Shown: one piece after another, positions 1 through 64,000 of the stretch
How the letters are laid out: each line of letters begins with the position of its first letter
Position numbering within the stretch: position 1 is the first letter of the stretch
Origin: an uncultured Desulfobacteraceae bacterium
GTDB lineage: Bacteria > Desulfobacterota > Desulfobacteria > Desulfobacterales > Desulfatirhabdiaceae
Direction: 5' to 3'
Assembly (NCBI GenBank): GCA_903953895.1
Contig: CAJBLH010000279.1
Location: forward strand, 1-64,000
DNA length: 64,000 nt
Position numbers and translations under genes: made by a program
Notes under the pieces: model-generated
Told to the model about the DNA's origin: nothing
The model's database searches: none
Seen by the model: the letters and a program-made list of their open reading frames with translations, nothing else

Positions 1-40
1 ACAAGTCCGGTTCTGTGAGGGGTATTGAAGTTCCTCACAT
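1..40 (+). mobile_element. Possible 3' end of a group II intron (domain V/VI remnant)
   Basis: The first bases resemble the 3' half of bacterial group II intron domain V (a GTCCGGTTCT stretch followed by GTGAGGGG). They are followed by a small hairpin, GTGAGG at about 16-21 pairing with CCTCAC at about 33-38, which could be domain VI. The 5' half of domain V and any intron-encoded reverse transcriptase would lie left of the window, so the call rests on sequence memory of the motif only. Confidence 0.35.
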
Positions 41-124
41 GGTTTGAATGATGTGACACTCCGCAGACCGAAAGGGCGGAGAAACAGGGAATACAAAGTA
101 AACCTAAATGATAGGAACCATATT

Positions 125-832
125 ATGCCTACTCGACGAAAATTATGGATGTACATTATTTTGGCGGTTTTGATTTCAACTGGATGGACAGTTAGTTCAC
201 AAGCTATAGTTTTAGAACCTGTGACAAGTTTTGACAGCACTTGGGTGAAATGGACCGATGGAACGGGTACTGGAACATTAACAATTGATGGAAATAAGAT
301 CAACTTCAACGTTCAAGGCTCTGAAACAGGCTATATCGATGAAGAATTCATAAAAACCAATTCATCTGGGATTGTAGGAATGATGGCAACTATTCGAGTT
401 GATCAAGCATCGAACAGTTCAGGCGGTAGCTGTATGATCAGTCTTTACCAATGGATTGGGCAGATAAATAATAAAAAAATTCAACTGATAATTTCACTCA
501 ACCAGGAAGATAATAAAAAGTATATAAGATACCGTGTTAGATCCGTTGATTTATCTACCAATGAAAGCAAAGTGTTAACATGGGGAACGTTTGGGGATAG
601 GGATGGAGGCTGGGTAATTGGTGAGAGTAAAACAGTTGCTTTTGCAAGGGTTGGATCTGAATTCTGGTTTTATGTCGCAGGAGAGCCTGGATTTGTAAAA
701 ATTCAGGCTTTCGATGAAATCACACCGTATACAGGATCAGGTTCTTCTCCGACTGTGTCTGCTTGGGCTGATCAAGGGGTAGGAAATTCCATTTCTGGCA
801 GCGTTTCAGACATTTATCTGATCTATCAATAA
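125..832 (+). CDS. Secreted protein of unknown function
   Basis: About 235 residues from the ATG at 125. This start is preferred over the ATG at 44 because it begins a clear signal peptide (two Arg and a Lys, then a hydrophobic core ending near SSQA) and has an AGGA about 9 nt upstream; the 27 codons before it are charged and do not look like a leader. The mature part is rich in Thr, Ser, Gly, Trp and alternating hydrophobic residues, suggesting an all-beta fold, possibly concanavalin-like. It has a single Cys, no recognisable catalytic motif and no membrane anchor after the signal. I do not recognise the family. It is followed after 66 nt by a second secreted unknown on the same strand, so they may be co-expressed. 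Confidence 0.6.
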   Translation: MPTRRKLWMYIILAVLISTGWTVSSQAIVLEPVTSFDSTWVKWTDGTGTGTLTIDGNKINFNVQGSETGYIDEEFIKTNSSGIVGMMATIRVDQASNSSGGSCMISLYQWIGQINNKKIQLIISLNQEDNKKYIRYRVRSVDLSTNESKVLTWGTFGDRDGGWVIGESKTVAFARVGSEFWFYVAGEPGFVKIQAFDEITPYTGSGSSPTVSAWADQGVGNSISGSVSDIYLIYQ

Positions 833-898
833 TATCTGGCTCTTGGGGTTGGTTCATTCGTACCAATACGTTAATTTTTTTCAAGAAAGGCACCCGAA

Positions 899-1651
899 AT
901 GAAAAAAGGAATAATCGTACTGTTCATTATATCGATGTTTTTGCCAAGTCTTGCAGATGCGACCTATCACCTCAATTGGTTTATCGTTCAAAATCGATTA
1001 TTTGAGGATGGTACTCATAAGAATCGCTTGTCGTTCCAATGTGTGAACTCAAATGATGCATATCCATCAACCGATGTTATGGATTCGGTAGTATTGACTG
1101 ATCCCGAAGGTCACAATGTGGTTGTAAATGTCATTTTTGAGAGTTATTTGCAGGGTGATGCTTCTTATAATGCCAGTACTAGTCAGTGGGTATACCCCTC
1201 TTCTCCCTATCAATATGGCGGCTATTACGCGAATTTCTCGGATCAAGTGGTTACTGGCAAGTACCACTTGAAATTTATCGATAAGGATGGCGAAATCTCT
1301 GAAATGGATTATGTCGTTAATAAAATTGTTGACCTGCCGATTATCCCGACCAGTTCCTATAATTTATATTTTGACCAATCTGGGAATCTTATCTGGAGAT
1401 GGCAGGTACCGGATTATATCGATCCAAGCCTTCAAACAAACGCTAGGGCATCAATCAGTGTCTATGATGAACAGCGGAAAGTGATAGGCAATATTGATAT
1501 TAGTAAAATTCCCACCCAAATGGGATTTGTGTTCGTTCCTAAGGCCGTAGTTGATTATCTTATGTCAGTTGGAAATATATTCCATTTAGGAACCATGATT
1601 AGAACCATAGACAACAACAATCGATCTTATTCTACCGGTATTGGGAACTGA
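899..1651 (+). CDS. Secreted protein of unknown function
   Basis: 250 residues with an N-terminal signal peptide (MKKG, hydrophobic stretch, cleavage probably after SLADA). An AAGAAAGG Shine-Dalgarno lies just upstream of the ATG. The mature protein is rich in Tyr, Asn, Ser and Asp with short alternating strands, consistent with a beta-sandwich (Ig-like or carbohydrate-binding) fold. No catalytic signature is visible. The region around 150-200 contains a YNLYFDQSGNLIWRW segment typical of beta-rich extracellular modules that start with an aromatic strand. Function not recognised. Same strand and spacing as the preceding secreted gene. Confidence 0.6.
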   Translation: MKKGIIVLFIISMFLPSLADATYHLNWFIVQNRLFEDGTHKNRLSFQCVNSNDAYPSTDVMDSVVLTDPEGHNVVVNVIFESYLQGDASYNASTSQWVYPSSPYQYGGYYANFSDQVVTGKYHLKFIDKDGEISEMDYVVNKIVDLPIIPTSSYNLYFDQSGNLIWRWQVPDYIDPSLQTNARASISVYDEQRKVIGNIDISKIPTQMGFVFVPKAVVDYLMSVGNIFHLGTMIRTIDNNNRSYSTGIGN

Positions 1652-2036
1652 TAAGTTTCATATGTCAGCACAAATAATCTTACATCAGCCTCTATGGTTT
1701 AACCCCCCTCTTGGCTCGTGTTTTTCTCTCAAGTTCTGAACGAAAAAGTCTTCCATACAAACGTTAGACAACTTTATTTCATATTTGTCGAAAGAATTTT
1801 TTGTTCCAGATTTTTATCGCCCACACCGCTTATCGCCCATTTTTTTATCTGGGTTTGGATGTAGGACGGTTGGTCGATGGAAAGAAATGGTGGCTATAAA
1901 ATACCGTATGCTGATTTCCCCCTGTCAAATATACAGGAACCCGCATGCTGTAAAAATGATATACCATAGGAATCAGGCAACTCTGGGTACCTCTTTTGCT
2001 CCGTACCCTTAACCGGAATCCAACATGAGCCTATTT
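1652..2036. other. Gene-poor intergenic stretch
   Basis: I see no convincing gene here. A 75-codon open frame on the plus strand has no ribosome binding site and a composition (many Arg, His, Tyr, Pro) that does not look like a protein. No clear terminator or promoter stands out. Confidence 0.4.
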
Positions 2037-2417
2037 TTAATTCAGTTTCCTGATTTCTGAAACCTTATCCTTACCGATTTGAACTTCACCTCTATTTTGA
2101 TAGAAAAATACCAGATTGACTTGTTCCCGACAAAAATGCGAGGATATTTCTTTGCCATTCGTCAAGATGATCATGTGTTTTTGATTGGGAACAACTGAGA
2201 TTTCAGCATCGGATACGGCGTTCTTTTGCAGTGTATTGTCACTTGGGTGCAGGTTGCTCACTTGATTTCCCGGATTGGCATCATCGCCTGCAGCGGCCGA
2301 ATCGTTTTTTGGGTGTCTCTTGTTTGAAACGGATTTAGCGGATGTGGGCTTAACCGCAAATGCCTTTTGGGCTTCTTTTCCTTTGACCCCGGTTACTTTG
2401 AATTGAAATTTATCCGG
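2037..2417 (-). pseudogene. Protein-like open frame lacking a start (remnant or hypothetical)
   Basis: On the minus strand a frame stays open for about 126 codons between a TAG at 2418-2420 and its stop at 2037. The only start inside it is a GTG at 2261 (74 codons). The upstream part reads as sensible protein (FQFKVTGVKGKEAQKAF) without an ATG, and another frame just upstream offers an ATG at 2463, so a frameshift near 2418 could have broken a small gene. The family is not recognised. It could also be a chance open frame. Confidence 0.25.
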
Positions 2418-2506
2418 CTATCAGATAGATCATTTAAAAGTAATCCTGTTGAAGATACCATGAGTTCCTCCCAATCGATCGGGAATGGCGGAAAAATGCC
2501 TATTCC

Positions 2507-2533
2507 CTCCCTGCTGCCTTGCGAAATGAATTT
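2507..2533 (+). repeat. Copy 1 of a 27-nt exact dispersed repeat
   Basis: The 27 bases here are identical to 41759-41785 in the rpsR to DUF2232 gap. Both copies are non-coding. Just upstream, GGGAAT-GGC at about 2480-2488 can pair with GCC-t-ATTCCC at about 2498-2507. A 27-nt exact match in 64 kb is not expected by chance, so this is a small repeat family or shared remnant. Confidence 0.6.
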
Positions 2534-2557
2534 GCAGTGCATGCAAATCCGCCGGAT

Positions 2558-2959
2558 TTATCGAGACAGACGTTCCGAAATTACGGATACCAGGCGGACC
2601 ACATCGAAGATCACCACCGCGAACCAGACCACGATGCTGATTCCGACCGCGGCTGCAGCCATATCCTTGATAGCACGAATCTTTTCGTTTTCACGGGTTT
2701 CCAGAAAATCGCATATGGCTTCGATGGCGCTGTTGAACAATTCCGCCATCAAGACCAGTCCGGTGGCGAGCAGGATCATCTCGAAATCCACCCATTGCTG
2801 GAAAACCAGCGCCAACACCAGAATGATCGCAGACAGTGCCATTTTGTAGGCGACGCTGAACTCGTTCAGGATCGCAAAACGCAGTCCCGCCAGGATGATC
2901 TTGATCTTGCGCAAGGGGTGATAGCCCGTTTCGCCGGTACCCAGAAATTTATTTCTCAT
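2558..2959 (-). CDS. dgkA: Diacylglycerol kinase (DgkA family)
   Basis: 133 residues; prokaryotic diacylglycerol kinases are 120-140. It phosphorylates diacylglycerol to phosphatidic acid with ATP in the inner membrane. The family signature is clear: a glutamate in a AELFNSAIEAICDF block (about residues 72-85) followed by RAIKDMAAAAV, plus three hydrophobic segments (about 40-57, 62-80, 100-122). The ATG overlaps the end of the upstream P-type ATPase gene by 11 nt, so the two are translationally coupled. In proteobacteria DgkA recycles diacylglycerol released by lipid-linked glycan transfer. Confidence 0.93.
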   Translation of the reverse strand: MRNKFLGTGETGYHPLRKIKIILAGLRFAILNEFSVAYKMALSAIILVLALVFQQWVDFEMILLATGLVLMAELFNSAIEAICDFLETRENEKIRAIKDMAAAAVGISIVVWFAVVIFDVVRLVSVISERLSR

Positions 2960-5657
2960 GTTGTCCTCTGACCCTCTTTTCGACTTCCATTGCCACGAGT
3001 ACCAGCGCGGATGTTCCGATTGCGATCAGCAGATCAAATCCACTCAAAGATGTAACGTCAAAGAAAGACCGCATGAAAGGCACATAGATCACGATCAACT
3101 GCAATATTACAACCACAAGCGCCATCACTGCCAGCAACCTGTTCCCAAACAGTCCCGTCTGAAATACCGAATCTTTTGCCGAGCGTGAAGCCATCACCTG
3201 AAAGACCTGTGCAAACGCCAGGAAGGTAAAGACCATTGTCTGCCACTCCTTGCGCCCTTCGTAGAAATACCATGCCCCGAGCCCCAAAGCCAATGCGCCG
3301 ATCAATGCACCGACCCAGAGTACCTGGGCGCCCGCACCGCGAGAGAAAACGCCTTCTTTGGGTGAATATGGCGGACGCTTCATTGTATCGCTTTCGGCGT
3401 TCTCCACACCCATGCCGAGTCCAAGCAGGCCATCGGTCAACAAGTTAAGCCACAGCAACTGCAACGGCAAAAGCGGAATCGGTTTTCCGATAAACGGCGC
3501 AAGCAACATCACCAGCACCTTACCGATATTCCCGGCCACACTGAAGCGCACGAACTTGCGGATGTTATCGTAGATCGTCCGGCCTTCTTTCACTGCCGCC
3601 ACAATGGATGCAAAATTATCATCGAGAAGCACCATGTCCGCCGCTTCCTTCGACACATCCGTACCGGTGATACCCATCGCAACCCCGATATCTGCACGCT
3701 TCAGCGCGGGCGCATCATTTACACCGTCACCCGTCATCGAGACGATATGCCCACGCTCCTGCAGCGCCCGCACAATCTTCAATTTATGTTCAGGTGAAAC
3801 GCGCGCAAATACATGCACGTCATCCACCACATCTTTCAAAGCATCGAACGGCATATTTTCGATCTCAGCACCCGTCAGCACGCGGCCGGTTTCAGCAATG
3901 CCAAGCTGCCGTGCAATTTCCAAGGCGGTCAATGGATGATCGCCCGTAATCATAACGGTACGAATACCGGCCGTTTTCGTGATTCGGACAGCATCCTTGA
4001 CCTCTTTGCGCGGCGGGTCGATCATGCCGAACAAACCCACAAACGTCAGATTCCGCTCCAGATCCGTTTGGATGACTTCCGGAATCTGACGCATCATACG
4101 GAAAGCAACCCCGATGACCCTCATGCCTTTCTTGGCCAGCCTTTCATTCGCTGCTTCAATTCGAAGGCGGGAGCCCTCATCCATTTTCCGGGATTTCCCA
4201 TCCAGCCAAACCTGATTGGACACATCCAGCAACCCGTCCACGCTTCCCTTTGTAAAAGCGATGTAACGATGATCGCCTAACTCCAGGCCGGCAATCGCCA
4301 TCGGATCAACTTGATTCAGGGAATGGACTGTTGTCATGCGCTTGCGTTCGGAGTCAAATGGAAGCTCCGCCATGCGAGGAAAGGATGCATCGATGGATGA
4401 TTTCCAGTAACCCATCTTCGCTGCCGAGACAACCAGGGCGCCTTCCGTCGGATCACCCAGGGTGTGATACCGGTCATCGCCTTCATCAATGAGACGCGCA
4501 TCGTTGCACAACGCGCCCCCGATCGCCGTCAGAGATAGAGCGGATTGGGCCGGCGCGCCCAGACTTCGGGTCGCAGAGAACGAGCCATTTTTGTCCATTG
4601 CTTCGGTCAGGTCCAACGCGTGATCCGCCACATCCAAAACGACAACGGTCATCCTGTTTTCTGTCAGCGTGCCGGTCTTATCGGAACATATCACCGTCAC
4701 GGAGCCCAGCGTTTCAACCGCGGGCAGTTTGCGAATCAGGGCGTTCTGTTTGAGCATGCGCTGGGCGCCGAGCGCCAGTGTAATGGTCACGACCGCTGGA
4801 AGACCTTCAGGCACAATGGCAACTGCAACACTCACGGCTGTCAGCAGCATATGTCGCAGTTCATCCCCGCGCATCAGGCCCAGCACCGCGATAAAAATCG
4901 CAATGATTACGCCAACAATCGCCAGATTGATTCCAAGTGCATCCAGGCGTTTTTGCAACGGCGTTTGATCCGTGCCGCTTTGTTGAATGAGGTCGGCGAT
5001 CTTGCCAATCTCGGTCTTCATCCCCGTAGCGGCAACGAGCGCCATGCCGCGCCCCTGTGTTACGATGGTACCCATGTAACCCATATTGCGACGGTCGCCA
5101 AGAGGCAGGTCATCGCCGGATAACTGTGCAGTTTGTTTTTCAACGGGTTCGGATTCGCCTGTCAGCGCGGCTTCCTGCATGCGAAGGTTCACTGCCTCCA
5201 GCAGACGCACATCCGCGGGCAGAAGATTTCCTGCTTCAATCTGGATGATGTCGCCAGGCACCAGTGCAATTGAAGAAATCTCTTTGAGTGTTCCATCGCG
5301 CAATACCCGCACATTGGGTACCGATAATTTCTTGAGCGCCGCGATCGCCTGCTCCGCGCGGTATTCTTGGATGAAACCCAAAAAAGCATAGAGGATCACG
5401 ATTGCTGAAATGGCGATCGTATTTTTCAAATCGCCCAGAAAGCCTGCAACAACGGCGGCGGCAATCAGGATAAGCACCATTGTTGCGGTGATCTGCTCCC
5501 AGAAAATCCTGAGCGGCGCCCGTCCGCCTCTTTCAACAAGTTCGTTGCTCCCGTGCTGCATCAAACGCACATTCGCTTCATCTTGCGAAAGACCGGTTTC
5601 CGGCCTGGTCTGAAACTCCTCCAGGGAAGTTTCAATGTCTTGTAAATGCCAGTTCAT
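2949..5657 (-). CDS. Cation-transporting P-type ATPase, Ca2+-ATPase-like (P2 type)
   Basis: 902 residues, normal for P2-type ATPases. Domains in order: N-terminal cation ATPase domain (about 5-70), actuator domain with TGES near 166, membrane helix M4 with PEGLP at 283-287 as in Ca2+ pumps, phosphorylation site DKTGTLT (Asp326), the TGDHP and [15 protein letters not shown] motifs of the P domain, and a C-terminal group of membrane helices with NLLTDG. The PEGLP and NLLTDG motifs favour a Ca2+ (SERCA/PMCA-like) pump over K+ or heavy-metal pumps; Mg2+ or Na+ cannot be excluded. It should sit in the inner membrane and export its ion at the cost of ATP. Coupled to dgkA downstream. Confidence 0.9.
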
Positions 5658-6188
5658 AAGCTTCCTCGCTGCCTCAAGTGGTTAAATCGGTTGAAAATTC
5701 AAGCTATTCATGTTAGTTTTGGACCATGAAACAAATAGAACTTATTCAAGCTGCGTCGATGCCGACATCCCCTTGGAGTGTTGTGGACTGTCAATTATAG
5801 CGTTTTTTTCATAAAACGTGAATTTTCATCCATCACGAACAGCCTCTCCTTGTCAAGCGATAATCGCCGATGGAAATTTATTGTCGCTGGACTAGCATTT
5901 CTTCAGCCAGCTTTAACAGTATGAAGGCGCACTCCGGGCCAAAGGAAAAGATATCTATTTTGTAAAACGCAGTGAGGCTGAAGACAGATGAAAATGAAGC
6001 AACCAGAGTATCACCATGACTATTTCCGAAGTATTCGGCATTGCCCTAACTGCTCGGTCCTGCAAATTATCCTTGACCTGTACGATCATTTTCCCTAAGT
6101 GTACATAAATACTGGAGTCAGAAGCTCAGAATGCCGAGCGCATCCCCTGCGGTTACACAGGCTCGAAACCCATAAAAGCGAGACAAGA
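5658..6188. other. Intergenic region between the P-ATPase and thrS
   Basis: 531 nt between divergent genes. I see no gene. The 30 codons open in frame upstream of thrS are rich in Arg and His and lack a ribosome binding site, so they are not counted as coding. Promoters for both flanking genes should be here, but only weak matches are visible (a TTGACC at about 6072), so none is called. Confidence 0.4.
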
Positions 6189-8114
6189 ATGATACAAATT
6201 ACCCTTCCAGATGGAACCGTTAAAACTTTCGACATTCCCCCTGCCGGGGCCGACATTGCCTTAAGCATCTCCGAGGGTCTGGCCAGAAATTGCGTGGCCA
6301 TGGAAATCGACGGCCTGCTGGTGGATCTTGGCACAACCGTTGAAACTGATGCTTCCATTCGACTTATTACCACTCAGGATACGCTGGCCCTGTCGATTTT
6401 ACGGCATAGCGCGGCTCATGTGATGGCGCAGGCCATTTTGCATATTTATAAAGATGCGAAGTTGACCATCGGGCCTGTGGTCGAAGATGGTTTTTATTAT
6501 GATATCGATATGGGGCCGGTATCGGAAGATGATTTTCCAAAAATCGAGGCCGAGATTCAACGGATTATTCAGGCGAAAATCCCGTTTCGCCGCCGCGTTG
6601 TTTCCAAGGCCGAGGCGCTGGCCGTTTATCGGGATGAGCCCTATAAGCTGGAGCTGATTCAGGATCTGCCAGACGGAACCATTTCCCTCTACGAGCAGGG
6701 GGATTTTACGGATCTATGCAGAGGGCCGCATATCCCCCATACCGGCTTTGTCAAGGCCATCAAGCTCATGAAGGTATCCGGCGCCTACTGGCGGGCGGAT
6801 CAGACCAGGGCGCAGCTTCAGCGGATCTACGGAACGGCGTTTTTCGATAAAAAAGAGCTGAAGGCATACCTCCAGTTTATAGAAGAAGCCAAGAAAAGAA
6901 ACCACCGAAAGATCGGTGCGGCTCTGGATCTCTTCAGTTTTCATGATGAGGCGCCGGGAATGCCTTTTTTTCACGCCAAGGGGATGGTGATCTGGAATGC
7001 TCTTCTGGAATACTGGCGAGCGGAGCACCGGGCCGCCGGCTATGTGGAAACCAAAACACCCATCATGCTGAACCGGGGGTTATGGGAGCGCAGCGGTCAC
7101 TGGGAAAATTACCGTGAAAACATGTACACCAGCTCGGTGGATGATATCGAATACGCCATCAAACCCATGAACTGCCCGGGCGGGATGCTCCTTTACGGAT
7201 TGAAACCCCATTCCTATAAGGATCTTCCCATCCGCGCCGCGGAAATCGGGCTCGTGCATCGGCATGAACTGAGCGGTGTGCTTTCGGGCCTTTTTCGAGT
7301 CCGGGCGTTTCACCAGGACGACGCCCATATTTTTATGATGCCCGATCAGATTGAAACGGAAATTCTGGGTGTGTTGCGACTGGTTGAAAGAATCTATCAG
7401 ACCTTTGGCCTGGGGTTTCATCTCGAGCTTTCCACGCGGCCGGCAAAATCCATCGGGACAGACAGTCAATGGGAAGAGGCGACCCACGGACTGCAATCCG
7501 CATTGGATGCATATGGAAAAGCCTATAAAATCAATGAGGGAGACGGCGCTTTTTACGGCCCCAAAATCGACATCCATATCAAGGACGCCCTGGGACGTAC
7601 CTGGCAGTGCGGCACCATCCAACTGGACATGGCGCTTCCCGAGCGGTTCAATCTGACCTATGTGGGAAAAGACAACGAAAAACATCGGCCCATCATGATC
7701 CACCGGGTGATCTACGGCTCCATCGAGCGATTTTTCGGCATCCTGGTCGAACATTTTGCCGGGAAATTTCCATTCTGGCTCGCGCCGGTTCAGATGGCCA
7801 TGCTGCCCATCAATGACGATCTGACTTCTCATGCCGAGTCGGTCCGGGATGTTTTTGAGAAACATGGCATCCGGGTTGAAATCGATGATCGGACCGAAAG
7901 TCTCAACAAGAAGATTCGTGAGGCCCAGATCAACAACATTCCGGTGATACTGACGATCGGCGCCAAAGAAAAAGAAACAGGAACCCTTTCCGTCAGAACG
8001 CTGGATGGAACAGTGCGATACGGCATGCTGCCGGAAGTGCTGCTGGATAAACTGCTGGCGGCAATTCGAGACAGGCGGCTTGGCCAAGATATACTGGTGG
8101 ATGAAACGACGTAG
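6189..8114 (+). CDS. thrS: Threonine--tRNA ligase
   Basis: 641 residues from the ATG at 6189, the normal full length. The start is set by the TGS domain beginning MIQITLPDGTVKTF; an upstream in-frame ATG at 6099 adds 30 residues with no homology. Domains: TGS (1-60), the tRNA-synthetase second additional domain with HSAAHVMAQAI and CRGPH (editing/zinc region), a class II catalytic core with NCPGGM and RVRAFHQDDAHIFM, and a C-terminal anticodon-binding domain. It charges tRNA-Thr in the cytoplasm and edits mischarged Ser. The infC-rpmI-rplT genes that often follow thrS are absent; a VanZ-like gene follows instead. Confidence 0.97.
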   Translation: MIQITLPDGTVKTFDIPPAGADIALSISEGLARNCVAMEIDGLLVDLGTTVETDASIRLITTQDTLALSILRHSAAHVMAQAILHIYKDAKLTIGPVVEDGFYYDIDMGPVSEDDFPKIEAEIQRIIQAKIPFRRRVVSKAEALAVYRDEPYKLELIQDLPDGTISLYEQGDFTDLCRGPHIPHTGFVKAIKLMKVSGAYWRADQTRAQLQRIYGTAFFDKKELKAYLQFIEEAKKRNHRKIGAALDLFSFHDEAPGMPFFHAKGMVIWNALLEYWRAEHRAAGYVETKTPIMLNRGLWERSGHWENYRENMYTSSVDDIEYAIKPMNCPGGMLLYGLKPHSYKDLPIRAAEIGLVHRHELSGVLSGLFRVRAFHQDDAHIFMMPDQIETEILGVLRLVERIYQTFGLGFHLELSTRPAKSIGTDSQWEEATHGLQSALDAYGKAYKINEGDGAFYGPKIDIHIKDALGRTWQCGTIQLDMALPERFNLTYVGKDNEKHRPIMIHRVIYGSIERFFGILVEHFAGKFPFWLAPVQMAMLPINDDLTSHAESVRDVFEKHGIRVEIDDRTESLNKKIREAQINNIPVILTIGAKEKETGTLSVRTLDGTVRYGMLPEVLLDKLLAAIRDRRLGQDILVDETT

Positions 8115-8120
8115 ACGCTC

Positions 8121-8546
8121 ATGGAGGGCAGGCACACGAATTTTCTCATCTACTGGATGCCGGTCTGGTTGTACTGCACGGTCATATTTATCCAGTCTTC
8201 CTATCCATCCATGGCGCATCTACGTGATGTGCCTTTCGGGGATAAGTACCTGCATTTCATCGGCTATGCGATTTTGGGGATCCTTTTTTCCAGGGCTTTC
8301 CGCTCATCCCGTCCTCGAACCCGGATGATTGTACTCTCCCTGCTCAGCATTTCGGCCTCGACCGCTTACGGTATCAGCGATGAAATACATCAGTATTTTG
8401 TGCCATCCCGGTCTGCGGATATCATGGATGCTCTGGCGGATATGGTCGGTAGTTGCATGGGGGTGTTGGCATATTTCATGTTGGTGGATAACTGTCATAT
8501 CTTGCCCAAGTATCCATGGATCGAGAAATTTCGGCAATATCTGTAA
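8121..8546 (+). CDS. VanZ-like family membrane protein
   Basis: 141 residues, starting 6 nt after the thrS stop, so probably co-transcribed. It has four hydrophobic segments and the VanZ pattern: a DKYLHFIGYAILG block near residues 40-55, then DEIHQYFVPSRSADIMDALADMVGSCMG near 90-118. VanZ-like proteins are small inner-membrane proteins of mostly unknown role (teicoplanin resistance for VanZ itself); nothing here points to a drug-resistance function. Confidence 0.8.
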   Translation: MEGRHTNFLIYWMPVWLYCTVIFIQSSYPSMAHLRDVPFGDKYLHFIGYAILGILFSRAFRSSRPRTRMIVLSLLSISASTAYGISDEIHQYFVPSRSADIMDALADMVGSCMGVLAYFMLVDNCHILPKYPWIEKFRQYL

Positions 8547-8607
8547 AGTCTTACTTTTTGCTCATTTTCTTCGCCATTTTATTACGGCTGCTGGAACCGT
8601 CTATTGC

Positions 8608-8829
8608 ATGCATTTGTGCGAGGCCTTGCCGGAGAAGCTCACCCAGACTGAATCCGCCGAGGCTGCGGTGATCCATACATTTATGGGCTTGATCCTTTCA
8701 ACATTCCTGGCGGTCATTACAACCATCATCGGCCTGACATCCCTGCTGATCAATCGCATCTCCGATTATCTTCAGTACCGGGTGTTTGAACCCTTTTTTA
8801 CCACTTTCCAGCAGTGTATCGAGGTATGA
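8608..8829 (+). pseudogene. Unrecognised membrane-segment fragment
   Basis: A 73-codon open stretch from an ATG at 8608 with one strong hydrophobic segment (about residues 27-50) and an amphipathic tail. There is no ribosome binding site. It sits immediately before remnants of acyl-CoA ligase genes and the frame is open further upstream, so it may be part of the same decay zone. The family is not recognised. Confidence 0.2.
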
Positions 8830-8837
8830 ATCGGCGC

Positions 8838-9040
8838 GCTATCGCAAATGCTTTGTCGGGGGCTGGTACCTGACTGGGGATCTGGCCAGACGCGATGCCG
8901 ACGGGTATTTCTGGTTTATCGGTCGTGCCGATGATATCATTAATCGCGTTTGTGGCTCAGTCGGGAGCGGTTCAGACGGCGGTATTGGACTGGGCCACGT
9001 CGAAGGGCATCGGGTTTTCAAAAAAATCAATCTGAAGTCA
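8838..9040 (+). pseudogene. Joined remnants of two acyl-CoA ligase genes (AMP-forming and ADP-forming)
   Basis: From 8838 to about 8946 one frame reads [21 protein letters not shown] followed by ADDII, the adenylate-domain hinge of AMP-forming acetyl/acyl-CoA synthetases. From about 8946 to 9030 a different frame reads [15 protein letters not shown] and then [10 protein letters not shown], the hallmark of the CoA-ligase domain of ADP-forming acyl-CoA synthetases, and then meets a stop. Neither piece has a start or the rest of its enzyme (500-700 residues each). Two unrelated ligase families abutting in different frames indicates deletion and rearrangement rather than a functional gene. Confidence 0.6.
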
Positions 9041-9169
9041 TCGGAAATTGCTTTTGACAAAAAGTAATCAGTTATTATACAGTCAAATCAATGAATGAAT
9101 CACCCGAAACTCATGAAGATGGGGTGTTTTCATGAAAATTCACTTTTCTTTTGAAGAGGATTATACGAG

Positions 9170-10078
9170 GTGGCAACTTCTAAACTGATGAGCATGGCAG
9201 ATGCCGTATCCCGGTGGGTGCCGGATGGGTCATCCATAGCGCTTGGTACAACACTCGAAACCGCCATTCCTTTTGCCGCCGGTCATGAACTCATGCGCCA
9301 GGGCAAGAAGGGCTTGACGCTGATCGGGCCTATATCCGACATCCTGTTCGATCAACTGATCGGCGCCGGATGCGTACAGCGCGTCCAGGCTGCATGGGTG
9401 GGCAACGTGATTACCGGTGTGGGATATAATTTTCGAAGGGCTGTAGAAGAGCAGCGGATTGTTGTCGAAGATCATTCGAATCTGACCGTGTCGCTGGCCC
9501 TGCAAGCCGGCGCCATGGGCGTTACGTTTCTGCCATGCCGGACGGCCCTGGGCAGCGATCTGTATATGACGAATCCGGGGTTGAAAACCGTTGTCTGCCC
9601 GTTTACCGGCCAGAAACACGCTGCGGTGGCAGCCATTGTTCCGGATGTGGCCATCGTTCATGTCCAACGGTCAGACGTTTTCGGCAGTGCCCATGCCTGG
9701 GGAAATATGGGGATTTCCCGTGAAGCCTGCATGGCCAGCCGGCACATCATTCTCACCGCTGAAGAAATTGTTTCCACAGAGCTGATCACCCGGGACCCCA
9801 ACCGAATTCTCACACCCGGATTCAAGGTCAGCGCCGTTGTTCACGCGCCATGGGGCGCCCATCCTTCGCCGATGCCGGGCTGCTATAACCGGGATCATGC
9901 GGTTTTTATAGACTACCAGAAGCAGAGCCGTACCCCGGAATTGTTTGCATCCTGGACGGAGAAGTGGATTCACACAGTCTCATCGATTCATGAGTATGTC
10001 GCGTGCATCGGAAACGCGTGTTCACGCCTTTCGATCACACATCACGATATTACGGAGCCGGTTGACTATGGATATTGA
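9170..10078 (+). CDS. CoA-transferase subunit A (glutaconate CoA-transferase type)
   Basis: 302 residues from a GTG at 9170, with GAAGAGGA about 11 nt upstream. It belongs to the class I CoA-transferase family (GctA/AtoD-like): SMADAVSRWVPDGSSIALG near the start, GPISDILFDQLIGAGCV, and VPDVAIVHVQRSD in the middle. The subunit pairs with the product of the next gene, whose start overlaps it by 11 nt. Such enzymes move CoA between carboxylic acids in the cytoplasm; the acyl substrate cannot be read from the sequence. The upstream decay zone with acyl-CoA ligase pieces suggests a former organic-acid activation locus. Confidence 0.82.
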   Translation: MATSKLMSMADAVSRWVPDGSSIALGTTLETAIPFAAGHELMRQGKKGLTLIGPISDILFDQLIGAGCVQRVQAAWVGNVITGVGYNFRRAVEEQRIVVEDHSNLTVSLALQAGAMGVTFLPCRTALGSDLYMTNPGLKTVVCPFTGQKHAAVAAIVPDVAIVHVQRSDVFGSAHAWGNMGISREACMASRHIILTAEEIVSTELITRDPNRILTPGFKVSAVVHAPWGAHPSPMPGCYNRDHAVFIDYQKQSRTPELFASWTEKWIHTVSSIHEYVACIGNACSRLSITHHDITEPVDYGY

Positions 10079-10841
10079 TACAGGCTATACCCAATCCGAG
10101 CTGATGGTGGCAGCCGCATCCCGTCAGATTGCCGATGGGGAAGTGGTTTTTGTCGGCATGCGTTTGCCGCTGTTAGGGTTTCTGGTGGCCAAAAGCCTTC
10201 AGGCACCAAATGCCGTCGGTGTTTACGAACTGGGTATCATCCGCGAGATGGTGGCGCCGGAACCCATTTTGACAATGGGAGACCTTCCCAATCTTTACCG
10301 TTCCCAGTGGTTGGCGGATACCCGTGATACGATGTCGCTGCTTCAGCAGGGGCTCGTGGATGTCAGTTTTATCGGAGGAGCTCAGGTAGACCGATTCGGC
10401 AACCTGAACACCACCCAGACCGGCGGTGACGGCACTGCCATAACCCGGCTTCCGGGAAGCGGCGGGGCTTGTGATCTGGCGTGTCTGGCCCATCGCCACA
10501 TCATCATCATGGCGCACGAGAAACGTCGGTTCGTGCCCCGGGTGGATTATATCACCTCTCCGGGCTATGGCGACGGCAAAGGCTGGCGCGAGTCGGTCGG
10601 TCTGATTCGCGGCGGGCCCGCAGCAGTCATCACCACGCTGGGCGTATTCATTTTCGACCCCGAAACCTGTGAAATGGTGCTGGCTTCGGTTCATCCCGGC
10701 GCTACGGTCGACATGATCGCAGAACAGACCGGCTGGCCGGTTCGTATTTCAACATATCTGTCTCAGACCGATCCGCCGACACGGCAGGAGCTGTCCGCCC
10801 TGCGGCGATTCGATCCGGAACGCTACTGGACAGGAAAGTGA
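10068..10841 (+). CDS. CoA-transferase subunit B (glutaconate CoA-transferase type)
   Basis: 257 residues. The ATG at 10068 is chosen because it overlaps the end of subunit A (translational coupling) and begins the family's usual N-terminus (YTQSELMVAAASRQIADGE); a longer open frame upstream is only the shadow of subunit A. Motifs: VVFVGMRLPLLGFLVAK and FIGGAQVDRFGNLNTT, then RLPGSGGACDLACLAHRH, as in GctB. In glutaconate CoA-transferase the catalytic Glu is in this subunit. It is followed after 7 nt by a transporter gene, so this is a three-gene operon. Confidence 0.82.
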   Translation: MDIDTGYTQSELMVAAASRQIADGEVVFVGMRLPLLGFLVAKSLQAPNAVGVYELGIIREMVAPEPILTMGDLPNLYRSQWLADTRDTMSLLQQGLVDVSFIGGAQVDRFGNLNTTQTGGDGTAITRLPGSGGACDLACLAHRHIIIMAHEKRRFVPRVDYITSPGYGDGKGWRESVGLIRGGPAAVITTLGVFIFDPETCEMVLASVHPGATVDMIAEQTGWPVRISTYLSQTDPPTRQELSALRRFDPERYWTGK

Positions 10842-10848
10842 CACGCAG

Positions 10849-12138
10849 ATGATTCCAGACCCCAGAACCCGCCGATATCGCTGGATCATTTTCTGGGTGC
10901 TGGCCTCCGGATACATACTGGTGTATTTTCACAGGCTCTGTCCGGCTGTGGTTGCCGTGGACATGATGAAAGATCTTCAGACCGGGGGGAGTCTTACCGG
11001 TTTGTTATCGGCCGCTTATTTTTACGCATATGCGGCCATGCAACTGCCGGCAGGGCTTCTGTCTGATTCATGGGGCCCCCGGAATACGATCACGGTTTTT
11101 TTTCTGGTGGCCTTTGTCGGATCGGTACTGCTGGGTTTTGCTTCCACGGCAGCCATGGCCATTGCCGGAAGGCTCCTGGTCGGTATCGGGGTTGCCATGC
11201 TCTTTGTGCCAACCCTGAAAATCCTGTCCGAATGGTTTACACCCGTCGAGTTTGCGCCCATGAGCGGGATTCTGATGGCCATGGGCGGCATCGGGTCCCT
11301 TTCTGCTACAACGCCTCTGGTGCTTCTTTCCGGAGCCATTGGCTGGCGGATGTCTTTTGTGGCGGTCGGGGGGCTTACCCTGATCCTTTCTCTGCTGGTG
11401 TGGCGTTTTGTTCGGGACTGTCCTGAAGATATGGGCTGGAAATCTCTCAACGCCTCAACCAAAGCATCCACCCCAGCCGTCGGTCTGATGGCAGGTTTTC
11501 GCTCCGTCGTTTTCTGTCCGCACTTCTGGCCCCTGGCTGTCTGGTTTTTTTTTAACTGCGCCATTTTTTTTACGTTTGGCGGACTCTGGGGAGGGCCGTA
11601 TTTCATGCACATTTACCATTTGTCCAAATCCCAGTCCGGTTATATCCTTTCGATGATGGCCATCGGCCTCGTCATCGGCAGCCCGCTGCTCAGCAACCTG
11701 TCCAACCGGGTGTTTCGCGCCAGAAAACCCGTTCTTCTCTTTTCTTCATTCATCGTACTGGTAATTACTGCAACCCTGTCCTTTGCCGCCGATCGCATTC
11801 CTGTATATGGGTTGTATCTGATTTGCCTCGGACTCGGCATGTTTTCCAGCTCCGTTGTGGTCATCGGATTTACGGCAACCAAAGAGCTGTTTCCGGTTCG
11901 AATCGCCGGAACCGCCACCGGTCTGGTCAACATCTTTCCGTTTGCCGGCGGTGCGATTTTCCAGCCGTTCGCCGGCTATCTGCTGGAGAGATCCGGCAGC
12001 GTGAACGGGGCGTTTACACTGGCCGGCTATCAGCACATGTTCAATTTGCTGTTGGTGAGTGCAGCCATTGCGATGCTGGCCTGCTGTTTTATTGCTGAAA
12101 CCTTCCCAACAGCTTCAGTCAGAACTTCCGCGGGTTGA
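10849..12138 (+). CDS. Major facilitator superfamily transporter
   Basis: 429 residues with about twelve hydrophobic segments. The MFS loop 2-3 motif is present as GLLSDSWGPRNTI (about residues 69-81). The N-terminal RWIIFWVLASGYILVYFHR and PAVVA segments resemble the glycerol-3-phosphate/organophosphate and anion:cation symporter group. It starts 7 nt after the CoA-transferase B stop, so it probably carries the organic acid that the CoA-transferase activates. Substrate not determinable from sequence. Convergence with the next operon is absent; a 322-nt gap follows. Confidence 0.85.
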   Translation: MIPDPRTRRYRWIIFWVLASGYILVYFHRLCPAVVAVDMMKDLQTGGSLTGLLSAAYFYAYAAMQLPAGLLSDSWGPRNTITVFFLVAFVGSVLLGFASTAAMAIAGRLLVGIGVAMLFVPTLKILSEWFTPVEFAPMSGILMAMGGIGSLSATTPLVLLSGAIGWRMSFVAVGGLTLILSLLVWRFVRDCPEDMGWKSLNASTKASTPAVGLMAGFRSVVFCPHFWPLAVWFFFNCAIFFTFGGLWGGPYFMHIYHLSKSQSGYILSMMAIGLVIGSPLLSNLSNRVFRARKPVLLFSSFIVLVITATLSFAADRIPVYGLYLICLGLGMFSSSVVVIGFTATKELFPVRIAGTATGLVNIFPFAGGAIFQPFAGYLLERSGSVNGAFTLAGYQHMFNLLLVSAAIAMLACCFIAETFPTASVRTSAG

Positions 12139-12358
12139 TCCAGGTCTGTGATTGTTGATGTAAATGATCTGGACAGGGCTATAACCAGCGTGTTTAATAC
12201 CTAACTTCGAACTTTAATTCGGTCATCTTCGACCGGTAATGCACCCAAAAGCTTTATCTTGAAAGCCTATACCAAAAACAAATTATTGTAGAATATTATA
12301 ATTTTCAGATAATCTGAACAGCCGTATTTCAGTAATGCTATAAGCAATAAAATTATCA

Positions 12359-12387
12359 TTGACAAAGATGGAATTAGCTGCAATATA
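12359..12387 (+). promoter_or_regulatory. Candidate sigma70-type promoter for the dctPQM operon
   Basis: TTGACA at 12359-12364 and AATATA at 12382-12387, 17 nt apart, in an AT-rich stretch about 75 nt upstream of dctP. The rest of the 12139-12460 gap shows only a small hairpin (CGGTC/GACCG near 12220-12235) and no gene. Confidence 0.45.
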
Positions 12388-12460
12388 GCTTATAAATATT
12401 CTTTGGGAAATGAATTGAATTTATTAACTTAGGATCAAACAAACAGTAAAGGAGGCAAGC

Positions 12461-13543
12461 ATGACACGAAAAAAAATGGCAAGCGTTACAATCCTGGCCG
12501 CACTCGGTCTGTTTCTGATGGTCAGTCTCTCGGCTGCCGCAGGTCCGCCTCTGGATCAATGGAAGCCGGCCTTTGACCCTTCTACAGCCAAATACAAAGC
12601 CACCATTTCGAATGTTTCTCACCCGGCGATTCGTGGGGTATATTTCGGATTTGCCCTGCGGGATGAGCTGTGGAAACGCACCAACGGGCAAATTTTTATC
12701 GATTACAAGCCGTTTTCAATGCTGGGGGGAGAGGTGGAGGTGTTGAATCAGCTCCAGATGGGAGCTCTCCAGGGAATGGGTGTCAGTTCCGTTACTTCCA
12801 CCAATCTTGGGCCCCGGTTCGGTCTGGTCAATCTGCCTTTTCTGATCGATTCCTTTGATAAGCTCGATAAATTTGTCGCAAATGAAACGCTTTTCAACCA
12901 TTTCATGAATGCCATGGACCATCAGGGGATTATGGGCCTGGATATCACCGGATACGGTAATTACGGCTGGGCGACGATGACGCCGTGCAAGACCATCGCA
13001 GACGCCAAAAAACTTAAAATCAGAATTGCCGAAGCTGCGGTGAATCAGTTGATTTACAAAGGGTGGGGATTCAACCCCGTGGTTATGCCCTGGCCGGATG
13101 TTTCCATTGCCCTGAAACAGGGAGTTATCGACGGACTGGATCACACACCCACGGTGTGCAACATCACCAAAAAATTTGAGGATGCCAAATTCTTTACACA
13201 GATCAATTACGCTCAAGGCCTCTTTATCTGGGTTATCAATAAAGCGTGGTTCAACACCCTTCCGCCCGATCTGCAGAAGATTTTCAAAGAGACCGCCAAA
13301 GAAATAGCCGCTAAAATCCGCCAGGAAACTCGCCAGCAGGAAACGGACGAGATCGAAAAAGCCAAGGCCGCCGGCATTCAGTTTTTCAAGCTTTCAGGTG
13401 AAGAAATGAAGATTCTGGATAAACAGGGTGATGCCGCCCACAAACAGTATACTGAAGAAATCAACAAACTTTACACGGGTGATAAATACCGTCCGACCAA
13501 TTATCTGAAAGAAGTACAGGATTTCCTGGGATATCAGCCCTGA
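12461..13543 (+). CDS. dctP: TRAP transporter solute-binding protein DctP
   Basis: 360 residues with a signal peptide (MTRKKM, hydrophobic core, cleavage near AAAGP) and a strong AAAGGAGG binding site. The body has the DctP-family features: GGEVEVLNQLQMGALQGMGV near 88-107, MTPCKTIADAKKLKIRIAE near 172-190 and the MPWPDVSIALKQGVIDGLD block near 210-228 that forms the ligand-binding lid. The family binds dicarboxylates, keto acids, sulfonates and related acids in the periplasm and hands them to the QM membrane subunits. Substrate is not readable; location next to a sulfonate island makes a sulfonate possible. It heads the dctPQM operon. Confidence 0.9.
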   Translation: MTRKKMASVTILAALGLFLMVSLSAAAGPPLDQWKPAFDPSTAKYKATISNVSHPAIRGVYFGFALRDELWKRTNGQIFIDYKPFSMLGGEVEVLNQLQMGALQGMGVSSVTSTNLGPRFGLVNLPFLIDSFDKLDKFVANETLFNHFMNAMDHQGIMGLDITGYGNYGWATMTPCKTIADAKKLKIRIAEAAVNQLIYKGWGFNPVVMPWPDVSIALKQGVIDGLDHTPTVCNITKKFEDAKFFTQINYAQGLFIWVINKAWFNTLPPDLQKIFKETAKEIAAKIRQETRQQETDEIEKAKAAGIQFFKLSGEEMKILDKQGDAAHKQYTEEINKLYTGDKYRPTNYLKEVQDFLGYQP

Positions 13544-13582
13544 GTCAGGCTGATGGATTTAAGATTGAAAATAAAGAGATAT

Positions 13583-13601
13583 CCCCCTCTGGCAGAGGGG
13601 G
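13583..13601 (+). repeat. GC-rich intercistronic hairpin between dctP and dctQ
   Basis: CCCCCTCTG at 13583-13591 and CAGAGGGGG at 13593-13601 form a near-perfect palindrome in the 70-nt gap. In binding-protein operons such hairpins can protect the upstream mRNA and raise binding-protein levels. Similar C-rich/G-rich palindromes occur at 19332-19350 and 47505-47521. Confidence 0.5.
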
Positions 13602-13613
13602 AAAAATTCAAGG

Positions 13614-14126
13614 ATGAGAATCATGCTGAAACAGACAATGAATGCCGTGGATAAATGCTTGACTTTTTTTGAAGACTGGACCCTGTTTCTGACGGTAATG
13701 GCGGCGCTTTTTGCCTTGTTCGCCAATGTGATTCTGCGGTATGGTTTCAACTACACCCTGGCCTGGTCTGAAGAACTTGTTAAACTGGTGATCATTTATA
13801 CGACGTTTATCGGTTGCAGCGCCTCGATCAAAAACAGGTCTGTCATCAAAGTGGACGTGCTGCCGCAGCTTGTTCCCATCACCCGCTTTCCCCTCATGGT
13901 ATTCAGCCATCTGGCAATTATCACCTTTGCGTTGATCATGCTGGTTTACGGGTGGAAAATGGCTGCTCAGCAGGCAACCACCGGCCAGACAACCATCATC
14001 ATGTTGATTCCGATGGTCTATCTTTACGCTATGATGCCGCTGATGGGAGGCTTGATGCTGATTCGATCCCTTCAAATGCTCTATCAGGATATTGCTGCAG
14101 AAATGGCCAAAAAAACAGCAGCTTAA
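13614..14126 (+). CDS. dctQ: TRAP transporter small permease DctQ
   Basis: 170 residues with four hydrophobic segments, the normal DctQ topology. The conserved start of the family is visible (LTFFEDWTLFLTVMAALFALFANVILRY), followed by WSEELVKLVIIYTTFIGC. An in-frame ATG at 13623 is an alternative start. The protein sits in the inner membrane and joins DctP to the large permease. It lies between dctP and dctM on the same strand with 70-nt gaps either side. Confidence 0.88.
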   Translation: MRIMLKQTMNAVDKCLTFFEDWTLFLTVMAALFALFANVILRYGFNYTLAWSEELVKLVIIYTTFIGCSASIKNRSVIKVDVLPQLVPITRFPLMVFSHLAIITFALIMLVYGWKMAAQQATTGQTTIIMLIPMVYLYAMMPLMGGLMLIRSLQMLYQDIAAEMAKKTAA

Positions 14127-14197
14127 AATCAACAGAAACCTGATAAATTTGCGTTCGGATTTCTGCTACCCCCGACTGAAATGGAGATATCTGGTTT

Positions 14198-15520
14198 ATG
14201 GAATGGAGCTATATAATTCCCCTGTTGATACTGCTAGGCACCATGGCCGCCTATATTCCCGTGTTCATGTGCCTGTTCTACACGTCATTGATCTGCGTTC
14301 TGCTGTTTACCGATTACCCCATTATTCTTCTGGTTCAGAGCATTTTTAAAAGCATGGACAATTTTGCTCTGGTTGTGGTGCTGTTTTTTGTACTCTGCGG
14401 CAATATCATGACCACTGGAACCATTGTCGAAAAACTGATCAAGTTCACCAATGTGCTGGTCAGTTGGCTGCCGGGCGGCCTGGGAATGGCCGGCGTCATC
14501 GCCTGCGCCATATTCGGTGCGATTTCCGGATCGACCGTTGCAACGGTTGTGGCGTTGGGCGGATTCATGATTCCGGCCCTGCTCGCCAACGGCTATCCGG
14601 AAAACTACAGCGTCGGACTCATGACGACTGCCGGTAATCTGGGCGTGATCATTCCGCCTAGCATCGGCATGATTCTGTTCAGCATGATCAGCAACTGCTC
14701 GCTGCAGGGGCTGTTTATCACCGGTTTTGTTCCCGGTATCATGATTACGGTTGCTACCTGCATCTATACCTATTTTGTTTTCTGGAAGGACAAGACAGTT
14801 GTCCGGATGCCGGTGCCAAAGTTTGATGATGTCTGGGCTACATTCAAAGATTGCTTCTGGGCGCTGATGCTGCCTGTCGTTATTTTTGTCGGTATCTACA
14901 CCGGAATATTCACCGCCAACGAGGCTGCGGTCATTTCATGCGCCTATGCGTTTATCGTGGAACTCTTTATTCATAAATCCATGAAATTCGAGCAGGTGAA
15001 GAAAGTGGTCGTGGGCTCTGCTGTTACATCGGCGTCTCTTTTGATCATCGTGGGTGGCGCCACCTGTTTTGGCCGGTATCTGACCCTTGAATCCATACCG
15101 GCAAAAATTACCGAAGCCGTAACCGCCGGGATTCATTCTCCGGCAGTCTTCATGCTGGTGATCAATATGGTGCTGCTGGTGGTCGGCATGCTGATGGACA
15201 TCATCTCGGCGACACTGATCATCGGCCCGATCTGTATTCCGCTGCTGATTGCATTCGGCATCGATCCCATCCACTTTGGTCTGATCATGACGGTCAACCT
15301 GGCCATTGGGTACTGCACGCCACCGGTAGGGGTCAGCCTCTATATTGCGGGAGCCATCGCCAAACGCGATATTGTGTTTGTCACCAAAGCATCGATGCCG
15401 TTTCTGATTATCCAGATTGCCGTCCTGTTATTGATCAGCTATTTTCCGGAACTTGTCCTATGGCTGCCAAGACTCTTCGGTTTTGAAACCGGTGTGATGT
15501 CTATCGGCGGCGGCAACTGA
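14198..15520 (+). CDS. dctM: TRAP transporter large permease DctM
   Basis: 440 residues, typical for DctM, with about twelve hydrophobic segments. Family blocks: PGGLGMAGVIACAIFGAISGSTVATV near 92-117, then NLGVIIPPSIGMILF near 149-163, and the C-terminal GYCTPPVGVSLYIAG near 370-385. It is the ion-coupled (usually Na+) transport subunit in the inner membrane. A strong terminator follows at 15551. Confidence 0.93.
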   Translation: MEWSYIIPLLILLGTMAAYIPVFMCLFYTSLICVLLFTDYPIILLVQSIFKSMDNFALVVVLFFVLCGNIMTTGTIVEKLIKFTNVLVSWLPGGLGMAGVIACAIFGAISGSTVATVVALGGFMIPALLANGYPENYSVGLMTTAGNLGVIIPPSIGMILFSMISNCSLQGLFITGFVPGIMITVATCIYTYFVFWKDKTVVRMPVPKFDDVWATFKDCFWALMLPVVIFVGIYTGIFTANEAAVISCAYAFIVELFIHKSMKFEQVKKVVVGSAVTSASLLIIVGGATCFGRYLTLESIPAKITEAVTAGIHSPAVFMLVINMVLLVVGMLMDIISATLIIGPICIPLLIAFGIDPIHFGLIMTVNLAIGYCTPPVGVSLYIAGAIAKRDIVFVTKASMPFLIIQIAVLLLISYFPELVLWLPRLFGFETGVMSIGGGN

Positions 15521-15550
15521 TACCGTACTCAACCTGAAAAAAGTTCCATA

Positions 15551-15594
15551 ACGAAAGAGCCCAGGATATTGACACATATCCTGGGCTCTTTCGT
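15551..15594 (+). terminator. Bidirectional rho-independent terminator between dctM and nhaB
   Basis: A 19-bp perfect stem (15551-15569 with 15576-15594, loop TGACAC) lies in the gap between the convergent dctM and nhaB genes. The stem ends are A/T-rich on both sides, so it can work in both directions. Confidence 0.85.
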
Positions 15595-15603
15595 TTCAGC
15601 GAA

Positions 15604-17226
15604 TCACAAGAGGAAATAGGTGGCCAGGAGGCCGGCGATACTCATGCTGAGGGTGTACGGCAAGGCCAGCAAGACCATGCGGCCGTAACTCAGGCGAATG
15701 ACCGGGGCCAGAGCCGAGGTCAGCATAAAGAGAAAGGCAGCCTGGCCGTTGGGTGTGGCCACGCTGGGGATGTTGGTGCCGGTATTGATTGACACGGCCA
15801 GCTTGTCGAACTGATCCATAAGGGTGCGGGCCTGCTCTGCAGCGGCCTGTGGCAGGGCTGCCAAGACTTCGGTACGGGCGGTTTGGAGATCGGTCAATTT
15901 TTCCATGAGCTGTACGCCGCTCATTCCGATGTCGGGAATGCGGCCAAGTACTTCCGTAAAATACATCTTGGTTTCAGAAATATAAACTGTCGCCACAAAA
16001 ACATTGTCGGAGATCATCGACAAAAGGCCGTTGGCGATATAATATGCCGCCAGTTGCGTGTTGCCCTTGAGGCTGAGAACATAACCGATCACCGGTGCGA
16101 ACAAATGCTGGTCGTGAATGACAGCCACGACGGCGAAAAAGACCACCAGCAGGGCGGTGAAGGGCAGTGCTTCCTCAAAAGCTCGCCCGAGTTGATGTTC
16201 TTCGACAACGCCGTTCAGGGCGGTCAGAATGACAATGACAGACAGGCCGATGATGCCGACTGCAGCCAGATGAAAACCCAGAGCCAGTATCAGCCAGATT
16301 CCTGTCAGACCCTGGACAATCAGCTTGGCCTTGCTCTGTCTGCTAAGCCCGGACGCCGTTTTTGTCGCCGTGTCAAGAAGATGGGAATGGATATTTTCTG
16401 GCAGTTGCGCGCCATAGCCGAATCGCTTGAATTTTTCGACTGCGATACAGGTCAGCAGACCGACGGCCAGCACTGGCATCGACACCGGGGCTGTCTTTAA
16501 AAAAAACGGGATGAACCGCCATCCCATCTCACTGGCGATGAGCAGATTCTGGGGCTCACCCACCAATGTACAGACCCCGCCCAAGGCAGTACCCACCGCG
16601 CCGTGCATCATCAGATTTCTAAGAAAAGCCCGAAATTCTTGCAGCTCCTGACGCTGGAGTTCCTTGAATCGCTTGTCGCAGATAAGATCATGTGATGTCT
16701 CCATATTTATGCCGGATGCAAAACGATGATAAATATTGTAAAAGGCATAGGCGACGGCAATGATCACGGCGGTTACCGTCAAAGCATCCAGAAAAGCCGA
16801 TAGAAATGCGCTGAGAAAACAAAAAAGAAGAGAAATCAAGATTTTGGATCGGACGCGAACCAGGATGCGGGTGAAGCTGAACTGCAAAAAGTCCTTCATG
16901 AAGAAAATGCCGGCCACCATGAAAATCAGCAGCAGAATCACTTCGAAATTCTTGAGAGCTTCATGATAAACCGTTTCCGGACGGGTTAAACCGATCGCTA
17001 CCGCCTGAAATGCCAGCAGACCTCCGGCCGGCAGTGGATAACACTTCAGCGCCATGGCCAGGGTGAAGATAAATTCTGCAATCAGCGCCCACCCGGTGAC
17101 AAACGGCCCGGCCGTGTACAGAAGAAGCGGATTGGCGCTCAGAAAGGCGATGATTGCCAGTTTATACCAGCCGGGTGCGTTTCCCAGGAAGTTTCGGATA
17201 AATGCTCCGGTAAATGTGATATGCAT
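15604..17226 (-). CDS. nhaB: Na+/H+ antiporter NhaB
   Basis: 540 residues, close to the usual 500-530 of NhaB, with about twelve hydrophobic segments. Recognisable family parts are [20 protein letters not shown] at the N-terminus, [16 protein letters not shown] near 225-240 (conserved among ion-transporter/ArsB-NhaB families) and a late [20 protein letters not shown]. It exchanges cytoplasmic Na+ for H+ across the inner membrane, which fits a marine or saline organism that also runs a Na+-coupled TRAP system. Confidence 0.92.
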
Positions 17227-17507
17227 GCGTTTCCTTGCAGAAGGTGAATCTCTTCAAATCCCGACAATTGTATGGAAGGCATGATCGTATACTACGGTCA
17301 TGCACAGGATGGCTGTTATAGTCATTACTCATTATTTCAATAACTTCTCTATATCAGAATAATTGAGAAGTCAATAAGATGCCAGGCTAATAAAAATATT
17401 GCACCAATACTAAGGAGAATGTGCTAAGGATCGGTGTATAGGGCTGTAATCAAGCTGCCCCGCCCGTAGTGGCCATGACTCTAATCGACTGGAGGCGTAT
17501 AACAGTC

Positions 17508-18845
17508 ATGTTGAGCGAAACAGAAAAATTGAATGCACTGATGGATCTGGGAATCAAATTGAACCAGGTTCAAGATATGGATATTCTGATGGAGCATCTC
17601 TTGACCGAGGCCAGGAGGTTTGTCAATGCAGATGCCGGCACAATTTATGTCCGTGATCAAGATTGTCTGCGTTTTACCTATACTCAGAATGATACCGTGC
17701 AGCGACGCCTGGGAAATGGAGAGATGCTGATGAAGTTGATTTATTCAGCATTTTCAATTCCGATTGATTCCAAAACCATTGCCGGATATGTGGCGTCTGA
17801 GGACAGAGTATTAAATATTCCGGATGTTTATGAAATGGAATCCGATGTGATTTATGCGTTCGGGAAAGAATTCGATCAGAAGGTCGATTATCGCACCCGA
17901 TCCATGCTTACGATTCCGCTGAGGGGCGGTACCGGAAAAATTCTGGGCGTATTACAGATTATCAATGCGCTGGATGAGACGGGAAACGTCATCGCTTTTT
18001 CAGAACAGGATCAGAAAATGATGCTGCTGTTTGCCAGTTTTGCGGCTGTTGCTTTGGAACGGGCACAGATGACCCGAACGCTGCTGCTCAGAATAATCCG
18101 TATGGCTGAAATGAGTGATCCCAATGAAACCGGCCCGCATGTCAACCGTGTTGGTGCATATTCTGTCGATATTTATGAACGATGGGCGAGAAGACATTCC
18201 GTTCCGAAAAATGAAATTGACAGAAATCGAGACATTCTTCGCCGCGCGGCCATGCTTCATGATGTCGGAAAAGTTGCGATTACAGACCGTCTTCTGCAAA
18301 AACCGGGGCGATTTACGAAAAGTGAATTCCTGGTGATGAAACTCCACACCATCTGGGGAGCACAGTTGTTTTTGGATCGACAGTCGGATTTTGATGATAT
18401 GGCTCGCGAAGTGGCGTTGAACCATCATGAGCGTTGGGATGGGAAAGGCTATCCCGGAGATTTGGATATCGATGTCGACGTGCCGTTGGATATACAGAAA
18501 ATGCTTGAAGCCAGCCATGATGGCGCTGATGAACTGGTTATCCAACGAATAGAAAGCATCCTGAAGGCGGGCAAACAAAAGGAGGAAATTCCAGTTTTTG
18601 CCAGAATCGTTGCTATTGCAGATGTCTATGACGCCCTCAGGTCGAAACGATCCTATAAGGAAGCATGGAGTGAAGATGAAGTCTGTTCCACGATTCAAAA
18701 TGAAGCCGGTGCGCAATTCGATCCGGAACTCGTTGAAATCTTTCTCGACCATTCCTGTCGGTTAATGTTTAGATCCATTCAGCATCGCTATGAAGATTCT
18801 CCGCCGGAATTTACTTTTGTAAAGCGGTGGTCTCCAAAAAACTGA
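17508..18845 (+). CDS. GAF domain HD-GYP phosphodiesterase
   Basis: 445 residues from the ATG at 17508, which has GGAGG 12 nt upstream; upstream GTG/ATG at 17469/17475 add residues without a better site. An N-terminal GAF domain (about 15-190, with IPLRGGTGKILGVLQIIN) is followed by an HD-GYP domain (about 210-435): MLHDVGKVAI, then LNHHERWDGKGYPG. HD-GYP proteins hydrolyse cyclic di-GMP; the GAF module would sense a small ligand. No membrane segment, so it is cytoplasmic. Some catalytic-site residues outside the HD and HHE-GYP motifs cannot be verified by eye. Single-gene unit. Confidence 0.87.
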   Translation: MLSETEKLNALMDLGIKLNQVQDMDILMEHLLTEARRFVNADAGTIYVRDQDCLRFTYTQNDTVQRRLGNGEMLMKLIYSAFSIPIDSKTIAGYVASEDRVLNIPDVYEMESDVIYAFGKEFDQKVDYRTRSMLTIPLRGGTGKILGVLQIINALDETGNVIAFSEQDQKMMLLFASFAAVALERAQMTRTLLLRIIRMAEMSDPNETGPHVNRVGAYSVDIYERWARRHSVPKNEIDRNRDILRRAAMLHDVGKVAITDRLLQKPGRFTKSEFLVMKLHTIWGAQLFLDRQSDFDDMAREVALNHHERWDGKGYPGDLDIDVDVPLDIQKMLEASHDGADELVIQRIESILKAGKQKEEIPVFARIVAIADVYDALRSKRSYKEAWSEDEVCSTIQNEAGAQFDPELVEIFLDHSCRLMFRSIQHRYEDSPPEFTFVKRWSPKN

Positions 18846-18903
18846 ACATTGAAAACGATTCTCCCTTTTCTTGAGCCATCTGCGGCAATGTGAACCGAAT
18901 GCC

Positions 18904-19359
18904 TTAAAATGGCCGGGTATAACTCAGGTTCAGGGATGCTGAACCAAGTGTAATGGCCGAGATCGCTTTGGTGAGTACATCGCCGGTTACTTCTTCTGGT
19001 GCAACCGGCACTTGGGGAGACTCGGACAGTGCATACAATGTGAAGGTATAGAGCTTGGCGCCGGGCCCCTGCGAGCAAGGTGGCGCATAGGCCATTGTCC
19101 CATGACTGCTCATCCCCGGAATGCCGACTCCGGAACTGTTCTTGGAAAGACCGGTCGCGGTTTCAGGAATATCATACAATACCCAGTTCCACAAAGTTGT
19201 TCCATCGCCGGGTAGTGTTGTCATCATCATTGCAAACGCTTTTGTACCCTGTGGTGCATGAGACCAGAACATCGCAGGGGAGTACCCGACGCCGTCGCAG
19301 GCGTAGTCTGCGGGAAGGTAACCGTTCACTCCCCCTCCCAGCGGGAGGGGTCTGAACGT
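18904..19359 (-). pseudogene. PEBP-family (YbhB/YbcL-like) gene, 5' truncated
   Basis: About 141 codons read as a phosphatidylethanolamine-binding-protein-like domain: GYLPADYACDG, then SPAMFWSHAPQGTKAFAMMM, WNWVLYDIP, HGTMAYAPPCSQGPG and LYTFTLYAL. The N-terminal strand and the signal peptide usual for periplasmic members are missing: the frame upstream runs through a GC-rich palindrome (19332-19350) into a stop at 19360. A GTG at 19329 is the only internal start. It is therefore probably a broken gene; expression from the GTG cannot be excluded. Confidence 0.55.
19332..19350. repeat. GC-rich palindrome
   Basis: CCCCTCCC and GGGAGGGG arms of 8 bp around AGC, placed where the PEBP-like reading frame loses its start. 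Similar in style to 13583-13601 and 47505-47521. Confidence 0.5.
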
Positions 19360-19415
19360 TTACGTATCATGAACAGATTTGGCTGTCGTTGTGTAAAAAC
19401 AGCAACCCTGGCGTA

Positions 19416-20177
19416 TTACAATATCAATGTTGATTCATCGGTGATCATCTGCCGGAGATGCAGAAACTTCATGTCCGTATGCTCTCTTAGCCGAGGCAGA
19501 TCGATGTCATAAACCGAAGCCATGCGTCCCGGCAACTTGTTTTCCAGGCTGACGATACGATCTGCCAGAAAAATGGCTTCATCGATGTTGTTCGTCACAA
19601 AAATAACGGTTCGCTTTTCCGTCTGCCAGATTCGTTCGGTTTCTTTTTCCATGAAAATCCGGGTCTGAGCGTCGAGCTGGCCGAAGGGTTCGTCCAGCAG
19701 CATGACCTGAGGGCCATTTGCATAGGCGCGCGCAATGCCCACTCGCTGTTTCATCCCGCCGGACAATTGGTGGGGATAATGGTTTTCGAATTTCTGCAGC
19801 CCTACCAGGTCGATATAGCGCTGAGCAATTTTTCGACGTTCTGTTTTGGGAACGCCGTTAAGCTTGGGGCCCATCTCGACATTGCCCATTACCGTCCTCC
19901 AGGCGAATAACATATAACTTTGAAACACCAGCCCCCGGTCAGGTCCTGGTTTGGTTACGGGTTTACCGTCCAGCAGGACACTTCCTTCAGACGGGGTTTC
20001 CAGCCCTGCGATAATTCGTAACAGCGTGCTTTTGCCGCATTGGCCAGGGCCTAAAATAACCAGAAACTCGTTATCCTGCACTTCCAGACTGATATCCTGA
20101 AGGACATGCACCCGCTGGGAGCCTTTTTGAATGAAGATTTTGGATATGTTCTGGCAGACGATTTTAGGGATGCTCAT
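19416..20177 (-). CDS. ABC transporter ATP-binding protein, taurine/nitrate/sulfonate type
   Basis: 253 residues, complete. Walker A GPGQCGKST (about 43-51), Q-loop in LVFQSYMLFAW (about 85-95), signature LSGGMKQRVGIARAYA (about 138-153), Walker B VMLLDEPFGQLD and the switch His position replaced by Asn in FVTNNIDEA (most members have T-H-D/N). The family is SsuB/TauB/NrtD. It should couple ATP hydrolysis to uptake through a permease, but both adjacent permease genes are broken, so the protein may have no partner from this locus. Same strand as the permease remnants, divergent from tpa. Confidence 0.85.
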   Translation of the reverse strand: MSIPKIVCQNISKIFIQKGSQRVHVLQDISLEVQDNEFLVILGPGQCGKSTLLRIIAGLETPSEGSVLLDGKPVTKPGPDRGLVFQSYMLFAWRTVMGNVEMGPKLNGVPKTERRKIAQRYIDLVGLQKFENHYPHQLSGGMKQRVGIARAYANGPQVMLLDEPFGQLDAQTRIFMEKETERIWQTEKRTVIFVTNNIDEAIFLADRIVSLENKLPGRMASVYDIDLPRLREHTDMKFLHLRQMITDESTLIL

Positions 20178-20203
20178 ATGTATCTCTTTCTTCGCGTTTG
20201 AGA

Positions 20204-20604
20204 TTAAAGGCCTTCGATTTTTCGCTTCCAGGGACAGAGTAATCTTTCAAGACCGATGATCATCAGCGATGTCGTCCATGCCACGATGGCAATAATCACC
20301 ATGCCGCCGATCACCAGGGATGTGTCGGACATTTTCATCCCCTGAACGATGATAAACCCGAGGCCGGAATGCGACGCCACCAATTCGGCAGCCGGAACAC
20401 AGGTCCAAGCGTTGGATAACGATATTTGAAGGCCGGCGAAAATGGCCGGGAAAGAAGCGGGGAAGCTGACTTGAATGATTTCATCCTGGTTTTTCCCGCC
20501 CAGCACTTTAATTACATCATACAGTTCCGGCTCGATCAGGCGTTGGCAATCGTGCTGTCTCCCACTGTTCGGGGAATCGTGGTATCTTGTGCCGTGGTAC
20601 TCAA
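20204..20604 (-). pseudogene. ABC permease remnant 2 (TauC/SsuC type)
   Basis: A TTG start at 20604 with AGGAGG 8 nt upstream begins STTAQDTTIPRTVGDSTIANA, then the frame stops. In another frame the C-terminal half continues: LIEPELYDVIKVLGGKN, then ASFPAIFAGLQISLSNAW and AELVASHSGLGFIIVQ, to the stop at 20204. The N-terminal membrane helices (roughly 130-150 residues) are missing. The retained EAA-like loop and terminal helices match TauC/SsuC permeases. Gene start and end survive, the middle is deleted. Confidence 0.7.
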
Positions 20605-20609
20605 TGTCT

Positions 20610-20933
20610 CTACCTCCTAATACCCGAGAGAAGCCGACGCTCCAGTCGATCGATCGCATAACCAATTACAGCACCGACGAATCCTACGGACACCATGCCC
20701 AGAACGACCATATCCGGCAGCGCCAATCGGCGTCCCATAGAGATCAGGTAGCCAAGCCCTTGATCGGCCGCGAGCAACTCGGCGCCGACCAGATTGACCC
20801 AACAAGCAGGCCAGGGCGATCTGCAGCGCGCCAAAGACCATGGGCAGGGCCGACGACATCCCATGAGCAGCCCCAGAGGCAGTCCAAAAGCCAGACTCAG
20901 CAGCTTCTTTACTTTGACAGATTCATAAGCCAT
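20610..20933 (-). pseudogene. ABC permease remnant 1 (TauC/SsuC type)
   Basis: The ATG at 20933 starts AYESVKVKKLLSLAFGLPLGLLMG, the usual first helix. A piece in another frame (LPMVFGALQIALA, about 20810-20850) matches the permease EAA loop, and a third stretch back in the first frame reads GAELLAADQGLGYLISMG and DMVVLGMVSVGFVGAVIGYA to a TAG at 20610. About half of a normal 260-residue permease is missing and the rest is split by frameshifts. It lies directly upstream of remnant 2 on the same strand. Confidence 0.7.
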
Positions 20934-21060
20934 AGTTAAACTTCCTTTCCCGGTAAAACTTGTCACACGCCGCATCTAAGAAAAGATTGAATCAAATCGC
21001 AGCATCCGTTGATCCATCCGGAAAAACCCGGTGCGGTTCAACCGGACAGATCATCGGGCG

Positions 21061-21222
21061 CTACATCATCAATCCGTGGGAATGGGGGTTTTCACCATCT
21101 TCAGGAACTTGTTCACCTTCGGCCACCGTGAAATTGATGTTGTCTAGAACCAGAAGATCGCCAAATTGCCGCGTCAGGTTTTTAACTTCAATCTTGTTTC
21201 GCCTGCCTAAATAGTCTGCCAT
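21061..21222 (-). pseudogene. ABC ATPase remnant (N-terminal piece)
   Basis: From an ATG at 21222 the frame reads MADYLGRRNKIEVKNLTRQF and DLLVLDNINFTVAEGE, the N-terminus of a TauB-like ATPase, but the Walker A that should follow is absent. A neighbouring frame then reads FLKMVKTPIPTD, which resembles the segment just after the P-loop. Everything beyond is lost. It would have been the first gene of the minus-strand transporter operon. Confidence 0.6.
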
Positions 21223-21419
21223 GTTAAGGACTCCATGTGGTTGACGCCCCAGGACTCTCAATGCAGAACCGATTGGAGGCAGGGTCTTGTCTATGTTTTG
21301 TGACGGTTTCCGGTTAACCGGCTACGCAGCTTCTGACGGGCCCCGAGACAAAGGGTTTAACGCTATGACGGGATTTAAGGCCGGCATACGGACCAGTCGG
21401 CGGAGAAAACAAAAGATAC

Positions 21420-21458
21420 TTGACAGGCTTTTGATATCTGATATATCATATATCATGG
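21420..21458 (+). promoter_or_regulatory. Candidate promoter with overlapping palindrome for the tpa operon
   Basis: TTGACA at 21420-21425 and TATCAT at 21444-21449 (18-nt spacing). The -10 region is embedded in repeated TGATAT/ATATCA half sites (TGATATATCA at 21439-21448), which look like an operator for a dimeric regulator such as the GntR protein encoded at 24818. The surrounding gap 21262-21603 holds no gene. Confidence 0.45.
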
Positions 21459-21563
21459 ATCGAATGATTTTTGATGTCTGCATGCGTAAAAATGCGTATC
21501 TAAGCGCCCGGTAAATCCCATTGGGGGAAGAACCGTCGATAACAGCCCTGAAGTAGAGTTTTT

Positions 21564-21577
21564 TGATTCATGAATCA
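21564..21577. promoter_or_regulatory. Perfect 14-bp palindrome upstream of tpa
   Basis: TGATTCATGAATCA at 21564-21577, 26 nt before the tpa ATG. Its TGATT/AATCA half sites recall the AAATCATT/AATGATTT palindrome in front of the gntR gene, so both may be regulator sites. Confidence 0.4.
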
Positions 21578-21603
21578 TTGTCGGATTTTCAGGGTGAAAA
21601 ATC

Positions 21604-22612
21604 ATGGACAACAACAAAAACTGGCTCGACTACGATGTAGATGAGATGGTCCGAGGCGACCGGGATTATTTGTGGCACCACATCAAGCCCCATAAAGTTT
21701 TTCAGACCGCCGAACAAATGATCATCGTAGAAGGCAAGGGGTTGCGGGTCAAGGATATCCGCGGACGGGGAATATCTCGATGCCACTTCCGGCGGTGTCT
21801 GGAGCGTCATGGTGGGCCATGGCCGCGAGAGTATTGCAGCCGCAGTCTATGAACAGTTGAAAATCCTGGGCTATTATGCCGGAACGGTGGGCGGCTGCAT
21901 TGTCGAACCCATCACGGCTGGCGGTGGTATTATGGTTCCGGTCCAGGAGTATTATCCGATCCTGCAGAGCATCTGCCGCAAATACGGTGTTTATCTGATT
22001 ATGGATGAAGTCGTATGCGGGTTCGGTCGAACCGGAAAATTCTGGGGCCATGAACAATATGATGTGGACCCGGACATTATCACCATGGCCAAGGGACTGG
22101 CCAGCTCGTATATGCCTCTGTCCGCCACCGTTTTCCGCCAGGATATTTTCGATAAATTTCTGTGTGATCCCAACCAGCCAGGCGAACGGTTGAACTATTT
22201 CCGGGATATCAGTACATATGGCGGCTGTACCGGTGCGATGACCGCAGCCCTTGAAAGCACCCGGCTCATCGAAGAAGAACAACTGGTGGAAAACAGCCGG
22301 GTGGTTGGCGCCTATCTGCTGGAAGGCTTGCAATCCCTGAGGGATATGCCGCTGGTGGGGGATGTGCGCGGCAAGGGGTTATTCTGCGGGGTGGAGTTTG
22401 TCAAAGACAAACAGACCAAAACATCTATCACCGAAGGGGAAATGGGTCGGATCATGGGGTTGGTAGCGGCTGAAGGGGTGCTGGTGGGCCGGACCAACAG
22501 CTCCCTGCCGGGCAACAATACGATCATGAACTTTGCGCCGGCGCTGGTTGCCACCAAATCGGAGATGGATGAAATTGTCTCAGCCTTGAAGCGGGCCATC
22601 GAAAAATTCTGA
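21604..22612 (+). pseudogene. tpa: Taurine:pyruvate aminotransferase, frameshifted and internally deleted
   Basis: The first frame reads NNKNWLDYDVDEMVRGDRDY and then YLWHHIKPHKVFQTAEQMII, matching the N-terminus of taurine:pyruvate aminotransferases (class III, PLP). Near 21770 the frame shifts to continue YLDATSGGVWSVMVGHGRE. After LGYYAGT the sequence jumps directly to the middle of the enzyme (CIVEPITAGGG), losing roughly 150 residues, then runs intact to the stop, including IMDEVVCGFGRTGKFWG and MAKGLASSYMPLSA with the PLP-binding Lys. Normal length is about 450. The enzyme would move taurine's amino group to pyruvate, giving sulfoacetaldehyde and alanine. Neighbours xsc and ald support the identity. 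Confidence 0.78.
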
Positions 22613-22623
22613 AAACGGTGAAT

Positions 22624-23475
22624 ATGGAATATCAATATGATTCGGCCGAAACGATGATCAAGGCCGAAGTACTCAACCGGGTCATCGAAAAAGCCCGCCG
22701 GGGTCTGCGTCGGCCCAGATCAACATTCCCCGCGACATGTGGACTCAGGTCATCGATGTCGAACCGCCGCAGGTCGTTCGTTTCGAAAGACCGGCCGGTG
22801 GCGCCGCCGCTATTGTCGAAGCGGCGAAACTGCTCTCCGCGGCCAGGTTTCCGGTCATCCTCAACGGCGCCGGTGTCATCCTCGGCGGAGCGATCGAAGC
22901 ATCACAGGCTCTTGCAGAGCGGTTGAGTGCTCCGGTCTGCTGCAACTACCAACACAATGACGCCTTTCCCGGATCGCACCCGTTGTTTGCCGGCCCCCTC
23001 GGCTATAATGGCTCAAAGGCCGCCATGGAATTGATCGCCAAGGCCGATGTCGTTCTCGCCCTCGGTACACGGCTCAACCCATTTTCGACCCTGCCTGGCT
23101 ATGGCATCGACTACTGGCCGAAGACGGCCAGGGCTGATTCAGGTGGATATCAATGCTGACCGCATCGGTCTTACCAAGGCGGTTGCTGTGGGAATTCAGG
23201 GGGATGCCGCCACCGTGGCCGAGCGCATTCTTGCCGCCTTGACCGCGGATGCCGGGGATTCCGGTCGTAAGGAACGTGAAGAGCTTATCCAGAAGACCAA
23301 GACCGAGTGGTTGCGGCAACTGTCGACCATGGACCACGAAGAAGATGACGACGGCACAACCTGGAACCAGCGCGCCCGAGCCAATGATCCGCAGTTGATG
23401 TCGGCACGGATGGCCTGGCGCGCCATTCAGAAGGTGCTGCCGAAAGAGGACATGCGGACACAGCAGGCGATTTAA
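22624..23475 (+). pseudogene. xsc: Sulfoacetaldehyde acetyltransferase, decayed fragment
   Basis: Pieces in three frames read AEVLNRVIEKARR, then PAQINIPRDMWTQVIDVEPP, VVRFERPAGGAAAIVEAAKL, HNDAFPGSHPLFAGPLGYNG, DVVLALGTRLNPFSTLPGYG and, after another shift near 23130, LIQVDINADRIGLTKAVAVG. This is the middle of Xsc, a thiamine-diphosphate enzyme of about 590 residues. The N-terminal 130 or so residues with the catalytic Glu and the C-terminal ThDP-binding half are absent. Xsc converts sulfoacetaldehyde plus phosphate to acetyl phosphate and sulfite, so this loss breaks sulfite release from taurine here. Confidence 0.75.
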
Positions 23476-23595
23476 GGTGTTATCGACATGTTTTGACGAT
23501 CTTCGGATCAATAAAACCACTCACCAAAATCAATGGGTTTTTGCTTTCATCACCATAACCATCACAAAAATCGATATGAAAAGGAAGGTAACGAC

Positions 23596-24708
23596 ATGAT
23601 TGTTGGAATTTTAAAAGAAATCAAAGCGGAAGAAAATCGGGTGTGTATGACGCCGGCCGGCGTTGAGGTGTTGATTGCCAATGGGCATAAGCTTCTGGTG
23701 GAAAAGGCCGCCGGTATCGGCAGCGGGTTCAGTGATGACGCTTATGTGAAAGTGGGCGCGCAGCTTGTCGACGCTCCTGCAGAAATATTTCAGAAAGCCG
23801 ATATGGTCATGCATGTCAAAGAACCGCTGCCTGCCGAGTACGATATGATCCGGGAGGGCCAGATTGTTTTCACCTACCTCCATCTGGCGGCTGATGAACG
23901 CCAGACCCGGGCGCTCATCAAAAGCAAGGCCGTCTGTATCGGTTATGAAACCATTCAGAAGCCGGACGGATCATTGCCGCTGCTGACCCCCATGAGTGAA
24001 GTGGCCGGCAGAATGGCCATCCAGCAAGGGGCCAAATACCTGGAAAAGGCTCAGGGCGGGCACGGTGTGTTGCTGGGCGGTGTGCCTGGCGTAGATCCGG
24101 GAAATGTTGTCGTAATCGGCGGCGGTGTTGTCGGCATCAATGCCGCCAAAATGGCCTGCGGTCTGGGCGCCAAAGTGTATATCCTGGATATGAATCTTGA
24201 CCGGCTGCGGTATTTAAGCGATGTGATGCCCGCCAATTGCTTCAATCTGTTTTCGAGCCCGGCTACACTGCGGGATCTGGTGACACGGGCAGATGTTGTT
24301 ATCGGTGCTGTGTTGATTCCGGGCACCAAAGCTCCCAAGCTGATTACCCGTGAAATGCTTAAAACCATGAAACCGGGAACCGTGCTGGTGGATGTGGCGA
24401 TAGATCAAGGCGGGTGTTTCGAAACATCCAAAGCCACAACTCACAGCAACCCCATCTATATCGTAGAAAATGTGGTACATTACTGTGTAGCCAATATGCC
24501 GGGCGCCGTGCCAAAGACCTCCACCATGGCGCTGACCAACGCCACCCTGCCTTATGCGGTAAAGATTGCTAACAAGGGGTGGAAAAAAGCCATGCAGGAT
24601 AACCTGGATATCAAACTTGGGGCCAATGTGGTCAACGGACATATCACCTACCAGGGAGTGGCGGATGCATTCAATCTGGAGTATGTTCCGATTGATAAAT
24701 TTCTGTAA
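23596..24708 (+). CDS. ald: Alanine dehydrogenase
   Basis: 370 residues from the ATG at 23596 (AAGGAAGGT upstream); an upstream start at 23533 would add a His-rich stretch unlike the family. Features: [16 protein letters not shown], the catalytic region [15 protein letters not shown] (Lys near 74) with [11 protein letters not shown] (His near 95), the NAD-binding [13 protein letters not shown] (about 173-185) and a [15 protein letters not shown] block. It oxidatively deaminates alanine to pyruvate with NAD. In taurine dissimilation it regenerates the pyruvate acceptor for Tpa, and it sits directly after the tpa and xsc remnants, but itself appears intact and may have an independent role in alanine use. 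Confidence 0.95.
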
Positions 24709-24753
24709 TTAATTAAAGTCATTTTTAACGGGATGATCGCGTCCGATCAAAAA

Positions 24754-24771
24754 AAATCATTGTAATGATTT
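24754..24771. promoter_or_regulatory. 18-nt palindrome, candidate operator
   Basis: AAATCATT at 24754-24761 and AATGATTT at 24764-24771 around a GT centre, 46 nt upstream of the gntR-type gene. The site and spacing fit autoregulation by the encoded FCD-type GntR protein. Confidence 0.45.
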
Positions 24772-24817
24772 GATTATGTTGTAAGAATAAGTGGTATATA
24801 AAAGGAAAGGAATATTC

Positions 24818-25549
24818 ATGGATCTGCTCGACCGATCCAAAGAAAGCATTCTGGATCTTCGTTCCTTGCGAAAGCAGGTGTATGAATATTTACGTGAAAA
24901 CATTCAGGCCGGCAGTCTGGTGCCGGGATCTTTTGTCGACCTGAATAAAATCAGTCAGCATCTGGGCATCAGTAAAACGCCGCTCCGCGATGCCCTGATA
25001 CAGATGGAATGTGAAGGCTTCGTGACGATCCTGCCGCGACGGGGGGTGTTGATCAACCGCCTGTCGCTTGAAGAAATCAAAAATATTCTGGAGATTGTGG
25101 GCGCTCTGGAAAGCGCTGTGATTCGATCCAATTCATGTCGTCTTACATCGGAGCATCTGGATCGGATGCAGCAAATGAACGAAGACATGCGAAGCTGCAT
25201 TCTGCAGTGTCCTACCGGTACGTTCGATACGCAGTATTATGAACTCAATATCGCATTTCATAATGTTTTCCTGGAACTGTCTTCCAATGCAATGCTGAAC
25301 CAGATGCTTGTGATCATGAAACAGCGGTTATACGATTTCACCCGCCTGGCCTATATCAAGGAATGGGAATTGATCAACTGCGATGAACATGACCGGTTTA
25401 TCCAGCTTCTCCGTGAAGGAATGAAAGATGACGCCGCCCGCCTCTGGCGAGACAGCCACTGGGGTTTTGACTGCCATGAACAATGGATCCGGAAATTCTA
25501 TGCTCAGGGAGATCAGAAAATTCAGCATGATCTTGAGCTGCTGAAGTAA
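24818..25549 (+). CDS. GntR-family transcriptional regulator (FCD type)
   Basis: 243 residues from the ATG at 24818, preceded by AAAGGAAAGG; a GTG at 24791 adds nine residues. The N-terminal winged helix is clear (LRKQVYEYLRENIQAGSLVP, then SQHLGISKTPLRDALIQME), followed by an all-helical FCD ligand domain with His and Asp residues that bind a metal in this subfamily (for example the FHNVFLELSS region). Placed between ald and ackA in the taurine island, it is the likely regulator of that operon, probably responding to a carboxylate or sulfonate. Palindromes at 21564 and 24754 are candidate targets. Confidence 0.87.
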   Translation: MDLLDRSKESILDLRSLRKQVYEYLRENIQAGSLVPGSFVDLNKISQHLGISKTPLRDALIQMECEGFVTILPRRGVLINRLSLEEIKNILEIVGALESAVIRSNSCRLTSEHLDRMQQMNEDMRSCILQCPTGTFDTQYYELNIAFHNVFLELSSNAMLNQMLVIMKQRLYDFTRLAYIKEWELINCDEHDRFIQLLREGMKDDAARLWRDSHWGFDCHEQWIRKFYAQGDQKIQHDLELLK

Positions 25550-25568
25550 AAGTTTGAGGGGAAAATGA

Positions 25569-26774
25569 ATGGAAACGATTCTGGTCGTCAATACCGGAAG
25601 TTCTTCGGTCAAATTTACGCTGTTCTTCTCGGCTGATTTGCAAGTGGCGGCTTCCGGTCTGGTGGAAAGGATCGGCCTGGAGGGAACACGACTCATTTAT
25701 CGGCGACCCGGTCGGGAAACCATTCAACATCTTGCTGTCATTGCGGATATTGGTAATGCCATTGCCAATATCCTGCCTCTTCTGACGGATTCCCGGACAG
25801 GGGTGATCCAATCCAGGGAAGAAATCCGGGCGATTGGGCATCGCGTCGTTCATGGCGGGGAGTTTATTACGCAACCTGCCTTGATTGACGACCGAATCAA
25901 AAAAATCATTCAGACCTGTTATGACCTGGCCCCGTTACACAATCCCCCGAATATGGAAGGTATCATGGCCTGTGAAAAAGGGTTTCCAGGCATTCCTCAG
26001 GTAGCAATTTTCGATACGGCCTTTCACGCTACAATTCCGCCTCAAGCCTATTTGTATGCACTGCCGCTCCCGCTTTGCAAGGAACTGAAAATACGCAAAT
26101 ATGGTTTTCATGGCACCAGCCATTGCTACGTCAGTCGCAAAGCAGCGGAGTGTATTGGCCGATCCCCGTCCGAGCTGCGCCTGATCACCTGTCATTTAGG
26201 CAATGGTTGCAGTATCACCGCAGTATCCGGGGGCCGAAGTGTTGATACAAGTATGGGGTTTACGCCACTTGAAGGTACTCCCATGGGAACCCGCTGCGGA
26301 GATATCGATCCTGCCATCATTTTTTATTTGATGCGCCAGCGAGGATTGGATGCAGAACAGTTGGATATCTTACTCAACTGGGAAAGCGGTCTGCTGGGTT
26401 TGGCCGGAACGGGCAGCAGCGACGTCAGGGATATTATCACAGCCATGCAGGCCGGCAACCAACAGGCGGAAACCGCTCTGCGGGTATTTACATATCGAAT
26501 CAAAAAATATATCGGCGCCTATATATCAGCTCTGGGTGGTGTGGATGCGGTCGTGTTCACAGCCGGCATCGGCGAGAATTCTCCGCTGATTCGGGAATGG
26601 ATTTGTGAAGGGCTGTCGGAGCTTGGCATCCGCCTGGATATCCATCGCAACCAGGCGATGAATGGGTGCTTGGGCGAGATTCAAGACACAAAAAGTCGGG
26701 TGAGACTCCTGATTGTTCCCACCAATGAAGAAGCCGAAATCGCTATCCAGACACGGAACTTGATAAGAATCTAA
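25569..26774 (+). CDS. ackA: Acetate kinase
   Basis: 401 residues, full length. ILVVNTGSSSVKF at the N-terminus, GHRVVHGGEF near 91-100, FDTAFHATIPPQAYLY, KYGFHGTSH and the GTRCGDIDP substrate block are all present, and EEAEIAIQTRNLI closes the protein. It makes ATP and acetate from acetyl phosphate. In the taurine pathway it would take the acetyl phosphate from Xsc; no phosphotransacetylase is next to it. It starts 19 nt after the GntR gene and is probably in the same transcript. Confidence 0.96.
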   Translation: METILVVNTGSSSVKFTLFFSADLQVAASGLVERIGLEGTRLIYRRPGRETIQHLAVIADIGNAIANILPLLTDSRTGVIQSREEIRAIGHRVVHGGEFITQPALIDDRIKKIIQTCYDLAPLHNPPNMEGIMACEKGFPGIPQVAIFDTAFHATIPPQAYLYALPLPLCKELKIRKYGFHGTSHCYVSRKAAECIGRSPSELRLITCHLGNGCSITAVSGGRSVDTSMGFTPLEGTPMGTRCGDIDPAIIFYLMRQRGLDAEQLDILLNWESGLLGLAGTGSSDVRDIITAMQAGNQQAETALRVFTYRIKKYIGAYISALGGVDAVVFTAGIGENSPLIREWICEGLSELGIRLDIHRNQAMNGCLGEIQDTKSRVRLLIVPTNEEAEIAIQTRNLIRI

Positions 26775-26818
26775 AACAATCATTTGATAGAGAGTTTATT
26801 CAATAAGGATGATCAGTT

Positions 26819-27700
26819 ATGCAAACCAGACCACGCATCGCTTTCCTCGGCCTTGGCATCATGGGTTTACCCATGGCAGGACACTTGCTGAATGCCGGTT
26901 ACCCCCTCACTGTCTTTAATCGTAATGCCTCACGCACCTGGGATCTGGTTCAAGCCGGCGCCAAGCCGGCGCCAACGCCGTCCGAAGCGGCAAAAGATGC
27001 GGACTTTGTCATCAGCATGGTCACGGATGGTCCTGACGTCGAGCAGGTGCTGCTTGGATCCGATGGCGCCGTGCAGAGCGCTCGTACGGGAGCTGTTTTC
27101 ATCGACATGTCCACCATCAGTCCGGATACGGCGCGACTTGTGTATCGTAACCTGCTACAGCACCAGATCGAATTTCTGGATGCTCCGGTCAGCGGGGGGG
27201 ATGTGGGCGCCCGGAATGCCACACTGACCATAATGGTCGGTGGCAAGCAGGATGTGTTCGAACAGGCGCGACCGATATTTTCAGCTCTGGGAAAACGCAT
27301 CACCTACGTGGGTTCATCCGGTTCCGGCCAGGTGGTAAAGGCATGTAATCAAGTGATGACTGCGGTCAATCTGCTGGCGGTCTGCGAGGCGCTGGTGCTG
27401 GCCGAGAAAAACGGCATTGACCCTCAGGTGATGATCCATGTGCTGTCCGGCGGAGCATCGCAATCCTGGTCTCTGGAAAATCTGGGTCCACGTATCGTCA
27501 AGGGCGATTTTTCGCCGGGGTTTATGGTCAAACTGTTGCAGAAAGATCTCAATATCGTTCTTTCTCAAGCCCAGAGATGTGGTATATCTCTGCCTGGGAC
27601 GTCTCTGGTGCAACGGTTTCTGGAGGACAATGCAGTACACGGCGAGGCTTCAGAAGGAACCCAGGCTCTGTATAAGGCGCTGAAACGGGTAGAAGGATAA
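26819..27700 (+). CDS. NAD(P)-dependent beta-hydroxyacid dehydrogenase (3-hydroxyisobutyrate dehydrogenase family)
   Basis: 293 residues. Rossmann motif FLGLGIMGLPMAGHLLNAGY (about 8-27), substrate motif DAPVSGGDVGARNATL (about 120-135) and catalytic Lys in GSGQVVKACNQ (Lys near 172). Family members reduce tartronate semialdehyde, succinate semialdehyde, 3-hydroxyisobutyrate or sulfolactaldehyde. Position after ackA in a sulfonate island hints at a sulfonate aldehyde substrate, but the sequence does not decide. Convergent with the ykgJ-type gene. Confidence 0.85.
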   Translation: MQTRPRIAFLGLGIMGLPMAGHLLNAGYPLTVFNRNASRTWDLVQAGAKPAPTPSEAAKDADFVISMVTDGPDVEQVLLGSDGAVQSARTGAVFIDMSTISPDTARLVYRNLLQHQIEFLDAPVSGGDVGARNATLTIMVGGKQDVFEQARPIFSALGKRITYVGSSGSGQVVKACNQVMTAVNLLAVCEALVLAEKNGIDPQVMIHVLSGGASQSWSLENLGPRIVKGDFSPGFMVKLLQKDLNIVLSQAQRCGISLPGTSLVQRFLEDNAVHGEASEGTQALYKALKRVEG

Positions 27701-27749
27701 GGTTTTGTGTCTCACTTTCATTGACATATTCCGCGTTTAATTTTGGCTC

Positions 27750-28211
27750 TCAAATCGGGCAAATTATAGGGCTCTGAAAACTGCCTGAAAATGTCTGACC
27801 ACCTGCGCAATTTTGATTGATCTGAGTGCGGACACAGTCAACGATTTCCGATGGGGTGACATCAGCGCGGATTCCCGGACAGAGGCCTGCCATGACATAC
27901 CAGTTCTCAGGGTCTTTCAGTACATTTGGAATAAACGGCCAGGCTTTGCACATCCGGGGTTTGACAGAATGAATCGTGCAGATCCTGTCTTTCCAGAAAA
28001 TGCAGTATCCGTTTTCAGCCTGAGACAGAACCGGCTTTTTTCCGGAAAGCTGGCAGTATTTTTTCAGAAATGATTCAGGCTCCGCATGAATAAAGGCGGC
28101 GATGGAATCAATATCTTCAGGGGATATATAGGTTCCGCCGAATCCCTTACAGCAGTCGCCGCATTGCTGGCAGTTGAAAATTTGTCGGGGCGGTAGGGGA
28201 TCACAGGGCAT
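27750..28211 (-). CDS. YkgJ-family cysteine cluster protein
   Basis: 153 residues. Cysteines follow the UPF0153/YkgJ pattern: FNCQQCGDCCKGFGG near 12-26, then CIFWKDRICTIHSVKPRMCKAWPF near 70-93 and further Cys at GLCPG. These probably bind a metal or iron-sulfur cluster; the molecular role is unknown. The gene overlaps the 5' side of recR's end by 11 nt and is last in the dnaX-ybaB-recR operon. Confidence 0.85.
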   Translation of the reverse strand: MPCDPLPPRQIFNCQQCGDCCKGFGGTYISPEDIDSIAAFIHAEPESFLKKYCQLSGKKPVLSQAENGYCIFWKDRICTIHSVKPRMCKAWPFIPNVLKDPENWYVMAGLCPGIRADVTPSEIVDCVRTQINQNCAGGQTFSGSFQSPIICPI

Positions 28212-28800
28212 AACGGGTCTCCATAGCTCTTTTAAGTGTAATCTGATCGATGTATTTCAAGTCTCCACCGATGGGTACACCGGAGGCGATGCGGGTGACC
28301 TTGATCGGAAATTTCTCCAGTAGGCCCAGAAGATAAGATGCCGTAGCTTCGCCTTCTACATGCGTGCCTGTAGCCAGAATGACTTCCTGAATCTTGCCTT
28401 CACCAATTCTTGCAACCAATTCCTTGATGCGGATGGCGTTGGGTCCGATGCCATCCATGGGAGACAGGGCGCCTTGCAGAATATGGTATCGTCCATTATA
28501 AGCACCTGATTTTTCTATAGATACCATATCAGCAGGCTGTTCGACTACGCAGAGCAGCCGCTCATCCCGGGAGGGATTGCTGCAGATGTTGCAATGTTCG
28601 GCTTCACTGAGTGAAAAGCAGATGGCGCACAGCCTGACTTTGTCCTTCAGCTCTCCGATGCTTCGCGCCAGTTGTTCCGCATCGCTGCGGGAAGAGCCAA
28701 GGATATACATGGCCAGACGTTCCGCGGTTTTTTCACCGATACCCGGAAGCTTGCTGAGCTGGCGAATGACCTGTCGAATGGATGTGGGATAATGGTTCAT
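28201..28800 (-). CDS. recR: Recombination protein RecR
   Basis: 199 residues, standard length. Helix-hairpin-helix (LSKLPGIGEKTAERLA), a four-Cys zinc motif (CAICFSLSEAEHCNIC) and a Toprim domain (LLCVVEQPADMVSIEKSGAY) in the usual order, with LKYIDQITLKRAMETR at the C-terminus. It works with RecF/RecO to load RecA at gaps. Part of the widely conserved dnaX-ybaB-recR group, 5 nt after ybaB. Confidence 0.97.
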   Translation of the reverse strand: MNHYPTSIRQVIRQLSKLPGIGEKTAERLAMYILGSSRSDAEQLARSIGELKDKVRLCAICFSLSEAEHCNICSNPSRDERLLCVVEQPADMVSIEKSGAYNGRYHILQGALSPMDGIGPNAIRIKELVARIGEGKIQEVILATGTHVEGEATASYLLGLLEKFPIKVTRIASGVPIGGDLKYIDQITLKRAMETRYAL

Positions 28801-28805
28801 GGTCG

Positions 28806-29129
28806 TTACATCAATCCCGGGATATTCAAGCCACCGGTGAGTTTGCTCATTTCAGCGGAAACCATTTCCTGAGATTTGGTAAGTGCATCATTGACCGCCG
28901 CCAGAATCAGATCCTGAAGCATATCCACATCCTCCGGATCCACCACTTCTTTTTCGATCTGAATGGAGATGATCTGTTGTTTGCCGTTGGCTACAACTTT
29001 GATCATTCCGCCGCCGGAAGACGTTTCAATCGTTTTTTCAGAAAGTTCTTCCTGAAGCTTCACCATTTTGGCCTGAAGCTTCTGTGCCTGTTTCATCATA
29101 TTTCCCATATTTCCCATATTTTTCATCAC
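28806..29129 (-). CDS. ybaB: YbaB/EbfC nucleoid-associated protein
   Basis: 107 residues. Met-rich N-terminus ([20 protein letters not shown]), a coiled helix, then [20 protein letters not shown] and a C-terminal helix, as in YbaB/EbfC DNA-binding dimers. The ATG overlaps the dnaX stop by 4 nt, and recR follows after 5 nt, so the three are coupled. Confidence 0.95.
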
Positions 29130-30832
29130 GAGGGTTTCTCCTTCTCTAACTTGATATCGACAACGGTACCGCCGAAAATCTCGATGACATCGGCAACGAG
29201 GGGGTGATTCAATGCTTCCTGTTTCAGATACTGGGTCTGGTTAGCCCTCACCTGATTTTCCGGAAGCGGTTCTTTTTCAGCCTGAACGATCAGTTGTATC
29301 GGTTTTTCAAATAATTGGTTGACGACCGATTTCAGCAGGGCTTCATTTTTACGGATTCGGTCTATATTGTACCCATCTCCGGAAACATGAATCTCGAGGG
29401 TGTGATTCTCTGTTTTCTTCAATGTGGATTTCGATAACACAGGCACAAGAGATCGAGATGTCTCCGATACTTTATCGACAATTCGTTTCAAGGCGGCATC
29501 CAGCGATGCCTCAGATTCCAGCAACTCGAAGCGAAGCGGTAGTTCCGGGCTTTTTTCGATGGCATGCGACGGTACGGCGGCTTGTGATTCGAGCATCGGT
29601 TGCGGCTGGAACCGTTCGGGTTCGGAAGCGATGTCTATTTCCGGAACCAAATACGGGCGCTGAACTTCGACAAGATGGGGGGGATGATGGATTTCTTTTC
29701 GCAGATTATCTATCTTTGCGATGAGCTCATCGATGGGAAGCGCGGGCCGGGTCTGAATGATTCTGAAAAAAACCAGCTCCAGAGCAATCCTGGGAAGGCC
29801 GGCATATCGGATCGAGGCTTCCTCTGAAAAGAGCATGTCAAAAATATGGTTGAGGAAGGATACTGAAACCGATTTTACGATCTGCTGCATTCGGTCGATT
29901 TCATGGCGCGGAACATCCACGAGTTTCTGAGCATTTTTGCTGATTTTGACAACAAGCAGATTGCGGAAATGCTCGACAAGCGTGTTGTATAGGCGTTTTA
30001 AGTCTATACCATTTTCATAACCGGCTCCCAGAAGATCCAGGACTTCCACGATGTCCCCGTTTAAAACCGCCTGAGAAAAATCGAAGATATATTGTCTGTC
30101 GATAACGCCAAGAAGGCTGATGACCACATCGTGGGTGACGGCGCCCTCGGAAAAGGAAAGTATCTGATCGAGAAGACTCAAGGCATCCCGCATGCTGCCG
30201 TCGGCTTCCTGAGAAATAACGAGCAGGCTTTCCGGAGGAATATTCACCGCTTCTTTCAGGCAAAGTGCTTGAAGATGCAAAAAAATCGACTGGGTGTCTA
30301 TCCGGCGAAGGTCGTGTCGCTGGCATCTGGAAAGAATTGTCAGGGGAATTTTTTGCGGCTCTGTGGTTGCAAACATGAACAACACATGGGCAGGAGGCTC
30401 TTCAAGTGTTTTAAGCAGGGCATTGAAGGCTGCAGCCGTCAGCATGTGGACTTCATCGATGATGTAGATTTTATACCGGCTGTGGGAAGGCATATACCGG
30501 ACGTTGTCTCTGAGGTCGCGAACCTGATCCACGCTGTTGTTGGATGCTCCGTCGATTTCAAAGACATCGACCGCCTGACCCGAAGTGATCTCGATGCACG
30601 AACGACAGACATTGCAGGGGGAAACAGTTGGACCTTGTCGACAGTTCAGTGCTTTTGCCAGAATGCGTGCGATGGTGGTCTTGCCGGTTCCTCTGGGACC
30701 CGTAAACAAAATGGCATGAGCCACCCGCCCGGAGGTGATGGCATGGCTCAGAGTTTGCGTGACATGATCTTGTTTGACGACATCCGCAAAGGTCTGAGGT
30801 CGATATTTACGGGCAAGAACCAAATAAGACAT
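29126..30832 (-). CDS. dnaX: DNA polymerase III subunit gamma/tau
   Basis: 568 residues. The N-terminal clamp-loader AAA+ module is clear: [19 protein letters not shown], Walker [14 protein letters not shown] (about 45-57), a four-Cys zinc module ([16 protein letters not shown]), Walker B IIDEVHML and the SRC sensor ([12 protein letters not shown]). Domain III and a variable C-terminal tau region (from about 360) follow. It loads the sliding clamp and ties polymerase to helicase. First gene of dnaX-ybaB-recR-ykgJ. Confidence 0.96.
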
Positions 30833-30916
30833 AATGCTTTCCTGGGAAAGTCAACGGAGGGTCGTCAGAGCGCGCATTCACGCCATAAAAATCGGGGCTG
30901 GAATTGGATATGAAAC

Positions 30917-31009
30917 TGGCGGAGAGAGAGGGATTTGAACCCTCGGCGCCGCTATTAACAGCGCACACGATTTCCAGTCGTGCTCCTTCAGCCGCTCGGA
31001 CATCTCTCC
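30917..31009 (-). tRNA. tRNA-Ser (GGA)
   Basis: On the minus strand a 93-nt class II tRNA with a 7-bp acceptor stem (GGAGAGA/TCTCTCC), anticodon loop CTGGAAA giving GGA, a long variable arm, T-loop GGTTCAAATCC and an encoded CCA end. It lies just upstream of dnaX on the same strand. Confidence 0.95.
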
Positions 31010-31048
31010 AGAATCAAACAGGGGGATCATCTTTCAGTCCCAAATCTT

Positions 31049-31142
31049 TGGCGGAGAGGGTGGGATTTGAACCCACGATCCCGTTTTTAGACAGGATACC
31101 GCTTTTCGAGAGCGGGGCCATCAGCCGCTCGGCCACCTCTCC
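31049..31142 (-). tRNA. tRNA-Ser (CGA)
   Basis: On the minus strand a 94-nt class II tRNA: acceptor GGAGAGG/CCTCTCC, anticodon loop CTCGAAA giving CGA, long variable arm, GGTTCAAATCC T-loop and encoded CCA. It precedes tRNA-Ser(GGA) by 39 nt and is probably co-transcribed with it. Confidence 0.95.
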
Positions 31143-31390
31143 ATCACCCTCTGACTTAAGACAATCTTAGATATACTTTTTAAGATTACCTGTCAATGAT
31201 CTTATTCTGTTTTTTGCATTCGGACTTGAATAACCGCCGAGTTTATAGTATTTCTTCCCGGCGATTCATATGAGAATCATCGAGATCCGTTTTATTCATT
31301 TCTGGCTGTTCGGGTTATAGACTGGAGATCGTCGTTGTTTCCGATTATACCCTGCCGCCCATTCACCTGTGTACATAAGGATATTGTCTG

Positions 31391-32728
31391 ATGGCCAAAA
31401 TTGTTCCATTCAAGGGAATCGTTTATAACCCCGAAAGGGTCGAGAATCTGGCAAGTGTTGTCACCCCTCCCTATGATGTGATAACGCCTGATGAGCAGCT
31501 TGCCTTTTATGAACGCCATCCCTGGAATATCATTCGACTGATCCTGGGAAAAACGTTGGAAAGGGATTCTTCCCAAGACAATCGGCATACCCGTTCAGCG
31601 GGTTTTTTCAATTCCTGGCTGTCCGATGGTGTTCTGATTCAGGACTCTTATCCGGCATTTTATCTGACGTCCATCGATTTTTCGCTTCAATCCCGGAAGA
31701 TTACGCGATGGGGCCTGATTTCGCAGGTTGCCCTCGAGCCTTTTGAGAAAGGTGTGGTGCTGCCACACGAAAAGACGTTCTCACGGGTGAAGTCGGAAAG
31801 GCTGGAACTGATGAAATCCTGTCATACCAATTACAGCCCGATATTCTCCCTGTATTCAGACGCTGAGCAAATGGTTGTGAATATGCTCCGGCGGTCGAGT
31901 GCTGAAAATACGCCGGACATGCAATTCATTGATACTTACGGACACCGCCATCAGTTGTGGCGGGTAACGGATGCGGCCCTTCATCGAAAAATTTCCGATT
32001 TTATGACCGACAAGTCTCTTTTTATTGCCGATGGCCACCATCGGTATGAAACCGCCCTGAATTACCGGCAGTGGGTAGCGGCGCAGACCCCTGGGTTTTC
32101 TCCGGAGCATCCGGCCAATTTTATCATGATGTATTTATGCGGCATGGAAGATCCGGGGATGGTGATTCTGCCGGCGCACCGCATGGTGAAAGCGATATCT
32201 CATGAAAAAATAGACCGTTTCATCACCGCTGCAGAGGCGTATTTTGATATCACCCGGTGTCCAATGGAAACCGATGCCACTTCCGATGCAGCCGTCGAGA
32301 AATGGAACAACATGTTAAATTCCGGAATTGCCCGTACCCGGATCGGCGTTGTGATCAAAAATCACCCGCAGGGATATCTGCTTGGCCTGAAAGCCGGTGT
32401 CATGCAGCGAATGTACGGGAAGGAAATGTCGGATCGGATGCTGGAACTGGATGTGACGGTCTTGACCCGGCTGATCCTGATGGATATCCTGGGTCTGAAT
32501 CACAGCCAACTGGACGATGAATCCATCATGCGCTATTCAAGCAAGACAGATGTCGCCCTTGACGCTGTTTGTTCCGGGCAATGTGATGCCGCCTTTCTTT
32601 TGAATCCCACCCGGATCGATCAGGTCAAGCGGATTGCCGAGGCCGGGGAAATCATGCCCAGAAAATCCACATATTTCTATCCAAAGGTGGTTACGGGACA
32701 GGTGCTAAACCGGTTGACCGACGGTTGA
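31391..32728 (+). CDS. DUF1015 family protein
   Basis: 445 residues with AAGGA 8 nt before the ATG. The family pattern is plain: IVPFKGIVYNPERV at the N-terminus, VTPPYDVITPDEQ, an LPHEKTFSRVKSERLELMK block near 125-143 and LFIADGHHRYETALNYRQW near 215-233. DUF1015 proteins are cytoplasmic, conserved in many anaerobes and of unknown biochemical function (sometimes next to serine or phosphoserine genes). Nothing in the sequence adds a function here. Convergent with the methyltransferase gene. Confidence 0.88.
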   Translation: MAKIVPFKGIVYNPERVENLASVVTPPYDVITPDEQLAFYERHPWNIIRLILGKTLERDSSQDNRHTRSAGFFNSWLSDGVLIQDSYPAFYLTSIDFSLQSRKITRWGLISQVALEPFEKGVVLPHEKTFSRVKSERLELMKSCHTNYSPIFSLYSDAEQMVVNMLRRSSAENTPDMQFIDTYGHRHQLWRVTDAALHRKISDFMTDKSLFIADGHHRYETALNYRQWVAAQTPGFSPEHPANFIMMYLCGMEDPGMVILPAHRMVKAISHEKIDRFITAAEAYFDITRCPMETDATSDAAVEKWNNMLNSGIARTRIGVVIKNHPQGYLLGLKAGVMQRMYGKEMSDRMLELDVTVLTRLILMDILGLNHSQLDDESIMRYSSKTDVALDAVCSGQCDAAFLLNPTRIDQVKRIAEAGEIMPRKSTYFYPKVVTGQVLNRLTDG

Positions 32729-32740
32729 AAAAAAAGGCTT

Positions 32741-33469
32741 TCAGGGGGCAAACATGGCCTGAACCCTGTCGGTATATGAGCCGTTCGGCTGAAATATCAC
32801 CAGCGGCTCGATCATTGCAGCGCCTGGACGCCCTGCCTTGATGCCGGATACCAGAACGAGGCGGGCCGGGTCATGGATATTGGCGTGTATCGTCTGAATG
32901 CATTTGGGTTCAATTCCGGCGGATCGCAGCGTTGTCAGTAAATCCGTGATCCGTTCCGCAGGGTAAATGATTGCGAATCGACCGCCGATGCCCAGCAGCC
33001 TGGCGGCGGTATCGGTCACATCTTGAAGGGTGACCAGAATTTCATGCCGGGCGATCGCCCGCTGAGAGTGGAGATTGACCCTGCCGGATCGGTCTTTTCT
33101 ATAAGGCGGATTGCTGATCACCATATCTACGGGCCCAGATACAGCCGCACTTGAAAGTAATCTCATATCTTGGCGGATAATGGTGATGCGGTCTGTAAGT
33201 CCATTGACTTCAATGTTCCGGGCTGCCAGCGCCGCCAGCTCCGGCTGTACTTCAATTCCTGAAAGGATTGCCTCCGGATGCCGGTATCCCAGAATCAAGG
33301 GAATGATGCCGCATCCGGTACCCAGATCCACGATACGGTCTTTTGCCTTCGGGGCTGAAAATGCAGATAGCAGCACCGCATCGATGGAAAACCGATATCC
33401 ATCCCGGTGCTGAAAGACCTTTATCCTGCCGTTGAAAAACGTATCTTCAGTTTGGGCAAACTGCATCAT
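32741..33469 (-). CDS. tRNA1(Val) (adenine-37 N6)-methyltransferase-like protein
   Basis: 242 residues. SAM-binding motif I VDLGTGCGIIPLIL (about 47-60) and the N6-adenine methyltransferase motif NPPYRK (about 123-128). Layout matches the TrmN6/YfiC group, where the N-terminus contains DTFFNGRIKVFQHRDGYRFSIDAVLL. It probably methylates A37 of a tRNA; other nucleic-acid or small-molecule targets remain possible. Lies 16 nt downstream of the phosphatase gene on the same strand. Confidence 0.85.
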   Translation of the reverse strand: MMQFAQTEDTFFNGRIKVFQHRDGYRFSIDAVLLSAFSAPKAKDRIVDLGTGCGIIPLILGYRHPEAILSGIEVQPELAALAARNIEVNGLTDRITIIRQDMRLLSSAAVSGPVDMVISNPPYRKDRSGRVNLHSQRAIARHEILVTLQDVTDTAARLLGIGGRFAIIYPAERITDLLTTLRSAGIEPKCIQTIHANIHDPARLVLVSGIKAGRPGAAMIEPLVIFQPNGSYTDRVQAMFAP

Positions 33470-33485
33470 GCCGGTCAGATTGTTT

Positions 33486-35444
33486 TCATCCGATCCGGGG
33501 AGTTTTCGGATGCGGACGGCCTGTGAAAGTCAGCGACAAAACGGTGATGTCATCGCTCTGCGCGACCGTTCCGACGAATTCGCGGACCGACAGGAGGATG
33601 TTCTCGACAATTTCCTGGGCGCAGTCGCTTTTTTCTGTTTGTAATGTTCGGATGAGCCGATCGTTGGAATAGAGTTTATTTTCATGGTCCATGGCTTCTG
33701 TGACCCCGTCTGTATACAATATCAGGCTGTCGCCGGGTTTCATGATGGTTACTTGTGTGCTGTAAACCGCATCTTCCATGACCCCCAGCATGATCTCGGG
33801 GGTGACATTCAGCCATCTGGGCTTGCTGCCTGAAGACTCAATGATCAGCGGCGGATTATGCCCGGCATTGGCATATGCCAGCTCTCCTGTCATAAAATTC
33901 AGGATACCGCAGAACACCGTGCAGAACATCATGGTGTCATTATCCACGCATAGTTCCTGGTTGGTCCGCTCCAGAATGCTTGAAGGTGGGATATTCTCGC
34001 TGGCAATCCCCTTCATGAGGGTTTTGCTGACAGCCATAAAGAGGGCTGCCGGAACCCCTTTGCCCGAGACATCGCCAATGGAGAAAAATAGATGCCTGTC
34101 ATCAAGCAGGAAAAAGTCATATAGATCCCCGCCGACCTCCTTGGCTGGAATCAGAGTGGCATAGATATCAAATTCCTGTTTTTCTGGAAACGGCGGAAAG
34201 TGTTTGGGTAAAAAACTCATCTGAATGGTATGGGCAATCCGAAGTTCGCTTTCGATCCGCTCCTTGATGGCGGTGGTTTCCTTCAGATCGATAATGTATT
34301 CTTTCAGGGCTGAACGCATATTTTCAAACGATGTGGTCAGGTCCGCGATTTCATCGTTGGATTTGCTGACAGGAAGTTCAACATCCAGGTTTCCTTTAGC
34401 AATTTCAAGGGTCTTATCGGCAAGTGTGCTGATGGGTCGAGTCATTTTGCCGGATATCGAAATGATTACCAGAAACAGAAGGGTAAAACCGATCACGCCG
34501 ATCAAAACCAGTTTCAAAATCAAAGTATGGAGATCTGCCAAAAGCTCATCTTCCGGTACCACAATGCCCAGAGACCAGCCGGACGATTGCAGGGGTGCGT
34601 AATACATTCTGGAAACTTTTCCGGTGAGATTGCGATTCAGCGGAACAAATCCTTCTTTTCCAAGAATCATGTTCCTGCCGATATTGCGAAGTGCTGAATC
34701 GCCTGTGGCTTCAGCAATACTGAAAACACTTTCATTCATGATCAGGTTTTTATTCGGATGCGATACAAAAACGCCGGATTGCGAAATTAAAAAGGCATAA
34801 CCGGATCGGTATATGCTGATCCGGGAAACAATTTCCTCCAGCCAGCTCAGGGAAAGGTCTGCCGTTACCACTCCGCTGAATATCTTCTCATCATGGACTT
34901 TGCGATAAAATGGAATGGAAAAAGTGGTCATCACAATATTGCCGCCGCCGGTATCGAAATATGGATCGCTCCAAACAGGTCTGCCCAGTTCTTTGGGCAT
35001 CAGGTACCAGTCCCAGAAACAATAATTGAAAGCTGTTTCCTCGCCAGTACTTCGTAGCGCGCCATTATCCCGATATATATAAGGGCCGTAATAGCGAATA
35101 TCCGGGTCAAAGAAAAAAGGCTCGAAGGCAACCATTGTTCCGTAAATTTCCGGATTGGTATGCAAAACATTTTCAATTGACTGCAGCAGGGTATTGCGGG
35201 TGTATAACTGATTTTCAAGGGATGCAGCCAGAAATCGCGGAACTTTTTCGATTCCAAGAAGGGTATTTTCGATTTTATGAACCGTCGCCAAGGTCAAATA
35301 GCGGGTATTTTCTTCTACGGTTTTGAGGACGGTTTGTCGGGATAATGCGTAGTTATAATAAAAAACGGCAATAAAAACGCCGGCTGTGCCCAGAAGGGTC
35401 AGGGAGGCAATCTTGAATGCCAGACTTTTTTTAAAGGGAATCAT
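33486..35444 (-). CDS. Membrane SpoIIE-type protein phosphatase with sensor and HAMP domains
   Basis: About 652 residues. The start is uncertain: Met codons at 35489, 35468, 35459 and 35444 are possible and none has a strong ribosome site; 35444 gives the least overlap with the upstream gene and precedes the first membrane helix. Order: TM1, a periplasmic Cache-like domain (about 40-310), TM2, HAMP (about 330-390), coiled linker, PP2C/SpoIIE domain (about 420-640) with EVGGDLYDFFLL and FSIGDVSGKGVPAALFMA metal-binding motifs and YTDGVTEA. It would dephosphorylate an anti-sigma-factor antagonist in response to an extracytoplasmic ligand. It overlaps the substrate-binding-protein gene upstream. 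Confidence 0.85.
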   Translation of the reverse strand: MIPFKKSLAFKIASLTLLGTAGVFIAVFYYNYALSRQTVLKTVEENTRYLTLATVHKIENTLLGIEKVPRFLAASLENQLYTRNTLLQSIENVLHTNPEIYGTMVAFEPFFFDPDIRYYGPYIYRDNGALRSTGEETAFNYCFWDWYLMPKELGRPVWSDPYFDTGGGNIVMTTFSIPFYRKVHDEKIFSGVVTADLSLSWLEEIVSRISIYRSGYAFLISQSGVFVSHPNKNLIMNESVFSIAEATGDSALRNIGRNMILGKEGFVPLNRNLTGKVSRMYYAPLQSSGWSLGIVVPEDELLADLHTLILKLVLIGVIGFTLLFLVIISISGKMTRPISTLADKTLEIAKGNLDVELPVSKSNDEIADLTTSFENMRSALKEYIIDLKETTAIKERIESELRIAHTIQMSFLPKHFPPFPEKQEFDIYATLIPAKEVGGDLYDFFLLDDRHLFFSIGDVSGKGVPAALFMAVSKTLMKGIASENIPPSSILERTNQELCVDNDTMMFCTVFCGILNFMTGELAYANAGHNPPLIIESSGSKPRWLNVTPEIMLGVMEDAVYSTQVTIMKPGDSLILYTDGVTEAMDHENKLYSNDRLIRTLQTEKSDCAQEIVENILLSVREFVGTVAQSDDITVLSLTFTGRPHPKTPRIG

Positions 35445-36462
35445 CCAGGCAGGGAGCATAGAATTCATTGAAATTCGGAATATTATCAATCATTCCGCCG
35501 GCTTTGACTTCCTGGGCGACCGTCTGATAGTCATCTTTGGAAAGGATGCCCATCGAATCGCTGCTACCGTTTATCAGGGAAATATCCCGGATGCGATCCA
35601 GCATCCACTGCTGATGTACCCGGTTGGTGCCGATGTGGGCCTCCTGAACATAGATCATCACAATGTCGATGGCCTCATTCGGATGATCGAATGCGTACCG
35701 CCAGCCTTCAAGGGAGGCATCAACAAAATTGCGACAGGTGCGATCATTTTTATTGAGCATCTCACGCATGCAATACACGCCGTCTTCCGGAAAATTCAGA
35801 CCATATTGATCGAAAAAGAAAGTGGTAAGTTCATCGGCATTTACTCCGGAATTCAGCAATGTATGATATTCATTGTACCACATGGCGCAGGCGGCATCCA
35901 CTCCGCCCTGTAAAAATAAATTAATCGTATAGGTTTGGGGAACGGTGGTAACCTGAATCTGGTGCAATCGGAAAAATGCCTGAGGTTGAATCTGAAAATC
36001 CGACCAGAGGCTTATGCGCTTTCCGTTCAGGTCTTTTGGAGAGAAAATATGGCTCGATTTTCTGGCTACCAGGATAAAGCCGGATTTTTGTCCGATCTGC
36101 GCCACATTGACCAGATCAACTCCTTTGGAACGCAGCATAATCGCATCGGAGAGAAACAATGTCGTGAAATCGGTCTTCCGGCGTATCAGCATGTCTGCCG
36201 GTGGGCTGTCCGGCCCGCCGGGGAGCATGCGAAGATCAATTCCCCGCTTCTGATAAAAACCCTTTTGGACAGCAACGTAATAGCCGGCAAACTGGGCCTG
36301 GTGAGTCCACTGTGGTAAAAAAGTGACGGTCTGCAAATCTTCGCAAAAAGCGGGGAAGCGAAGAATGCAGACAAGCAGAAATCCTGCTTTCAAGATCGAT
36401 ATGAACATGAAGCTTTTCAACACTAATCTCCATCGGCCGTGGTGGACTGTGATCGGTTTCAA
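35431..36462 (-). CDS. NMT1/THI5-like substrate-binding protein
   Basis: 343 residues with a long signal peptide (hydrophobic core about 14-40, ending near AFCED). The NMT1 fold is indicated by VTFLPQWTHQAQFAGYYVAV and KGFYQKRGIDLRMLPGG near the start, then FTTLFLSDAIML and GKRISLW. This family binds thiamine-pyrimidine precursors, nitrate, taurine or similar molecules. There is no ABC permease or ATPase beside it; instead the stop overlaps the phosphatase gene, which suggests the protein delivers its ligand to the sensor domain of that phosphatase rather than to a transporter. Confidence 0.8.
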   Translation of the reverse strand: MKPITVHHGRWRLVLKSFMFISILKAGFLLVCILRFPAFCEDLQTVTFLPQWTHQAQFAGYYVAVQKGFYQKRGIDLRMLPGGPDSPPADMLIRRKTDFTTLFLSDAIMLRSKGVDLVNVAQIGQKSGFILVARKSSHIFSPKDLNGKRISLWSDFQIQPQAFFRLHQIQVTTVPQTYTINLFLQGGVDAACAMWYNEYHTLLNSGVNADELTTFFFDQYGLNFPEDGVYCMREMLNKNDRTCRNFVDASLEGWRYAFDHPNEAIDIVMIYVQEAHIGTNRVHQQWMLDRIRDISLINGSSDSMGILSKDDYQTVAQEVKAGGMIDNIPNFNEFYAPCLDDSL

Positions 36463-36516
36463 TCGGAGTTTTTAGGACACTCCCTCCCAACCCTCGCCCA
36501 TAATACTTTCTGATCA

Positions 36517-38202
36517 CTATACAAAATTTTCGCGGATTCTTGAAGTGTTTTTCGGTCGTTTCTTTCGGTTTTCGCCATGAGGCGCTTCTCTTTCCACGCT
36601 CAATTTTTTTCCGCAGAACTTGTAACCACTGATAGCTTGATACACCTCGTCCACATAATGATTTTCAATCTGAAACCGCGACCTGTCCGGGCTGATATCG
36701 ATATTTCCCAGCCTGATGAAACGGTTTCGCGTACTTTGATTGATCAGTCCGATGATCTGAGGCGGCAACACGTGATCATTCTTGCCGATATTGACAACTA
36801 GATAAGTAAAACCGGTTTTACTTAATTCCTTGCCGCCGTTTTTTGTCATCGATAATTGTTTTTTGGGTAATTCCCGGGGAATCACCGTCAGATCCGGCGT
36901 ATTCTTGTAATAATTCAGAAACCGGTTGAATTCCAGAGATACGAAATGTTTCAACAGCGCCTCTCTGTCCAAATCCGCCAGTTTCTCTTCTATTACAGAT
37001 AGATATGGCGAAATCTGATCACTGTCAATGGCGACGGTCTTTACCCGATCGATCAGGTGTATCAACTGCTGCTCGCAGATATCTTTTCCCAGCGGCACGT
37101 TCGCAGCGGATATTTTCCGCTTGACGGTCTTTTCAATGCTCTGGATTTTATATTTTTCTTTCATGTTGATAATGGCAAGAGAGATGCCTGTCTTTCCGGC
37201 CCTGCCGGTCCGTCCGCTTCTGTGAGTGTAGATTTCCAGGTCATCAGGCAGGTCATAATGAATGACGTGGGTCAGATCGTTCACATCCAAACCCCGTGCC
37301 GCAATATCCGTAGCGATCAGGAGCTGAACATTGCCTGCCCGAAATTTGTGCATGACAAATTCCCGTTGCGACTGCGACATGTCCCCGTGAAGCGCTTCGG
37401 CATTATATCCATCTTTGATCATTCTGTCGGCGATTTCCTGCGTGCCGATACGGGTTCTGCAAAAAATGATGCCGTAGATTCCCGGATAATAATCCACCAC
37501 CCGCTTTAAAGTTTCGTACTTGTCCTTTGCATGCACCATGAAATACTGGTGTTCCACATTGGCAGTTCCCGAATTCTTGGGGCCGACGGAAATCTCGATC
37601 GGGTTTTGCATGTATTTTGCCGCAATTTTGGCAACCTCGGACGGCATGGTTGCGGAGAACAGAAGGGTTTGACGCTCTTTGGGGGCTGTTGCCAAAATGG
37701 CGTCGAGTTCTTCCTTGAATCCCATATTCAACATGATATCCGCTTCATCGAGTATCAGATGCCGGATGGAGCTGATATCTGCGACTTTTCGATTGATCAG
37801 GTCCAGAAGACGTCCGGGGGTGGCGACAATAATCTGTGATCCCTTTCGAACGGAGTGCATCTGCTCCAATATCCCCGTTCCACCATAAACCGCAGTGACT
37901 GAAATCTTAGGAAGAAACCGCGCGAATCGTTCCATGTCGTTGGCGATCTGCAGGCAGAGTTCTCGGGTCGGGCAAAGAATGAGCGCCTGAACCTTTCTGG
38001 ATGAAACGTTCGTTCGCTCCAGAATTGGCAGCCCGTATGCCGCGGTTTTTCCGGTTCCGGTCTGTGCGAGTCCCACAATGTCTCTGATGTCGGTCAGAAT
38101 TTGCGGAATGACTTTTTCCTGAATCGGCGTCGGAACATCAAAGCCCAGATTGCCGATGGCTTTTATGATAGGGTCGGACAGTCCCAGTGTGCTGAAATTC
38201 AA
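36517..38202 (-). CDS. DEAD-box RNA helicase (DeaD/CsdA-like)
   Basis: 561 residues. All core motifs are present: Q motif (GFDVPTPIQEKVIP), motif I AQTGTGKTAAYGLP, PTRELCLQ, DEAD variant DEADIML, SATM, and HRSGRTGRAGKTG. A C-terminal DbpA-like RNA-binding domain (about 460-535, with VNIGKNDHVLPPQIIGLIN) and a basic tail follow, as in DeaD/CsdA. It unwinds structured RNA, typically in ribosome assembly and cold response. It is transcribed alone; the upstream gap (38203-38423) shows nothing definite. Confidence 0.92.
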   Translation of the reverse strand: MNFSTLGLSDPIIKAIGNLGFDVPTPIQEKVIPQILTDIRDIVGLAQTGTGKTAAYGLPILERTNVSSRKVQALILCPTRELCLQIANDMERFARFLPKISVTAVYGGTGILEQMHSVRKGSQIIVATPGRLLDLINRKVADISSIRHLILDEADIMLNMGFKEELDAILATAPKERQTLLFSATMPSEVAKIAAKYMQNPIEISVGPKNSGTANVEHQYFMVHAKDKYETLKRVVDYYPGIYGIIFCRTRIGTQEIADRMIKDGYNAEALHGDMSQSQREFVMHKFRAGNVQLLIATDIAARGLDVNDLTHVIHYDLPDDLEIYTHRSGRTGRAGKTGISLAIINMKEKYKIQSIEKTVKRKISAANVPLGKDICEQQLIHLIDRVKTVAIDSDQISPYLSVIEEKLADLDREALLKHFVSLEFNRFLNYYKNTPDLTVIPRELPKKQLSMTKNGGKELSKTGFTYLVVNIGKNDHVLPPQIIGLINQSTRNRFIRLGNIDISPDRSRFQIENHYVDEVYQAISGYKFCGKKLSVEREAPHGENRKKRPKNTSRIRENFV

Positions 38203-38423
38203 ATGTGATTCCTCTATCTGTATTTTTAGTGTTATTCGTGGTAATATTGGCTAAAAGATGACTTGCCGAATAAGAATTTTCTTCTGGAATACGGGGCAGG
38301 ATTTTCCATTTTGCAGTCTCTAAAATTTTATTCAATCTAATTCATTTCATGTTAATTGGCAACACTTAATCCGTGTTTCGGATAGACATGTGAACCGCTG
38401 GAGAATATCGAAAGCGATTTCTT

Positions 38424-39281
38424 GTGAAAGATGCAAAAAAAATCATGAAGCCATTTTCTGAATTCCCTGTTTCCAATGTATTTTCATTGCGATATGTTTT
38501 GACGGACATTGATGATACCCTGACGCTGAGCGGTCGCCTGCCATCCATTGCATTTGTTTCGATGGAAAAATTACAGGAAGCAGGCATCGCCGTAATTCCC
38601 ATCACAGGTCGGCCGGCCGGCTGGTGCGACCATATTGCCCGGATGTGGCCTGTGAACGGCGTCGTGGGTGAAAACGGCGCGTTTTATTTTTGCTATGACT
38701 GCCTTTCCCGTAAAATGACACGGCGCTACTGGAAGCCCGAGAAAGAACGCCGCGCAGACCGAAAGCGCCTGGTAGCCATTGAAAAGCAGATCCGGAAATC
38801 GGTTCCCGCTTCACGGGTGGCTTCGGATCAGGCTTACCGGGAAGCGGATCTGGCCATTGATTTTTGTGAGGATGTGTTGCCGCTGTCGCTGTCGGACATT
38901 GATCGCATTGTCGCCTGTTTTACGGAAGCCGGGGCTCAGGCCAAAATCAGCTCCATTCATGTCAATGGCTGGTTCGGCAATTACGATAAACTGATCATGA
39001 CCCGCCTGCTCTTTGAAGAAGTGTTTTCCAAGAATCTGGATGCCATCAAAAACCAGGTGATTTTTGCCGGGGATTCCCCCAATGATGCGCCCATGTTTGG
39101 TTTTTTCCCCAATTCCGTTGGAGTGGCCAATGTAAAAAACTTTATGGGAAAAATGGTACATGATCCGGCCTGGGTCACAGCAGGGGAAGGGGGGGTGGGA
39201 TTTGCAGAGATGGTTGATCACCTGATTGCCTGCCGAAAATTGTTGGAATCTGAGAGTCCTGTTTGCAGAAACTTATGTTGA
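38424..39281 (+). CDS. HAD-superfamily hydrolase (type IIB)
   Basis: 285 residues from a GTG at 38424; an ATG at 38445 is an alternative. Motif I LTDIDDTLTLSGR (catalytic Asp near 29 and 31), motif II ITGR, and motif III/IV FAGDSPNDAPMFGFF near 215-229 are typical of Cof/sugar-phosphatase-like HAD-IIB enzymes. It likely removes phosphate from a small molecule such as a sugar phosphate; the specific substrate is unknown. Convergent with the nucleoside phosphorylase gene 61 nt downstream. Confidence 0.83.
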   Translation: MKDAKKIMKPFSEFPVSNVFSLRYVLTDIDDTLTLSGRLPSIAFVSMEKLQEAGIAVIPITGRPAGWCDHIARMWPVNGVVGENGAFYFCYDCLSRKMTRRYWKPEKERRADRKRLVAIEKQIRKSVPASRVASDQAYREADLAIDFCEDVLPLSLSDIDRIVACFTEAGAQAKISSIHVNGWFGNYDKLIMTRLLFEEVFSKNLDAIKNQVIFAGDSPNDAPMFGFFPNSVGVANVKNFMGKMVHDPAWVTAGEGGVGFAEMVDHLIACRKLLESESPVCRNLC

Positions 39282-39341
39282 TTTTTTAATCGCGCCGGCA
39301 TCTGGAACCATCCGCGACAACTCCATAAGATTTCATGAATG

Positions 39342-40175
39342 CTACATGGCCTTGACAAGAGATGCAATCAGTTGTTGCAGGGCGGGTGCGGCTCTTCGGG
39401 CAACATCAAGGATTTCTTCAAGTGTTGCGGGAACGGGATTTTCAGGGGTATGTACATTGGTAATGGTTGAAATCCCGATCACTTTCATTCCTGCCTGCAC
39501 GGCCACGATAACTTCCATGATGGTGGAAAATCCGACTGCCGATGCGCCGATGGTTTGCAGAAAATGAATTTCAGCCGGGGTTTCGAGAGAAGGACCCAAT
39601 AGACCCACGTAAACACCGGTTTGAAGAGGCAAATTCAACTGACTGCCGATGGTTGAGGCCAGTTTGGTTAGATTCGGATCATAGGCATGGGCCATGTCTG
39701 GAAAACGGTTTCCCCAATTCGGTTCATGGGGGCCGACCAGCGGATTTCGACCTGTCAGGTTGATATGATCCTGAATGATCATGATATCCCCGGATGAAAA
39801 CTGGGAATTTAAGCCGCCCGCGGCATTGGAAACGATGAATTGCTTGATGCCTAGCTCCTGCATGACCCTTATCGAAAAAGTAACCTCCTGCGGAGAATAT
39901 CCTTCATAAAGATGAAATCTGCCTTTAAATACCGCTACCTGCCTGCCCTGGAGCGCGCCGATGACAAGCTGCCCCGGATGTCCTTCCACAGTTGAAACCG
40001 GAAAATGCGGAATATCCTGATATGCAAATTGCGTGTGTACTAAAACACCGTCCGCACATTCACCCAGTCCGGTGCCGGTTAGAATGGCGATTTCAGGAAC
40101 ATTTGAAAGTTGTGACCGGATATGGCCTGCAGCAGCGATAGCCTTGTCTTTAAGCGATTTCATGGCAGTCCCCAT
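39342..40175 (-). CDS. Purine nucleoside phosphorylase
   Basis: 277 residues, usual for the trimeric PNP family. GTGLGECADGV near 34-44 (phosphate binding), GRFHLYEGYSPQEVTF near 85-100, SNAAGGLN and the GPSLETPAEIHFLQTIGASAVGFST block with its purine-site Glu. It splits purine nucleosides with phosphate to base plus ribose-1-phosphate. A related MTA phosphorylase is an alternative but the VGFST sequence and length favour PNP. An in-frame Met at residue 5 is another possible start. Confidence 0.9.
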   Translation of the reverse strand: MGTAMKSLKDKAIAAAGHIRSQLSNVPEIAILTGTGLGECADGVLVHTQFAYQDIPHFPVSTVEGHPGQLVIGALQGRQVAVFKGRFHLYEGYSPQEVTFSIRVMQELGIKQFIVSNAAGGLNSQFSSGDIMIIQDHINLTGRNPLVGPHEPNWGNRFPDMAHAYDPNLTKLASTIGSQLNLPLQTGVYVGLLGPSLETPAEIHFLQTIGASAVGFSTIMEVIVAVQAGMKVIGISTITNVHTPENPVPATLEEILDVARRAAPALQQLIASLVKAM

Positions 40176-40399
40176 TACGTTAAAAAATACACCTTAATTG
40201 ATTAACTTCCAGTGTCATCATAACTCATGAATGCTTGGACAGTCAAGAATCTGGAAACGATTATATTGACATTATTTAGCAATTATGAGAAGTTATACCC
40301 ACTAAAAAAAATGATAAGCGTTCAGTCGGGTTTATGGGTATTGCTTTTTTATGGCCGCGATTGACATGAATTTAAACCCAGAATGAACAGGTATCGCCC

Positions 40400-40753
40400 A
40401 TGAAATTATCCGAAATTAAAAATTCGTTGAATGCACAAATTTTGTTCGGGCATGACCAGATGGACATGAATATCGCTGGGGCCGGTGGTGCGGATCTGAT
40501 GGAGGATGTCCTGTCGGCTGTAGCCAAAGGTTCTGTTCTGTTGACGGGACTCACGACAGAACAGGCTTTAAGAACGGCCACGATCGCAGGGGTCTCGGCT
40601 ATCGTCATTGTCCGGGGAAAAAAACCGGATGCCAAAATGCTCGAAGCAGCGGTCGCTTCGGGTATTCCGATATTGCGAACGCGGTATTCATTGTTCGTGG
40701 CTTGCGGACGATTGTACATGGATGGTCTCAGGGGGCTTGACGGGTCGTGGTAA
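40400..40753 (+). CDS. DRTGG domain protein
   Basis: 117 residues consisting only of a DRTGG domain: DMNIAGAGGADLMEDVLS, then GSVLLTGLTTEQALRTATIA, AIVIVRGKKPDA and TRYSLFVACGRLY. In other proteins this domain is found in phosphotransacetylases and regulators and is suspected to bind a ligand. Stand-alone copies often occur near iron-hydrogenase or anti-sigma genes in anaerobes; here it stands by itself, upstream of the rpsF operon. Function unknown. Confidence 0.8.
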   Translation: MKLSEIKNSLNAQILFGHDQMDMNIAGAGGADLMEDVLSAVAKGSVLLTGLTTEQALRTATIAGVSAIVIVRGKKPDAKMLEAAVASGIPILRTRYSLFVACGRLYMDGLRGLDGSW

Positions 40754-40841
40754 CTCATGCCGACCGAACATGATTGTTTCTTCGTTCTGGAATTTAGCAC
40801 CGTTACCCTATCTGAGCATCAGGTATAACTGTTTTTTACTG

Positions 40842-40871
40842 TTGACATTTTAAAGGTTTCAAGGATATTCT
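40842..40871 (+). promoter_or_regulatory. rpsF: Candidate promoter of the rpsF operon
   Basis: TTGACA at 40842-40847 and TATTCT at 40866-40871 with an 18-nt spacer, about 105 nt before rpsF, leaving room for a structured leader. Confidence 0.6.
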
Positions 40872-40885
40872 ATCAAATTTGAATT

Positions 40886-40924
40886 ATTCGACCTATACCA
40901 GATGGTGCTGGTATGTCTTCGAAT
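40886..40924 (+). promoter_or_regulatory. Leader hairpin upstream of rpsF, possible S6:S18 autoregulatory site
   Basis: An inner 7-bp stem (ATACCAG 40895-40901 with CTGGTAT 40908-40914, loop ATGGTG) sits on an outer 6-bp stem (ATTCGA 40886-40891 with TCGAAT 40919-40924), separated by an asymmetric internal loop (CCT opposite GTCT). S6:S18 complexes are known to bind leader hairpins of rpsF operons in several phyla; membership of this hairpin in that family is inference. Confidence 0.4.
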
Positions 40925-40977
40925 TTTGTGTCCTTGCTCTGAGTGGTTTCAGGGCTTAATATCCACAAGGAGGTTTT

Positions 40978-41418
40978 ATGAGAAGGTATGAGACAATTGT
41001 CATCGTTGATCCTGATGTTCCGGAGGATGAACGCAATTCCCTATGCGACAAAATCAAGGATGTCATCTTGCAGAAAAACGGGTCCTTGATTGAACTTGAA
41101 GAATGGGGAATCAAACGGCTGGCCTATGAAATTCGAAAAAAGATCAGAGGATATTATTTCCGCATCGATTATTGCGGTATCGGTGAATTGGTAGATGAAC
41201 TCGAGCGCTCTTTCCGGATCAATGATCGTTTTTTGAAATTCATGACCATCATGCTGGCTGAAAATGCCGATGTCGAAAAAATAAGAGAAGAAATCGCCGC
41301 CGCCAAATCTTCGCCTGTTAAGTCCATCGTGGATGACATATCCGGCGAATCGGAATCGCCATTTGATGAAAGTGTCGATTCATCATTTGATATTAACGAG
41401 GAAGAGGAGGAGGAATAA
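40978..41418 (+). CDS. rpsF: 30S ribosomal protein S6
   Basis: 146 residues with AAGGAGG before the ATG. The S6 fold is evident ([20 protein letters not shown], then [20 protein letters not shown] and [14 protein letters not shown]). The C-terminus is a long acidic extension ending in a run of Glu, as in several other bacteria where S6 is also glutamylated. It binds 16S rRNA with S18, encoded 2 nt downstream. Confidence 0.97.
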
Positions 41419-41420
41419 AA

Positions 41421-41693
41421 ATGGCGCCTTACAGTTCAAACAAGCGTAAACCCGTAACGCGGAAAAAACGGGTTTTTCATCGTCGTAAAATCTGCCGTTT
41501 CTGCGCGGATGCAACAATTGTGATTGACTATAAAGATTCAAAATCTCTCCGATATTTCACAACCGAGCGAGGCAAAATCATTCCGAGACGTATTTCAGGA
41601 ACATGCGCCAAGCATCAGCGTCTCTTGACCGAGGCCATCAAGCGTGCCAGAACCATTGCACTGCTGCCTTTTGTCGGCTCTGTCGAGATGTAG
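41421..41693 (+). CDS. rpsR: 30S ribosomal protein S18
   Basis: 90 residues; basic N-terminus ([20 protein letters not shown]) with Cys residues (RKICRFCAD), then [20 protein letters not shown] and [20 protein letters not shown]. Binds 16S rRNA next to S6. It begins 2 nt after rpsF, in the usual rpsF-rpsR-rplI order, here interrupted by a membrane-protein gene before rplI. Confidence 0.97.
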
Positions 41694-41707
41694 ATATAGA
41701 CATTCAG

Positions 41708-41787
41708 AAAAATAATTTCGCGGCGTTATCGGTCGGAGGTACGCCACAGTATTATCTCCTCCCTGCTGCCTTGCGAAATGAATTTTT
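41708..41787 (+). repeat. Hairpin-forming repeat element with copy 2 of the 27-nt repeat
   Basis: Between rpsR and the DUF2232 gene. An imperfect inverted repeat pairs AAAAATAATTTCGC (about 41709-41722) with GCGAAATGAATTTTT (about 41773-41787), and GGAGG (about 41735) with CCTCC (about 41757). The right arm, 41759-41785, is identical over 27 nt to 2507-2533. It looks like a small palindromic dispersed element; it could also affect readthrough inside the operon. Confidence 0.5.
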
Positions 41788-41818
41788 TGAAAGTCTATGG
41801 TATATAAGGATTTAGCCT

Positions 41819-42784
41819 GTGTTGTTACCTGCAGATGGGGATGTACTGAAAAAGATCGCAAGTGGAGTCGGCTTTACCTGCCTGATGTTTGCCGCTACCC
41901 TGTATATTCCCATTATCGGGTTCATCAGCGCAGTGATGATTCCCCTGCCGATCAGCTATTACCGCTATAAGCTCGGAAGATCAGCCGGTGGGCTGATACT
42001 TGTCACAAGCTTTATCCTCATGGTGATCATGGCAGATGGCGTTTCATTTGATATCGCGCTGTTTGCGGTTCTACTGATACTGGGTTTTGTACTGGGTGAG
42101 ATGCTGGCAGAGGGTGTTTCCGTTGAAAAGACGGTACTTTATCCATGTCTGTCGGTCATTGCCTCCGGCATTGTCCTGGCGCTGTTCTACAGTGCCTTCA
42201 GCCAGACGGAGTTCAGCAGTCTGGTCAATCTCTATGTCAAGAAGAATCTGGAACTGACGCTTGAGTTATACCGACAAATGGCGATGCCTGAAGAAACTCT
42301 TCAGACACTTTCACGGTCGATGGAGACCATTCAGTTCGTGTTGGTTCGGATCATTCCGGGAATGGCAGTCATGTCCGGACTTTTTGTAAGCTGGATCAAT
42401 ATGCTCATGATAAGGTCGCTGACCAGATTCAAAGGGTTGAAGACGCCGGAGTTCGGCATCCTGACCCAATGGAAGTCACCGGAGGTTTTGGTCTGGATCG
42501 TGATTGCCGGAGGGGTACTGCTGCTGATTCCGGTCAAATTTCTGAAAATTATCGGGCTGAATATCGTGCTTGCTCTGGTCATGATTTATTTTATTCAGGG
42601 GATTTCCATTGTTTCGTTTTATTTTGATAAAAGGAATTTCCCGAGAATGTTAAGAGGGGTGCTGTACGGTCTGATCGGGATACAGCAACTGTTTTCCCTG
42701 CTGGTTATCGGCTTGGGCTTTTTCGATTTATGGATTGATTTTAGAAGAATTGATAAAAATGAAAAGCTTGACATCGAATCATAA
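41819..42784 (+). CDS. DUF2232 (YybS-like) membrane protein
   Basis: 321 residues from a GTG at 41819 with AAGGA 8 nt upstream. About eight hydrophobic segments. The pattern of paired N-terminal helices, a central amphipathic stretch (NLYVKKNLELTLELYRQMAM) and C-terminal SFYFDKRNFPRMLRGVLYGLIGIQQL matches YybS/DUF2232 proteins, which in many bacteria lie beside rpsR/rplI, as here. Function unknown; inner membrane. Between rpsR and rplI in the operon. Confidence 0.82.
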   Translation: MLLPADGDVLKKIASGVGFTCLMFAATLYIPIIGFISAVMIPLPISYYRYKLGRSAGGLILVTSFILMVIMADGVSFDIALFAVLLILGFVLGEMLAEGVSVEKTVLYPCLSVIASGIVLALFYSAFSQTEFSSLVNLYVKKNLELTLELYRQMAMPEETLQTLSRSMETIQFVLVRIIPGMAVMSGLFVSWINMLMIRSLTRFKGLKTPEFGILTQWKSPEVLVWIVIAGGVLLLIPVKFLKIIGLNIVLALVMIYFIQGISIVSFYFDKRNFPRMLRGVLYGLIGIQQLFSLLVIGLGFFDLWIDFRRIDKNEKLDIES

Positions 42785-42832
42785 ATTTCGCCCGATGCGG
42801 CGAATCAGCTTTGGTGATATGTGGAGGACATT

Positions 42833-43276
42833 ATGAAAGTCATTTTAACCGAGACCATCGAATCTCTGGGCATTATCGGCAGCGAGGTCAAAGTTGCCGA
42901 TGGATATGCACGAAATTATCTGCTGCCCCAGAAAAAGGCTGTTGTAGCCAGTCTGCAAAACCATAAACTGTTTGAACAACAAAAAGTCCGGGTCGATCTT
43001 CAGATTGCCAAGGAAAAAGGCATTGCCGAGGAAATGGCCAAAAAACTGGAGGGTATCATCTGCACCATTCCCGCCAGGGTCAGTGATGAAAACCGCTTAT
43101 ACGGGTCCATCACGACCCGCGATATTATCGACGCGCTGGCCGCCAAAGAAATTATCGTCGAAAAGAAAATGATCCTGATGAAAGAGCCCATTAAAACTTT
43201 GGGCGCATACCAAATTCCGATCCGCGTGTACAAAGGGGTTGAACCCGAAATCACGGTCGAAATCGTATCCGACTGA
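42833..43276 (+). CDS. rplI: 50S ribosomal protein L9
   Basis: 147 residues from the ATG at 42833 (GGAGGA upstream); a start 12 nt earlier is less likely. The L9 N-terminal signature is MKVILTETIESLGIIGSEVK, VADGYARNYLLPQKKAV; a long connecting helix and a C-terminal domain ending VEPEITVEIVSD follow. Binds 23S rRNA near the L1 stalk. Confidence 0.97.
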   Translation: MKVILTETIESLGIIGSEVKVADGYARNYLLPQKKAVVASLQNHKLFEQQKVRVDLQIAKEKGIAEEMAKKLEGIICTIPARVSDENRLYGSITTRDIIDALAAKEIIVEKKMILMKEPIKTLGAYQIPIRVYKGVEPEITVEIVSD

Positions 43277-43310
43277 ATGCGGTCGGTCAAATCAGGTTGA
43301 TCAGGGTGAG

Positions 43311-43356
43311 AAAGGGCGAGGAAGTTGAGAAACAACGCAATTTCTTCACCCTTTTT
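43311..43356 (+). terminator. Hairpin with U-tract between rplI and dnaB
   Basis: A 17-bp stem with one mismatch (43311-43327 with 43338-43354, 10-nt loop) ending in TTTTT at 43352-43356. It looks like a terminator or attenuator separating the ribosomal genes from dnaB, which starts 39 nt later. Confidence 0.55.
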
Positions 43357-43394
43357 CAGCTTTCTCAGCCATACCTCGTACCTGGTCATCTGTT

Positions 43395-44747
43395 ATGAAA
43401 TCCCAACAAGATCCATCTCTTTACCACCTTCCTCCCCATAGTCTTGAAGCTGAAGAAGCCATTATCAGCGCCATTTTGCATGACAACAGCACCTTGATGG
43501 ACGTTGTCGAGGTTCTGGCTGCGGATGATTTCTATCGTTCCGCCCATCAGAGAATATACGCCACCATGATGGAGCTCTATGGGAAGGGGGAACCGGTCGA
43601 TCTGGTAACCCTGACCAATGCCCTGAAAGCCAAGGGGCATCTTGAGACTGTGGGGGGTGTTTCTAGTATCGTACAGATTCTGGAATCGGTTCCGATTGCC
43701 GTCAATGCTGTTCATTATGCCAGAATCATTCATGACAAGGGCTGTCTCCGCCGACTGATCGAAAAAGCCAATCTTATCGTCAAGCGGTGCTTTGAGGATC
43801 AGGGAGATGTTGATGATATCCTGGATTTTGCTGAATCTGCGATTTTTGAGATTTCCGATAACAAGATCAAACCGGGCTTCAATCACATCCGTTCTCTGAT
43901 CGACCAGAATATCGATAAACTCGAAGAACGTCAGGGCAATAAAACCTTGTTGACCGGTGTACCGACGGGCTTTACCGGGCTGGACCATTTAACGTCAGGA
44001 TTTCAGCGCTCGGATCTGATCATTCTCGCCGCACGCCCGAGCATGGGGAAAACAGCGTTGGCCCTGAATATTGTTCGAAACGCCGCTGTCGACCACAATG
44101 TTCCCTGCGCGATATTCTCACTGGAAATGTCCAAAGAACAGCTTTCCATGAGAATGTTGTGCGCCGAAGCCCGAATTGATTCGGCAAGGTTGCGTGACGG
44201 TTTTTTCAGTGATGACGACTGGGAGCGACTCACGCACGCCGCCGGGATTCTTTCCGACGCACCGATTTATATTGACGATTCTCCTGAGATTACCTCCATG
44301 ACCATTCGGGCAAAGGCTAGAAGATTGAAGATGGAAAAAGACCTGGGGATGATCGTCATCGATTATATTCAGCTCATGAAAAGCTCGATATCCAACGATC
44401 GCAGAGATCTGGAAATCTCAGAGATATCCAGATCCATCAAGTCCCTGGCCCGGGAGCTGGATCTTCCCATAGTAGCGTTGTCTCAGCTTAACAGAAAGCT
44501 GGAAGAAAGAAGCGATAAGCATCCCCAACTCTCGGATCTGCGGGAATCCGGAGCACTCGAGCAGGACGCCGATGTGGTGACATTCATCTATCGAGATGAA
44601 GTGTATAACCGGGATGAAAACAATCCGAACCGGGGGAAAGCCGAAGTTATCGTTGCCAAACACAGAAACGGGCCCACGGGTTTGGCGCCGCTCACATTTC
44701 TGAAATCCTATACCCGTTTTGAAAATCCGGCTCCTGAAATCAGATGA
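43395..44747 (+). CDS. dnaB: Replicative DNA helicase DnaB
   Basis: 450 residues. N-terminal helical domain (PPHSLEAEEAIISAILHDNST), linker, and a RecA-like C-terminal domain with Walker A ARPSMGKTALALNI (about 213-226), SLEMSKEQLSMRML, LGMIVIDYIQLM (Walker B) and the DADVVTFIYRDEVY end block. No intein. Unwinds DNA at the fork as a hexamer. rplI-dnaB adjacency is common in bacteria. Its stop overlaps the hflX start by 4 nt. Confidence 0.97.
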   Translation: MKSQQDPSLYHLPPHSLEAEEAIISAILHDNSTLMDVVEVLAADDFYRSAHQRIYATMMELYGKGEPVDLVTLTNALKAKGHLETVGGVSSIVQILESVPIAVNAVHYARIIHDKGCLRRLIEKANLIVKRCFEDQGDVDDILDFAESAIFEISDNKIKPGFNHIRSLIDQNIDKLEERQGNKTLLTGVPTGFTGLDHLTSGFQRSDLIILAARPSMGKTALALNIVRNAAVDHNVPCAIFSLEMSKEQLSMRMLCAEARIDSARLRDGFFSDDDWERLTHAAGILSDAPIYIDDSPEITSMTIRAKARRLKMEKDLGMIVIDYIQLMKSSISNDRRDLEISEISRSIKSLARELDLPIVALSQLNRKLEERSDKHPQLSDLRESGALEQDADVVTFIYRDEVYNRDENNPNRGKAEVIVAKHRNGPTGLAPLTFLKSYTRFENPAPEIR

Positions 44748-46390
44748 AAAAAATTCATGGTAACACTTCAGGTTTAAAATCCGGCCAGATTTCGGAACTT
44801 GAAGATATTTACGACAGGCGGGTTTCTCCGCAATATCTGGTTTCCCCTGAAATCACGGATGCACTCTGCCGGATTTCTCATGAAATCCGTCGCCAGATCG
44901 GGATTTTGGTCAACCGCCAGGGCAAGGTTGTATCGGTCATTGTCGGAGACCATCACGGTATCGTGCTTCCGGATGTCAGTGAATACCGAAGCGCAACAGA
45001 CAGGCTGAAGGGAATTCGGTGCATTCACACCCACCTGAAAGCCGAGCCCATTTCCCACGATGATTTAACGGATCTTTCGCTGCTTCGCCTGGATATGATG
45101 GCTGTTCTGACCCTGACTCCCGACGGGAAGCCCCGGGAAGTGACGGCAGCGCACGTTCTGCCGTCTGCAACAGATGCGGCGCCGTATCGCATCCTGCCAT
45201 CTTTTTCGGTAAACCGGCTGGATATGGGTTGTCTGGATCTGATTCACGCCATTGAATCTGAACTCGGACAGGCTATCACGTTGCGTGAATCCAGAACAGG
45301 CTCCAGTCGCGGTCAGGAAAAAGCACTTCTGATCAGCGTTTCGACGGAACCACACAAGTCTGCCATGGATTCATTGGAAGAACTCAAAGAGCTTGCCCGT
45401 TCCTGCGGCATATTTGTGGTAGACTCCGTATTGCAGCACCGCAGGCAGGTAGACCCACGTTTTTTGATGGGCAGCGGCAAACTTCAGGAAATAGCGCTTC
45501 TGGCCATCCAGAAAGGGGTGGATATCATTATTTTCGATCAAGAACTCAATCCTTCCCAAATTCGTTCCATTGCCGATCAGATCGCGATGAAGGTGATCGA
45601 TCGGACCCAGTTGATTCTGGATATTTTCGCTCAGCGCGCCCGGTCCCGTGAGGGCAAGCTTCAGGTGGAGCTGGCACAGTTGAAATACCTGCTGCCGCGG
45701 TTGGCCACTAAAAATACCGCCATGTCCCGGTTGACTGGCGGCATCGGCGGCAGGGGGCCTGGCGAAACCAAACTGGAGATCAATCGAAGACGGGCCAGAG
45801 ATCGCATCGTCCGACTGGAAAAAGCATTGGCTGAAGTGGCTCAACATCGCAGCCAGCAAAAGGCCAGGCGTCGCAAACAGGGTCTGCCTGTCATCTCGAT
45901 CATCGGATATACGAATGCCGGCAAATCGACACTGTTAAATACTCTGACCCAGAGTCAGGTACTCGCAGAGCAGCGTCTTTTCGCCACCCTGGATCCTTCC
46001 AGCCGCAGGCTCAGGTTTCCCAGAGACATCGATGTCATTATTACGGATACCGTCGGTTTTATCAAAAATCTTCCCCAGGACCTGCAGGTTGCCTTTCGTG
46101 CGACTCTTGAAGAACTAGAATCTGCAGATCTGCTGCTGCATGTGATCGATATCAGCAATCCTCGCTGCGAGGATCAGATCCAATCGGTGGAAACGATTCT
46201 GGAAAGCCTGGCGTTGAATCAAATCCCCTGTCTGCGGGTTCTGAACAAGCAGGATGCGCTGTCTCGGTCGGAAGTTGAGCGGTGCGTGAACTACTATGGC
46301 GGTATTACCGTTTCAGCCAACGATAAAACCACATTGCTGCCGCTGATCGAAGCAATGGCCCAGACCATCGAGCAGCGACAAAAAGATTGA
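44744..46390 (+). CDS. hflX: GTPase HflX
   Basis: 548 residues, longer than E. coli HflX (426) because of an N-terminal extension of about 120 residues like that of other Deltaproteobacteria and archaea. The HflX domain shows DPRFLMGSGKLQEIA and FDQELNPSQIRSIAD, a glycine-rich GGIGGRGPGETKLE, and the G domain G1 GYTNAGKSTLL, G3 DTVGF and G4 NKQD. HflX binds 50S subunits and rescues or splits stalled ribosomes. Start overlaps dnaB (ATGA), so it is coupled. Confidence 0.95.
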   Translation: MKKIHGNTSGLKSGQISELEDIYDRRVSPQYLVSPEITDALCRISHEIRRQIGILVNRQGKVVSVIVGDHHGIVLPDVSEYRSATDRLKGIRCIHTHLKAEPISHDDLTDLSLLRLDMMAVLTLTPDGKPREVTAAHVLPSATDAAPYRILPSFSVNRLDMGCLDLIHAIESELGQAITLRESRTGSSRGQEKALLISVSTEPHKSAMDSLEELKELARSCGIFVVDSVLQHRRQVDPRFLMGSGKLQEIALLAIQKGVDIIIFDQELNPSQIRSIADQIAMKVIDRTQLILDIFAQRARSREGKLQVELAQLKYLLPRLATKNTAMSRLTGGIGGRGPGETKLEINRRRARDRIVRLEKALAEVAQHRSQQKARRRKQGLPVISIIGYTNAGKSTLLNTLTQSQVLAEQRLFATLDPSSRRLRFPRDIDVIITDTVGFIKNLPQDLQVAFRATLEELESADLLLHVIDISNPRCEDQIQSVETILESLALNQIPCLRVLNKQDALSRSEVERCVNYYGGITVSANDKTTLLPLIEAMAQTIEQRQKD

Positions 46391-46427
46391 CATCTCCTGG
46401 AAAAGACATATAAGCGAAACAGACGAT

Positions 46428-47210
46428 ATGGATATTGAACGCATCAAAACAGTCGGCATTGGCGCCGCCTACAACGGCGGCCGGGTTCTTCGCTCATTTA
46501 TGGGCAAAATCAAAGCTCCAGACCATAAAGGCGCCATCGACCTGGTTACCGAAGCGGATCTGGGATCGGAAAAAGTTATTATCGAATCAATCCATAAGGC
46601 TTTTCCCGACCATGCCATTCTAGCTGAAGAAAGCGGGATGAGCGGCGAAAATCCGGAGAGCAGGTGGATTATCGACCCTTTGGACGGCACCACCAATTAT
46701 ACCCATCAACTGGGGTTGTTTGGAGTATCCATCGCTTTCGAGTCGGCAGGAAAAATCATCATCGGTATTGTTCTGAACCCAGTGTCCGGCGAATTGTTTA
46801 CGGCAGTACAGGGGCAGGGCGCTCGGCTGAACGGCAGACCCATTCATGTCTCTGAAACCCTCCTGGTTTCGGACAGTCTTCTTGTTACCGGGTTTGCCTA
46901 TAATTTCAAAGAGATATTTCGTGATGTGATGCTTCGGTTCGCCAACTGCCAGCGGGCTTCGCAAGGTGTGCGGCGGCTGGGTTCGGCTTCTCTGGATCTG
47001 TGTTTTCTGGCATGTGGACGATTTGACGGATATTGGGAACAGAACCTGAAACCCTGGGACACGGCGGCCGGTTACCTGATTGCTAGGGAAGCAGGGGCTT
47101 ACATCACGGATTTTACGAATCGGGCATATTCTATATACGGCAGCGAGATTCTTGCAACCAATGGTTCGATACATGAGGAAATGCGCAGACTATTAAAGGA
47201 AGAAGCATGA
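46428..47210 (+). CDS. Inositol monophosphatase family protein
   Basis: 260 residues. Metal-binding motifs EADLGSEKVIIESI, AEESG (about 65-69), IDPLDGTTNYTHQL (about 80-93) and the C-terminal WDTAAGYLIAREAGA (about 207-221) are complete. It probably dephosphorylates inositol-1-phosphate or a related monophosphate (SuhB-like); other substrates of the family such as fructose-bisphosphate or PAP cannot be excluded. It starts 37 nt after hflX and its stop overlaps the next small gene. Confidence 0.92.
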   Translation: MDIERIKTVGIGAAYNGGRVLRSFMGKIKAPDHKGAIDLVTEADLGSEKVIIESIHKAFPDHAILAEESGMSGENPESRWIIDPLDGTTNYTHQLGLFGVSIAFESAGKIIIGIVLNPVSGELFTAVQGQGARLNGRPIHVSETLLVSDSLLVTGFAYNFKEIFRDVMLRFANCQRASQGVRRLGSASLDLCFLACGRFDGYWEQNLKPWDTAAGYLIAREAGAYITDFTNRAYSIYGSEILATNGSIHEEMRRLLKEEA

Positions 47211-47407
47211 AAAAAAAGAAGGCTAATACGGCTGAAGTGTTGGGTGATGATCTGGGGTGCATTGGAGATTTCAATGCCGAAGATCGGATGTGTTTGAATT
47301 TATGCGCGCTCAGATTACGTTGCTCTATTGAAAGCAGGTACGGCATCCGGGCTGAAATCCTGGAGGAGTTGATGTATTCGGAAACATTTTCTGAGAAAAA
47401 TCAATAG
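47207..47407 (+). CDS. Small hypothetical protein
   Basis: 66 residues. The ATG overlaps the preceding stop (ATGA), and an AAGGAAGAAG ribosome site lies within the end of the phosphatase gene, so it is likely translated. It is charged, has three Cys (AEDRMCLNLCALRLRC) and no membrane segment. Family not recognised. Confidence 0.5.
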   Translation: MKKKKANTAEVLGDDLGCIGDFNAEDRMCLNLCALRLRCSIESRYGIRAEILEELMYSETFSEKNQ

Positions 47408-47504
47408 CCCCACTAACGCTCTGCCGATCGGCCCTTGTATGCGGGCCACCTCCGCTTTATGTTTCCATATGCCGCAAACAGCGTTTTTGAGTCTCCCCAA
47501 AACC

Positions 47505-47521
47505 CTCCCCCGTGGGGGGAG
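47505..47521. terminator. GC-rich hairpin between the small ORF and dnaA
   Basis: CTCCCCC (47505-47511) pairs with GGGGGAG (47515-47521) in the gap between convergent genes. No T-tract follows, so termination is only possible; the palindrome belongs with the similar ones at 13583 and 19332. Confidence 0.35.
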
Positions 47522-47543
47522 TGACCTAAAAGTACATTCGGTA

Positions 47544-48887
47544 TCAGCAGACCCCTTCTTCAAGTTTGGCGCAAAGGAATTCGATCTGTTTTTGAAGAGA
47601 ATGATTTTCGCGGATTCCCTTTTCAACAGCGCTGATGGAATGCAGTGCTGTTGCATGGTAACGATTGAAACACTTGCCGATGGCCTGAAGCGGTGAGTCA
47701 GTGTAGCGCCGGGATAAATACATCGCAATCTGTCTGGCTCTTACCAGCGTCTGTTTGCGGGACGGAGAGACTATATCCTGACTGGAAATGTTGTATTCCC
47801 GGCAAATCAGTTTTTTGATTCCGTCGATGGTGATGAGTTTACGCTGCCGAACAATGTTCTTGATAACGCTTTCTGCAAGCGACATGTCAATCGGGGCGCC
47901 CAGAAGAGAGGATTTGGCAGTAATACCGATCAAACCGCTTTCGAGTTGACGCACATCTTCAGTCAATTCTCCTGCTAGATACTGCGTAATATCTTCAGGT
48001 ATATGAATACCGCTGGCCGTTGCTTTTTTTTGAAGAATTCGAACCCGTGTTCTGAAATTCGGCGGATCGATGGCGGATATCAAACCACTGGACAGCCGAG
48101 AACGCAGTTTGTCGTTCAGCTTGGGAATGTCTCCGGGAAGATAGGAGCTGGAAAAAATGATTTTTTTACCTGAGTCGTAAAGGGTATCCAGTGTCATGGC
48201 CAACTCGATTTGCGTGCGTTCCTTGCCACTGAGATAATGCACATCATCCAGCAGCAGAACATTGCAGCCGGTTCGATATTTTTTCTTGAATTGGTCGATG
48301 GAATCATGTTGATAGGCGGAAACCATTTCATTGGAGAAATCTTCCGCTGTGATATAATATACCTTTTCCGCAGGATTTTCCGTCAAGATATGATTGCCGA
48401 CGGCTTGGGTCAGATGGGTTTTCCCCATACCGGTTTTTGACAGTAAAAACAGGGAATGCTGCTGTGTTTTCTTTCGGGATGCCAAAGCCAGGGATGCTGA
48501 ATAGGCAAAATCATTGTTGCCGCCGACAACAAACTGATCGAAAGTATAATCTCTTCTTAAATATCTGCCGCTTGCAGGCTGGGCATCGGCCTGGGGAAAA
48601 AGGGGTTTTTGATGGCAGATGTCCGGTGGGCGGTGACTGGTGGAATGCTTTGCAGATACTTCCATGGCAATCTGAACGGATTTGCCGGAAATCATCCGGA
48701 TTTCAGATAAAATCATATCGCTGTAATGTTCGAGAACCCGTTTTTTTGAAAAAGAATTCGGGCAGGAAAGCACCACGACGCCATCGTTGTCGGATATGAA
48801 TTCAACCGGTTCAATCCACATTCGATAACTGTGACCGGGTATGCGGGTCTTGATGATGTCTTTGGTTTTGTTCCAGATAGATTCCAT
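47544..48887 (-). CDS. dnaA: Chromosomal replication initiator DnaA, divergent
   Basis: 447 residues with the full DnaA layout: domain I (about 1-80, WNKTKDIIKTRIPGHSYRMW), short linker, AAA+ (about 105-330, YTFDQFVVGGNNDFAYSASL) and domain IV (about 350-440). Two motifs differ from canonical DnaA: the P-loop reads SKTGMGKTHL, with Ser for the first Gly, and the DNA-binding signature reads NRYHATALHS in place of GRDHTTVLHA. Walker B VLLLDDVHYL and KLRSRLSSGLI are normal. It should bind ATP and DnaA boxes, but it may be a second, specialised DnaA. No dnaN follows; the upstream gap is a possible origin. Confidence 0.87.
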   Translation of the reverse strand: MESIWNKTKDIIKTRIPGHSYRMWIEPVEFISDNDGVVVLSCPNSFSKKRVLEHYSDMILSEIRMISGKSVQIAMEVSAKHSTSHRPPDICHQKPLFPQADAQPASGRYLRRDYTFDQFVVGGNNDFAYSASLALASRKKTQQHSLFLLSKTGMGKTHLTQAVGNHILTENPAEKVYYITAEDFSNEMVSAYQHDSIDQFKKKYRTGCNVLLLDDVHYLSGKERTQIELAMTLDTLYDSGKKIIFSSSYLPGDIPKLNDKLRSRLSSGLISAIDPPNFRTRVRILQKKATASGIHIPEDITQYLAGELTEDVRQLESGLIGITAKSSLLGAPIDMSLAESVIKNIVRQRKLITIDGIKKLICREYNISSQDIVSPSRKQTLVRARQIAMYLSRRYTDSPLQAIGKCFNRYHATALHSISAVEKGIRENHSLQKQIEFLCAKLEEGVC

Positions 48888-49139
48888 AATGGTATCGCCA
48901 GTTCAGAGAAATTTGAACGCCTGAGTGAAATGAAAATCGATGAAAGAATTATTGTGATCACAGCCGGGCTACCCAAAAGAACAGCATGTGGCCACCCGGA
49001 GATGTATGTGAAATGGTGCAGTTTCCGTTTAAAGAGACTGCCGTCCGGTGTTCATCGGATTGACTCGATGATTTGTTTCGTGTGTTCGGTTTTACAGAAG
49101 CACCCGGATAGAGTCAAACGGGATAATTCCGAATTCGGA

Positions 49140-49420
49140 AGGAGCAGAGACAAAATTATGAACAGATTTTAACTAACTGATATTATAAATTAAATATAAT
49201 TGGTGGTGATCAACTATCTCAAAATACAGCTTATTGAAAACCGAATTTTTTATCAAAGATTTTAAGATGATCTCCGGTTATGAACAAGTTGTGAACAATG
49301 CAGTCGGATTCATCAAACGCCGAATAGCTTCAAAATCCATTGAATTGCTGCGAAATTCAATAAAATGGTTGAATAAGTTACGCCGGTATTCACTATCTTG
49401 TGGATATGAAAGATAAATAG
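49140..49420. other. Candidate replication origin region upstream of dnaA
   Basis: In the 794-nt gap 48888-49681, which has no gene, TTATGAACA occurs at 49156-49164 and 49278-49286, TTGTGAACA at 49289-49297 (11 nt from its neighbour, one helical turn), and ATATCCACA (8 of 9 to the DnaA box) on the minus strand at 49399-49407. An AT-rich run lies at 49164-49200. The TTATGAACA sites differ at two positions from the standard box. The evidence is suggestive only. Confidence 0.35.
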
Positions 49421-49681
49421 GTTGGTGCACATTTATCAGGCTGTCGCTGTCGGCGTTATTACACTTTCCAAATCATAATTTCCTTGACACATATTGGATT
49501 ATTTGGCAGAAGTTAAAATTCAAACAAAAATGTTGCTTTAAAAAGGCTTTACATCAAGCAGCATCACGACGTTGTCGGTGGGTGGTTTTTATGTAATCAA
49601 CCATCAGAATATATTGCATTTTCTGACTTTTTTTGCGTTAGTGGGCACCTTATAATTACCGAGAAAAACAGGAAGACAAAT

Positions 49682-52600
49682 ATGAGCAACAAGACTCCGG
49701 TAGGATCTGTTTTGGTTGTAGGCGGCGGTATCACTGGCATGCAGTCGGCTTTGGATCTGGCTGATGCAGGATACTACGTTTACCTGGTTGAAGAAAGCCC
49801 GGCCATTGGCGGCGCCATGGCCCAGTTGGATAAGACGTTTCCCACCAACGACTGTTCCATGTGAATTATCTCCCCAAAACTGGTCGAGGTCGGCCGGCAC
49901 ATGAACATCGAACTTCTCACCCTCTCCAAAGTTACTTCCATTTCCGGCGATTCCGGCGATTTTACCGTGATCATCAAGCAATCCCCCCGTTTTGTGGATA
50001 TGGAAAAATGTATCGCCTGCGGTACCTGCGCGGAGAAATGTCCTGCAAAAACATCAGACCCTTTCAATGAAGGGCTGGCCAAACGAAAAGCCATTTACGT
50101 ACCGTATGCTCAGGCGGTTCCACTGAAGTACGCCATCGATAAAAATCGGTGTATTTATTTCCAGAAAGGCAAATGCCGGGCCTGTGAAAAATTCTGTCCG
50201 ACAAACGCCATCAAGTTTGATGAAACCGAAAAGGACATTACCCTCAATGTGGGCTCGGTCATTCTGACCGCAGGTTTTACTCCCTTCAATCCGGACAGAT
50301 TCGATAATTACCAGCATGCTAAATTCCCCAATGTGATAACCAGCATGGAATTCGAGCGAATCCTGTCTGCCGGCGGGCCGTTTGCGGGTCATGTTCACCG
50401 CCTCTCCGATGGAAAAGAACCCAAAAAAATCGCTTGGCTCCAGTGCGTGGGATCACGCGACCTGAATCGCTGCGATAATGAATACTGCTCGTCGGTCTGC
50501 TGCATGTATGCCATCAAGGAATCGGTGATTGCCAAAGAACATCTTGGGCCGGACTTTGCGCCTGCCATCTTTTTCATGGACATGCGAACCCATGGCAAAG
50601 ACTTTGAAAAGTATTATGAACGCGCCAAGGCGCAGGGAGTTCGTTTTGTCCGATCCAGGGTTCATACCATTACGGAGATCGATGAAACCGGAACGTTAAA
50701 TCTGGTGTATGCAACCGATACGGGAGAGCGCGTGTCCGAAGATTTCGACATGGTGGTTCTGTCTGTCGGCATGGAACCGGCGGCATCCGCCATCGAGGCT
50801 GCCAAAACCCTGGGCGTGGAGCTGAATTCCTACCAATTCGTCAAAACATCCAATATTTCCCCCGTCGCCACATCACGAAAAGGCATTTATGTGGCTGGCG
50901 CCCTTCAGGGCCCCAAGGATATCCCGCAGTCGGTTGTCGAGGCCAGTGCTGCAGCCTGTTCGGCAGGGATCAGCCTGTCAGCCTCCAGAGGAACGCTGGT
51001 CAAAGACAAACAATTTCCTGCTGAACGGTCTGTCCAGGACGAAAAACCGCGGATCGGCGTATTTGTTTGCAACTGCGGAATCAATATTGGCGGTATTGCC
51101 GATGTGCCGGCTGTTGCCGCCTATGCCCGGGGGCTGGGGGATGTGGTCTATACGGAAGAGCCTTTGTTTGCCTGTAGCCAGGATGCACAAGACAAAATGG
51201 TCGAGGTCATTCGAGAACATCGCCTGAATCGCATCGTGGTTGCCGCTTGTACTCCAAGAACACACGAACCGCTGTTTCAGGAAACCATTCGGAATGCTGG
51301 ACTGAACGCCTATCTGTTTGAAATGGCCAACATCCGCAATCAATGTACCTGGGTGCATTCGGGGGATAAGGAAAAGGCAACGGAAAAGGCCAAAGATCTG
51401 GTGCGCATGGCGATCCGTCGGGCGATGCTCCTCGAGCCGATTCCCTCTCTGTCTGTTAACGTCAACAAGTCAGCACTCGTTATCGGTGGAGGCGTTGCCG
51501 GCATGACCGCAGCACTCAGCCTGGCCGACCAGGGTTTCAGTGCTACCATTGTCGAGCGATCCGGAAATCTCGGCGGTTCTGCCCGGGATGTACACGCCAC
51601 GTGGTCCGGTGAAGATGTACAGCAGTTTCTCAAAGATCTGATCGACCGGATCAATCAGCATCCGCTGATTACAGTCCTCACATGGGCGCAAGTTGTCGAT
51701 GCATCCGGGTTTGTTGGAAATTTTGAAACACGGGTCCAGGCCGGAGAAAAAACACATATCCTTCAACATGGTATCGCCATCATGGCAACCGGTGGTCAGG
51801 CAGCGGTAACTGATGAATATCTATTCGGTAAACACCCTGCCGTCACCCGCTGGCATGATTTGGAGAACAATCCGGAAAAACTCACTGATGCCGGGAGCGT
51901 TGTCTTCATTCAGTGCGTAGGTTCCCGGGATGACAAGAGACCTTATTGTTCACGGGTCTGCTGTACGACATCCGTATCCCAGGCCATTGCCATCAAGGAA
52001 AAACAACCGGATACCGATGTGTTCATCCTCTATCGTGATATCCGCACCTTTGGAGAGAGGGAGGTTCTTTACAAAAAGGCGAGGGAAAAAGGGGTTATTT
52101 TCATCCGCTACAGCCTGGAGAGTAAACCCGTTGTAACAGAAACTCCTGATGGACTTCATGTTCGGGTTTTCGATCCAATTCTCCAGAAAGAGCTGTTGAT
52201 CCACGCGGATCTGGTAAATCTGGCGACTGCTATCGAACCTTCTCCCAATGCGGATATCGCCGCTTTTTACAAGGTTCCTGTCAACGCGGAAAACTTTTTT
52301 ATGGAAGCCCATGCCAAGCTGCGTCCGGTGGATTTTGCATCAGACGGTCTATTTGTGTGTGGTCTGGCCCATTATCCCAAATCACTGGACGAAAGCATTG
52401 CTCAGGCCATGGCGGCTGCAGGGCGGGCCGCAACGGTTCTGGCCAGAGAAACCATCCAGATATCCCCGCTGGTCTCCCAAGTCAACCGGGATATGTGTAT
52501 CGGCTGCGGCCTGTGTACCGAAGTCTGTCCCTTCGGCGCCATCATTCAGGAAGACGTTGATGGCAAGGGATTCAAAGCCAAGAACATTTCTGCATCCTGC

Positions 52601-52702
52601 AAAGGCTGTGGGCTCTGTGCATCATCATGTCCCAAGAAGGCCATCGACATGCTGCATTTCCGGGATGACCAGATCGTCGCTGCGGTCTGTGCGGCAGTCT
52701 GA
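49682..52702 (+). CDS. hdrA: HdrA-like FAD/iron-sulfur protein with selenocysteine (copy 1)
   Basis: 1006 residues when the in-frame UGA at 49862-49864 is read as selenocysteine (Sec61), in [21 protein letters not shown], where HdrA has a conserved Cys. Order: FAD motif [14 protein letters not shown] (about 9-22), Sec61, two ferredoxin-type clusters ([12 protein letters not shown] from Cys110, then [12 protein letters not shown]), FAD/NAD domain with LQCVGSRD, then a second HdrA-like half with CNCGINIGG and [12 protein letters not shown], and two C-terminal 4Fe-4S motifs ([24 protein letters not shown]). HdrA carries the bifurcating flavin. A hairpin at 49880-49897 follows the UGA. Start chosen by CAGGAAG upstream. 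First gene of the hdr-metVF cluster. Confidence 0.92.
49880..49897 (+). promoter_or_regulatory. Putative SECIS hairpin, hdrA copy 1
   Basis: CTGGTC and GGCCGG (6 bp including two G-U pairs) close a GAGGTC loop, starting 15 nt after the UGA at 49862. The loop has a G in its first position, as required in bacterial SECIS elements. It is identical in hdrA copy 2. Confidence 0.65.
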
Positions 52703-52707
52703 TAATC

Positions 52708-52778
52708 AATTACGAATTACGCATTAGGAATTAAAAAATAATCCACAACTCGTAATCCGTAATTTATAATTCGTAATT
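52708..52778. repeat. AT-rich inverted repeat between hdrA copy 1 and mvhD copy 1
   Basis: AATTACGAATTA at 52708-52719 is matched by TAATTCGTAATT at 52767-52778 in the 93-nt gap. It could form a weak mRNA hairpin or be a short dispersed repeat; no U-tract is present, so it is not called a terminator. Confidence 0.45.
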
Positions 52779-52795
52779 CATAAAAAGGTGTGAAT

Positions 52796-53545
52796 ATGGA
52801 ACAAGTCGAACCTAAAATCGTTGCATTTCTCTGTAACTGGTGCGCTTATGCCGGAGCTGATCTGGCAGGGGTGTCGCGGATTCAGCACCCATCGAACATG
52901 AGAACCGTCCGGGTCATGTGCTCGGGCCGCGTAGACCCGATTTTTATCGTTCAAGCCCTCAAAAGCGGGTGTGATGGGGTGCTGGTGGCTGGCTGACATT
53001 TCGGCGACTGTCATTACCTGGAAGGTAATATTCAAGCTGAAAAAAAGATTCTCATGACACAAAAACTGCTGAAACTCTCCGGCATCGGTGAGAATCGCCT
53101 CCATCTGGCGTGGCTATCTTCCGCCGAAGCCCAGCGGTTTGTCGATATAACCACGGGAGTTATCGATCAGGTCAAAGCCCAAGGACAATTCGATGCCGAG
53201 CAGTTCTCTCTGGAGTTGGCGGCTGCGGAAGAAACATTGAAGGCTGAAGCCCTGCGCTGGATGGTCGGAAAAGAAGTGAAGCTTCTGGCCAGAGGTGATG
53301 TGTACGGCCGTAAATGGGAAAAGGAAAATTTCGAAAAAATTCTTGATGATGTTCTGGAAAGAGAATATCACAAGCAGTTGATCCGCCAAGCCATCATCGC
53401 TGATTTTACATCTGTCAGGGCCATCAGCCGGCGAATCGGACTTGGATTGAAACGGATTTCCTATCTTCTGGCGGATATGGAAAAAACGAATATGGTCGAA
53501 TTCAAGGGCCACACGGAGTGTGTACCGGTTTTCGGCGCATTATAA
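52796..53545 (+). CDS. mvhD: MvhD/FlpD-like electron-transfer subunit with selenocysteine and a C-terminal extension (copy 1)
   Basis: 249 residues when the UGA at 52994-52996 is read as Sec67. The ATG at 52796 has AAGGTG 5 nt upstream. Residues 1-150 are an MvhD (FlpD) domain binding a 2Fe-2S cluster: FLCNWCAYAGADLAG, VMCSGRVDP and GVLVAG-U-HFGDCHYLEGN, where other members have Cys. The remaining 100 residues add a helical, helix-turn-helix-like segment (about 190-235, SVRAISRRIGLGLKRISYLL). MvhD passes electrons to HdrA. A hairpin at 53013-53029 follows the UGA. Its Cys/Sec arrangement is the reverse of copy 2. Confidence 0.9.
53013..53029 (+). promoter_or_regulatory. Putative SECIS hairpin, mvhD copy 1
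   Basis: ATTACC and GGTAAT form a perfect 6-bp stem with loop TGGAA, starting 16 nt after the UGA at 52994. A G occupies the second loop position. Confidence 0.65.
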
Positions 53546-53596
53546 AACTATCATTACGTATAACATAGTGTAGAGACTTACGCTAGAGGAGTTATC

Positions 53597-56500
53597 ATGG
53601 GATCGGTTCATGGCAAGACAAGTGGTTCAGTGATGGTTGTGGGTGCTGGAATTGCCGGCATGCAGGCTTCACTGGATCTGGCCAATTCAGATTATTATGT
53701 GCATCTCGTCGATAAGCTGCCGACGGTCGGGGGCATGATGGCCCGGCTGGACAAGACGTTTCCAACCAATGACTGCGCCATGTGAGTGATCTCACCCAAA
53801 CTGGTCGAGGTCGGCCGGCATCTGAACGTCAATATCATCACCAACAGCGAAATTAAAACCGTTGATGGGGAACCCGGAAATTTTACTGTCACCCTGGTCA
53901 ATCATCCGCGTTACATCGACCCGGTCAAGTGTACGGGCTGCGGGGAATGCGCCCGGCATTGCCCTGTAACCGCCGTCAACCGCTACAACAAGGGCTTGGA
54001 TGACCGCAGGGCTGCCTTTATCGAATATCCCCAGGCCGTTCCACTGGCCTTCGGGATCGATACCGATACCTGCATCGGCTGCGGCCTCTGCGAAAACATG
54101 TGTGTGGCCAAGGCCATTCAGTATGACGACACCGAGCGCGAATCTACGATTACCGTCGGTTCGATCATTCTGGCCTCCGGCAGCCAGGGATATGATCCAT
54201 CCAAGCTCGATTTTCTGGGCTACGGGAAGTCCCCCAATGTGGTTACCAGCGAGGAATTTGAGCGAATTCTGAGCGCATCCGGTCCGTATCGTGGGCACCT
54301 CTGCCGGCCTCTGGACCGGGAAGAACCCAAGAAAATCGCCTGGCTTCAGTGCGTCGGATCACGAGACACGAATAAATGCGGAAATGGATACTGTTCATCG
54401 GTCTGCTGCATGTACGCGGTCAAGGAAGCCATGATCGCCAAAGAACATGCCCACTGTGATCTGGATTGCGCCATTTTCAACATGGACATCCGCACGTTCG
54501 GCAAAGATTATGAAAAATATTATTTAAGAGCCAAAGACAAGGACGGTGTCCGTTTTATCAAATCGCGGGTGCATACGGTTACCGAAATTCCGGAAACCGG
54601 TGATTTAACCGTTCGATTCGTCAATGAAGCCGGTGAAATCCTGGAAGAGACTTTCAGCATGGTCGTGCTTTCCGTCGGCCTTCAGGTGCCGGAGACATCA
54701 AAACTCCTGGCTCAGCAACTCGGAATCGAACTCGATCAGTACAGTTTTGTGCAAACCAATCCGTTCACCCCGGTTTCAACCTCACGGGAAGGCGTTTATA
54801 CCTGCGGTGTGTTTCAAGGACCCAAAGACATTCCCGGATCCATCACCGAGGCAAGTGCGGCGGCATGTGCGGCAGGATCGGATCTCAGTGCGGCCCGCGG
54901 TACCGATACCAAGGTCATCGTAATGCCGGATCAACAGGATGTGGCGGCGGAAACACCCAGGATCGGGGTTTTTGTCTGCAATTGCGGCATCAATATCGGT
55001 GGTGTCGTGAATGTTCCGGAAGTTGCCGATTACGCGGCAACCCTGCCGTACGTTGCATATACAGATCAGAATCTTTTCACCTGCTCTCAGGACACCCAGG
55101 ACAAGATCAAGGAAAAGATCATCGAGCACAAATTGAACCGGGTGGTCGTAGCCTCCTGCAGTCCGAAGACCCACGAGCAGATGTTCATGGAAACCCTGGA
55201 AGCCTGCGGTCTGAACCGTTATCTCTTTGAAATGGCCAATATCCGCAATCAAAATTCCTGGATTCATTCCAAGACACCGGCTATTGCCACGCAGAAAGCC
55301 AAAGATCTGGTACGGATGGCCGTGGCCAGGTCCGCCACTCTGAAGCAGCTTAAGGAAAAAGTCATTTCCGTCAATAAACAGGCCCTTGTCATCGGTGGCG
55401 GAGTGGCCGGCATGAACGCGGCGCTGGGGCTGGGAAAACAGGGTTTTCATGTTGCGCTGATCGAAAAAAACAATACACTGGGCGGCTTTTCCCGTATGCT
55501 GCATCATACCATCGAGGGCGGGGATATTCAGGTATATCTGAACGATTTGATTCTTGAAGTTACCGGCCATGAAAACATCGAGGTGATTACCGCCGCCAAT
55601 GTGACAGACTTCAGTGGTTACAAGGGAAATTTCACGACGACGGTCGTATTCGGGCCGGAAAATGAAAAACGCACCATCAAGCACGGCATCATCATCGTCG
55701 CGACAGGCGCCAGGGAATATACGCCGACGGAATACTGCTTCAATCAAGATCCGCGGGTGATGACACAGGTTCAGTTAGGGGATGTACTGGAAGAAAAAGG
55801 CGCAGCAGAACTTGCATCGGTGGTCATGATCCAGTGCGTGGGCTCCAGAAATGCGGAAAATGTCAACTGCTCCCGGATTTGTTGCCAGAATGCGGTCAAA
55901 AATGCGCTGATCATCAAGAAGCAGAATCCGGAAACCAATGTTTACGTGTTGTACCGGGATATTCGAACTTACGGCTTGATGGAAGATTTTTACAAGGAAG
56001 CCAGAAACCTTGGGGTCATTTTTATTCGGTTCGATTCGGACAATCCGCCCCAGGTCGTTCCAGGCGCCGACGGTATGCAGGTTTTCGTAAAAGATCATAT
56101 TCTGCAGCGGAATCTGGAGATTGAGGCCGATCTGGTAGTTCTAAGTGCAGGCATGGTGGCCGAGGATACCACTGATTTATGCGGCATCATGAAGTTCAAC
56201 CGAAATCCTGAAGGCTATTTCATCGAAGCTCATGTCAAGCTGCGTCCGGTGGACATGCCCGGAGACGGCATTTTTCTCTGCGGAACGGCCCATGGTCCCA
56301 AACTGATTACGGAAACCATCTCACAGGCCCAGGCGGCAGCTTCCCGGGCTACGACATTTTTGTCCAAATCGGAGATCAAACTCTCGGCCATAACCGCCCA
56401 GGTGGACACGGAGCACTGCGTGAAATGTCTGACCTGCGTCAGGTCCTGTCCCTTCAGTGTGCCGGTCTTCAATACCGAAAAACAGGTCATTGAAATTGAT

Positions 56501-56626
56501 GAAGCCATCTGCCACGGTTGCGGCATCTGCGCCGGCGTTTGTCCAAGGGAGACCATTCAGCTCAATTATTACGAAAATGATCAAATACTGTGTAAAATAG
56601 AAGCCTTGTTGGCGGGGGGGATGTAA
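53597..56626 (+). CDS. hdrA: HdrA-like FAD/iron-sulfur protein with selenocysteine (copy 2)
   Basis: 1009 residues with the UGA at 53783-53785 read as Sec63 ([21 protein letters not shown]). Layout mirrors copy 1: FAD motif MVVGAGIAGMQASL (about 13-26), Sec63, clusters CTGCGECARHCP and [31 protein letters not shown], second HdrA-like half ([23 protein letters not shown]) and C-terminal CVKCLTCVRSCP and CHGCGICAGVCP. The second N-terminal cluster is a plain CxxCxxC, unlike the KGKCRAC form of copy 1, so the two are paralogues, not a recent copy. GAGGAG upstream of the ATG. It ends overlapping the next ATG by one base. Confidence 0.92.
53801..53818 (+). promoter_or_regulatory. Putative SECIS hairpin, hdrA copy 2
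   Basis: Same stem and loop (CTGGTC, GAGGTC, GGCCGG) as in copy 1, starting 15 nt after the UGA at 53783. Confidence 0.65.
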
Positions 56627-57048
56627 TGGCCGAATTTGAACCAACGATTATCACGTTTTGCTGCGATTACTGAGGGTATTCAGCCGCGGACCTGGCAGGT
56701 TCGATGCGACTCGATTATCCGGCAAACATAAAAATCATTCGGGTTCCCTGTACCGGAAAAGTCGATTTGATGTACCTTCTGGCTGCGATTCAGAAAGGAG
56801 CGGACGGCGTATATGTAGTGGGCTGTCTGGAAGGTTCCTGTCACTACAAACAGGGGAATTTCAAGGCCAGACAGCGGGTGGAACAGGCCCGCAAATTACT
56901 GGAGGAAGTCGGACTGGAAGGGGATCGGGTGCGCATGTATAATCTTTCCTCCGGTGAAGGACCGACGTTTGCGGCGTATGCAAAAGAGATGACGGAACAT
57001 ATCAAGGCACTTGGGCCCAATCCGTTAAAAAAATGGGCAAAAGTCTAA
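56626..57048 (+). CDS. mvhD: MvhD/FlpD-like electron-transfer subunit with selenocysteine (copy 2)
   Basis: 140 residues with the UGA at 56671-56673 read as Sec16 in ITFCCDY-U-GYSAADLAGS. Single MvhD domain of normal length: Sec16 replaces the first-loop Cys that copy 1 keeps (FLCNWCAYAGADLAG), while VVGCLEGSCHYKQGN keeps the Cys that copy 1 replaces. Start codon overlaps the hdrA stop (taATG), so translation is coupled. Electron-transfer subunit feeding HdrA. The hairpin at 56688-56702 supports recoding. Confidence 0.9.
56688..56702 (+). promoter_or_regulatory. Putative SECIS hairpin, mvhD copy 2
   Basis: GGACC and GGTTC form a 5-bp stem (one G-U) with loop TGGCA, starting 14 nt after the UGA at 56671; loop G in second position as in mvhD copy 1. 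Confidence 0.55.
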
Positions 57049-57064
57049 TCTAAGGGAGTGGAAA

Positions 57065-58384
57065 ATGGCAGAGGAAGCAATCAAATTAGGCGGTAAAAAG
57101 AAAAGTATGTTTATCGACAAAGTCAAGGAACTCCTCCCCGAAGGCGGAAATCTGAACCTTTGTCTCACTTGCGGAGCCTGTTCATCCGGGTGCCCTGCAA
57201 CCGGACTCGCCGGCATGGACCCCCGAAAGTTTCTGCGCATGGCGGCGCTGGGAATGGATGAAGAAATCATTAAATCCGACTGGCCCTGGATGTGTACGAT
57301 GTGTCAGCGGTGCATCTACGTTTGTCCCATGAAAATCGATATCCCGCAGCTCATTTACAATGCCCGGGGGCTCAGACCCAGGGATCAGCGTCCCAAAGGG
57401 ATTCTGGCCTCCTGCGACATGGCGCTTCGAAACGATAGTACCAGCGCCATGGGAACTTCCCCGGATGATTTTATCTTTGTGGTACAGGATGTGCTTGAAG
57501 AATTCCGGGAAGCCCAGCCGGAATTCGCCGAGATGGATGCGCCCATCGACAAGCAGGGGGCGGAGTTCTTTTTAAACCAGAATTCCAGAGAGCCCGTGAC
57601 CGAGCCCAATGAAATGGTTCCACTGTGGAAAATTCTGCATCTGGCCGGCGCCGACTGGACATACGGAAGCCATGGCTGGGCAGGCGAGAATTACTGCCTG
57701 TTTCTGGCAGACAACAATTCCTGGGAGAAGATTACCCGAACCACGGTGAATCAGGCCAATAAGCTCGGGTGTAAGATATTTCTCAACACGGAGTGAGGGC
57801 ATGTAACATTCTCAGTCCGGGCCGGACTGAAAAAATTCAACCTCGAACACAATTTTGAAGTAAAAAATATCTATGAGTATTATGCCAAGTGGATTCGCGA
57901 AGGCAAGCTGAAGGTCAATTCCGACTGGAACAAGGATCTGAAAATCAAGTTCACGGTACAGGATCCCTGCCAGATCGTTCGAAAGAGTTATGGCGACCCC
58001 ATCGCAGAAGATTTGCGGTTTGTGGTGAAATCCGTGGTGGGTGAAGAAAATTTCATCGATATGCAGCCCAATCGATCCAATAATTATTGCTGCGGTGGTG
58101 GTGGTGGATTCCTGCAGTCCGGATTCAAAGATGAGCGCCTGCTGTATGGAAAGCTTAAAGATGATCAAATCAAGGCGACTGGTGCAGACTATTGCATCGC
58201 CGGATGCCATAACTGCCATGCCCAGATTCACGAATTGAGCGAGCATTACGGTGGTCATTATCCGGTTGTCCACCTCTGGACGCTCATTTGTCTTTCTTTG
58301 GGAATACTCGGTCCGAACGAACGGGAATACTTGGGAGATGATCTGAAGGAAGTGAATGTATTCCACCCAGAGTCGGCCGAATAA
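57065..58384 (+). CDS. Heterodisulfide reductase iron-sulfur protein (HdrC-HdrB-like fusion) with selenocysteine
   Basis: 439 residues with the UGA at 57794-57796 read as Sec244. N-terminal HdrC-like part: two 4Fe-4S motifs LCLTCGACSSGCP (about 32-44) and CTMCQRCIYVCP. C-terminal HdrB-like CCG domain: NTE-U-GH near 244, where the family has the leading Cys, then NNYCCGGGGGFLQSG and GCHNCHAQ. Only one complete CCG domain is apparent, while HdrB/HdrD normally have two; the central part (about 120-240) has few Cys. The stretch beyond the UGA would otherwise be an orphan of 195 codons. It presumably passes HdrA electrons to the substrate side. Sits between mvhD copy 2 and metV. Confidence 0.9.
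57812..57830 (+). promoter_or_regulatory. Putative SECIS hairpin, HdrCB-like gene
   Basis: TCAGTCC and GGACTGA form a perfect 7-bp stem with loop GGGCC, starting 15 nt after the UGA at 57794. It is the strongest of the five hairpins. Confidence 0.7.
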
Positions 58385-58399
58385 TATAAAGGAGGGCAT

Positions 58400-59077
58400 A
58401 TGATCGTTGCCAAACGAAAACCTTTTGATGAGATCAAACAGCTTCTCAAAGGTTATAAGAAAGTCCTGAATGTGGGATGTGGAACCTGTGTTGCAGTCTG
58501 TCTGGCCGGTGGTGAAAAAGAAGTTTCCGTGTTGAACGCAGAGCTGGATATGGCCAGAAAAATCGAGGACAACCCGATCGAGATTTCCGGAATCACCATC
58601 GAACGCCAGTGCGACCGGGAATATCTGGAAGCATTGGATGCAAAAGTCGGTGAGTATGAAGCCCTGCTGTCCATGGCCTGCGGTGCGGGCATCCAGTTTC
58701 TGGCGGAACGCTATCCGACGATTCCGGTGCTGCCGGCGGTCGATACGACGTTTATCGGTGTCAATCAGGCCGTGGGATGGTATGAGGAAAGGTGTAGATC
58801 TTGCAGCAGTTGCGTTCTGGGTCAAACCGGCGGCATCTGCCCGGTGACGATGTGCGCAAAGGGTCTCTACAACGGCCCATGTGGCGGCACCAACAAAGGG
58901 AACTGCGAAATAGACGCCAGCCAGCCATGTGCTTGGTATATGATTTATGAACGGTTAAAGGGCCAGAACCGCCTGGAATGTATTCTGGAAATTACCCCGG
59001 CCAACGACTGGCAGAATCAGACACCACGGACCGTTATCCAGCCCGGATACAGCAAACCGGAAACTGCCGGAAAATAA
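58400..59077 (+). CDS. metV: MetV, zinc-binding partner of methylene-THF reductase
   Basis: 225 residues, AAGGAGGGC upstream. The N-terminal part has VLNVGCGTCVAVCLAGG and a Rossmann-like LLSMACGAGIQFLAE; the C-terminus is the methylenetetrahydrofolate reductase C-terminal Cys domain: RCRSCSSCVLGQTGGICP, CAKGLYNGPCGG, and GNCEIDASQPCAWYMIYERL. MetV is the non-catalytic subunit that binds MetF in acetogens and sulfate reducers. It directly follows the Hdr genes and precedes metF by 13 nt. Confidence 0.9.
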   Translation: MIVAKRKPFDEIKQLLKGYKKVLNVGCGTCVAVCLAGGEKEVSVLNAELDMARKIEDNPIEISGITIERQCDREYLEALDAKVGEYEALLSMACGAGIQFLAERYPTIPVLPAVDTTFIGVNQAVGWYEERCRSCSSCVLGQTGGICPVTMCAKGLYNGPCGGTNKGNCEIDASQPCAWYMIYERLKGQNRLECILEITPANDWQNQTPRTVIQPGYSKPETAGK

Positions 59078-59090
59078 TGAGGAAGCCGAT

Positions 59091-60017
59091 ATGAAAGCAG
59101 GAAGCAATTTAGAGAAAATCTTAAAGGCCGGTCATTTTGCTTTTACGGGTGAACTGGGGCCGCCCAGGGGAACCGGCGTTGAAGAAGTTAAACACAAAGC
59201 CTCTTTTTTAAAGGGAATGGTGGATTCCGTTAATATTACGGACAATCAAACCGCCGTGGTTCGTATGGCTAGTTGGGCCGCCTCCCTGATCGTGATCCAG
59301 GAAGGTCTGGAGCCCAATTACCAGATGGTGTGCCGGGACAGAAATCGTCTGGCCATGCAAAGCGATATTCTGGGGGCTTACACCCTCGGCATTCGAAATA
59401 TGCTGTGCCTGTCCGGCGATCATCAGAAATTCGGGGATCATCCTCAGGCAAAAGGCGTTTTTGACATCGATTCCATGCAGCTTATCGCCATGGTGAAAAA
59501 AATGCGCGATGAGGGCAAGTTTCAGGGCGGCACGGATGTCGAGCATCCGCCGAAAATCTTTATCGGAGCGGCTGCGAATCCTTTTGCCGATCCGTTCGAG
59601 TGGCGGGTACACCGCCTGGCCAAGAAAGTTGCGGCCGGCGTGGATTTTATCCAGACCCAGTGTATCTACAACATGGAAAAATTCCGCAACTTTATGAAGA
59701 TGGCCAATGACATGGGGCTTACGGAAAAAGTGTATATCCTTGCCGGTGTAACACCTATGAAAAGCATCGGTATGGCCCGATATATGAAGGCCAAGGTGCC
59801 GGGCATGGATGTGCCGGACGAGATCATCAAGCGGCTTCAGGGTGTGGATAAGACCAAGGTTGCCGATGAAGGCATCAAAATGGCTTGTGAGCAGATTGAG
59901 GAATTCAAGGAAATGAAAGGGGTCGCTGGCGTTCACCTGATGGCCATTGAATGGGAGCATAAGGTTCCGGAAATTGCTGAAAGGGCAAAGGTTCTACCCC
60001 GGCCGGTCGTTGATTGA
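59091..60017 (+). CDS. metF: 5,10-methylenetetrahydrofolate reductase MetF
   Basis: 308 residues. MetF-type TIM barrel with the FAD/folate positions FTGELGPPRGTGVEEV, DSVNITDNQTAVVRM, LCLSGDHQKFGDH and FIGAAANPFADPF, then FIQTQCIYNMEKF. It reduces methylene-THF to methyl-THF, a step of the methyl branch of the Wood-Ljungdahl pathway. In Moorella MetFV forms a complex with HdrABC and MvhD; the same genes occur together here. Last gene of the cluster, followed by a terminator. Confidence 0.95.
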   Translation: MKAGSNLEKILKAGHFAFTGELGPPRGTGVEEVKHKASFLKGMVDSVNITDNQTAVVRMASWAASLIVIQEGLEPNYQMVCRDRNRLAMQSDILGAYTLGIRNMLCLSGDHQKFGDHPQAKGVFDIDSMQLIAMVKKMRDEGKFQGGTDVEHPPKIFIGAAANPFADPFEWRVHRLAKKVAAGVDFIQTQCIYNMEKFRNFMKMANDMGLTEKVYILAGVTPMKSIGMARYMKAKVPGMDVPDEIIKRLQGVDKTKVADEGIKMACEQIEEFKEMKGVAGVHLMAIEWEHKVPEIAERAKVLPRPVVD

Positions 60018-60043
60018 CCTATACAGGAATATATAATTCCGCA

Positions 60044-60076
60044 AACCCGAACCGGCTTGTCGGTTCGGGTTTTTTA
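60044..60076 (+). terminator. Rho-independent terminator after metF
   Basis: An 11-bp stem (60044-60054 with 60061-60071, loop GCTTGT) runs into six T. It closes the hdr-metVF transcript and also faces the convergent DUF721 gene. Confidence 0.85.
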
Positions 60077-60094
60077 TTGAAAGCCGTTGAGTAG

Positions 60095-60406
60095 CTAAAC
60101 CGGACCGATTTTAAATTTGATGTCGGTCACCGCCGTTTTTTTAAGCATCTCGTTGATTTGTGCGATCATTGCTTGTTTGGAGAACTGCAAGTGATGTATC
60201 CATGCTGAACTATTTACATGAACGATGAGAATAGGCTCTTTATATGCAGCCGGGCGAACCTGATCGGAAAGGGCTTTGCCGACAATGTCATCCCAAAGAC
60301 TGCAAATGGTGATGAGCGTGTCGATTTTCTCCGGGTGAATCGCCTTCATGGCCCTGGGGAGAATGGCGCTGATGTGTTCAAACGGGCGATTGGTTGCGTC
60401 TTTCAT
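60095..60406 (-). CDS. DUF721 protein, DciA-like
   Basis: 103 residues. The family pattern includes ITICSLWDDIVGKALSDQVRP and an alternating-strand PILIVHVNSSAWIHHLQF, with a final helix. DUF721/DciA is the ancestral loader of DnaB in bacteria lacking DnaC/DnaI, and dnaB is also in this window. A functional tie is plausible but not shown. Divergent from citrate synthase. Confidence 0.8.
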   Translation of the reverse strand: MKDATNRPFEHISAILPRAMKAIHPEKIDTLITICSLWDDIVGKALSDQVRPAAYKEPILIVHVNSSAWIHHLQFSKQAMIAQINEMLKKTAVTDIKFKIGPV

Positions 60407-60485
60407 GCTGCAGATATTATGAAGTTAGAATATGGATGTCAATGATTTTGTCAGGATATGAGCATCAGAGTGGGGAGAGAGCGTA

Positions 60486-61769
60486 ATGATGGAAACAGTG
60501 AAAATAATATATGGGGATCGTGTCTGTGAACTGCCGGTGATTGTCGGATCGGAAGGTGAAAAAGGTATCGATATTTCAAAGCTGCGTCAGAAAACCGGTC
60601 TGATAACCCTCGATCCCGGTTTTGCCAATACGGGCAGTTGTATCAGTGCAATCACCTTTATGGATGGCGAAAAAGGGATTTTGCGATATCGGGGGATACC
60701 GGTCGAAGACCTGGCCGAGTACTCCATATTTACGGAAACCGCCTATCTGCTCATTAACGGAAAGCTGCCGACCCGTCAGGAACTGAATCGCTTCTCTGTG
60801 CTTCTCAATGACAATTCCCTGATTCATGAAGATATGCAGTTTTTCTTTCAGAATTTTCCCAGGGCATCGCACCCTATGGGCATTATGTCAGCCATGGTGA
60901 CAGCTCTGAGGAGTTTTTATCCGGAACTGAAAATCAACGAGGAGGAAGAAATCAATCTGACGGTTACCCGTCTGTTGTCTAAAGTCCGCACTCTGGCTGC
61001 CATGTCCTATAAAATTTCACGAGGCCATAAGGTGATTTATCCCCGGCCGGATCTGAACTATTGCGCCAATTTTTTGAACATGATGTTCGATAATCCGGTC
61101 AGGCCTTACACGATTGATAACACGCTGGTTGAAGCACTCAATGTTTTCTGGATACTTCATGCGGATCACGAACAAAACTGCTCAACGTCAACGGTACGCA
61201 TGGTCGGCAGCGGTCGGGTCAATCTGTATGCGGCGATCTCCGCGGGGGTCGCAGCACTTTGGGGTCCGCTTCACGGGGGCGCCAATCAGGCCGTGATCGA
61301 AATGCTGGAAAGTATTCAAAAGAACGGTGGGAATGTCCAACAGGCTATCGCACGGGCGAAAGATAAAAATGATGCGTTCCGGCTGATGGGATTCGGCCAC
61401 CGAGTGTATAAGACGTATGATCCACGCGCCAGAATCATGAAAAAGATGTGTGATAAGGTACTTAATAAACTACATATAAGTGATCCACTACTGGATATTG
61501 CCAAGCAGTTGGAGGAAGCGGCGGTCACCGATGATTATTTCATCGAACATCATTTATACCCGAACGTCGATTTTTACAGTGGGATTGTGCTGCGCGCCAT
61601 GGGGATTCCCACCAACATGTTTACCGTGATGTTTGCCATTGGCAGGCTTCCGGGCTGGATCGCCCAGTGGAAGGAGAGTTTGGATGATCCCAACTGGCGG
61701 TTGAGCCGCCCACGCCAGATATACACCGGTCTTTGTGAAAACCGGTATATTCCGATCGACAAAAGATAG
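60486..61769 (+). CDS. gltA: Citrate synthase (Si type)
   Basis: 427 residues; tandem ATGs at 60486 and 60489. Type I citrate synthase layout with FMDGEKGILRYRGIPVEDLAE, active-site His in ADHEQNCSTSTVRMVGSG, LWGPLHGGANQAVIEMLE and MGFGHRVYKTYDPRARIMKK, and Asp in NVDFYSGIVLRAMGIP. Condenses oxaloacetate and acetyl-CoA. In a sulfate reducer it feeds an oxidative TCA cycle or biosynthesis. Confidence 0.96.
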   Translation: MMETVKIIYGDRVCELPVIVGSEGEKGIDISKLRQKTGLITLDPGFANTGSCISAITFMDGEKGILRYRGIPVEDLAEYSIFTETAYLLINGKLPTRQELNRFSVLLNDNSLIHEDMQFFFQNFPRASHPMGIMSAMVTALRSFYPELKINEEEEINLTVTRLLSKVRTLAAMSYKISRGHKVIYPRPDLNYCANFLNMMFDNPVRPYTIDNTLVEALNVFWILHADHEQNCSTSTVRMVGSGRVNLYAAISAGVAALWGPLHGGANQAVIEMLESIQKNGGNVQQAIARAKDKNDAFRLMGFGHRVYKTYDPRARIMKKMCDKVLNKLHISDPLLDIAKQLEEAAVTDDYFIEHHLYPNVDFYSGIVLRAMGIPTNMFTVMFAIGRLPGWIAQWKESLDDPNWRLSRPRQIYTGLCENRYIPIDKR

Positions 61770-61852
61770 ATCCGACGATGCAGACAATGTGAAAGCTTGA
61801 CCCGCCACTCTGGGAGAAGTTTTAATTTTGTACCAATGAGCAATCAAACAGA

Positions 61853-61872
61853 GGCCGGTTTCAAACCCGGCC
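61853..61872. terminator. Hairpin between citrate synthase and the NlpC/P60 gene
   Basis: GGCCGG (61853-61858) pairs with CCGGCC (61867-61872) in the gap between the convergent genes. There is no T-run on the plus side, so termination is only likely, not clear. Confidence 0.35.
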
Positions 61873-61899
61873 CTACCTGGAATTTGAAGACAGGGGGAA

Positions 61900-63462
61900 T
61901 TAATACTTCATATCCAGCTTGAATATAAAATCGCTATTGATCGATGATGATTCAGCGGATGTTGACAGATCTGTCCGACCGGAAGTCGGGTTGAAATCAT
62001 GCTTCCCCATGATGGAGAATTCAAGATTCCGTGAAAAATAATATCCAAGTTTCAATGACATATCAATGGTATTCAACAAATCGGATGTTTTAAAAAGAGA
62101 ATCCATCATTTCCATCTGATCTGCATAATGCATGGCCATCGAAACGGACCATGGGCCTGCTGCCGGGATGATCTGAGTACTCAGGCCGAAGATACGTTTG
62201 GGAACTTCCAGCATTTCCTTCTTTTGAGCCGGCTGATCGTAATTGAAATAAACAAAGGATGGCATAATGGTAAGCCCTTCCAGTGGACTGATTTCACTGG
62301 CCAACTTGAATCCATGGCGGACGGTTGAAGACGCATCGTCTCCTGCCTGCTTATAGAAAGGCCAAACAGCATCCATTTCGCGGTCATAAATGTTCCAGGC
62401 GCTGGCTTTATCCAGTTTTTCACGAGCAGCGCTGACGCTGAAGCTATAATCGTTCCATAATCGGTGTTTGTATTCGACTTCGTAAGCATACTGGTGGCCG
62501 TTGTCGAAATCGTAGACTTCATGGTTTGTTTCGCGAAATGCATAGGGTCGGCCGGTGCTGGCATGATCATATGCAGGCCGAAATTCGTCTCTTGCATACG
62601 ATTTGATGTAATTATCCGTATTGAGCCGGATGTCGAAACCTCCCTCGAACTGCAGGGTCTCCATGCCGGTCTTATCGAATGACATCGGTCTCTTGGTTCC
62701 CACCATTCGGGATTTCCAATGCTGGTCGTCCAGGCTGGATATTGTGATTCCATGGCCGTTTGTGGCATGGATGAAATTGCCGTCTCCTAGATAAACACCG
62801 ACATGATTGATGCGTCTTTTTTGGGAAAAAAATAACAGATCTCCGGTTTGAAGTTCGTCTTCATCGATTCTCTGAAGCTTGTGGAAACTGAACTGGGCTG
62901 CGGAATTGTGCGGCAACTCGATCCCAAACAGGTTTGCATAGATCGTTCTGGCGAATCCCGAACAATCCATACCCCTCAGACTGCTTCCACCGCTTCGGTA
63001 TGGAATGCCGATGTATTCTTTCATTACTTCCTGCAACTTTTCTTCTGAAGAATCCGACGGCGAATATTGAAAAGGGCTTGGCTGATGCTCTAATGTTATG
63101 TCAGCCGTGATAAGTTGAGCTGATTTCTTTTTCGACAAAGTCTGCTTTGTCTTGTTTATCTTTCCGGTGTTTTTGGTGGAAAGCTTCAATCTGGATTTTT
63201 TTTTCTGCTGACTGTCTCTGGATTTTTTATCTGTCGTCTTAGCAGAGACTATCGGGGAAGGTTTATTATTCTGGCGGCTGGCGCAGGATTTCTTGTCGGT
63301 TGTCTTTGATGAAACTTTTTTCCCGGCAGTGTTTTTGGCATGTTCGGGTTTCGACTCAGATTGTTTGCCGTGAGCATTTGCAGTGGTTAGAATGAAAAGA
63401 AAGCAGCAAATAACCGATAAAATTTTTTTAAATGACTTATTGACAGTAGTTAGGTTTTTCAT
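61900..63462 (-). CDS. NlpC/P60 peptidase fused to a C-terminal beta-barrel-like domain
   Basis: 520 residues from the Met at 63462, chosen because it starts the signal peptide (KKILSVICCFLFILTTANA); a Met at 63510 adds 16 unusual residues. Order: signal; a Lys/Ser/Thr-rich linker (about 31-115) containing two KTTDKKS repeats; NlpC/P60 domain (about 135-255) with catalytic Cys167 in GMDCSGFARTIY, His220 in NHVGVYLGDGNFIHATNGHG; then about 250 residues of alternating hydrophobic/polar strands rich in Tyr, Phe, Asn and ending in a C-terminal Tyr, as in outer-membrane barrels. The peptidase part would cut peptidoglycan stems from the periplasmic side of an outer-membrane anchor. Confidence 0.85.
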   Translation of the reverse strand: MKNLTTVNKSFKKILSVICCFLFILTTANAHGKQSESKPEHAKNTAGKKVSSKTTDKKSCASRQNNKPSPIVSAKTTDKKSRDSQQKKKSRLKLSTKNTGKINKTKQTLSKKKSAQLITADITLEHQPSPFQYSPSDSSEEKLQEVMKEYIGIPYRSGGSSLRGMDCSGFARTIYANLFGIELPHNSAAQFSFHKLQRIDEDELQTGDLLFFSQKRRINHVGVYLGDGNFIHATNGHGITISSLDDQHWKSRMVGTKRPMSFDKTGMETLQFEGGFDIRLNTDNYIKSYARDEFRPAYDHASTGRPYAFRETNHEVYDFDNGHQYAYEVEYKHRLWNDYSFSVSAAREKLDKASAWNIYDREMDAVWPFYKQAGDDASSTVRHGFKLASEISPLEGLTIMPSFVYFNYDQPAQKKEMLEVPKRIFGLSTQIIPAAGPWSVSMAMHYADQMEMMDSLFKTSDLLNTIDMSLKLGYYFSRNLEFSIMGKHDFNPTSGRTDLSTSAESSSINSDFIFKLDMKY

Positions 63463-63780
63463 TGTTTCACATTCGTTGGTAACAAGATGAGGAGCCGGCA
63501 GAAAATCCAATATATAAAAAAATAGACCCTCCGCCTCTTGGGCTCAAGATGTCATACTGAACGAGCCAATGACAACATCACCAATATTCTGTTATTCCTT
63601 TCAATAGGTTATTTCTTATTTGCAGAAAGATTTCATATTTATGGCGGGCATGAACAGACCCATTGGACATGAACATAGAATATTTGGAAATGCTTTGTCA
63701 ATACCGAAGACATCGAAATCCACGGAAAATATCTATAACTATCTGAAAAAAAGCTAACTATGAAATGCCTGTCTGGTATG
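63463..63780. other. Intergenic region at the right end
   Basis: No gene is visible. The sequence is AT-rich and should contain the promoter of the peptidase gene; no clear -35/-10 pair stands out. Confidence 0.35.
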
Positions 63781-64000
63781 TCAAAACAATGTTATCTTTG
63801 CGGGCATTTCGGCCTGTTTCTGGATCTTATTCATCATTTTCTCTTCCCGATCGGCAATTTTTGGATAGAACGTGGAAGAAATACGTTTCACAAAAACATC
63901 ACCCGTGTCAGTGTGAAAAAATATTTTTCGGGATTCATGACCACCGATGTCGCTACTGATAATCCTGATTTTCTCCATCTGCAGAAACTCCACAACAAAC
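63781..64000 (-). CDS. Hypothetical protein, probably cut by the window edge
   Basis: A minus-strand frame is open from the end of the window to a stop at 63781 (about 73 codons; internal GTG at 63993, Met at 63978). The sequence reads EKIRIISSDIGGHESRKIFF, then DTGDVFVKRISSTFYPKIAD and a basic tail. No family recognised; it may be the C-terminus of a longer gene. Confidence 0.3.
   Translation of the reverse strand, partial: FVVEFLQMEKIRIISSDIGGHESRKIFFHTDTGDVFVKRISSTFYPKIADREEKMMNKIQKQAEMPAKITLF

Follow-up and report, generated by a model that had tools for sequence, protein, structure and literature searches.

Sec forms of all three protein families considered here, and a four-selenoprotein Hdr operon, have already been published. 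In Deltaproteobacteria, the consulted sections of PMC1794560 and PMC13188914 describe glpC-hdrA-frhD-frhG-frhA selenoprotein operons of Syntrophobacter fumaroxidans and Desulfotalea psychrophila, which include FrhG and FrhA and are termed four-selenoprotein operons. The sulfate reducer Desulfobacterium autotrophicum HRM2, equipped with the Wood-Ljungdahl pathway and a full Sec machinery, has Sec-containing HdrA1/A2, HdrL1/L3, HdrD4 and MvhD1/2/3/5, and no five-gene Sec run before metVF was found in the text of that report, figures aside (PMC2702500, consulted in part). Sec HdrA and VhuD also occur in methanogens (PMC13188914, PMC11097638), and in Methanococcus maripaludis Cys isoenzymes replace the Sec ones when selenium is scarce (PMC11097638). 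For Moorella thermoacetica, the sections consulted report HdrA, MvhD, MetV and MetF together in a methylene-tetrahydrofolate (methylene-THF) reductase with HdrB and HdrC as named subunits (PMC5861303, PMC5736913), the MetFV-HdrABC-MvhD complex having been purified (PMC5861303).

The window, a stretch of 64,000 nucleotides from an uncultured Desulfobacteraceae bacterium, kin of sulfate reducers, contains five adjacent genes with one predicted Sec per protein in a single operon-like electron-transfer run that adjoins carbon-fixation genes. The order is hdrA1-mvhD1-hdrA2-mvhD2-hdrD-metV-metF, all on the + strand. The predicted Sec of hdrA1 (49682..52702; read-through frame of 1006 aa) is residue 61 (TGA 49862-49864, motif NDCSMU) and that of hdrA2 (53597..56626; 1009 aa) residue 63 (TGA 53783-53785, motif NDCAMU); Pfam recognizes FAD/pyridine nucleotide oxidoreductase and 4Fe-4S domains in both products, which reach 982 and 966 bits against the NCBIfam HdrA model NF040770 (cut-off 1100). 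In mvhD1 (52796..53545; 249 aa), the predicted Sec is residue 67 (TGA 52994-52996), and an FlpD domain (residues 8-128) is followed by a C-terminal extension of ~115 aa; in mvhD2 (56626..57048; 140 aa) it is residue 16 (TGA 56671-56673). Both MvhDs pass Pfam FlpD PF02662 (160.3 and 165.4 bits; cut-off 22.3) and stay below the NCBIfam VhuD cut-off of 215 (121 and 175 bits); a structure of MvhD2 predicted from the single sequence had a mean pLDDT of 49 and was set aside. The fifth gene, hdrD-like (57065..58384; 439 aa; Sec residue 244, TGA 57794-57796, motif TEUGH), encodes an HdrC-type 4Fe-4S part and one CCG domain. The first-pass annotation had called it hdrCB, which holds for the CCG protein and not for the HdrCB identity, as only one CCG domain is recognized, the HdrB and HdrC cut-offs are missed (TIGR03288, 30 vs 345 bits; TIGR03290, 59 vs 160 bits), and the closest NCBIfam models, all below cut-off, are TmcB (172 vs 735 bits), HmcF (170 vs 750) and DsrK (118 vs 400). 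Directly downstream follow metV (58400..59077; PF12225, methylene-THF reductase C-terminal type, with no NCBIfam match), which is free of in-frame UGA, and metF (59091..60017; PF02219, MTHFR), free of it ahead of its own stop. An Rfam scan at gathering thresholds returned two tRNAs, both tRNA-Ser, and nothing else. As all five genes are split in two under table 11, such a complex is easily overlooked.

Like the operons of S. fumaroxidans and D. psychrophila, for which the review gives the motif UGH in the Fe-S oxidoreductase, the run clusters Sec HdrA, FrhD/MvhD and Fe-S oxidoreductase genes; it differs from them in having no hydrogenase gene, two HdrA and two MvhD, followed by MetV-MetF. It shares with Moorella the co-occurrence of hdrA, mvhD, metV and metF in one run, which characterizes methylene-THF reductases of the MetFV-HdrABC-MvhD type, whereas here HdrA and MvhD each occur twice, one HdrD resembling TmcB takes the place of HdrB and HdrC, and five subunits are predicted to carry Sec. 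With D. autotrophicum HRM2 it has in common Sec forms of HdrA, MvhD and HdrD, backed in both genomes by the Sec machinery. The run very probably encodes a cytoplasmic complex for flavin-based electron transfer that is linked with methylene-THF reductase and has one Sec in each of five consecutive subunits. Gene order, UGA sites, hairpin conservation and Sec machinery, as read from the DNA, suggest co-transcription, Sec insertion, complex formation and a path for the electrons: SelB would read each UGA as Sec, aided by the hairpin just 3' of it, and each Sec would take the place of a redox-motif Cys, in CxxU of HdrA, at position 16 or 67 of MvhD and in UGH of HdrD.

Read-through translation and alignment with homologues confirmed that each of the five consecutive genes has one in-frame UGA at a conserved Cys position and that the frame resumes behind it, as first annotated together with the correct flanking residues. 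At the five sites, the codon was TGA, TGC or TGT in 346 of 349 homologous rows, to which some genomes contributed twice; the other three (TGG, GGG and GTT) belong to distant homologues. TGA accounted for 55/81, 34/61, 39/56, 69/95 and 42/56 rows in turn. Because TGA occupies the corresponding codon in orthologues from many genomes that were assembled separately, a sequencing error for TGC or TGT, which had been named as a possible refutation, is excluded. The absence of a Sec machinery had been named as another, and the genome encodes selC (C182), selB (C121), selA (C133) and two selD genes (C153 and C184), both with a TGA. A rule by which an operon is either all Sec or all Cys was dropped, as mixed operons exist: HdrA2 and MvhD2 have Cys and HdrD has Sec in L162, L164 and L168, and HdrA has Sec and MvhD Cys in L150.

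Hairpins with G-rich apical loops follow the UGAs of hdrA1 (49880..49897, loop AGGU, 22 nt past the UGA), mvhD1 (53013..53029, GGA, 23 nt), hdrA2 (53801..53818, AGGU, 22 nt), mvhD2 (56688..56702, GGC, 20 nt) and hdrD (57812..57830, GGC, 23 nt), all on the + strand. All five satisfy the geometry of the bacterial model given in the consulted part of PMC13188914 (loop of 3-9 nt, G in the first two loop positions, 16-37 nt from the UGA). The hairpins at 20-23 nt are kept in Sec orthologues and not in Cys homologues, with spacing and loop nearly invariant in the former and scattered in the latter. In the same alignment columns, the fraction of paired stem cells was 0.99 (n=53) in Sec vs 0.63 (n=21) in Cys sequences for hdrA1, 0.97 (n=30) vs 0.56 (n=22) for mvhD1, 0.99 (n=37) vs 0.61 (n=14) for hdrA2, 1.00 (n=69) vs 0.60 (n=21) for mvhD2 and 0.95 (n=42) vs 0.45 (n=10) for hdrD; slid controls within the Sec sets gave 0.00-0.76. 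Double changes were found in 14 stem cells of hdrD, 6 of hdrA1, 2 of mvhD1 and none of hdrA2 or mvhD2. Energies were scored on the uninterrupted upper stem alone with a threshold of -7.5 kcal/mol, which hdrA1 (-9.1), hdrA2 (-9.1) and hdrD (-11.0) of the window pass and mvhD1 (-4.5) and mvhD2 (-6.9) do not, the 60-nt folds of the latter two reaching -13.9 and -17.1. The threshold was reached by 49/53, 0/30, 36/37, 2/69 and 40/42 Sec sequences of hdrA1, mvhD1, hdrA2, mvhD2 and hdrD, and by 3/21, 0/22, 1/14, 0/21 and 0/10 Cys homologues respectively. Protein-preserving shuffles gave p = 0.012 (hdrA1), 0.33 (mvhD1), 0.033 (hdrA2), 0.14 (mvhD2) and 0.015 (hdrD) for the window hairpins, and the folding energy of the whole regions was ordinary (p 0.07-0.39), so that the latter does not discriminate. 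Nor does hairpin energy as a stand-alone test inside the window, where the five rank 4th, 7th, 8th, 12th and 20th by upper-stem energy among 191 TGAs open on both sides. The hairpins first annotated near all five UGAs are thus present without being energetically prominent, and the case for them as candidate SECIS elements is one of place and loop conserved across orthologous sequences, not of energy.

Some relatives also possess a sister operon of like content, with hdrD first and Cys at the sites. Within one genus, one genome has this all-Cys operon intact beside selD, a third lacks it at that site, and the window's own genome keeps a decayed remnant (C184; 4.8 kb vs 14.0 kb in a relative), where MetV is cut to residues 141-205 and MetF lacks about 121-244; no such series was found described in the literature searched, as far as consulted. 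The idea that the sister operon simply copies the Sec operon was not upheld, as its HdrA2 groups on the HdrA1 side of the tree. Selenium could be optional, with a swap to Cys isoenzymes under scarcity as in M. maripaludis (PMC11097638, consulted in part), and four assemblies indeed carry both Cys sister and Sec operons (L053/L023, L058/L017, L071/L020 and L052/L033; the L071 stretch covers neither the hdrD nor the hdrA1 site). We consider this unlikely here: the window's genome, unlike those four, retains only the C184 remnant as Cys counterpart in the manner of a Methanococcus-type isoenzyme pair, and no MvhD2 copy without TGA was found in it at 1e-45. As a Sec-free MetV-MetF with other partners, which also speaks for the optional reading, persists on C302, a selenium-dependent methyl branch and electron flow of the Wood-Ljungdahl pathway, of which CODH/ACS beta (PF03598) is encoded on C61, is plausible and no more.

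Somewhat less probable still is that the selenoproteins are real and form a general Hdr/MvhD electron-transfer complex, for example to DsrC or another disulfide, with metVF as a mere neighbour. HdrD is indeed closest to TmcB, HmcF and DsrK, families named for sulfate respiration, and no metV or metF was found within the stretches examined of two Sec loci with hdrA-mvhD-hdrA (L066 and L093) and of four Cys stretches, out of 20 retrieved, with hdrA, two mvhD and hdrD (L173, L175, L176 and L179). Against it stands a survey of gene order in 81 loci (the window and 80 from genome contigs, Cys copies uncounted), in which metV lies directly 3' of the contiguous five-Sec run in all 12 loci that have one, the window included, and a second Sec operon type is flanked by metF on both sides in 24 (14 + 10, its two commonest orders). 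That the UGAs are premature stops, through gene decay or sequencing errors, is very improbable and was dropped, for although each frame does end there under table 11 and decay is known from C184, TGA is conserved across homologous rows and separate assemblies with TGC or TGT in all but three of the remaining rows, the frames beyond are open and conserved, the hairpin columns are nearly invariant and the Sec machinery is encoded.

For the preferred joint complex with methylene-THF reductase, the MvhDs add a further feature, as each paralogue has a single Sec, at position 67 (mvhD1) or 16 (mvhD2), and none of 148 sequences had Sec at both. The positions are not fixed per partner, since L066 has Sec at 67 in both MvhDs. 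In PDB 9sfi, by contrast, X stands at both MvhD sites of one chain (9sfi_K) and also at the HdrA site; the hdrA2 site is Cys, Cys and X in three PDB alignments, and we infer that X in 9sfi denotes Sec from a methanogen source. In the literature searched, as far as consulted, neither a five-Sec run with metVF nor MvhD paralogues whose single Sec sits at one or the other of two positions were found described. The first-pass annotation was right that Sec HdrA and MvhD are known in sulfate reducers and methanogens and that a run of five is unusually long; as clusters of genes for Sec HdrA, MvhD/FrhD and an Fe-S oxidoreductase have been described in Deltaproteobacteria (PMC1794560, PMC2702500, PMC13188914, each consulted in part), its novelty is one of degree. 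Tentatively, and with slightly less than even confidence, we picture a selenium-locked methylene-THF reductase with five Sec subunits in one complex, whose two MvhDs split the two positions apparently combined in 9sfi_K, in a genus where the Cys sister beside selD is intact, decaying or absent. Should all five proteins be produced and act as one complex, this Desulfobacterales-type lineage could depend on the selenium supply for its carbon and energy metabolism. The genus, in which the Cys sister occurs intact, decayed and missing from its site, is a natural setting in which to test whether, and at what point, dependence on selenium becomes fixed.

Five consecutive genes on the forward strand of the window are predicted, with good support, to encode selenoproteins in one conserved operon-like run. 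Each of hdrA1 (49682-52702), mvhD1 (52796-53545), hdrA2 (53597-56626), mvhD2 (56626-57048) and an hdrD-like gene (57065-58384) carries one in-frame TGA, giving U61, U67, U63, U16 and U244, respectively, and metV (58400-59077; PF12225) and then metF (59091-60017; PF02219), both free of in-frame TGA, follow downstream. Identity is 51% between HdrA1 and HdrA2 and 38%, across 130 residues, between MvhD1 and MvhD2. FlpD (PF02662) was matched in both MvhDs by Pfam; MvhD1 extends about 115 residues past this domain at its C-terminus, a part without Pfam match. The fifth gene had been called hdrCB, a CCG protein, in the first-pass annotation, and Pfam confirmed CCG and 4Fe-4S domains; the hdrCB name did not hold, as the nearest NCBIfam models were TmcB, HmcF and DsrK, each below cut-off, and HdrB and HdrC scored even lower.

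In homologues from a set of 118 loci, with some genomes represented twice, TGA was found at the site in 55 of 81 hdrA1-type, 34 of 61 mvhD1-type, 39 of 56 hdrA2-type, 69 of 95 mvhD2-type and 42 of 56 hdrD sequences. The remaining codons were TGC or TGT, except for one TGG and one GGG (mvhD2-type) and one GTT (hdrD), in agreement with the earlier proposal of five adjacent genes with one UGA each at Cys sites of homologues. When genome contigs were scanned with HdrA2 and TGA was read as a residue, the best 80 of 138 relatives plus the window gave 81 loci, 12 of which showed a contiguous hdrA[U] mvhD[67U] hdrA[U] mvhD[16U] hdrD[U], each with metV directly next; many of those without a contiguous run end at contig edges or carry hdrD elsewhere. 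Among 192 genomes of the order (at least 85% complete, drawn from a larger group), MvhD2 was matched in 137 at a threshold of 1e-50, and among the matches listed with at least 74% identity, 48 of 49 had TGA, the exception being G071. Within the family, MvhD2 with TGA (at least 86% identity) occurred in seven of eight genomes. Sequencing error or chance is ruled out by this recurrence of TGA at the same codons and of the whole run.

The hairpin reported near each UGA was likewise borne out. Apical loops were AGGU, GGA, AGGU, GGC and GGC at distances of 22, 23, 22, 20 and 23 nt downstream of the UGA (hdrA1 to hdrD), all five within the bacterial SECIS limits given in a passage of PMC13188914 (loop of 3-9 nt, G within the first two loop positions, spacing of 16-37 nt). 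With identical Sec sequences removed, the best hairpin had AGGU in 49/53 hdrA1-type and 36/37 hdrA2, GGC in 67/69 mvhD2, GGA in 19/30 mvhD1, and GGC (21/42) or GGU (14/42) in hdrD. Paired stem cells in Sec versus Cys homologues were 0.99 versus 0.63 (hdrA1), 0.97 versus 0.56 (mvhD1), 0.99 versus 0.61 (hdrA2), 1.00 versus 0.60 (mvhD2) and 0.95 versus 0.45 (hdrD). Double changes were seen in 14 stem cells of hdrD and in none of mvhD2, because the latter stem is nearly invariant across 69 sequences. Energies were less distinctive: the upper stems of mvhD1 and mvhD2 alone fall short of -7.5 kcal/mol, their window hairpins were not unusual against synonymous shuffles, nor was the total folding energy of any of the five regions, and hairpin energy by itself was not specific for the five UGAs within the window.

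A search of the genome (G000) for selA, selB, selC and selD recovered all of them: SelA (597 bits, contig C133), SelB (382 bits, C121), tRNA-Sec (75.5 bits, C182) and two SelD above cut-off (C153 and C184) with one TGA each, their proteins being about 47% identical. Further Sec HdrA are encoded on C61, C209, C75 and C182 (TGA at the site), Sec MvhD on C61, C209 and C75, and Sec HdrD on C61 and C63. C61, which also carries CODH/ACS beta, holds a second operon with Sec, in which metF precedes a long Sec HdrA containing an insert, followed by MvhD(16U), metV, a further metF and then HdrD(Sec).

Residue 63 of HdrA2 corresponds to Cys, Cys and X (9sfi_A) in three PDB alignments, and residues 16 and 67 of MvhD2 to Cys in four of five PDB chains and X at both in 9sfi_K; X in the 9sfi chains probably denotes Sec. 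Motifs listed in the excerpted PMC13188914 are CxxU for HdrA, CxxU with two Sec for MvhD and UGH for an Fe-S oxidoreductase-like protein. In 148 different MvhD sequences, sampled around this cluster, Sec was at 16 only in 69 of MvhD2-type and one of MvhD1-type, at 67 only in 33 of MvhD1-type, at both in none, and absent from 45. A 67-then-16 pairing is not universal, as locus L066 has Sec at 67 in both MvhDs; this locus reads hdrA-mvhD-hdrA-mvhD with Sec in all four and hdrD(Sec) about 3 kb further on, and metVF was not found in the stretch. MvhD-type subunits hold one [2Fe-2S] cluster close to the bifurcating FAD (passage of PMC12350162), and U244-G-H246 of HdrD resembles, by eye, Cys581-x-His583 of EtfD, which ligates a linear [3Fe-4S] and a noncubane [4Fe-4S] cluster (passage of PMC13083937).

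Four assemblies contain the Sec operon (L023, L017, L020, L033) together with an operon of like content in which hdrD comes first and every site covered has Cys (L053, L058, L071, L052; the L071 stretch includes neither hdrD nor the hdrA1 site). That the Cys operon is a plain copy of the Sec operon was rejected, as its HdrA2 and Sec HdrA2 do not group together in the HdrA tree (FastTree; 126 sequences: 92 Sec, 23 Cys, 11 unlabelled); it is therefore regarded as a sister operon. This tree needs at least four Sec/Cys changes with the unlabelled rows uncounted; one of these, the Cys HdrA2 of L162, is placed among Sec HdrA2 and would add another. Mixed operons were found at L162, L164, L168 and L150. 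L162 (G071, single-contig 8.0-Mb genome) has Cys in its Sec-clade HdrA2 and MvhD2 and keeps Sec in HdrD; this HdrA2 is missing a segment near residues 100-180, and neither HdrA1 nor MvhD1 was found upstream within the L162 stretch. MvhD2-type copies without TGA occur in four of the eight family genomes (G001, G002, G003, G006), and at 1e-45 none was found in G000, G004, G005 and G007.

In G003 (L058/L163) the Cys operon lies directly before selD. The counterpart site in G000 (C184, L145) keeps both flanks (DNA identity 78% on the left, 90% in selD), and 14.0 kb of L058 (3499-17483) are reduced to 4.8 kb (9292-14118). The decayed Cys hdr-mvhD-metVF operon that remains here, immediately before a Sec-containing selD, has HdrA pieces ordered unlike an intact gene, only residues 141-205 of MetV, and only 1-120 and 245-307 of MetF. 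In G007 of the same genus (L169) the left flank runs to 9834 and the selD flank starts at 9923; Cys-operon proteins were not found in this stretch, which is an empty site. G004, matched at the selD flank alone, is uninformative. Loss of the Cys operon is the simpler reading because of the remnant on C184. It does not settle selenium dependence, because C302 of G000 keeps Sec-free MetV (52%) and MetF (39-41%). This third kind of MetVF locus (L183:5496-13098) comprises a Sec-free MvhD, 4Fe-4S genes and large ones that are, by eye, glutamate-synthase-like, then metV and metF.

Sec HdrA and MvhD in sulfate reducers, invoked in the first-pass annotation, are indeed known from the cited passages: S. 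fumaroxidans has Sec hdrA-frhD-frhG-frhA with Sec glpC (PMC1794560, 2006), termed a four-selenoprotein-gene operon in a 2026 review (PMC13188914), HRM2 at least 31 listed selenoproteins including Sec HdrA, HdrL, HdrD4 and MvhD (PMC2702500), and D. multivorans Sec HdrA and MvhD (PMC5109826). In syntrophic sulfate reducers Hdr genes adjoin metF, in passages that do not mention Sec (PMC10553843). In searches of open-licence full texts, neither the titles listed nor the text passages covered describe an hdr-mvhD run of five Sec genes together with metVF. The run is a longer version of an arrangement already known, and it offers a testable angle on selenium dependence.
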